Of a stretch of 27,532 nt of DNA, positions 1-27,532 are shown in pieces (position 1 is the first letter of the stretch; each line of letters opens with the position of its first letter). Made by a program: the position numbers and the translations under genes. The DNA comes from a virus: IMG/VR virus record IMGVR_UViG_3300035703_000366, positions 1 to 27,532 of that record. One strand, given 5' to 3'. Under the pieces are notes generated by a model. It saw nothing but the letters and a program-made list of their open reading frames with translations, was not told the DNA's origin and made no database searches.

Positions 1-215
1 AATCTCTTTTAGAAAGATTAATTCAAGAAGAAAACTTTAAGAAATTTGGTTTTAAGTTTTCTTGGCGAGAAGCTTCTGGTGGTAATGACGGAGCATTAAT
101 TAGAATCTTTAACGAAATAGACAAGATAGAAAACGAAGAAGATCTAAAAAAGATAGCAGACTACGTCGAAGAAAAAGCAATACTGTTATACAAATCAACT
201 TGGAGAAATAAGTAA
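1..215 (+). CDS. C-terminal end of an unrecognised protein (5' truncated by window)
   Basis: An open frame runs from base 3 to a TAA at 213-215 and gives the last 70 residues of a protein whose start lies outside the window. The piece is charged and helical-looking. It contains SWREASGGNDG, then a Glu/Lys-rich helix, and ends in YKSTWRNK. The next gene starts 3 nt after the stop, so it belongs to the same operon as the genes that follow. I do not recognise the family and assign no function. The frame is open throughout and its base and codon use match the next gene, which is why I call it coding. Confidence 0.7.
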   Translation, partial: SLLERLIQEENFKKFGFKFSWREASGGNDGALIRIFNEIDKIENEEDLKKIADYVEEKAILLYKSTWRNK

Positions 216-218
216 ATT

Positions 219-1337
219 ATGGCTCGTCGTCAAATTATTACTAAGACAAAGAAAAAGGTTCGCATAGCTAGAAGCGAAACATATATTGTCAATCAAAAGT
301 ATCTTGGCGATGAACCAGTATTTCCTAAAAATTCAAATACAAGCATTTCTCGCGCATTTAATTGGTATAATGCGATGTGCGATGTGAACGATGCGCGAGA
401 GTATTGTATTCAATTTTTTAATGATAACGATAAGCCTGAGTTGGTAAAAATTGTCAAGAAAATTCCTGATAAGTTGTTCCCTCTTACTAGTGCTTGGGTA
501 CTACGTATGCGTTCTCGTGGCGCATCTATCGACATCGAAATGCTTAAGCGTGCTGTTGTTCGGTTGAAGAATATTAAAACTGAAGATATGTTTGATGTAA
601 AGAAGGAAGATGCTCCTTCTACTACTGTTAATGTACAAGAACGTATCAAGGATAAAACTAATGACATCATTGGTTCTGTAGAAGAACAAATTGATAAGAA
701 TAAAGAGTTTTCTCTTTATGATTGGTTAAAAGCTAATCAAGTTTCTGCAATTTATGCTCCTCGTATTGCTGAATATTATGCGCCAGTTCTTGGTGAATTG
801 ATTGAAGCGTCCGAGGGCAAAGATGAACAGCTAAAGGAAGGATATAAGCATCTTTCTAAGAAGCAACTTAATGAGCGTATACTTTTTTTCAATACGATTA
901 TTGAGGATGCGGAACGTTATGCTGATACAACTAAGAAAATCCGTAAGCCTCGTAAGCCTCGTGCTATTTCAGTTGAAAAGAAGCTAAAGAACTTCAAATA
1001 TCAAAAGGAAGATAACAACTACAAGATTGCTTCAATTAATCCTGAAAAGGTTATCGGTTCTCAAGAACTTTGGACGTTTAATACAAAGTATAAAACACTT
1101 ACGGTTTTCCGAGCACTTGATCGCGGCGGATTGCAGGTGAAAGGAACCAGCATCACCAATTATGATGAAGCAACTTCTACAACAAAGCGTACTGGACGCA
1201 AGCCGGAAGTTTATATTGATAAGGTGTTAAACGGCGGTAAAATTGTACTGCGTAAGCTGATGGAAGAACTTAAGAACGATGCGCCTTTGGCATATCGTAT
1301 TAATGAAAATACTATTTTGATGAAAGTTGTTGTATGA
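219..1337 (+). CDS. Conserved phage protein of unknown function, 372 aa
   Basis: The gene starts with ATG 3 nt after the upstream stop, with GGAGAAA upstream as ribosome-binding site. The N-terminus is very basic (residues 1-18). A middle helical region contains FNWYNAMCDVNDAREY at about 47-62 and a WVLRMRSRGA segment at about 93-102. A basic linker IRKPRKPR at 241-248 separates this from a C-terminal domain (about 260-372) with predicted beta-strands (WTFNTKYKTLTVFRAL). The basic tail-linker pattern suggests nucleic-acid contact, but this is inference. I recognise no catalytic motif. Arg is mostly CGT/CGC here, unlike the AGA-rich baseplate genes. The last 4 bases overlap the phosphatase start (ATGA), so the two are translationally coupled. 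Confidence 0.8.
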   Translation: MARRQIITKTKKKVRIARSETYIVNQKYLGDEPVFPKNSNTSISRAFNWYNAMCDVNDAREYCIQFFNDNDKPELVKIVKKIPDKLFPLTSAWVLRMRSRGASIDIEMLKRAVVRLKNIKTEDMFDVKKEDAPSTTVNVQERIKDKTNDIIGSVEEQIDKNKEFSLYDWLKANQVSAIYAPRIAEYYAPVLGELIEASEGKDEQLKEGYKHLSKKQLNERILFFNTIIEDAERYADTTKKIRKPRKPRAISVEKKLKNFKYQKEDNNYKIASINPEKVIGSQELWTFNTKYKTLTVFRALDRGGLQVKGTSITNYDEATSTTKRTGRKPEVYIDKVLNGGKIVLRKLMEELKNDAPLAYRINENTILMKVVV

Positions 1338-1987
1338 AAAGATATGTGATTGGTGATGTGCATGGTTGTTACGTGGAACTGTGTGCGTTGTTGGATATGA
1401 TCCATAAACATGCTGATGGTAATCAATATAAGATAATCTTTGTTGGTGACTATGTTGATCGTGGACCAGATTCCAAGAAAGTTGTAGATCAAATTCGACT
1501 CCTTGAAAAAGAAGGTTGTATTGCACTCATGGGTAATCATGAGGACATGATTATGTCTGGTGAGTTGATGTATGCTGCTGAAACACTCCGCAGTTATAAC
1601 ACTTTACAAATGCCTGAAGATGTGCTAGAATGGATGCGTTCTCTACCAAAGTATTATGAGGATGATACTATCATTGTGGCTCATGCTGGTGTGCATCCAG
1701 GTTTAACTATGGATGATCAACCAGATACATTTCTGCTTTGGTATCGTTATCAAGATTGGCAAGATGCAAATCTAGGCAAGCATTTCTATCACGGTCATAC
1801 ACCGAGACTAGGTAAGATTGAACAAGTAGCAGATCGCATAAATGTTGATACAGCTTGCGTGTTCGGCGGCCATCTAACAGCCGCTATTGTAGGAGATGAT
1901 GGTAAGCCTGAAGGTTTTATTCAGGTGCCACGAAAAGGTGGTGCATATGACATGAGCGATGCTGAATCTAAAGGCTGGGAAGTTTAA
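1334..1987 (+). CDS. Serine/threonine protein phosphatase, PP2A/lambda type
   Basis: This 217-residue calcineurin-like metallophosphatase would hydrolyse phosphate esters with two bound metal ions. All family motifs are in order: GDVHG at 7-11, GDYVDRGPDS at 38-47, GNHE at 67-70, HAGVHPG at 117-123 and HGHTP at 153-157, followed by a NVDTACVFGGHLTA strand near 170-183. The length matches lambda phosphatase/PrpE-type enzymes, about 220 residues. The start overlaps the previous stop by 4 nt (ATGA). Known relatives remove phosphate from Ser/Thr (sometimes Tyr/His) of proteins or from small nucleotides. The substrate here is unknown. A 60-nt gap with a late promoter follows, so it closes its operon. 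The fold call is firm. The protein-phosphatase role, as opposed to a dinucleotide-hydrolase role, is inferred. Confidence 0.93.
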   Translation: MKRYVIGDVHGCYVELCALLDMIHKHADGNQYKIIFVGDYVDRGPDSKKVVDQIRLLEKEGCIALMGNHEDMIMSGELMYAAETLRSYNTLQMPEDVLEWMRSLPKYYEDDTIIVAHAGVHPGLTMDDQPDTFLLWYRYQDWQDANLGKHFYHGHTPRLGKIEQVADRINVDTACVFGGHLTAAIVGDDGKPEGFIQVPRKGGAYDMSDAESKGWEV

Positions 1988-2010
1988 CCTAACTTTAACC
2001 CTTAAAATCA

Positions 2011-2018
2011 TATAAATA
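2011..2018 (+). promoter_or_regulatory. T4-type late promoter TATAAATA
   Basis: This is an exact match to the T4 late -10 element. It is not followed by an upstream-type -35 requirement, since late RNA polymerase uses gp55/gp33 and the sliding clamp. It sits in the 60-nt gap before the 859-residue repeat protein. The expected start of transcription near 2025 leaves a leader of about 23 nt that includes the AGGGGA ribosome-binding site. Confidence 0.75.
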
Positions 2019-2047
2019 TTCGAAAAATGTGTTTTTAGGGGATTTTT

Positions 2048-4627
2048 ATGTTTAGTTTCAAAACTTTTTTAAAAGAAACAGATTTAAAGTTTGGATATGT
2101 TGATCTTTTATTATCTGAAGAGCTAACTCAAGAACAAAAAAATACAGTAGATAATTGGGGAGACGGTTCTGCTGCAAGAGCTCTTTCTAATCATGTGTTC
2201 CCTAAAGGTCAGGACAGAATAGAAATTCCATTAAAAATGGAAGAAACGCCTGTAGTTCCTCATCCGGGCGTCCAAAAACATTTAGAAGATAATGGATATT
2301 CTATCAATGATTATAAAGGCGGATTTGCTACAGACAAATACGGTCGTTCGGTAAGCATTGGTAAAATATTAAACAAAACTAAAGCTCCTGCTGATATTAC
2401 AAACGCATTTATGAATGATCCTCAGAGAGCTGCTTCTTCTGTAGCGCAGCCTAAAATTATCATTTCTAGACATCCTCATGATGTAGCAGGTATGTCTACT
2501 GATCGTGGTTGGCGTTCTTGTATGGAAATGGGGGGACCAAATGGCGGAGGTGGTATCAATCAACATTATCTTCGACATGATATTGCCAACGGAACGCATG
2601 TAGCTTATTTGGTTCGACCCGAAGATAATGATATTAAAAAACCTATGGCTAGAATTGCATTAAAGCCATTTCATTCTGATGACGAAATTCAAGATTCAAA
2701 TGATCCATATGCTCATCCAATTTTTCAATCTACACAAAATAAACATACAATTTTAAGACCAGAATCTAATGTTTATGGTATTGGTAAAGGTGGAGATTTC
2801 GATAATGCTGCTTCGGGTGTTGATTCAGGAATAGTTAGTTCTTTTAAAAACACTATTAGAAATTGGACTAATCAAAATTTTCCTATGAAGGAAAATACCA
2901 CATACATAAAAAACCAAGATGTTTATAATGATGACGGTAAATCTACTGTTATGCCTTTTGAAAAAGCTATAAACAGTTCAGACCCTAGACAGGTTGGTAG
3001 TGCTTTTGATGATCATCCTGAAAAAATTACACCGGAACACCTAAGTAAGGTGTTAAACTCTGATGACACCAGTGCTTGGTCTTACTATCCTAAAATATCA
3101 GCTATACAGCATAAATTATCAACGCCAGAACAAGTTTTAAAGGCTTCTTACAGTAAAAGCGAAGATCTTAAACACGCAGCATTGCAAAATCCAAAATTGC
3201 CGCAAAGCAGAGTACAAGATGTGCTTATGAATAAACAAGAGGATGACTATACTAGATACAATGTTTTACAAAATCAAAACATTCCTGCCGAAACATTACA
3301 CCACGTAATAATGGACAGAAATGATGATATCAGATCAGATGCTTTAGCACATAATAACGTTTCGATAAACACGTTGAATGAAATTGTGAGAAGCCCTCAT
3401 TACAGAGATAGTATTTTAAAGAAAAAAGCGATTCAACATAAAAACTTCACTTCTCCGCATATTGATGCTGTTTTAGAAAATCCTACCATAGATTCTCAAC
3501 TAAAACAGACAATGATAAAAAGTAATCCAAATATTACAAAAGATCATTTGAGTAAAATTGTAAACGGCGAAAATTCCAGTCAGGGTATGATTTCTGCTGC
3601 TGTTTCTCATGCAAAAACTAGCCCTAAAACTATATCAGATTACTTAAGTAACGATACAATACACCCAAACGATAAATTGGATGTTTTACAAAAAAGTCCA
3701 AAAATTAATTCAGGCCATATAGATACAGTTTTGAATTCGTCTACAAATAGACCTGAGTGGTATAGTGCAGAAAGCGAGTTGAAAGAATTAGCAGCAAGAC
3801 ACACTAAAGCCACACCAGATGCTTTGGATAAGTTAATATTAAATTCACAAGATGATAACCTCAAACTTTCTGCTTTGAGTAATAAAAATGCAAAATCTGA
3901 AACATTGGATAAAGTGGCAAACGATCCTGAAGAACAACTGTATATCAGAAAACACGCTTTAAGAAATCAAAATATATCAGATAATACACTAACAAATATT
4001 GTTAAAAATGGTAACGAACCAGAATTGATGGAAACAGTGTTCCGTCATCCTAATGCAACACAAAAACATATTGATATGGGTGCAAATCATCCTGATCCTA
4101 AAGTTCGTTATAAAGCTTTAGCTTCTGATAGACATGATTTAATAACAAAACAACATGTTATAAACGCATTGGGCGATTCTAGTTATGATGTTTCTTATTT
4201 TGCTAGACAAATGGCAGAATGGAAATTAGACGCCCATGATCAAATTTATGCAATGTCTCATCCTAATCCAGAAGTTCGTCAAGCTACAGTTATGCTTGAT
4301 AAGTTAACAAAAGAAGCTCATTCTATGGCGATTAAAGACGAACATCCTATGGTTAGAGCAGTTTCGGTTTTATCTCGCCACACAACTCCTGCGCACATCG
4401 AAGCTTTACATCAAGATCCAGATCACACTGTTAGAGCTTTGTCTACTATCAGTAACCATATACAACCAGAGCATCTAACTAATATGGCAAACGACCCAAG
4501 TCATGTTGTTAGAATGGCCGTTGCTGGACACAAAAACACACCAGAAGATATTAGAATGAATATGGCTCAAAATGACCCTGAAGAAAAAGTTAGAGATGAG
4601 GCTTCTAGAAAGTTGACTTCCGCCTAA
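2048..4627 (+). CDS. 859-aa repeat protein (LRV/HEAT-like), possible internal head protein
   Basis: The gene is preceded by an exact late promoter and a good AGGGGA ribosome-binding site. The first residues, MFSFKTFLKE, resemble the capsid-targeting peptides of T4 internal proteins, and L-K-E fits the gp21 protease cleavage rule ((L/I)-X-E). Residues about 130-270 form a distinct domain with SRHPHDVAGMSTDRGWRSCM (140-159) and a following strand THVAYLVRP. From about 300 to 859 the protein is built of degenerate units of about 24 residues. They follow a pattern like HPNxxxxxIxxxxxxxDPxVRxxAL, most regular after residue 670, as in leucine-rich-variant or HEAT-like solenoids. Such repeats usually bind proteins. 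Packaging into the head and injection into the host are inferences from the N-terminus. An enzymatic role for the 130-270 domain cannot be judged. Confidence 0.85.
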   Translation: MFSFKTFLKETDLKFGYVDLLLSEELTQEQKNTVDNWGDGSAARALSNHVFPKGQDRIEIPLKMEETPVVPHPGVQKHLEDNGYSINDYKGGFATDKYGRSVSIGKILNKTKAPADITNAFMNDPQRAASSVAQPKIIISRHPHDVAGMSTDRGWRSCMEMGGPNGGGGINQHYLRHDIANGTHVAYLVRPEDNDIKKPMARIALKPFHSDDEIQDSNDPYAHPIFQSTQNKHTILRPESNVYGIGKGGDFDNAASGVDSGIVSSFKNTIRNWTNQNFPMKENTTYIKNQDVYNDDGKSTVMPFEKAINSSDPRQVGSAFDDHPEKITPEHLSKVLNSDDTSAWSYYPKISAIQHKLSTPEQVLKASYSKSEDLKHAALQNPKLPQSRVQDVLMNKQEDDYTRYNVLQNQNIPAETLHHVIMDRNDDIRSDALAHNNVSINTLNEIVRSPHYRDSILKKKAIQHKNFTSPHIDAVLENPTIDSQLKQTMIKSNPNITKDHLSKIVNGENSSQGMISAAVSHAKTSPKTISDYLSNDTIHPNDKLDVLQKSPKINSGHIDTVLNSSTNRPEWYSAESELKELAARHTKATPDALDKLILNSQDDNLKLSALSNKNAKSETLDKVANDPEEQLYIRKHALRNQNISDNTLTNIVKNGNEPELMETVFRHPNATQKHIDMGANHPDPKVRYKALASDRHDLITKQHVINALGDSSYDVSYFARQMAEWKLDAHDQIYAMSHPNPEVRQATVMLDKLTKEAHSMAIKDEHPMVRAVSVLSRHTTPAHIEALHQDPDHTVRALSTISNHIQPEHLTNMANDPSHVVRMAVAGHKNTPEDIRMNMAQNDPEEKVRDEASRKLTSA

Positions 4628-4641
4628 ATATATAGTATAAT
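4613..4641 (+). promoter_or_regulatory. Sigma70-type promoter TTGACT-N17-TATAAT
   Basis: TTGACT (4613-4618) and a perfect TATAAT (4636-4641) are separated by exactly 17 nt, overlapping the 3' end of the repeat-protein gene. Transcription would start near 4648, just before the AAAGGA ribosome-binding site of the exported-protein gene, and could run into the 50-residue ORF and the tmRNA. Confidence 0.8.
4624..4630 (+). promoter_or_regulatory. Possible late promoter CTAAATA inside the sigma70 spacer
   Basis: CTAAATA differs from the TATAAATA core in its first bases. It overlaps the stop codon of the repeat-protein gene and lies within the spacer of the sigma70 promoter. It is the same variant found before the HNH gene and gp32. 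It is plausible but weaker than the exact match at 2011. Confidence 0.4.
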
Positions 4642-4663
4642 ATTATAATGAAAGGATGATAAA

Positions 4664-4966
4664 TTGCTCAATAAAATTGTTGCTATAACAGTTTCTCTTC
4701 TAATTGTTTCGGCTTTGTTTGTTTCTTCAGCAAAGGCTGATAACTCCGAAGAAGTTGCTATTGGCATTCTTGGTGGAGTTGTAGGCGGACTTATCCTTGG
4801 TGAGGTATTAGAAAAACCTCGTCACTCTCACCCTGTTCGTGTATACGAATATGAAGAACCTTACATGGTTCGCGAGTGTGTAACCAAATACAGACGTTAT
4901 TACGACTCGATGGGAAATCTAGTACGTCGTCCAGTAAAGAAGTGTTATTGGGTTGAACGTTACTAA
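4664..4966 (+). CDS. Small exported glycine-zipper protein, 100 aa
   Basis: The gene starts at TTG, chosen because AAAGGA lies 7 nt upstream and because it gives a complete signal peptide. That peptide has Lys4, a hydrophobic core at about 5-21, and an AKA signal-peptidase I site with cleavage expected after residue 25. The mature part carries a Gly-rich zipper, GILGGVVGGLILGEVL (about 34-49), then a Tyr/Arg-rich tail with two Cys (CVTKYRRYY and KKCYWVERY) that could form a disulfide. It has its own sigma70-type promoter, so it is probably early. Periplasmic or inner-membrane location is inferred. Roles such as superinfection exclusion or envelope modification are possible but not shown. The stop overlaps the next ATG (TAATG). 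Confidence 0.85.
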   Translation: MLNKIVAITVSLLIVSALFVSSAKADNSEEVAIGILGGVVGGLILGEVLEKPRHSHPVRVYEYEEPYMVRECVTKYRRYYDSMGNLVRRPVKKCYWVERY

Positions 4967-5118
4967 TGAAGTTGACCAAATTAGAAGAGTTTATCATAGC
5001 TGATACCGGAGTAAAGGTCACGATTCTTGTTGACATTGCTACAATGGGTAAAGCATATGCTGAAGCTCATCTGAAATGGCCGAAAATATTATCGTTGAAG
5101 GAAAACGAAAAACACTGA
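4966..5118 (+). CDS. Small ORF, 50 aa, overlapping the tmRNA acceptor piece
   Basis: The ATG at 4966-4968 shares one base with the upstream stop (TAATG), which argues for coupled translation. The product, MKLTKLEEFIIADTGVKVTI followed by about 30 more residues to LKENEKH, looks like a small folded alpha/beta protein. I recognise no family. The TGA at 5116-5118 falls between the proposed tmRNA P2 strand and the T stem, so the end of the gene and the acceptor piece use the same DNA. This is unusual. Either the gene ends in a processed RNA, or translation and tmRNA maturation compete on the same transcript. Confidence 0.65.
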   Translation: MKLTKLEEFIIADTGVKVTILVDIATMGKAYAEAHLKWPKILSLKENEKH

Positions 5119-5150
5119 GGACCGGGGGGCAGTACCCCGCTGGTCCACCA
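5105..5150 (+). ncRNA. ssrA: tmRNA acceptor piece of a circularly permuted two-piece ssrA (5' end approximate)
   Basis: The segment ends in CCA (5148-5150). It contains a T stem CGGGG (5123-5127) and CCCCG (5135-5139) closing the 7-nt loop GGCAGTA. I recall this as the unusual T loop of alphaproteobacterial tmRNAs. The 3' acceptor strand CTGGTCC (5140-5146) pairs fully with GGGCCAG at 5665-5671, more than 500 nt downstream. This pairing includes the G3-U70 wobble and an A73 discriminator, the classic alanyl-tRNA synthetase identity elements. GGAC just before the T stem matches the same place in E. coli tmRNA. ACACT (5112-5116) can pair with AGTGT (5688-5692) as part of helix P2. The mature 5' end cannot be fixed from sequence. 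Confidence 0.9.
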
Positions 5151-5165
5151 TAAAGAAATGTTAAG

Positions 5166-5201
5166 CCTCCGTCGATCCTAAATAATAGGTATCGACGGAG
5201 G
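5166..5201 (+). promoter_or_regulatory. RBS-sequestering hairpin of the HNH gene
   Basis: CCTCCGTCGAT (5166-5176) and ATCGACGGAGG (5191-5201) are a perfect 11-bp inverted repeat. CCTA/TAGG can extend it with one bulge, leaving loop AATAA. The 3' arm contains the complete GGAGG Shine-Dalgarno sequence (5197-5201) used by the TTG start at 5208. Any RNA that includes the 5' arm should hide this site. T4 genes such as e, soc, 49 and the intron endonuclease I-TevI are known to use the same device. Confidence 0.85.
5178..5184 (+). promoter_or_regulatory. Late promoter CTAAATA within the hairpin loop
   Basis: The late -10-like element lies between the two hairpin arms. A late start site 6-7 nt downstream falls at about 5190-5191, exactly at the first base of the 3' arm. 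Late RNA would therefore lack the 5' arm and leave GGAGG free for translation of the HNH gene. Confidence 0.65.
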
Positions 5202-5207
5202 AAAATA

Positions 5208-5663
5208 TTGAAACATAAACATCATGTCATTCCTAAACATATGGGTGGGAGCGACGAACCTGAAAATATAGTAGAACTTTCTATTGAAGAACACGCAGAA
5301 GAACATAGGAAACTATACGAACTGCATGGTCATTGGCAAGATTTAGTGGCTTGGAAAGGCTTGTTAGGTCTGCTTACTTCAGATGAATGCACCTTCATAG
5401 CTATTACAAAAGGAGCTAGAAAGGGTGCTGCGATAGTTAACGCTAGAAGAGCTATACCAGGCAAGGATCCAAAACTTCCTTACCACAAATGGTTGAGTGG
5501 TTATTCCCAAGACGTTGATGGTCGAAAAGTTCGAACTAAGAGATTTTGGTTTAACGATGGCGTTTCAGAAGGGCAATTTTCTTTAGAGGATTTCCCTGAA
5601 GGATGGAAAAGAGGAAGGTTAAAAAGTTCCACTTCCAAATCCTTCAAAAATGTTTCTTTATGA
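5208..5663 (+). CDS. HNH homing endonuclease inside the tmRNA intervening segment
   Basis: The gene starts at TTG with GGAGG 6 nt upstream. The 151-residue protein begins directly with the HNH nuclease core: HHVIPKHMGG at 5-14, EPENIVELSIEEH at 17-29, and H33. The His pair, Asn20 and downstream His residues are as in phage HNH endonucleases. The C-terminus has WFNDG...PEGWKRGR (114-137), the NUMOD-like DNA-binding motif common in phage homing enzymes. The stop (5661-5663) is separated by a single base from the first nucleotide of the tmRNA coding piece, and the gene begins 57 nt after the acceptor CCA. It therefore occupies the spacer normally removed from permuted pre-tmRNA, where it need not harm the mature RNA. 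The target is probably the empty spacer in related phages or host ssrA; this is inferred. Confidence 0.9.
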   Translation: MKHKHHVIPKHMGGSDEPENIVELSIEEHAEEHRKLYELHGHWQDLVAWKGLLGLLTSDECTFIAITKGARKGAAIVNARRAIPGKDPKLPYHKWLSGYSQDVDGRKVRTKRFWFNDGVSEGQFSLEDFPEGWKRGRLKSSTSKSFKNVSL

Positions 5664-5664
5664 T

Positions 5665-5830
5665 GGGCCAGAAATTAGGATCGACTGAGTGTAGAATAGT
5701 TGACTGGAGATAATCGTAGGCGACTACGTTAAGCGCAAAACTCTAAATGCAAACGATAACTTTGCACCTCGTTTGGCTCTAGCAGCCTAACATGAGTTCG
5801 GTGGGTACTTGGAAACAGAAACCCACCACC
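5665..5830 (+). ncRNA. ssrA: tmRNA coding piece with proteolysis tag ANDNFAPRLALAA (3' end approximate)
   Basis: GGGCCAG (5665-5671) is the 5' acceptor strand and pairs with 5140-5146. AGGATCGACTGAG (5677-5689) holds the tmRNA-conserved TCGAC of the D-like region. CGTAG-GCGA-CTACG (5715-5728) is a GNRA-capped hairpin in the pseudoknot-1 area. The tag reads from GCA at 5749 to TAA at 5788-5790: A-N-D-N-F-A-P-R-L-A-L-A-A. The ANDN start is alphaproteobacterial in style, and the LAA end is the ClpXP degradation signal. GGTGGGT (5800-5806) with ACCCACC (5821-5827) closes a helix after the tag stop. The gene is permuted because acceptor DNA precedes coding DNA. The product should rescue stalled ribosomes and tag their peptides, possibly replacing or supplementing host tmRNA. 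Confidence 0.92.
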
Positions 5831-5838
5831 AATTTCGC

Positions 5839-5867
5839 TTGACATTAAATCGGTGTCAGGGTACAAT
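5839..5867 (+). promoter_or_regulatory. Sigma70-type promoter TTGACA-N17-TACAAT for the tRNA region
   Basis: A perfect -35 TTGACA (5839-5844), a 17-nt spacer and TACAAT (5862-5867) precede the first tRNA by 9 nt. The RNA would therefore start only a few bases before the mature 5' end. It is strong evidence that the tRNA genes are read by host RNA polymerase independently of the tmRNA unit. Confidence 0.85.
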
Positions 5868-5876
5868 GAATAATAA

Positions 5877-5959
5877 GGCCACGTAACCGAGGACGGCTTC
5901 TACCCGTTTACACGTAACTGGAGTTGCAAATGGGGGTTCGAATCCCTCCGTGGTCGCCA
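5877..5959 (+). tRNA. tRNA-like gene, anticodon UCU (Arg), no normal D arm
   Basis: The acceptor GGCCACG/CGTGGTC pairs over 7 bp (one G-U), with G73 and encoded CCA. The T arm GGGGG-TTCGAAT-CCCTC is canonical. The anticodon arm is best read as GACGG-CTTCTAC-CCGTT (5892-5908): 7-nt loop, U33, anticodon UCU, A37. That leaves only 8 nt (5884-5891) where a D arm should be. Between anticodon and T arms lie 23 nt with a hairpin GTAAC-TGGA-GTTGC (5914-5927), like a long variable arm. AGA is the dominant Arg codon in the structural genes of this window and rare in most GC-rich hosts, so an Arg(UCU) supply makes sense. The missing D arm means it may be degenerate or very unusual. Confidence 0.6.
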
Positions 5960-5981
5960 TTTATAATGCAGGAGAGTAATA

Positions 5982-6251
5982 GTGAGCGGAACTAAGACTA
6001 AGACCAAGTACGTTTCTAAGGGCGAGCGTCGCTCTATTTCTAAGGACACAGCCAAGGCAGTCAAGCGTGATCGTACGCCTGTTGAGCGTTGGACGATCAA
6101 GCAGAAGGCTTGGCTTCAGGGGCGTAATCCCTGGATCAGTGTTCCCAATGGTAATACTTCTGATACTCGCGCGAGATACGTTCGCGTGCGCGCGGAAACT
6201 GAGTGGGGCGATCCGCGTAAGGGATTTATGTTTGGTCCTGCCAAGGATTAA
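5982..6251 (+). CDS. Small basic phage protein, 89 aa, unknown function
   Basis: The gene starts at GTG with AGGAG 7 nt upstream and lies between the two tRNA genes. The N-terminal half is Lys/Arg/Thr-rich (KTKTKYVSKGERRSISK), followed by VERWTIKQKAWLQGRNPW (about 34-51) and a C-terminal RVRAETEWGDPRKG stretch. It has no Cys, no membrane segment and no catalytic motif that I recognise. Codon use (CGT, CGC, AAG) is richer in G+C than in the AGA-using baseplate genes, which is consistent with high early expression or with separate acquisition. The positive charge suggests nucleic-acid binding; this is inference only. Confidence 0.75.
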   Translation: MSGTKTKTKYVSKGERRSISKDTAKAVKRDRTPVERWTIKQKAWLQGRNPWISVPNGNTSDTRARYVRVRAETEWGDPRKGFMFGPAKD

Positions 6252-6259
6252 AAGTTAAT

Positions 6260-6351
6260 AGGCGTGGGTGTTGGTACACAAGAGCGGCTTATACTCGCTT
6301 TAGCACTAGATCGGTGTTCTCGACAGGGTTCGAATCCTTGCACGCCTACCA
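6260..6351 (+). tRNA. tRNA gene with anticodon UAU (AUA/Ile) and a long variable arm
   Basis: The acceptor AGGCGTG/CACGCCT pairs over 7 bp, with A73 and encoded CCA. The D arm is short: GTG-TTGGTA-CAC (6268-6279), containing GG. The anticodon arm AGCGG-CTTATAC-TCGCT (6283-6299) gives U33, anticodon UAU and A37. A 24-nt variable region has a stem from 6303-6307 to 6313-6317. The T arm CAGGG-TTCGAAT-CCTTG is canonical. AUA is frequent in these AT-rich phage genes. Bacteria normally read it with a lysidine-modified CAU tRNA, so a UAU tRNA would bypass TilS. A long variable arm is typical of Leu/Ser/Tyr tRNAs, so the amino acid identity is uncertain. Confidence 0.75.
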
Positions 6352-6366
6352 CTTTTGGAGGATTGA

Positions 6367-6582
6367 TTGAAAACTAAAATCGTTAAAGATATTCCTATCG
6401 GTGTTTTGTTAATTGTAATAGCGATGTTTGCCGCTTATGCGGTAACGGTTTTATCCAACTTTCCTCCTACATTAAATTTAATAGCCATATTTGGGTTGTG
6501 TTATGTTACAAACAAGCTTGTATCAGTTGGTATGGACCTTATTCAAGGCATAGAAATTAAAGATAAAAATGATAGCTCATAA
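6367..6582 (+). CDS. Small membrane protein, two predicted TM helices, 71 aa
   Basis: The gene starts at TTG, 5 nt after a full GGAGG (6357-6361) that immediately follows the tRNA. Two hydrophobic segments (about 10-29 and 36-56) are linked by a short polar turn NFPPT, and the tail is charged (KDKNDSS). A short N-terminal KTKIVKD suggests a cytoplasmic N-terminus. It overlaps the start of gp33 by 14 nt. I recognise no family. Small two-helix proteins in this region of T4-like genomes are often host-membrane or lysis-timing factors, but nothing here decides the role. Confidence 0.75.
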   Translation: MKTKIVKDIPIGVLLIVIAMFAAYAVTVLSNFPPTLNLIAIFGLCYVTNKLVSVGMDLIQGIEIKDKNDSS

Positions 6583-6787
6583 TAATTTTGTAGAAGAAAT
6601 AGAAGTTTTATGTAAAGAAAAAAACATAGAATATATCGACGCAGTTGTTATGTGGTGCGAACGTAATAACTTAGAAGTAGAAGTTGCAGCATATTGGATT
6701 AAAAAAGACTCTTCTATGAAAATGAAAATTAAAGCCGAAGCAGAAAATCTAAATATCCTTAAGAGAGGAGCCAAACTTCCTATCTAA
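6569..6787 (+). CDS. 33: Late transcription coactivator, gp33-like
   Basis: The 72-residue product is short and almost entirely helical: NFVEEIEVLCKEKNIEYIDA, then VVMWCERNNLEVEVAAYWIK, then a Lys/Glu helix ending NILKR. This pattern lines up with my recollection of the C-terminal half of T4 gp33 (ExMVEEFGMSYLEATTAFLE...EAIDENLLR). That protein bridges the RNA polymerase beta-flap and the sliding clamp during late transcription. T4 gp33 is 112 residues, so this is a shortened version lacking the N-terminal part. Its position supports the call: T4 also has 33, 59 and 32 next to each other. It also fits the TAAATA-type late promoters in this window. The main doubt is that so short a helical protein gives limited evidence. 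Confidence 0.7.
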   Translation: MIAHNNFVEEIEVLCKEKNIEYIDAVVMWCERNNLEVEVAAYWIKKDSSMKMKIKAEAENLNILKRGAKLPI

Positions 6788-6791
6788 ATAT

Positions 6792-7256
6792 ATGAAGTTT
6801 ATGAAGAGATTTCGTATGAAAATACGTTCAAAAGGAAAACCTGATAATGTGCCTAGATCTTTATGTAAAGAATCTCTTCAGTTTTATGCGAATGAATTAT
6901 TAGGTAAAAGACTTTCAAAAAATATAAGCTTACAATTAGTGTTTGAAGAATTACCAAGTCCATATTTTGCAATATGTGACTGGAATGACGATGGTCCAGT
7001 TCATCGAAATTTTATTGTAATAGTAAACAAAACATTAAAAAAAAGAATGATGTTGATTACTCTCGCGCACGAAATGGTGCACGTCAAGCAATATGCTAGA
7101 AAAGAGTTGCAAGACGATCAATATCGTAATAACGTAAAGTGGCTTGGAAAAGTGGTGTGTTTAAACAAAACACAGTATCGCAAAAGACCTTGGGAAATAG
7201 AAGCTTACGCTAAAGATAAAGCATTGTATGAAAAATTTAAGCAAAGAAATAAATGA
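6792..7256 (+). CDS. HExxH metallopeptidase-like protein
   Basis: The central motif LAHEMVHVKQ (91-100) is a zinc-binding HExxH helix, and RPWEIEAYA (132-140) supplies a likely third ligand Glu downstream. This arrangement is seen in SprT-like or minimal gluzincin proteins. The N-terminus is basic (RFRMKIRSKGK). Three in-frame ATGs (6792, 6801, 6816) compete. The last has AAGAG 8 nt upstream, so the protein may really begin at residue 9. The end overlaps the gp59 start (ATGA). The location between gp33 and gp59 suggests a role linked to DNA replication or repair, as for SprT/Spartan proteases that cut DNA-bound proteins. The substrate is unknown and that role is inferred. Confidence 0.8.
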   Translation: MKFMKRFRMKIRSKGKPDNVPRSLCKESLQFYANELLGKRLSKNISLQLVFEELPSPYFAICDWNDDGPVHRNFIVIVNKTLKKRMMLITLAHEMVHVKQYARKELQDDQYRNNVKWLGKVVCLNKTQYRKRPWEIEAYAKDKALYEKFKQRNK

Positions 7257-7831
7257 TGTCAGCGTTTGAATGTTACAAAGAGTATCTGGCTTTGAAGAAT
7301 CATTTTAGTAGCCCGAACTACGATTACTTTAGATACAACGGTAAGCTCAAGGTCAACTCAACTTCCTTTGACCAGCGTAAAGACAAATTATTTTTTCAAA
7401 AGCTTGCCAAACATCCAGACGTTCATAACTTTCTTGTAGCTAACCTTTCCAAGAACGATAAGGCTTGGATCAAGGAATTGGCGTACAGCGATGATGCTGA
7501 ACGTGTTTACAAAGACTGGCTCAAGCGTAATCAGTCTTTAACATATGTGCTGAAAAACGAACTTCAGTATCTTGTCCCCGATTTTAATTTGAATTTTACG
7601 AGTCATGGTTCAGATCATCCTTGTCTTTTAAAATTATATCTGGGCGGATATGTAAGCTTAGAAACTCTTTGCATCCTTCTACACCTAACAAAGGCAAAGA
7701 AGCATTGGGATTCTAAAATGGAGTATGATTTAGTCTATCAAGAAGTTAAGTTGAAGATTGAGAAATATACGCCATTTATTAAGTACGATAAAGAAAAAGT
7801 GAAAAATATTGTCATTGACTTTTTTAGCTGA
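7253..7831 (+). CDS. 59: DNA helicase loader, gp59-like
   Basis: Residues 8-60 follow the T4 gp59 pattern: CYKEYLALKNHF, YDYFRYNGKLKV, then QRKDKLFFQKLAKH. Then come FLVANLSKNDKAWIKEL (60-76) and, near 130, the C-terminal LYLGGYVSLETLCIL, matching T4 gp59 LLQSNIISFETFILL. Gp59 binds fork DNA and gp32 and loads the replicative helicase gp41. The length of 192 residues is close to the T4 protein (217). Two adjacent ATGs (7253, 7256) are possible starts, overlapping the previous stop. It lies directly before gp32, its known partner, but is separated from it by promoters that allow gp32 to be made alone. Confidence 0.9.
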   Translation: MMSAFECYKEYLALKNHFSSPNYDYFRYNGKLKVNSTSFDQRKDKLFFQKLAKHPDVHNFLVANLSKNDKAWIKELAYSDDAERVYKDWLKRNQSLTYVLKNELQYLVPDFNLNFTSHGSDHPCLLKLYLGGYVSLETLCILLHLTKAKKHWDSKMEYDLVYQEVKLKIEKYTPFIKYDKEKVKNIVIDFFS

Positions 7832-7843
7832 TGGTAGTATACT
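7815..7843 (+). promoter_or_regulatory. Sigma70-type promoter TTGACT-N17-TATACT for gp32
   Basis: TTGACT (7815-7820) and TATACT (7838-7843) are separated by exactly 17 nt at the end of gp59. Transcription starting near 7850 gives a 63-nt gp32 leader. Confidence 0.75.
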
Positions 7844-7848
7844 AAATA
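7842..7848 (+). promoter_or_regulatory. Late promoter CTAAATA overlapping the gp32 sigma70 -10
   Basis: CTAAATA shares two bases with the TATACT element, so early and late RNA polymerase would start about 5 nt apart from overlapping sites. This would keep gp32 expressed through both phases, as in T4 where gene 32 has several promoters. Confidence 0.5.
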
Positions 7849-7855
7849 ATGTTGC

Positions 7856-7906
7856 GGCTGATAAAAGCCAATACGAAACATACATTGCAATACAAAACAT
7901 ACGGAG
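7856..7906 (+). promoter_or_regulatory. gp32 mRNA leader: hairpin plus tandem repeat, candidate autoregulatory operator
   Basis: GGCT-GATAAA-AGCC (7856-7869) forms a small hairpin near the RNA 5' end. It is followed by two 14-nt near-identical copies, AATACGAAACATAC (7870-7883) and AATACAAAACATAC (7889-7902), with one mismatch. The second copy touches the GGAG ribosome-binding site (7903-7906). T4 gp32 represses its own translation by nucleating at a 5' structure and spreading over an unstructured A/U-rich leader. This leader has the same plan. Confidence 0.55.
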
Positions 7907-7912
7907 ATACAT

Positions 7913-8830
7913 ATGGTAGATTTTTCTAAGCTCAAGTCCACTTCTGGTAAGTCAGCACTTGAATCTCTCAATAAGAAGCTGGCTAGTATTGCTGGCAACG
8001 AAAGCAAGGGTGGCGCTGATGATCGTTTCTGGACACCCACAGTCGATAAGGCTGGTAACGGTTACGCCGTAATTCGCTTCCTTCCTGCTCCCCCAAATGA
8101 AGACGTTCCTTTTGTTCGTATCTTCGACCATGGTTTTCAGGGTCCGGGTGGATGGTACATCGAAAATTCCCTTACAACTCTAGGCAAGAATGATCCGGTT
8201 TCTGAGTACAACTCGAAGCTTTGGAACAGCGGCGTTGAATCCAATAAGGAAATTGCTCGTAAGCAAAAGCGTCGTCTCCACTTCGTTTCTAACATCTATG
8301 TTGTGCAGGATTCAGGTAATCCTGACAATGAAGGTAAGGTGTTCCTTTACAAGTTCGGTAAGAAGATTTTCGATAAGCTTAATGAGGCTATGAACCCTCA
8401 GTTCGCTGACGAAGAAGCAGTTAATCCGTTTGACCTTTGGGCGGGTGCTAACTTCAAGCTGAAGATTCGTAATGTTGAGGGTTATCGTAACTACGACAAG
8501 TCTGAGTTCGATAGGCAGGGTCCGCTCGATGCCGATGACTCTAAGCTTGAGGCTGTTTGGAAGAAGGAGCATTCGCTCTCAGCATTCCTTGATGCCAGCA
8601 ACTTCAAGAGCTATGATGAACTTCAGGCGAAGCTTATGAAGGTTCTTGGTGAAGACATCGCGGGCGTTCGCGCGAATGTTGCTAAAAAGGTGGAAGACCA
8701 AGATCTTCCTTGGAATGATGAAGAAGTTGCTCCTAAGCAAAAGTCTATTCCTGCTAAGAAGGTTGAAGAAATTAACGACGATGACGATGATGAGTCATTG
8801 GAATTTTTTAAGAATCTTGCTAATGGGTAA
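7913..8830 (+). CDS. 32: Single-stranded DNA-binding protein gp32
   Basis: Gp32 coats ssDNA cooperatively during replication, recombination and repair. The OB-fold core is clear: DKAGNGYAVIRFLP (45-58), FDHGFQGPGGWYIE (71-84), then PDNEGKVFLYKFGKKIFDKL (137-156), and NPFDLWAGANFKLKIRNVEG further on. The N-terminal cooperativity region is SKLKSTSGKSALESLNKKL. The C-terminus is acidic (NDDDDDESLEFF), the part that contacts gp59 and other partners in T4. The length of 305 residues matches T4 (301). Of the T4 zinc ligands, His73 is kept but the three Cys are all replaced, so the zinc site is absent. The start has GGAG 6 nt upstream. CGT/CTT/AAG-rich codons are consistent with very high expression. 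Confidence 0.97.
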   Translation: MVDFSKLKSTSGKSALESLNKKLASIAGNESKGGADDRFWTPTVDKAGNGYAVIRFLPAPPNEDVPFVRIFDHGFQGPGGWYIENSLTTLGKNDPVSEYNSKLWNSGVESNKEIARKQKRRLHFVSNIYVVQDSGNPDNEGKVFLYKFGKKIFDKLNEAMNPQFADEEAVNPFDLWAGANFKLKIRNVEGYRNYDKSEFDRQGPLDADDSKLEAVWKKEHSLSAFLDASNFKSYDELQAKLMKVLGEDIAGVRANVAKKVEDQDLPWNDEEVAPKQKSIPAKKVEEINDDDDDESLEFFKNLANG

Positions 8831-8855
8831 TAAATACTAACAGTATTCGAATGTG

Positions 8856-8885
8856 AAAGGGGAGATTAAAATCTCCCCTTTTTTT
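8856..8885 (+). terminator. Rho-independent terminator after gp32
   Basis: AAAGGGGAGAT (8856-8866) pairs with ATCTCCCCTTT (8871-8881) around a TAAA loop and runs into a T tract to 8885. It lies between the convergent gp32 and the minus-strand operon. The 3' T tract partly overlaps the stop codon of the minus-strand gene, so no room is left between them. Confidence 0.93.
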
Positions 8886-10926
8886 ATGTATATACGCCGC
8901 CTATCTTTAATCCTTTATATGCTACTCTTCCTGCTAATTGATCGACCCAAGAAAGAGAAGAACTTGGCGTTGGACTAAAGATATTATGATCAGCTGTAGT
9001 CATTGATGGTTGTCTTTGAATATTATTTTCAATTCTTGTTTCTTTAACAGGAACCTGATTATTAAGTTCTGCTATTGTTTTTTCCATTGACAATGAATTT
9101 GATAAAGAAGTTACTCTAGGATCTTCTTTTGAAGCATTTATCATAGTTGCATCTGACTTTGTTTCATTTTTAGTTTGTAATTTTTTGTTAGCTAAACTAG
9201 GAGTTTCTTTTTCAATATACTCTTTATTATTCATAGAGTCTAAACTAGAAACTAAACTAGGTAAAATACTACCTAAGCCGCCAACCATTGAACCTAACAT
9301 ACCACCGCCGCTCAAAAATCCAGCTCCGGCTTCTCCAAATCCAGTTAATGTTGATAGAGCACCAGCTAATCCGGAAACCATTCCTTCAAATGGTGAACCT
9401 GCAAACGGATTCATATTTCCTCCACCTGCTGTACTACTACCACTTTCTCCGCTCAAACCAGTTGATCCTGTGGCGCTTCCACTTTCAGCTGGATTAGCTG
9501 GAGCTTGACCACCTCTAATAGCGGAAACTGCGGTTGAGCCTTCTGTTTTTTGTTTGTGTGGGTTTATTTCACCATGACCGTAAACCTGATTTGGCGCATA
9601 ACCAAGTTGAGCAGCTAATCTTTTTGCTGCTTCTACTTGAACAGGTAAAACATCGGAGTCGTTTTTAGCTATTATTTCTACGCCTTCTGTGTTGCTGTTT
9701 GACAACCCTTGTCCTACGCCCTGCCCCTTCTTTATATGACTTCCTTTAGCACCGGAAGGCAATAACTGATGTATATTACCTTCTCTATCAATTACAAATT
9801 GAACCGAAAGACCTCTTTGATTAAGCGTGTCTATAACTCCACCAACATCTCCTCGCCCGCCAGTATGATGAATAATAAATCCTTTACGATCTTTTAATTG
9901 ACCGGAGCCGTCTAAAGAACCCATGCTATTCGACACTTGATTTTTATCGTCCGAATCAGCTTCTACTGGAGTTACTTGTGAAGAATTTTCTTGGTTTCCC
10001 TGACCAGAATTTGAATTGAAAATATCCAACCATTTCTTTTGATAACCTGCTGGATTAATAGTTGGATTACGAGATTGAGCTTCTTCGCTAATTTTACCTT
10101 GAGGGTTTCCGGTAAACCAAACTAAAGGAACCTTTGAGACATCATTATTATTTTGAGATAATATTTCTTCAACATATTTTGCTGCGACAGCGTCCTGTAT
10201 TTCAGGCGGAGCATTCATAGCTCTTTTAAAATCTGTTCCTATATTATACTTTTGAGTTAAGTTTTGCCAAGTGCTATCAATAAACTGATATGCTCCTGAA
10301 GCCGAACTTGCTCCAGCTTTGTTAGGAGTTGTGTAATCGCCATTTGACTCTAAAGTTCTTATAGTTTTTAAAATTTCTTCAGTAGATCCGGATATTGGTT
10401 CGCCGCTGTATAAGGATCCATCACCATTTCCGCCGCCTCCTATTTGTTCAGCTCCGGCGCTTCCTGCTTGGACTAAGCTCATTAATCCAGCTCCTATACC
10501 AGCAGTTGCAGCCGCTCCTCCGAGCATGCCTAAACCTGCACCAGCCATATTTCCAAAACTGAAAGAACTTTGGCCAGAAGCTTGTTGAAATAGTTGAACT
10601 AATGAACCCATGCTGTTAGCAATATCTTTAAGCTGAAATACCATTTGATTTTGCACAGATACGCTTTCTTGAAAAGCAGCTTCAAGTTCGTTTAAATTTT
10701 GATTGGTGGCGTTAGATTGTCTTTCGACTTCATTCAAACTTTCATTCATGCTTGACTGTTGTCTGTTTTGAGTTACAAAAAACTTACTAGACAAATCTTC
10801 CATAAATTTCGTAATGGAATAGTTTTGTTTTTCAGCTTCCATTCTAAATTCTCGGCTTTCTTCGCTGATACTACTCATACCAGATTGAATGCTATAAACT
10901 ATTTGTTGTAAAACTTCTTCTTCCAT
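8884..10926 (-). CDS. Tail hub or tape-measure-like protein with transglycosylase and amidase domains, 680 aa
   Basis: Residues 1-115 are coiled-coil-like helices (gp29/tape-measure style), followed by a Gly/Ala-rich hydrophobic stretch (125-165). Residues 183-305 form a lytic transglycosylase-like domain: LKTIRTLESNGDY, with probable catalytic Glu193, then SSASGAYQFIDSTWQ. Residues 345-475 are an N-acetylmuramoyl-L-alanine amidase: FIIHHTGG (350-357) and YGHGEINPHKQ (449-459) carry zinc-ligand histidines. A second Gly-rich hydrophobic region (500-560) and a polar tail follow. It would cut peptidoglycan during DNA injection, a job done in T4 by gp5 lysozyme. It sits right behind gp26/gp51, where other phages place the tape measure. 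The ATG overlaps the gp51 stop (TAATG) and has no clear ribosome-binding site. Confidence 0.85.
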   Translation of the reverse strand: MEEEVLQQIVYSIQSGMSSISEESREFRMEAEKQNYSITKFMEDLSSKFFVTQNRQQSSMNESLNEVERQSNATNQNLNELEAAFQESVSVQNQMVFQLKDIANSMGSLVQLFQQASGQSSFSFGNMAGAGLGMLGGAAATAGIGAGLMSLVQAGSAGAEQIGGGGNGDGSLYSGEPISGSTEEILKTIRTLESNGDYTTPNKAGASSASGAYQFIDSTWQNLTQKYNIGTDFKRAMNAPPEIQDAVAAKYVEEILSQNNNDVSKVPLVWFTGNPQGKISEEAQSRNPTINPAGYQKKWLDIFNSNSGQGNQENSSQVTPVEADSDDKNQVSNSMGSLDGSGQLKDRKGFIIHHTGGRGDVGGVIDTLNQRGLSVQFVIDREGNIHQLLPSGAKGSHIKKGQGVGQGLSNSNTEGVEIIAKNDSDVLPVQVEAAKRLAAQLGYAPNQVYGHGEINPHKQKTEGSTAVSAIRGGQAPANPAESGSATGSTGLSGESGSSTAGGGNMNPFAGSPFEGMVSGLAGALSTLTGFGEAGAGFLSGGGMLGSMVGGLGSILPSLVSSLDSMNNKEYIEKETPSLANKKLQTKNETKSDATMINASKEDPRVTSLSNSLSMEKTIAELNNQVPVKETRIENNIQRQPSMTTADHNIFSPTPSSSLSWVDQLAGRVAYKGLKIGGVYT

Positions 10927-11108
10927 TACACGCTATTCTTTTTTTGTTTTTCTACTTCTTCTAAAAACTGTAGTAACAAGTTTACATATACATCTCTTTC
11001 AAACGGTATAAGATTTTCAATTTCAGTTATTGAGTATTTATGGTGCTGAGCCAAAGAAAAAATTACTTGGTAGTAATTCTTTAAGGTATTGTGACTCAGC
11101 GCAAGGAA
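10926..11108 (-). CDS. 51: gp51-like baseplate hub assembly ORF, expressed by -1 frameshift from gp26
   Basis: After the slip at 11108 the -1 frame encodes 60 residues to TAA at 10928-10926: FLALSHNTLKNYYQVIFSLA, then HHKYSITEIENLIPFERDVY, then VNLLLQFLEEVEKQ. The HHxYSIxEIExxIPxERDVYVNLL pattern is the one I recall in short gp51 proteins of marine T4-like phages (T4 gp51 itself is longer, 249). The frame contains no ATG or GTG start with a ribosome-binding site, only a TTG in poor context. It overlaps the gp26 stop. The simplest reading is a gp26-gp51 fusion of about 294 residues made by a fraction of ribosomes. In T4, gp51 is needed for hub assembly but is not in the virion. Confidence 0.8.
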   Translation of the reverse strand, partial: FLALSHNTLKNYYQVIFSLAQHHKYSITEIENLIPFERDVYVNLLLQFLEEVEKQKKNSV

Positions 11109-11809
11109 AAAAAATCGCTAAGTTTGTTCAAAACTATTTCTCTATCATTTCCTAAACTATTTTTATACTTTATTGTATGTTCCAACTTTGGAGTTGATAG
11201 TAAAAATGATTGAACTTGTTCAAAAACCTTAACACTTAGGTTTTCTAAAAACGTTTCTATGTCTTTTTTGGCGAAATTTTTAGCTTCATATACTTCTTCA
11301 CCACTATAAATTTTATCAACACATCTTACAATCAGTTCGAACAGGTGATCCTTTTTTAAACTCAAAAAATCTTTATCCGAATACAACGAAGCTGAAGGAT
11401 AATTCATAATAATACCAGATTGACTGTTAATTTTGATATTATTATTAGCTTTTTCAGAAAAAACGACTTTAATTTCCTCAATATCTACTTCAAAATCGTA
11501 AATTTTTGAGTCTTCAAAGTCTTTAAATGTTATTTTTACGATATTATCTATCGAAATACTTCTCAATTTTAAAAAAATGTATTCTAAATCAAAAATAGAC
11601 AACTTATCTACGACTAATTTCTTATCCAAACAACAATTTTGTACAATTTGCTTAATTGCAACGAAAATATCTGTTTCAGACTTACTTTCTTTAGCCATTA
11701 ACAATATTTTTTCTTCTTTTACCAAAAAAGGTCTAAATTTATACTCTTTTTTTAGAGAAGGAACGTTAATACTAAAGATAGGATGATCTATTGTAGGCAA
11801 TTTATTCAT
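11096..11809 (-). CDS. 26: Baseplate hub assembly protein gp26
   Basis: The N-terminus, MNKLPTIDHPIFSINVPSLK, followed by YKFRPFLVKEEKILLMAKES and FDLEYIFLKLRSISI, is the signature of the T4_baseplate/gp26 family in T4-like phages. A TTG 12 nt upstream is also in frame, but ATG at 11809 is chosen because TGAGGT lies 5-6 nt upstream of it. The product is 237 residues (T4 gp26 is 208). The final codons GAT TTT TTT TCC contain a T-TTT-TTT slippery heptamer just before the TGA, giving access to the gp51 frame. In T4, gp26 takes part in assembling the central hub. Here it may act like tail assembly chaperone G of lambda. Confidence 0.88.
   Translation of the reverse strand: MNKLPTIDHPIFSINVPSLKKEYKFRPFLVKEEKILLMAKESKSETDIFVAIKQIVQNCCLDKKLVVDKLSIFDLEYIFLKLRSISIDNIVKITFKDFEDSKIYDFEVDIEEIKVVFSEKANNNIKINSQSGIIMNYPSASLYSDKDFLSLKKDHLFELIVRCVDKIYSGEEVYEAKNFAKKDIETFLENLSVKVFEQVQSFLLSTPKLEHTIKYKNSLGNDREIVLNKLSDFFSLR
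11108..11114 (-). promoter_or_regulatory. -1 programmed frameshift site T-TTT-TTT
   Basis: On the minus strand, eight T residues (11114-11107) fall as GAT-TTT-TTT-TCC in the gp26 frame. This gives an exact X-XXY-YYZ heptamer of T only. A -1 slip continues as TTC CTT GCG CTG AGT into the gp51 frame and bypasses the gp26 TGA at 11098-11096, only three codons later. I did not find a convincing Shine-Dalgarno stimulator upstream or a strong downstream pseudoknot by eye. Confidence 0.75.
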
Positions 11810-11824
11810 TATAAACCTCAAAAA

Positions 11825-12481
11825 TTAAGCTGATTCTAACTGTGTAGGCGAATTTGTAGCGATCTTTGATCCAACGAACGAGTAATTTGAAAAAGTTATA
11901 GAAACTGCTATTCTTATTAGATCTTGATTGTCGTTCCAACCTAAAGGTATTTGACCTATTGAAGTTGGAAAAGCTCGATATAGATTAACTGTTCTTACTA
12001 TTTCTTTAGCATCGTTATATAAAACGATCATCATAGTTGTTGCGTATTCGTCTTTGTATTCTACAGTATAAGTTGGTATTCTTTCTCCGGCAAATATATT
12101 ATTACCGTTTGGTTCTAGCCCATTAAAATTAAAAATACCATTAATCCAGTTATACCAAAAATCAAAAAGATCTGTATTTCTATCAAGTAGTATAGAAAAT
12201 GTATTATCATAAAGTTGTGCGTTATACGGAGTTTTTTCGGAAATACCTACACCGTATCTAACAATATCTGTTGAAAGTAAATTCGCTCCTGGTATTCTAA
12301 CTTGTTCTATTCTAAATCTAAGCAACTCATTTAGATCTTTAATAGCGACTTCTCTATTATTAACTCTTAATGTTCTATTAGCCATAAACCTAGGAGGCTG
12401 AACAAATACTTCAAATTTGTTATTTTTGATGTACCCGTAGTTGTTTAAATTTTCTTTAAAATTTTGTATGTTGAACGCCAT
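11825..12481 (-). CDS. Tail-tube-fold baseplate protein, possibly gp54 (tube initiator)
   Basis: The 218-residue protein has the tail-tube type of beta-rich sequence. It opens with FNIQNFKENLNNYGYIKNNK and FEVFVQPP, continues with IEQVRIPGANLLSTDIVRYG (about 58-77), and ends with IRIAVSITFSNYSF near residue 200. Strand patterns alternate with a helix DLFDFWYNWING (about 104-115). In T4, gp19, gp48 and gp54 share this fold. Because gp48 is on the other strand and this gene sits with gp26 and the hub, gp54, which starts tube growth on the baseplate, is the best guess. gp19 is less likely because major tube genes lie next to the sheath gene. AAGGA precedes the ATG. It ends 15 nt before the gp26 start. 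Confidence 0.7.
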   Translation of the reverse strand: MAFNIQNFKENLNNYGYIKNNKFEVFVQPPRFMANRTLRVNNREVAIKDLNELLRFRIEQVRIPGANLLSTDIVRYGVGISEKTPYNAQLYDNTFSILLDRNTDLFDFWYNWINGIFNFNGLEPNGNNIFAGERIPTYTVEYKDEYATTMMIVLYNDAKEIVRTVNLYRAFPTSIGQIPLGWNDNQDLIRIAVSITFSNYSFVGSKIATNSPTQLESA

Positions 12482-12489
12482 TTTATTCC

Positions 12490-13071
12490 TTAGTAAGGTG
12501 GTCTGCCAGCATAGGCTCTATTAGGATTGATGCTCCATCTTTGAAGCGGTAATAGTACGGTTTTATCCCAATCGTTTATGTCAATTTCATTAAACGAACT
12601 TCTCATATACGAAAAAAGATACCTTTTTACACAATTTTCAAAACCAGCGAATTGAGCTGCTTGGGCTTTCAACAACCTGTAGGATATATTTAATTTTGAC
12701 GTACTGTCGTATTTGTCGTTGTTCAATAGTTGTTTTAAACTACTTAACAAACTTGCTCTGGCTAAAGGGGGCAAATAGTGTAGATTTAATCCTAAAAATC
12801 CGTCTCCATAAAATTCTATAGGAAACACTAGAGGATACATATCAAAATACGGTAAAATATTTTTGTGTTTAGCATCGTAAAAATATAGGTACATTTTACC
12901 AATTTCAGGTCTACTTGACTTCGAAAATATTTTTTCTGTTGCTTTTTTAGCGCCTTTGATAATATCCGATACTTTATCTTTAAACCACTTTAAAGCATCT
13001 TTAGCAGCTTCTGCAAGATAACTAGCAGAACTTTTTAATATTTGTATAAATTCGTCTTGTTGACCGATCAT
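12490..13071 (-). CDS. Conserved T4-like phage protein of unknown function, 193 aa
   Basis: The frame is open upstream to 13116, but the ATG at 13071 is preferred: it overlaps the gp4 stop (TAATG), has AGGA upstream, and avoids a 46-nt overlap. Residues 1-60 are helical and basic, with an amphipathic stretch DALKWFKDKVSDIIKGAKKA. The conserved-looking core is IGKMYLYFYDAKHKNILPYF, then DMYPLVFPIEFY, then DGFLGLNLHYLPPLARASLL. I remember this core from marine T4-like phages as an unnamed virion-associated protein, but I cannot tie it to a T4 gene. It could be a gp2-type DNA-end protein by proximity to gp4, or a baseplate part by proximity to the tube protein. Function left open. Confidence 0.78.
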   Translation of the reverse strand: MIGQQDEFIQILKSSASYLAEAAKDALKWFKDKVSDIIKGAKKATEKIFSKSSRPEIGKMYLYFYDAKHKNILPYFDMYPLVFPIEFYGDGFLGLNLHYLPPLARASLLSSLKQLLNNDKYDSTSKLNISYRLLKAQAAQFAGFENCVKRYLFSYMRSSFNEIDINDWDKTVLLPLQRWSINPNRAYAGRPPY

Positions 13072-13508
13072 TACTTGATTCCTAGTTCTTTTTCTGTAAA
13101 AATATGAAACGTCCAACCTCTATCAGAACAGTATTGTTTAGCAGCTTTCCATTTAGCATCATTTTTTCCCCAATTAGCAACTTCAGTTAGATATTTTTTA
13201 GAAGGTTTGTTTTTTGGTTTCGGTGGAATAGTTTGCGCCAAGGGTTTTACTTCAATTACAACAGTTTCTTTTTTACCTTCACTATTTATTTTGGTAACGA
13301 TAAAATCTGGAAAATATCTGTGTATTTTTCCATCTATCGGAGATCTGTATGGTATTATTAACTCTTCTGAACCCCAACTTACAACATCTTTTTTAGAATC
13401 TAAATACAACATAAGTTTTAGTTCCCATCCGGACCGATAAACTATGTTAGTCGGATCCCCTTTGTATTTTTGAGGATTTTTAGGTTTGAAGAAACCTTGT
13501 GTTGCCAT
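13071..13508 (-). CDS. 4: Head completion protein gp4
   Basis: The 145-residue protein has the gp4 (gp50/65) family pattern: NPQKYKGDPTNIVYRSGWEL (10-29), then VSWGSEELIIPYRSPIDGK, then HRYFPDFIV and VVIEVKPL. These residues form an endonuclease-like fold (Asp in FPDF, Glu and Lys in EVK), which in T4 is needed to finish filled heads before tails attach. The T4 protein is 150 residues. It is the first gene of the minus-strand operon and lies behind a minus-strand late promoter at 13552-13545. No Shine-Dalgarno sequence is obvious before the ATG. The early-looking nuclease motif is intact. Confidence 0.88.
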   Translation of the reverse strand: MATQGFFKPKNPQKYKGDPTNIVYRSGWELKLMLYLDSKKDVVSWGSEELIIPYRSPIDGKIHRYFPDFIVTKINSEGKKETVVIEVKPLAQTIPPKPKNKPSKKYLTEVANWGKNDAKWKAAKQYCSDRGWTFHIFTEKELGIK

Positions 13509-13522
13509 ATTGTTTTTTTCGC

Positions 13523-13530
13523 TATAAATA
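13523..13530 (+). promoter_or_regulatory. Late promoter TATAAATA for the plus-strand baseplate operon
   Basis: This is an exact T4 late element 41 nt before the gp48 start. The RNA start is expected near 13537, and an AAGGT ribosome-binding site precedes the ATG at 13571. It is probably the main promoter for the genes from gp48 onward, since no other clear promoter appears downstream. Confidence 0.75.
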
Positions 13531-13544
13531 ATATCTAATAACGA

Positions 13545-13552
13545 TATTTATT
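13545..13552 (-). promoter_or_regulatory. Late promoter AATAAATA for the minus-strand tail operon
   Basis: Read on the minus strand this is AATAAATA, one mismatch from TATAAATA, with the expected start near 13538 and the gp4 ATG at 13508. It faces the plus-strand late promoter, so the two start points nearly coincide. Confidence 0.65.
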
Positions 13553-13570
13553 AATCAATAAGGTACGTGC

Positions 13571-14317
13571 ATGCCTCTGTATCCAACTAACACAAGAGCA
13601 CCAAGTTTTCCTCCGGCTTTACCAAACCCGGATTCAAGAAATGATAGGCTAACATTTCCTTCCGATTTGATTGCGGACAAAAGAAACTTTTACACGAATA
13701 TACAGTTTGTTAAATATTCTCCATCTTATCAATTAAGTAAAACATATTATACTCCTAATGGCGGAATAAAACTTCCTATACCATTAAAACTGAACGACAC
13801 AATGTTATTACATTGGGGTACAGTTTCTTTTACGGATTCTTTAATTGGTGGTGCTATGAGTTTGGTTGAAGGAGCCGCAGGAAAAACAGCATCTTCTGCA
13901 TTAGGATTAACTGCGCAATTAGGCGGTATATTAAGCGGAAGTGCTTTAAATCCTTTGATGTTTTTGGCGTTTCAGAGACCTGAATACAGAGAATTTTCTT
14001 TAAGTTGGGTTTTAGCTCCTGTTAATGAAAAAGAATCTAAAACAGTAAAAGAAATAGTAAGAATTTGTAAAAGAGCAGCTTCGCCAACCTACGAAACAGT
14101 TTTCTTAATGGGCTATCCTAACGTAGCTTTGATAAGAATGTATCCAGATGATTTGTTCGGTAGTATATATTTTAAACCTTGTGTTATAACTTCTGTTCAA
14201 GTTACATACAATGGAACGCCAACTCCTTCATTTTTCAAAAATGGTGCGCCAACTGTTGTAGGTTTGACGCTTAACCTGAAGGAAATGCAGTTCTGGTTTA
14301 GGGAAGAAATAAAGTAA
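13571..14317 (+). CDS. 48: Baseplate tail-tube cap gp48
   Basis: The product is 248 residues (T4 gp48 is 364). The proline-rich N-terminus LYPTNTRAPSFPPALPNPDS is followed by NFYTNIQFVKYSPSYQ and NGGIKLPIPLKLND, the gp48 pattern in marine T4-like phages. A Gly/Ala-rich hydrophobic insertion lies at about 93-128. The C-terminal half has tube-fold strands: EYREFSLSWVLAPVNEKES, and near the end PTVVGLTLNLKEMQFW. Gp48 sits on top of the baseplate hub and, with gp54, starts tail-tube polymerisation. It is the first gene of the plus-strand late operon, and its stop overlaps the gp53 start (TAATG). Confidence 0.85.
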   Translation: MPLYPTNTRAPSFPPALPNPDSRNDRLTFPSDLIADKRNFYTNIQFVKYSPSYQLSKTYYTPNGGIKLPIPLKLNDTMLLHWGTVSFTDSLIGGAMSLVEGAAGKTASSALGLTAQLGGILSGSALNPLMFLAFQRPEYREFSLSWVLAPVNEKESKTVKEIVRICKRAASPTYETVFLMGYPNVALIRMYPDDLFGSIYFKPCVITSVQVTYNGTPTPSFFKNGAPTVVGLTLNLKEMQFWFREEIK

Positions 14318-15198
14318 TGTCGCAAGATAAGTATTTTGACAAATTTCCGTTAATTACATATTCTAACAATATTGTAGTTGATATAACGAAAAGAGTAACT
14401 TTACTAGATAGAGTTTCTAAAAATCCTTATATCTTTTATCCATTTGATTTATCTGGTTCAGAAAGAGCAGATCAATTTTCTAATCGTTATTACGATGATT
14501 CTTATAAAAGTTGGATTTTGTATTTGTCGAATAATATTACAGATCCTTATTACGAATGGTATTTGTCTAACGATGAATTAAACAATCTTATAGAAAAAAA
14601 ATACGGATCAATAGTTGATGCTCAACAAAAAATAAAATATTATAGAAACGATTGGGAAAATCAAGATCCTATTTCAGTTAGCGCCTATGATTCTTTATCA
14701 GAAAATAGAAAAAAGTATTGGAATCCTGAGTATCTAAATGGTAATAAAATTATAAATTATGTAAGAAAAGAAATTGATTGGTCAATCAATACTAATAAAA
14801 TAATTTCTTATGGTGTCAGCAATAACAACTATGTTAAAAATGAAATTTGTAATATACGACTACAAGGGAATGAAATAGGAAAAGGACAAGTAGTTTTTTC
14901 GACAAATAATTACTTGTATATTCAACATGTTTCAGGAACCTTTTACACCAACGAAGATGTATCTTTAAATCAAAATAGTTATATTTACGGAGTTGAAAGT
15001 AAAGCAAATAGTGTTGTTACTTCAATTTCGGCTCTAGCTAATAATTTACCTGAAGATGAAATTGTATATTGGAAACCTATAACTTATTACGAGTATGAAG
15101 TTGAAAAAAACGAGTTTAATAAATCTATAAGAGTTATGGATAAAAATAACGCATTTACAGCAGTCGATAACTTGAGAGTATTATTGGAGAATAATTAA
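14317..15198 (+). CDS. 53: Baseplate wedge protein gp53
   Basis: The gp53 core lies in the first 110 residues: a DRVSKNPYIFYPFDLSGSER region, YYDDSYKSWILYLSNNITDP at about 68-87, YYEWYLSNDELNNLIEKKYG at 88-107. This matches T4 gp53, where the motif reads as a short helical LysM-like arm that clamps wedge subunits. The C-terminal part (to 293 residues; T4 has 196) is an added beta-rich region and looks unique to this phage group. It overlaps its neighbours on both sides by 1 nt, and AGA/ATA codons are common. Function: links wedges to the hub during baseplate assembly. Confidence 0.85.
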   Translation: MSQDKYFDKFPLITYSNNIVVDITKRVTLLDRVSKNPYIFYPFDLSGSERADQFSNRYYDDSYKSWILYLSNNITDPYYEWYLSNDELNNLIEKKYGSIVDAQQKIKYYRNDWENQDPISVSAYDSLSENRKKYWNPEYLNGNKIINYVRKEIDWSINTNKIISYGVSNNNYVKNEICNIRLQGNEIGKGQVVFSTNNYLYIQHVSGTFYTNEDVSLNQNSYIYGVESKANSVVTSISALANNLPEDEIVYWKPITYYEYEVEKNEFNKSIRVMDKNNAFTAVDNLRVLLENN

Positions 15199-16430
15199 TG
15201 GCTATTGGTGATATAAGAATGATAGAATGTAAAGTGGGGGATATGGATTTAAACGATCCTTCCGTTGCTTCTTTTGATAGAATTGATATAGTTGAAAGTT
15301 TAAATACTTATGGACCTTCTTGTAATATAAAAGTTGTGGATGGTTCTAATGCTAGAAGTAGATTTAATATAAACGGATCTTATGATCAAAACGTTTCTAT
15401 AAAGTTTACAAACGACGATGGAAAAATAGTAGGTTTTAAGTTTAAACAATTTGAGGGCGCGGGCGTAAGCGATTATTCTCAAGAAAAAAAAGGTTCTGCT
15501 CATAATACACAATATGATATCAAATGCGTTTCTGCTGAATTATTAAACGCTCAGGGCAACTATGTAGAAAAAAGTTGGGAAGATAAACCAACTAATATTT
15601 GTAAGCAAATACTACAGGAAAATTATAAAACTAAGCTGCCAGTAACTACAGAAGAAGAATCGGAAAAAAAGGTAAGATGGATTTCTGGTAAATCTTTGCC
15701 TTTAGATGAACTTGAAAAACTTACTAACGAACAAGTTGCTAGTAAATCAAAATCTTCTACTTTTTGTATATTTCAAGAACAAAAAAACGGAAATTCTGAG
15801 TATAAAATTACAACTTTTGAAAAACGATTCAAACAATCTCCAGTTGCTACAATCAAATTATCAACTGTTTTAGATAGCGCATCAGAACAAGATAAGAAAA
15901 ATTCTTGTTTGTGGTTTAATGTTGGTAGTAATTTTTTGTCTCCGATAAGACATGCTACAGTTTCTTCGGAAGAGTCGTTTAATTTGGCTACTCATCAAAC
16001 AACTTCTGTTCCATCTAAAGAAAATAAATTTGATTTACCTGATAAAGAAATTTATTCCGAAAAAACTAAACACCATAAGGTTGTTCCACAAAGAACTGTG
16101 TATAGTAAACTAAATCAACCAGAACCTATTAGATCTGCCGAAGCTAAAGCTAATAGAGCAGAATTTTTAGCCACTCTCGGTCAAAACTATGCCGAATGCG
16201 AAGTTATTGGAAATCCAGACATAACGATGGGTTCTATGGTTAATTTTATGATTCCTGAAAGAGCTGATGGAGTTACTGGATTTGGTAAAGGAGAATCTCA
16301 ATTTTCTGGTAAATGTATGGTTGTAGGAATAAGACATGTTATAAGACCTATGGGTCAATCTCCTAGGTATACACAAGTATTAAAATTGGTAAAGGCTTCG
16401 TTTAAAGAATCTAGTGGAGGTACTGCTTAA
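15198..16430 (+). CDS. 27: Baseplate hub protein, gp27-type
   Basis: The 410-residue protein (T4 gp27 is 391) carries hub features. The N-terminal tube-like domain includes DMDLNDPSVASFDRIDIVES and TYGPSCNIKVVDGS. A KSWEDKPTNICKQILQENY insertion helix lies near 121-139. In the C-terminal domain, the stretch AEFLATLGQNYAECEVIGNP precedes DITMGSMVNFMIP and YTQVLKLVKASF. Related gpD/gp44/VgrG hubs have the same sequence of strands near the C-terminus. It would form the trimeric hub on which the spike sits. It overlaps the OB-fold spike gene (TAATG), as hub and spike are made together. Confidence 0.82.
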   Translation: MAIGDIRMIECKVGDMDLNDPSVASFDRIDIVESLNTYGPSCNIKVVDGSNARSRFNINGSYDQNVSIKFTNDDGKIVGFKFKQFEGAGVSDYSQEKKGSAHNTQYDIKCVSAELLNAQGNYVEKSWEDKPTNICKQILQENYKTKLPVTTEEESEKKVRWISGKSLPLDELEKLTNEQVASKSKSSTFCIFQEQKNGNSEYKITTFEKRFKQSPVATIKLSTVLDSASEQDKKNSCLWFNVGSNFLSPIRHATVSSEESFNLATHQTTSVPSKENKFDLPDKEIYSEKTKHHKVVPQRTVYSKLNQPEPIRSAEAKANRAEFLATLGQNYAECEVIGNPDITMGSMVNFMIPERADGVTGFGKGESQFSGKCMVVGIRHVIRPMGQSPRYTQVLKLVKASFKESSGGTA

Positions 16431-16822
16431 TGAAAAAATTATTTGTTGCGGAAGTTAGAGAAGGACCGCATAAAGATCCTAGTAATTCTGGATGTTGTAG
16501 AATTAGACCTTACATGTATGCCAATGATGAACAAAATATTAAAGATGAACACCTAAAATGGGCAACCCCTTTACATCCAATAACTTCTGCTGCAACTGCA
16601 GGAGTTGGAATTATACCTGCCGGAATGATTCCAGGCTCAAGAGTATTGTGCACTTATTTGGACGATGATGAAGCCGAACAATATCCGATTATATTGGGTT
16701 GTTTGGGTAGAGCAGAATTGCCTGACGAAGATGGTATTTCAAAAAAATCAGATCGCCAAACTGGTGGTAAAATAGACAAAGCAAAAGCTGGTCCAGATAA
16801 TCCAGTTCGAGTAAAGGTTTGA
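16430..16822 (+). CDS. 5: Central spike OB-fold protein, gp5 N-terminal domain as a separate protein
   Basis: The 130 residues correspond to the gp5/gpV OB-fold: FVAEVREGPHKDPSNSGCCR (5-24), then IRPYMY, KWATPLHPITSAATAGVGII, then GSRVLCTYLDDDEAEQYPII and LG. In T4 this domain joins the gp27 hub to the lysozyme and needle of gp5. Here the protein stops after a short Lys/Gly-rich tail, with no lysozyme domain and no beta-helix. The beta-helix appears two genes later, and cell-wall hydrolases are in the minus-strand 680-residue protein. It follows gp27 with a 1-nt overlap. Confidence 0.85.
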   Translation: MKKLFVAEVREGPHKDPSNSGCCRIRPYMYANDEQNIKDEHLKWATPLHPITSAATAGVGIIPAGMIPGSRVLCTYLDDDEAEQYPIILGCLGRAELPDEDGISKKSDRQTGGKIDKAKAGPDNPVRVKV

Positions 16823-16826
16823 AATA

Positions 16827-18119
16827 ATGGCTTTTATCAAAGAAAAAATAGATGAATTAGATGCTGGAATATCATTTAATTATTCTTTAACTAAAGAAGG
16901 CAGAATTGTCGATTATCCTCCATTTGCCAACATTCCTAAACCAAAAAAAGATGGCAAGCCAAATTATGAAGGTAATGCAGTTCCTAATGCACCAAATAGA
17001 GACAAGCCAACAACTGCGGACGCTAAAAAAGGATTAAAAGATTTACCTGCTGCTATGGCTGCAGTAGACCCTAAAGGTTTGTCATCTATAGCTCCGAAAA
17101 TGTATCAGATGTTAGGGCAAATTGCTGCCGCCGCTGGTGGTGCATCTGAATCTACTAGAAAACAAACTGTCGAGGATGCTTTGTCTGGTGCGTTAGCTAT
17201 ATTGTCTAACAAGTATACATTTGAATATCTGACTCTAGTTTTCAACAATGCGCTGCAAAATGACGGTGTCAAGCTCATAGACAAAGGTTATCAATCTGTT
17301 GTTAAAAACGCATTGGCAAACCTCTACAAAAATTATTTGACCTATGGTGAGGGAAATATTCCAGAAACAACTTATGAGACAGTAACAACGATTGGAGATG
17401 CACCATCACCAATAGTAACTGATGTTCCAGATTTATACGTTCAGCAATATTATACAAAAGAAAACGATCCGTATCCAGGATATATCGAATGGATTTCTCA
17501 AGATGGTTCTGATATTGTTTTCACAGAAAGAACAATAGGCGATCCATATTATACTTCTTCTAGCGAAGAGGTTTATTCTGATGCTGAAAAAGAGTTGGCC
17601 ATAGCTTTAGAGCCTTTTGTGATAGAAAATAATTTGACTGCCCCAGAATTAAATGATCTTTTGTTGAGTCAAGAATCCCAAATAGAAAATAATACTGCTG
17701 AAAAAACAGGTGGCAAAAACTCTTCAAAGCAATTAATGAGCGTATTGATGCAATTAGCAGGATATGCTGGAAAAATAGCTAACTTGCAACAATCTCTTCA
17801 ATTGCCTATTTCTGTGTTAAACCAAGGTGGTATTAAAAAATCTCATGAATCTTTCATGAAAAACATTGGTCAATTAAGACAAGCAAAAGATAAGGCAAGA
17901 GAAGCAGCAAAACCTTTATCTGCTGCAGCAGGTTTACTTTCTTCCGTAGGAGCTGTTTCCGGAGCTGTTGGTGCAGTATCAGGTGCAGTAGGAGCTGTTT
18001 CCGGAGCTGTTGGTGCTGTAAGCTCTATTTCTTCTGTTTCTAGTGCAGTTTCCGCTGCACAAACTGTTGTAAACTCAACAGAACATGTGAAATCTTTATA
18101 TAACACTATTACGAGTTAA
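16827..18119 (+). CDS. Unknown hub-associated structural protein with Gly-Ala-Val repeats, 430 aa
   Basis: The protein lies between the two halves of the split spike. It has a polar Pro/Lys-rich N-terminus (1-65), a helical region (about 70-170), a YPGYIEWISQDGSDIVFTER segment that looks beta-like, and more helices at about 255-370. From about 372 to 400 it has a repetitive hydrophobic run of the type GAVGAVSGAVGAVSG, encoded by two 33-nt DNA copies 42 nt apart. The repeat region could insert in the membrane or form a packed helix bundle, as in tape-measure or pore-forming tail proteins. I recognise no family. It is probably a virion component by context. AAAGG precedes the ATG at a usual distance. 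Confidence 0.75.
   Translation: MAFIKEKIDELDAGISFNYSLTKEGRIVDYPPFANIPKPKKDGKPNYEGNAVPNAPNRDKPTTADAKKGLKDLPAAMAAVDPKGLSSIAPKMYQMLGQIAAAAGGASESTRKQTVEDALSGALAILSNKYTFEYLTLVFNNALQNDGVKLIDKGYQSVVKNALANLYKNYLTYGEGNIPETTYETVTTIGDAPSPIVTDVPDLYVQQYYTKENDPYPGYIEWISQDGSDIVFTERTIGDPYYTSSSEEVYSDAEKELAIALEPFVIENNLTAPELNDLLLSQESQIENNTAEKTGGKNSSKQLMSVLMQLAGYAGKIANLQQSLQLPISVLNQGGIKKSHESFMKNIGQLRQAKDKAREAAKPLSAAAGLLSSVGAVSGAVGAVSGAVGAVSGAVGAVSSISSVSSAVSAAQTVVNSTEHVKSLYNTITS
17946..18020 (+). repeat. Tandem DNA repeat, 42-nt period
   Basis: The 33-nt units at 17946-17978 and 17988-18020 differ at one base. They sit within a continuous GAVSGAVGAVS-coding stretch. This period of 14 codons could expand or contract by slippage. 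Confidence 0.85.
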
Positions 18120-18122
18120 AAC

Positions 18123-18929
18123 ATGGTAAATACTAACAAAAAATTATGTGAGCACGGTTGGGATAATTATGAAATTATTACAGAACAGGGTTGGCTTACT
18201 GGCGAACAAGACATTCTCGGCGGCTGCTTTAAAAAAAATGCTAATCCTGATAAACCAGAAGATTATAGCACACAGAAGGTTTCTCCTACAGGCTCTTATG
18301 AAACTACGCAATACGATAAAAATAAAAAAGAAATCGTAACAAACTTAAATGTTGGAGAAATTCGAGGATATACAGCAGGTGGAACGTCTCAACAAGTAGA
18401 TGGACATAAAGACACTAGTGTAGATTCTACTTCTCGTGAAAATGTTACGGGCGACAAAGGTGTTTCGAGTAAATCAAGCTTTGAAGCCGCTACAAACAGT
18501 AAATATTCTTCAATATCAGGTTCTTATTATACATTTACAGTCGGACCAAGATCAGAATCTAAAACGTTTAATGGTACAGACGGAGACGTTGCAGAAGAAT
18601 TTTCCGGTCATCGTCATTCTGCATACGAAAAAGATAAGGTAGAAGCGGTCAAAGGCAATAAAGTTACCATGATTGAAGAAGGCGATTACGCCATTCATAC
18701 TAGTAAAGGTAATTTTGACTTACAAGTAAGTGAAGGCAAGCTTCACTTAATGACTTCTGCTGACGATTTAATCGCTAACAGTAATGTTAAAGTTTTATTG
18801 CAGGTTGGAAATCAGTCAAAAGTTACAGTTGAACCTTCTAAAGTTAGATTAGAAGTCGGTGGTGGCTCGTATATTGAGATCACTTCCGGAAGTATAAAAA
18901 TGGTTTCTCCTCGTATTGATTTGAACTAA
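18123..18929 (+). CDS. Spike needle protein, gp5 C-terminal beta-helix-like
   Basis: The first 40 residues have two Cys (LCEHGW and GGCFKKN), then a polar Thr/Ser/Asn-rich part. From about residue 165 to the end short beta-strands alternate with turns: NKVTMIEEGDYAIHTSKGNF, then DLQVSEGKLHLMT, and VRLEVGGGSYIEITSGSIKM near the end. The final block repeats in the way of gp5/VgrG needles (triple-stranded beta-helix) and ends in SPRIDLN. The GHRHSAYEK at about 160 resembles a metal-binding loop. The PAAR gene nearby would cap the needle tip. The length of 268 residues and the lack of a lysozyme domain are consistent with a split gp5. The start has only a weak ribosome-binding site. Confidence 0.75.
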   Translation: MVNTNKKLCEHGWDNYEIITEQGWLTGEQDILGGCFKKNANPDKPEDYSTQKVSPTGSYETTQYDKNKKEIVTNLNVGEIRGYTAGGTSQQVDGHKDTSVDSTSRENVTGDKGVSSKSSFEAATNSKYSSISGSYYTFTVGPRSESKTFNGTDGDVAEEFSGHRHSAYEKDKVEAVKGNKVTMIEEGDYAIHTSKGNFDLQVSEGKLHLMTSADDLIANSNVKVLLQVGNQSKVTVEPSKVRLEVGGGSYIEITSGSIKMVSPRIDLN

Positions 18930-18940
18930 TAGGAAAATAT

Positions 18941-19144
18941 ATGGCTCACGAATTTGTTATATTAAGAAATGGGATTTTAGAAACTTATAATAAATATGAA
19001 GAAATACCTGAAGAATTTGATAACCTTATCAAGTTTTTTCCCGATATACCTGATGGCCCTCATACACACGAGCAACATGAAGAAATTGATAGTTGGAATG
19101 AAAAACTAAAAGAATTGTTAAAGAAAGAAAAAAATTGTCAATAA
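18941..19144 (+). CDS. Small conserved protein near the spike, 67 aa
   Basis: The ATG is preceded by AGGA 7 nt upstream, and the product is acidic. FVILRNGILETYNKYEEIPE precedes EFDNLIKFFPDIPDG and a C-terminal helix HTHEQHEEIDSWNEKLKELL ending in Lys/Glu. I recall similar short proteins next to spike genes in marine T4-like phages but cannot name one. It could be a chaperone for the spike or a minor virion protein. It overlaps the next gene by 10 nt. Confidence 0.75.
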   Translation: MAHEFVILRNGILETYNKYEEIPEEFDNLIKFFPDIPDGPHTHEQHEEIDSWNEKLKELLKKEKNCQ

Positions 19145-19587
19145 TAGCTTCTCCAGCTTCTGCACTAACTAGCGTTGAAAGGTATCAAACATTTACCGAA
19201 ACTATTACTTTTTCTGCTGATGCTGGCGAAGTAATAACCAGTGCTAATTGCGTAAAGGGGTTTGTAGATAGCGAGGTTTTAGTTACTAACGGAGTTTCTA
19301 CTGTTGTAATAAGCGGCAAGCACACAACAGCGTTTGGGCAAGATGAAGTAAAATATGTAGAAAAAGGAAGTAGCGACAAACTACAGACTCCTAGCGTGGT
19401 TTACAAGTTTTCTGACGTTCCAGCAAACAAAGATTTATTCGAGGTCAATCAAGACCCTTCTGAAGGTATAACAAGAACTTACACAGTAAATGTCACTCAT
19501 AGCGCAGGGTCAAATACTTTCGTTTTTTCTCAATTTGTAGATAATGATGTATCAGCAGGATATAACTTTTTACAGGATTACTATTAA
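19135..19587 (+). CDS. Unknown beta-rich tail protein, 150 aa
   Basis: The gene starts at TTG 10 nt before the upstream stop. No stronger start is seen, and the Shine-Dalgarno region (AAGAAAGAAA) is weak. The product is rich in Thr/Val/Ser with alternating strands: YQTFTETITFSADAGEVITS, then EVLVTNGVSTVVISGKHTT, then TYTVNVTHSAGSNTFVFSQF. It looks like an Ig-like or beta-sandwich domain. Placed between the needle and the PAAR tip, it may be a spike-tip adaptor or a small baseplate decoration. Family not recognised. The stop overlaps the PAAR ATG (TAATG). Confidence 0.72.
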   Translation: MSIIASPASALTSVERYQTFTETITFSADAGEVITSANCVKGFVDSEVLVTNGVSTVVISGKHTTAFGQDEVKYVEKGSSDKLQTPSVVYKFSDVPANKDLFEVNQDPSEGITRTYTVNVTHSAGSNTFVFSQFVDNDVSAGYNFLQDYY

Positions 19588-19877
19588 TGCCAGCAGCAAC
19601 TAGAATAGGTGATGCAGATGTTTCGCATTGCTCAGGTATGGTAAGAGCGCAAGGCTCCCCTAATGTTTTCGTTAATACTAGAGCTTGGTCTAGACAAGGG
19701 GACAATAATACAGTTCATTTACGTCCTGGTTCTCCCTGTCCACCTCATGCTGCTCCTATCGCAGCTGGTTCTTCAACTGTATTTGTTAATGGAAAAGGTG
19801 CTGGTAGAATTGGTGATGCAATTGCTGGTTGTACTTCTGTTGCAGCTGGTTCATCAAACGTATTTGCAGGTGGTTAA
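19587..19877 (+). CDS. PAAR-repeat spike tip protein
   Basis: The 96-residue protein is a complete PAAR domain, the sharp metal-bound cone at the end of contractile-tail needles. It shows RIGDADVSHCSGMV (6-19), SPNVFVNTRAWSRQGDNNTV (24-43), PGSPCPPHAAPIAAGSSTVF (47-66), and VNGKGAGRIGDAIAGCTSV. The His and Cys positions (H14, C15, H54, C82) are those that bind the tip metal. It overlaps the needle-side gene and gp25 by 1 nt each, fitting a spike-tip plus wedge operon. No extra toxin domain is attached. Confidence 0.95.
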   Translation: MPAATRIGDADVSHCSGMVRAQGSPNVFVNTRAWSRQGDNNTVHLRPGSPCPPHAAPIAAGSSTVFVNGKGAGRIGDAIAGCTSVAAGSSNVFAGG

Positions 19878-20305
19878 TGGCTAGGTTAACAAGAGCTCAA
19901 ACGCTAATCGGAACTAATAGAAAAACAGAATATTTTTCTGATTTTGTAACAAGTTTCGCTAAAACTCCGGTAGGAGATCAACTTTCAAGAGTTGTTAACG
20001 AAAAATCAATTTTTCAATCTTTAAAAAATTTAATTTTAACTAATTTAGGCGAAAGACCGTTTCAACCCTTTATTGGTTCTGATGTTTACAGAATGTTATT
20101 TGAAAACAACTATCCAGAAGATTTAAGCGATATAGAATTTTATATACAAAATACGATAGAAAATAACGAAAAAAGAGTAAATTTAATAGGAGTTGAGGTT
20201 ACTAGCGGCGAAAACGAGCATGAAATTAAAGTATTGATCGTTTTTAATACAATAAATAATCCAGAAGAAACAACGTTCGAATACGTTCTAAAAAGAGTTC
20301 GCTAA
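19877..20305 (+). CDS. 25: Baseplate wedge protein gp25
   Basis: The frame is open from 19829, but the ATG at 19877 is chosen because it overlaps the PAAR stop (TAATG) and yields the standard length (142; T4 132). The gp25/lysozyme-like wedge fold is visible in YFSDFVTSFAKTPVGDQLSR and the near-invariant NLILTNLGERPFQPFIGSDV at about 50-69, then YRMLFEN. It ends in EYVLKRVR. In contractile systems gp25 (TssE/gpW) connects wedges to the sheath and helps start contraction. It is followed directly by gp6. Confidence 0.95.
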   Translation: MARLTRAQTLIGTNRKTEYFSDFVTSFAKTPVGDQLSRVVNEKSIFQSLKNLILTNLGERPFQPFIGSDVYRMLFENNYPEDLSDIEFYIQNTIENNEKRVNLIGVEVTSGENEHEIKVLIVFNTINNPEETTFEYVLKRVR

Positions 20306-22159
20306 ATGGCTAATAGCTCATTAACATTAAGTTCAATTGATTTTGATACACTAAAATCTAATTTTAAAGAGTTCCTTAAAACTCAATCTATTTTTAAGGA
20401 TTATGATTATGATGGTTCTAATATCAACGTTCTTCTTGATATTATGTCATATAACTCGTATCTTAATGCATTTTACCTTAACATGGTTGCTTCCGAGATG
20501 TTTCTCGATTCAGCTCAAAAATATGATTCTGTAATTTCTCATGCTAAAGAGCTAAATTATGTTCCTCGTAGCACCCGCTCGAGCGCGGCAGAAGTTAGCT
20601 TAGTTATTAATACGATTGGTATTAACGGTAAGCTTACGATGCCAAAAGGCACAAGATTTATAGGTGTCAACTCTAACGGCAGTTTTACATTTACTACCGA
20701 CGAAGCTAAAGTTTTTGTTTCAACTAATTCCGTTTATACAATATCAAATTTACAAATTTATGATGGTGATTATTTAAACGACTCATATATCGTTGATTAC
20801 AGCATAGAAAATCAACTTTTTTTAATTTCAAATAAAAATGTTGATACAAACAGTATTACAGTCAATGTAGTTGAAAACAATGGTTCAACAAATACAAACT
20901 TTACAAAAGCAGAAACTTTATTTGGATTAAATGATCAGTCTAATGTATATTTCCTCCAAGGTACACAAAACGGGCAATATGAAATAACATTTGGCGACAA
21001 TTTGTTTGGTAGAAAACCAGTCAATGGTGCAGCTATTAATATCTCGTATAGAGTTGCAAGTGGTATTGAATCGGATGGTATTTCACAATTTACATTATCA
21101 GATGATTTAGGTCCAATCAACAACGGCACAACCGATGTTTCTAGTTTAACTTTAGTTATGGCTTCTTCTAGCGGCGCAGCGCAAGAAACGATTGATTCAG
21201 TTAGATTTGCAGCGCCACGTTACTTTGCAACTCAACAAAGAGCAGTTTCTTCAAATGACTATACTGCTCTAATCTTAAACAACTTTGGTGGTGAAATTTC
21301 TGATGTTGTAGTTTATGGTGGTCAAGAAACTGAACCTAAGCTTTATGGAAGAGTAATTGTTTCATTGAAGCCAGCCTCAGGAACTATTGCTCCGAATTAC
21401 ATCAAAAATGAAATAACAAATTATCTACAAGAATATATTGCGTTACCAAACAGAATTTTAATAAATGATCCAGACTACACATTTTGTAGCGTTTTTTCAG
21501 AAGTTCAATACAATAAAAACACAACAACAAAAACGGCTGAAGAAATAAAACTCGCTGCGTTAACAGCTATTACTGAATATAGCAGAAACAATCTTGAAAA
21601 ATTTGATAATGATTTAAGATACAGCCGTTTGGTTTCAGATATTGATAATGCTGATACTAGTATTATAAGCAACGACACAGAACTTAGAATTATCAAAAGA
21701 ATTAATCCTAATTTCAATCAAAAAACGACTTATAATATCACAGTCGGCAACGTTTTATACTATGATTCAACTATCTATTCTAATAATGAACAACACAAGC
21801 TACTCCACGATTCAGAAATAGATTCAAGAACAACACACGCTACGTTAATATCTTCTCGTTTCACTTATAACGCTACAGACGGTAAGGTGTACGAACTAGC
21901 ATTTTTTGAAGACGATGCTCAAGGAAATGTAGTTTTATTTGCACCAACTGAAAACGAAATATTTCCTGTGGAAACTGTAGGTTCAATTAATTATGCAACA
22001 GGTGAAATTACTTTAAACAACATTAACGTTGCCAACTACACGAACTATATCTCTTTGTATTTTAGATCTAGATTTAAAGATATTGCTGCTTCACAAAACA
22101 AGATAATTGTTATAGACCCTAGCGACGTAAGCGTGTCTATTGTAGAGACAATCCAATAA
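20306..22159 (+). CDS. 6: Baseplate wedge protein gp6
   Basis: Gp6 (617 residues; T4 660) belongs to the gpJ/TssF-like wedge family and forms the inner ring of the baseplate. Clear signature near the N-terminus: FKEFLKTQSIFKDYDYDGSN (21-40), then INVLLDIMSYNSYLNAFYLN and MVASEMFLDSAQ. Next come FAAPRYFATQQRAVSSNDYT, GRVIVSLKP and a C-terminal KDIAASQNKIIVIDPSDVSV. The start follows the gp25 stop without a gap, and the stop overlaps the next ATG. Codon use is AGA/ATA/TTA-rich. Confidence 0.95.
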   Translation: MANSSLTLSSIDFDTLKSNFKEFLKTQSIFKDYDYDGSNINVLLDIMSYNSYLNAFYLNMVASEMFLDSAQKYDSVISHAKELNYVPRSTRSSAAEVSLVINTIGINGKLTMPKGTRFIGVNSNGSFTFTTDEAKVFVSTNSVYTISNLQIYDGDYLNDSYIVDYSIENQLFLISNKNVDTNSITVNVVENNGSTNTNFTKAETLFGLNDQSNVYFLQGTQNGQYEITFGDNLFGRKPVNGAAINISYRVASGIESDGISQFTLSDDLGPINNGTTDVSSLTLVMASSSGAAQETIDSVRFAAPRYFATQQRAVSSNDYTALILNNFGGEISDVVVYGGQETEPKLYGRVIVSLKPASGTIAPNYIKNEITNYLQEYIALPNRILINDPDYTFCSVFSEVQYNKNTTTKTAEEIKLAALTAITEYSRNNLEKFDNDLRYSRLVSDIDNADTSIISNDTELRIIKRINPNFNQKTTYNITVGNVLYYDSTIYSNNEQHKLLHDSEIDSRTTHATLISSRFTYNATDGKVYELAFFEDDAQGNVVLFAPTENEIFPVETVGSINYATGEITLNNINVANYTNYISLYFRSRFKDIAASQNKIIVIDPSDVSVSIVETIQ

Positions 22160-24627
22160 TGGAATTTCCAGTAGAAAAATTTATTTCTAATTTCGTTCAA
22201 AATCAGTTTCCTTTTTTTTACCAAGAAGAGGGTCCAGACTTTGTATTGTTTATGAAAGCTTATTATGAGTGGATGGAGTCGAATGGAAGCCCCATTTATC
22301 AAGCGCGTAGAATTTACGATTATAGAGACATTGATAACACAATGGAAGAATTTTTAGAATTCTTTCAAAAGAAATATTTGTATGGTATTCCTTTCAATGT
22401 AATCTCAAATAAAAGATTTTTACTTAAGCACATTCTTGACGTTTATCGTTCAAAAGGTTCTATTCAGTGTTATCGACTTTTATTCAAGCTTCTGTATAAC
22501 GAAGATATAGAAGTTTATCTTCCTGGCAAAGATATTCTTAGAGTTTCGGACGGTACTTGGGTTGAGCCAAAGTATCTTGAAGTAACTAAAAACGACAGAC
22601 TAAATGATTATATCGGTAAAACGATTATCGGTGCTTCTTCCTTGGTTACTGCAACAGTTGAAAATTATGTTCAGGAAAACTATAACAACGACATCATTAA
22701 TATCCTTTATATTTCTAATATTTTACCAAAAAGAAAAAATTTCAACCTAAACGAAAAAATCGTTTTGTTAGATGAAGCAGATAATACAGAAGCTATTAAT
22801 TTAGCACCAACTTTGCTTGGTTCTCTTGACAGTGTTACTGTTGTAAGAAGTGGTAATAATTATGCTATCGGCGACATTGTAAAGGTAAAAAATCGCGAAG
22901 AAGAAATAAACGCTATATCTATTGGCGCTCCTTTATCTTTTGGTATAGACGGTATTTTGAAAATAAACAAGTTGTTTACGGGTTTCGGTTCTCTTGTGTT
23001 TGACTTGATTGATGGCGGATTTGGTTATACTAATACAGCAACAACCTTTTTGTACAGAACAGGTGATACTGGACAAGGCGCTTCTTTTGATATTGGGTTT
23101 TTAACTTTTACTAAAAATTTAACATACAATACTGACTTAGTTTGTAACTATCTCGATAAACAGTTAGATGTAACCAGTTATGGATTTCCGAAAAGCCCTG
23201 CTGCAAATTTAACTTCCACTTTAGGATCAGCGTTAACAACAAACTCTGAAACTTTTGGTACAATATTCAGCCTTGACGATATTTTGATAGGTAACTCGTA
23301 CGAAACTGCTGCCGAAGTATTTGTTAGATCAACATTGTTGTCCAATACTCTTCCTGGCACAATTAAGTTTGCTAACACTTCAAATGCAGTTTATGGTATC
23401 GCCACGAACTTTACAGATTTTCTATCCAATAACGATGTAGTTGCTCTTCAAACAAATGCTTCAATTTCTAACACATATGAATTAGCAGTAATCAAAACTG
23501 TTGTTTCCGACATTGAACTTTTGTTGTATGGTCCTCCTACAATTTCGGGGCAAACCGTAGGTTTTGTTACAAGCAGCAACACGATTACTTCTGATAGCAA
23601 TTTAATAAAAGCTGATGCTGGCGTAAACAATTCTATTTCTGCAGTTTATAGAGTCGCTCCTACTATTTTACCAGCTGAGTACGCTCCATATGAGCCTGAT
23701 GTGTTTTCATCAAATGGCTCTATTGCAGGCGAAAATGAAATTATTCGCGCTTACCCTAATTTCGGTAGCAATATTGCTCTAGAAGCTGTTGCTTTAAACT
23801 CCGGAAAAGGATATGTAGACCAAGAAGAGGTTAAGATCTATCCTTATTCTATCGTTTCAAACGTGGTTACTGTTGCAAGCAGAGGCTTAGGATATGTTGC
23901 AAACGACGCTCTTCTTTTTGTCAGTGGTGATCCCGGAAGAATCGCTTCAGGATATGTAGAAACTGTTGATGGAGAAGGTGGCATAAATTCAGTAGTTATT
24001 TCAAGCGGCGGTTCCGGCTATAAAGAATTGCCCGAAATTAGAGTAACTTCAGCAAATGGTGTTGGTGCTAGATTAATTCCTACTTTGATTGAGTTTGACT
24101 TACAAAGAGAAATTTTAGCCAAGGTAAACAAAGGTTCTATTGGTCGTGGTGCGGGTTATTACTCAACTACTAGAGGATTCTTGGATGCTGATAAATACAT
24201 CCAAGACAGCTATTATTACCAAGATTACTCATATGAGATAAAAGTCGCTCAAACCTTAAATAAATACAAAGACATAATTAAGGAAACTTTCCATTCTGCT
24301 GGTTCTGAATTGTTCGGAAAGTACTTGAAGTTCTTAAATGAATCTTCAAAAGCAAATTTAGTTTTTGATGATTCTGAAGTATTTTCTAGTTCTTGGTCGA
24401 CTGATTCAGGCAACACAATTGAAATTTTTGCAGGAACAACAAAGTATAAAGCCGACACTATTACATTTAAGGCAGATGCAACTAGTATACCATTCAGCGA
24501 TTATTTAAGTTCGGACGATACAATTGTAACTGCCGACGACCGCAGAACAATAAAGTATCTTTATGCTTCGCAAACCGATTTCAGAGCCGACAACGGCAGA
24601 ATCATAGTTAACAGATATTACGTTTAA
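22159..24627 (+). CDS. 7: Baseplate wedge protein, gp7-like
   Basis: The N-terminus, FPVEKFISNFVQNQFPFFYQ and EEGPDFVLFMKAYYEWMESN, followed by FLEFFQKKYLYGIP and VYRSKGSIQCYRLLFKLLYN, is the signature of large wedge proteins that sit between gp6 and gp8 in marine T4-like phages. The rest has several Gly-Tyr strand repeats (for example GGFGYTNTAT, SRGLGYVANDALLF, SSGGSGYKELPEI), a solenoid-like pattern. The length of 822 is shorter than T4 gp7 (1032). Gene order 6-7-8 supports the name, although sequence match to T4 gp7 is weak and I rely on the marine relatives. It overlaps gp6 by 1 nt. Confidence 0.75.
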   Translation: MEFPVEKFISNFVQNQFPFFYQEEGPDFVLFMKAYYEWMESNGSPIYQARRIYDYRDIDNTMEEFLEFFQKKYLYGIPFNVISNKRFLLKHILDVYRSKGSIQCYRLLFKLLYNEDIEVYLPGKDILRVSDGTWVEPKYLEVTKNDRLNDYIGKTIIGASSLVTATVENYVQENYNNDIINILYISNILPKRKNFNLNEKIVLLDEADNTEAINLAPTLLGSLDSVTVVRSGNNYAIGDIVKVKNREEEINAISIGAPLSFGIDGILKINKLFTGFGSLVFDLIDGGFGYTNTATTFLYRTGDTGQGASFDIGFLTFTKNLTYNTDLVCNYLDKQLDVTSYGFPKSPAANLTSTLGSALTTNSETFGTIFSLDDILIGNSYETAAEVFVRSTLLSNTLPGTIKFANTSNAVYGIATNFTDFLSNNDVVALQTNASISNTYELAVIKTVVSDIELLLYGPPTISGQTVGFVTSSNTITSDSNLIKADAGVNNSISAVYRVAPTILPAEYAPYEPDVFSSNGSIAGENEIIRAYPNFGSNIALEAVALNSGKGYVDQEEVKIYPYSIVSNVVTVASRGLGYVANDALLFVSGDPGRIASGYVETVDGEGGINSVVISSGGSGYKELPEIRVTSANGVGARLIPTLIEFDLQREILAKVNKGSIGRGAGYYSTTRGFLDADKYIQDSYYYQDYSYEIKVAQTLNKYKDIIKETFHSAGSELFGKYLKFLNESSKANLVFDDSEVFSSSWSTDSGNTIEIFAGTTKYKADTITFKADATSIPFSDYLSSDDTIVTADDRRTIKYLYASQTDFRADNGRIIVNRYYV

Positions 24628-24639
24628 AGGAGAAAAACT

Positions 24640-25464
24640 TTGGCAAAACAAACTATTAATATCGGTGCCGCCGCAAACGACGGTACTGGCGATCCGATCA
24701 GAGACGCCTTTGATAAGGTAAACGACAACTTTGACGAACTGTATTCGTCATATGTAGCTACTGGATCAGTAAGCGTTGGTAATGCAACCGTTAATTCGGT
24801 TATTTCCAACACTGGCGGTTTAGTAGTAAGCAATTCTACAGTTAGCACAGTTGCTAACTCTAGCACTTTCAAAATTGGTAATACCACAGCCAACTCGACC
24901 TTAACTGCTACTCAGCTTGGAGTTTTAGGTAACTCTACTATTGGTACTGCGGTTATAAACACAACTGCTTTTGCTGTTGGTAATGCAACGGTAAATGCTT
25001 CGCTTTCACAATCAACACTAGCAGTTTCTACAGCGACTTCTAATTTGGTAGTAAACAGCAGTGTTCTTTCACTTGGTAACTCTTCAGTAAATGCTGTTGC
25101 AAACAGCAGCAGAGTAACTGTTGGTTCGGCTGATCTAACTACTAACACTTTGCTTTTAGGCACTGGCTCTACAGGTTCGAGCGTAGGCTCTAGTAATTTT
25201 GCTAACGGATTTACTCGCCTTCCTAACGGTCTGTTGTATCAATTTGGTTATATTAATGGCGTTAATTCGATTTCAGGCGGTAATGTAACAACATTTGCTT
25301 CTGTTGGTGGTGTTGCATTTACTAATATATTTTCTGTTTCTGTGGTATCAAACTCCGCTAGTGGAGTTTTTGTTCTTGAGTCAAATTCAACAGCAATAGT
25401 TTTGTCTTCGTCAAACACTGGTAATCCTGGCGTTGCTGCTTATTGGACCGCAATAGGAAAGTAA
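24640..25464 (+). CDS. Baseplate-attached fibre protein with Asn/Ser/Thr repeats, 274 aa
   Basis: The gene starts at TTG, chosen because AAAGGAG lies 6-8 nt before it and the N-terminus is family-like. NIGAAANDGTGDPIRDAF (7-24), then DKVNDNFDELY, is the attachment motif of many phage fibres and baseplate-edge proteins. Residues 40-190 are repeated short strands of the type VGNATVNSVIS, GNTTANSTL and LGNSSVNAVAN. The C-terminal 75 residues (RLPNGLLYQFG ... YWTAIGK) match gp53-like fibre tip domains. It is probably a receptor-contact or side fibre, trimeric by analogy. The internal repeats could vary in number between strains. It sits between gp7 and gp8, an unusual place for a fibre. Confidence 0.82.
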   Translation: MAKQTINIGAAANDGTGDPIRDAFDKVNDNFDELYSSYVATGSVSVGNATVNSVISNTGGLVVSNSTVSTVANSSTFKIGNTTANSTLTATQLGVLGNSTIGTAVINTTAFAVGNATVNASLSQSTLAVSTATSNLVVNSSVLSLGNSSVNAVANSSRVTVGSADLTTNTLLLGTGSTGSSVGSSNFANGFTRLPNGLLYQFGYINGVNSISGGNVTTFASVGGVAFTNIFSVSVVSNSASGVFVLESNSTAIVLSSSNTGNPGVAAYWTAIGK

Positions 25465-25468
25465 TTTT

Positions 25469-27025
25469 ATGGGTAAGATACTTCCCGCCTACAGAAAAGC
25501 AGTAATTGATGAAATTATTGACAACGTGTTTTCAAACACTTCTCAGTATTATGCATTTGCTGCTAATCCTGTAGCTTATGTTGGAACAACTCCAGCTATT
25601 GTTGAAACTGACTATTCGACAATGTTCATTAATGACTGGCAAATGCTGTTTGGAAAAAAGTTAACAGCTGCTGATATTGTGCCTGTCATTGACAAAAATA
25701 GTTGGGTTTCAAATACAGTTTATAATCGTTATGATAATACATCAAACACTTTGATGTCCAATAACGGCTACTATGTTGTAACAAATCCAATAGTTGAAGG
25801 TGCCAGTTACAATGTGTATAAGTGTATTGATAATGCGAATGGCGGATTTTCTACTGTAGATCCTGGAACTATTGGAACTCCTACACAGGTTTCTACATTT
25901 CAAACAAGCGATGGCTATAAGTGGAAATATATCTATTCTATTTCTGAAATGAATTATGTTAAATTTTCTTCAGAAAATTACGTTCCTGTGTACACAAACT
26001 CTACGATTTCTTCCACTGCGTCAAGTTACGGCGGCGTCGAAGTTGTTATGATTTCAAATTCTGGCAGCGGCTACGTTGCTTATACTAATGGAACTATTAG
26101 ATCAGTTCAAAATTCTACAGTTGTGCAAATTGAAAATGATGCTTCATCTTCTGATAATTACTATGTAAATAATGGAATTTACATTTATAATTCTATCGAA
26201 GCAACTTCTCAACTTCGTATTATTTCCGATTATGTTGCAAACTCTAGTGGTAAATTTGTTTTTGTTTCTTTACCTTTAGATACAGCTACGATATCGCCTG
26301 GTATTTCTAATTATCTAATTAGTCCTGCTGTAGTATTTGAATCTGATGGTACTGTTGATCCAAAAGCATACTCTTTAGTAAATTCGTCGAACTCAATTTC
26401 TAATGTGGTTATACTTGACATTGGTTCAAATATTTCATGGGCGAATGTAAAAATTCAAAGTAGTTTTGGTTCTGGAGCTAACGTTTATGCTATCGTTCCT
26501 CCTCCTGGCGGGCATGGATTTGATCCAGCGACTGAACTTGAAGTGAAGGGGTTTGCTGCCGCCTTTAACTTTGCTAATACTGAAAATGATAATATTCCAA
26601 CTGCTAACGTTCTTTATAATAAAATTGGTCTAATTAAAAATCCTTATGCTCTTTCAAGTAATACAACAACAGGCATAATAGGAAAAGGCGCAAAGTATTT
26701 CGCCAACACCTTTAACCAAGTTTTAACGGCTAACATTACACCAACTCATTTGTTTACTGTTGGTGAAACTGTAATAGGTTCAAATAGTGGAGCAAGAGGA
26801 ACGGTTGTATTTTCTAACACTACTCAAGTTCACATATCCGGTGATAAATACTTTGTTAATGGCGAATCTATCGCTAATTTAACTTCAATAGTAGGAACGA
26901 TAACAATCAATAGAGTTGGTGACATATACACCAAAGATTTAAAACCGATTTACATTGACAACATAAATAATGTTAATCGTTCAGACACACAGACTGAAGT
27001 TTTCAAACTGACTATCGAAATTTAA
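25469..27025 (+). CDS. 8: Baseplate wedge protein gp8
   Basis: The signature is in the N-terminal half: GKILPAYRKAVIDEIIDNVF and YYAFAANP, followed by STMFINDWQMLFGKK, NVYKCIDNANGGFSTV, and TSDGYKWKYIYSISEMNYVK near 150-169. The C-terminus ends in RSDTQTEVFKLTIEI. The protein is 518 residues against 334 in T4, with an additional C-terminal beta region. In T4, gp8 forms a dimer in the wedge and contacts gp10 and gp7. AGGA lies upstream of the ATG. Confidence 0.9.
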   Translation: MGKILPAYRKAVIDEIIDNVFSNTSQYYAFAANPVAYVGTTPAIVETDYSTMFINDWQMLFGKKLTAADIVPVIDKNSWVSNTVYNRYDNTSNTLMSNNGYYVVTNPIVEGASYNVYKCIDNANGGFSTVDPGTIGTPTQVSTFQTSDGYKWKYIYSISEMNYVKFSSENYVPVYTNSTISSTASSYGGVEVVMISNSGSGYVAYTNGTIRSVQNSTVVQIENDASSSDNYYVNNGIYIYNSIEATSQLRIISDYVANSSGKFVFVSLPLDTATISPGISNYLISPAVVFESDGTVDPKAYSLVNSSNSISNVVILDIGSNISWANVKIQSSFGSGANVYAIVPPPGGHGFDPATELEVKGFAAAFNFANTENDNIPTANVLYNKIGLIKNPYALSSNTTTGIIGKGAKYFANTFNQVLTANITPTHLFTVGETVIGSNSGARGTVVFSNTTQVHISGDKYFVNGESIANLTSIVGTITINRVGDIYTKDLKPIYIDNINNVNRSDTQTEVFKLTIEI

Positions 27026-27040
27026 TAGGTATCAATACGT

Positions 27041-27532
27041 ATGGCAAATTTTAACGTTCCTCCATATTACGACGATTATGATGAAAATAAGGGCTATTAC
27101 AAAATTTTGTTTCGTCCATCTGTCGCTGTACAGGCTCGCGAACTCAATCAAATGCAAACTATGTTGCAAAAACAAATCGAAAGATTTGGTGCTCATATTT
27201 TTAGAGAGGGTTCTATCGTTTTAGGCGGAGCGTTTGATCTTGAACAAGACGTTTCATATGTCAAAGCGATATCTATACAACCTTCAGCAGGAAGAATTAA
27301 GGATCTAGTTGGTAAAATTGTAGTCGGCGCTACTTCTGGTATACGAGCTACCGTTAGAGCAGCTGAATACGATCCCACTAATGAAGTTTACAACATTCTT
27401 ATAAGATACATTTCTGCTTCAGTTGTTACAGATGTATTCTTAAACGACGAAGTGGTCACAGTTTCTGATGATGCGTCCCTTGGTTTTACAGTCGTTTCAA
27501 GCGCAGTTCCTGATTATACTGGCGTTGGTACT
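27041..27532 (+). CDS. DUF4815-type virion structural protein (3' truncated by window)
   Basis: 164 codons are present and the frame is still open at the window end. The N-terminus, VPPYYDDYDENKGYYKILFR then PSVAVQARELNQMQTMLQKQ and IERFGAHIFREGSIVLGGAF, is the well-conserved start of large structural proteins that follow gp8 in marine T4-like phages (DUF4815). These long proteins probably form the outer baseplate or fibre base (gp9/gp10 position). No strong ribosome-binding site is visible (TAATAGGTATC), but the start matches the family. Function beyond virion structure is inferred. Confidence 0.88.
   Translation, partial: MANFNVPPYYDDYDENKGYYKILFRPSVAVQARELNQMQTMLQKQIERFGAHIFREGSIVLGGAFDLEQDVSYVKAISIQPSAGRIKDLVGKIVVGATSGIRATVRAAEYDPTNEVYNILIRYISASVVTDVFLNDEVVTVSDDASLGFTVVSSAVPDYTGVGT

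Follow-up and report, generated by a model that had tools for sequence, protein, structure and literature searches.

A putative gp26/gp51 tail assembly chaperone gene with a -1 frameshift site in an uncultivated T4-like phage

Frameshifting of the lambda G-T type was described in a 2016 review (PMC5009743) as widely conserved in long-tailed phages 'except T4'. The corresponding chaperone genes of T4-like phages were identified by Vladimirov, Gautam and Davidson (2022, Virology 566:9-15), as that work is cited in two later papers: the PRFect paper (PMC10885494) cites it for the presence of one short and one fused chaperone gene in T4-like phages, and in the paper on phage Adele (PMC12846349) it is the reference for poly-T signals of -1 frameshifting in the TAC-N genes of these phages. 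Our literature search combining gp26, gp51 and frameshift yielded no paper on point, and the key reference was reached through the PRFect paper. The initial annotation of the locus analysed here had supposed a gp26/gp51 frameshift to be undescribed, a supposition that must be given up in view of what the 2022 study is cited for. Since the frameshift is cited as known in T4-like TAC-N genes, the present finding, though correct, is a rediscovery made in a new member. The 2022 study is said to name T4 genes 26 and 51 and to find frameshifting retained in several T4-like groups.

The DNA analysed, hereafter the window, is an IMG/VR record of 27,532 bases representing a fragment of a T4-like phage and carrying gp32, gp2, gp6 and baseplate genes. 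An ORF at 5208-5663, starting MKHKHHVIPKHMGGSDEPENIVELS, bears by eye a likeness to HNH-type endonucleases. Along the minus strand the tail tube gene is followed by gp26, a gp51-like frame and a 680-residue gene in the tape-measure position, with the following features:

11825..12481, minus strand: tail tube protein (phrog_45 / gp19-like, from profile matches), directly upstream of gp26
11096..11809, minus strand: gp26 / TAC-N, putative short tail assembly chaperone, 237 aa (PF12322, 6e-52; phrog_150, 5e-56)
11108..11114, minus strand: slippery heptamer T-TTT-TTT inside a T8 run, in gp26 codons ..GAT TTT TTT TCC.., with the same phase in relatives
10926..11108, minus strand: gp51 / putative TAC-C domain of 60 aa, read in the -1 frame and lacking a usable start codon (phrog_634 match)
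8884..10926, minus strand: gene in the tape-measure position, 680 aa, its ATG overlapping the gp51 stop

The gp26 product scores 176.9 bits against Pfam PF12322 (T4_baseplate), well above the curated cut-off of 24.5. The junction has the sequence AGC GAT TTT TTT TCC TTG CGC TGA, placing the heptamer three codons ahead of the gp26 stop. Translated from 11108 to 10926, the -1 frame gives FLALSHNTLKNYYQ...KNSV*, a peptide matching the profile of PHROG 634 (gp51, hub assembly catalyst) at 3.6e-26 (about 4e-26); its stop codon, TAA at 10928-10926, and the start codon ATG of the gene that follows overlap as TAATG. Re-reading of the ORFs and the junction reproduced exactly the coordinates and frame relation first given for the locus, and the window sequence confirms that the gp51-like frame joins gp26 in the -1 frame at a slippery heptamer. 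As in the G/GT type of locus, a short ORF is followed by an overlapping -1 extension, with a heptamer near the stop of the short ORF. In the -1 frame the T run is closely preceded by a TAG, and no ATG, GTG or TTG occurs ahead of a TTG lying within the conserved gp51 domain. The original statement that the gp51 frame lacks a credible start therefore stands for the window, but not for many relatives, in which ATG, TTG or GTG is found in or near the overlap.

The position of the locus, between the tail tube gene and a putative tape measure gene, is also that of the G/GT type. In all 58 relatives with enough flanking sequence, the tail tube gene lies upstream and a homologous or equally placed long ORF downstream; in Cr30 and HTVC008M the downstream gene is annotated as tape measure. 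The protein in this position in the window (8884-10926) contains an amidase domain (Amidase_2, 7.5e-10) and matches lytic transglycosylase weakly.

Relatives were gathered from IMG/VR viral contigs and named phages, the latter including the Kyanoviridae S-PM2, HTVC008M and S-CRM01, Caulobacter phage Cr30, Sinorhizobium phages phiN3 and phiM9 and, among Straboviridae, Aeromonas phages 65 and Ah1. They comprised 89 distinct loci, extended to 96 distinct gp26 proteins. Conservation of the T run and of the -1 relation in other T4-like phages had been set beforehand as a check, and both are kept: gp51 is found in frame -1 relative to gp26 in 89/89 loci, and T TTT TTN occurs in gp26 phase near the gp26 stop in 96/96 proteins, including one (L051) where the script had placed the heptamer one codon downstream. 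The third base of the preceding codon is T in every one of the 96, although the residue encoded varies (S, D, N, A, H, T). The first heptamer codon is always TTT and the second TTC (58), TTT (34), TTA (3) or TTG (1), and the distance from the first codon of the pair to the gp26 stop is mostly 3 or 5 codons (range 2-10). In the remainder of these genes 71% of Phe residues are encoded by TTT, and a T at the third base of the preceding codon has an expected frequency of about 63%. We give counts rather than a P value, since related sequences are not independent and a naive value would be too small; judged by these codon frequencies, the conservation of the heptamer is not due to chance. The -1 relation together with T TTT TTN extends across Kyanoviridae, Emdodecavirus, Pootjesviridae and some Straboviridae.

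Among the GenBank entries, those of phages 65 and Ah1 have no CDS over the gp51 domain and that of HTVC008M has one starting late (L113, L114, L112), probably for want of a good start codon in that frame. Ackermannviridae phage SFP10 and a related Klebsiella phage (L117, 2007-2813; L118, 2007-2810) carry a gp51-like domain in the -1 frame after gp26, where no gp51 is annotated; they lack the T TTT TTN heptamer (GAG ATT TTC ATT TAA) and may use a different slip site. In Acinetobacter phage ZZ1 (L121, 2500-3255) the gp51 frame is apparently shifted after about 70 residues and annotated as overlapping CDSs, which may reflect sequencing error, decay or recoding.

The RNA 3' of the window heptamer is predicted to fold with a minimum free energy of -21.2 kcal/mol (z -3.9), forming a 9-bp stem that begins 7 nt past the heptamer:

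11092..11100, minus strand: 5' arm of the downstream stem (fold and covariation)
11045..11053, minus strand: 3' arm of the downstream stem (fold, covariation, and synonymous-codon nulls against interior controls)
11057..11082, minus strand: inner 11-bp hairpin in the stem loop, in the window and a near-identical contig (L004), related sequences folding variants of it

The 7-nt distance from heptamer to stem applies to the window's clade; when 13 members of this clade were aligned, 93% of stem cells were paired. Columns 20-65 (G-C, A-U, G-U) and 21-64 (U-G, C-G, U-A) pair in 13/13 sequences, and the covariation score was equalled by 4 of 500 shuffles; two pairs have changed on both sides, a number that, taken as a measure by itself, does not exceed the shuffles. 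Since both arms are coding, shuffling of synonymous codons downstream of the gp26 stop was employed as the null, and the mean z was -2.1 in the clade that includes the window and -1.7 in 81 others, to be compared with -0.3 to -0.7 for seven control windows in the gp26 interior. The downstream stem is thus stronger than the synonymous-codon controls predict.

A further element lies upstream. Relatives with an E-G codon pair there use GAG in 39/54 cases (27% elsewhere), and G is the last base of the Leu codon before it in 30/41, the two together producing GGAGG about 10 nt before the heptamer; the window itself contains no GGAGG when searched before its heptamer. The spacing between GGAGG and heptamer resembles that of the dnaX stimulator.

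Structural comparison was based on an AlphaFold2 model of gp26 built from 60 relatives (pLDDT 92). The top three matches were Rbstp2171 (3fgx, Z 8.3), HK97 gp13 (2ob9, 7.4) and YqbN (3klu, 7.0), all treated as tail assembly chaperones (PMC9603447), and the next reached Z 3.9. The matches span about 86 N-terminal residues, the best being limited to residues 6-96. By this comparison gp26 shows the chaperone fold with moderate Z values; since such middling values are common, we take the match as support and not as proof. Plain Foldseek of gp26 against the PDB gave nothing at E<0.001, with the HK97 chaperone 2ob9 at rank 8-9. Against the sequences of solved structures, the gp26 profile gave only chance-level matches and T4 gp51 no match.

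T4 presents a different arrangement, genes 26 and 51 lying on opposite strands. T4 gp51 matches PF12322 over residues 1-201, followed by the gp51 domain, and covers phrog_150 to position 280 of 282; T4 gp26 covers that profile only to position 235 and its gene ends GAG TTC TTT GAG TTA CTA TAA, without the heptamer. The two align by BLASTP (E 2e-6) and, on this sequence evidence, are paralogues, with gp51 corresponding to the complete fusion in a single reading frame and gp26 to the short form. A tree of 34 sequences unites the T4-clade proteins, short and long alike, in one group (97/97) that excludes every frameshift form; this grouping is consistent with a single duplication, although several branches are long. 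Enterobacter phage EC-F2, a Pseudotevenvirus, carries the long gp51 form and the short gp26 form in tandem on one strand with an 8-nt overlap (L120, 2501-3794), in contrast to the opposite strands of T4, and this arrangement may record the original duplication. Since T4 encodes short form and fusion as separate paralogous genes, the situation that the initial annotation regarded as contrary to its proposal, an independent gp51 without a slippery run, does occur there, but as a derived replacement yielding the same two products. Judging from its separate genes 26 and 51, T4 itself uses no frameshifting here; separate duplicated genes can take over from programmed frameshifting.

Transcriptional slippage, reinitiation and sequencing error are all unlikely accounts of the locus. 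Production of gp51 as a separate protein, with translation reinitiating past the gp26 stop or coupled to termination there and with no fusion made, might be argued from S-PM2, Cr30 and others, which have an ATG near the gp26 stop and a separately annotated gp51. However, 34 of the 89 loci, the window among them, contain no ATG, GTG or TTG in the gp51 frame ahead of the domain, the strict conservation of heptamer and frame would go unexplained, and in T4 the fusion is encoded as one protein, so that we consider separate production highly improbable. Slippage of RNA polymerase on the T run, rather than of the ribosome, would be in keeping with the T8 of the window, but most relatives have only T TTT TTC, often with six Ts, while the codon phase is that of a ribosomal heptamer and the downstream stem stands at ribosomal spacing; it seems equally improbable. 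Homopolymer runs are error-prone, yet the same frame relation recurs in a separate contig (99% identical gp26 protein) and in the other distinct relatives, and this conservation refutes sequencing error or decay of a gene split by an indel, whose likelihood is practically negligible.

A different objection concerns function, since gp26 is 'baseplate hub' in T4 annotation and in its PHROG label and might be a structural hub subunit instead of a chaperone. Set against this are the fold match, the apparent G/GT-like expression in two forms and published proposals of a chaperone role (PMC9024508; Vladimirov et al. 2022), which leave the hub reading very unlikely.

With these alternatives weighed, the locus most likely encodes a lambda G/GT-type chaperone pair, TAC-N and TAC-NC, produced by -1 frameshifting just before the tape-measure gene. 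The proposal that gp26/gp51 are tail assembly chaperones made in this way, advanced in the initial annotation, finds support in the frame, heptamer, conserved fusion, gene position and fold, and very probably gp26 and gp51 form one chaperone gene whose fusion product arises, as in G/GT, by -1 ribosomal frameshifting. The sequence analysis itself establishes the frames, the heptamer and its conservation, the stem, the match in fold, the order of the genes and the paralogy in T4; that ribosomes shift frame in vivo, how efficiently they do so and that the products act as chaperones is what we infer. Most ribosomes would stop at the gp26 TGA, yielding TAC-N. A minority would pause at T-TTT-TTT ahead of the downstream RNA stem and slip back one base, both Phe tRNAs re-pairing, so that gp26 and gp51 would be translated as one fusion protein, TAC-NC. 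If the analogy with lambda G/GT holds, TAC-N would form a coat on the tape measure protein, the product of the adjacent gene, and tail tube subunits would be brought in by the gp51 portion of TAC-NC.

We advance more tentatively, judging it somewhat less probable than its opposite, the idea that two conserved and so far undescribed stimulators govern the frameshift, one a stem downstream that overlaps coding sequence, the other, in many cyanophage-type members, GGAGG about 10 nt upstream, and that the T4 branch escaped recoding when one duplication gave it separate genes for the short and the fused form. The stimulator details, namely the downstream stem and the GGAGG upstream in relatives, might be unreported so far. 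Through this locus gp26 and gp51, baseplate factors of T4 that have long been annotated as parts of the hub or as catalysts, are connected with the lambda-type chaperones responsible for loading the tape measure, a link already published; our survey contributes a broad collection of sites together with a candidate for the stimulator, which would make the mechanism easy to test.

As regards known systems, E/E' of the contractile-tail phage P2, a chaperone pair with a -1 frameshift, resembles gp26/gp51 by description, and we know of no close sequence similarity between lambda gpG/gpGT and gp26/gp51. In lambda, too, a short chaperone and a version of it extended by -1 frameshifting act on the tape measure protein (PMC5009743), but the slippery site is a different one. 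The TAC locus of Pseudomonas phage Adele (Vandenendeviridae) shares the conserved -1 frame and a T-rich slippery site before the tape measure, although its motif is GTTTTT and the phage family is another (PMC12846349). Closest are the T4-like TAC-N and TAC-NC of Vladimirov et al. (2022), as that work is cited: the genes and the family are the same, and the window adds a further, uncultivated member.
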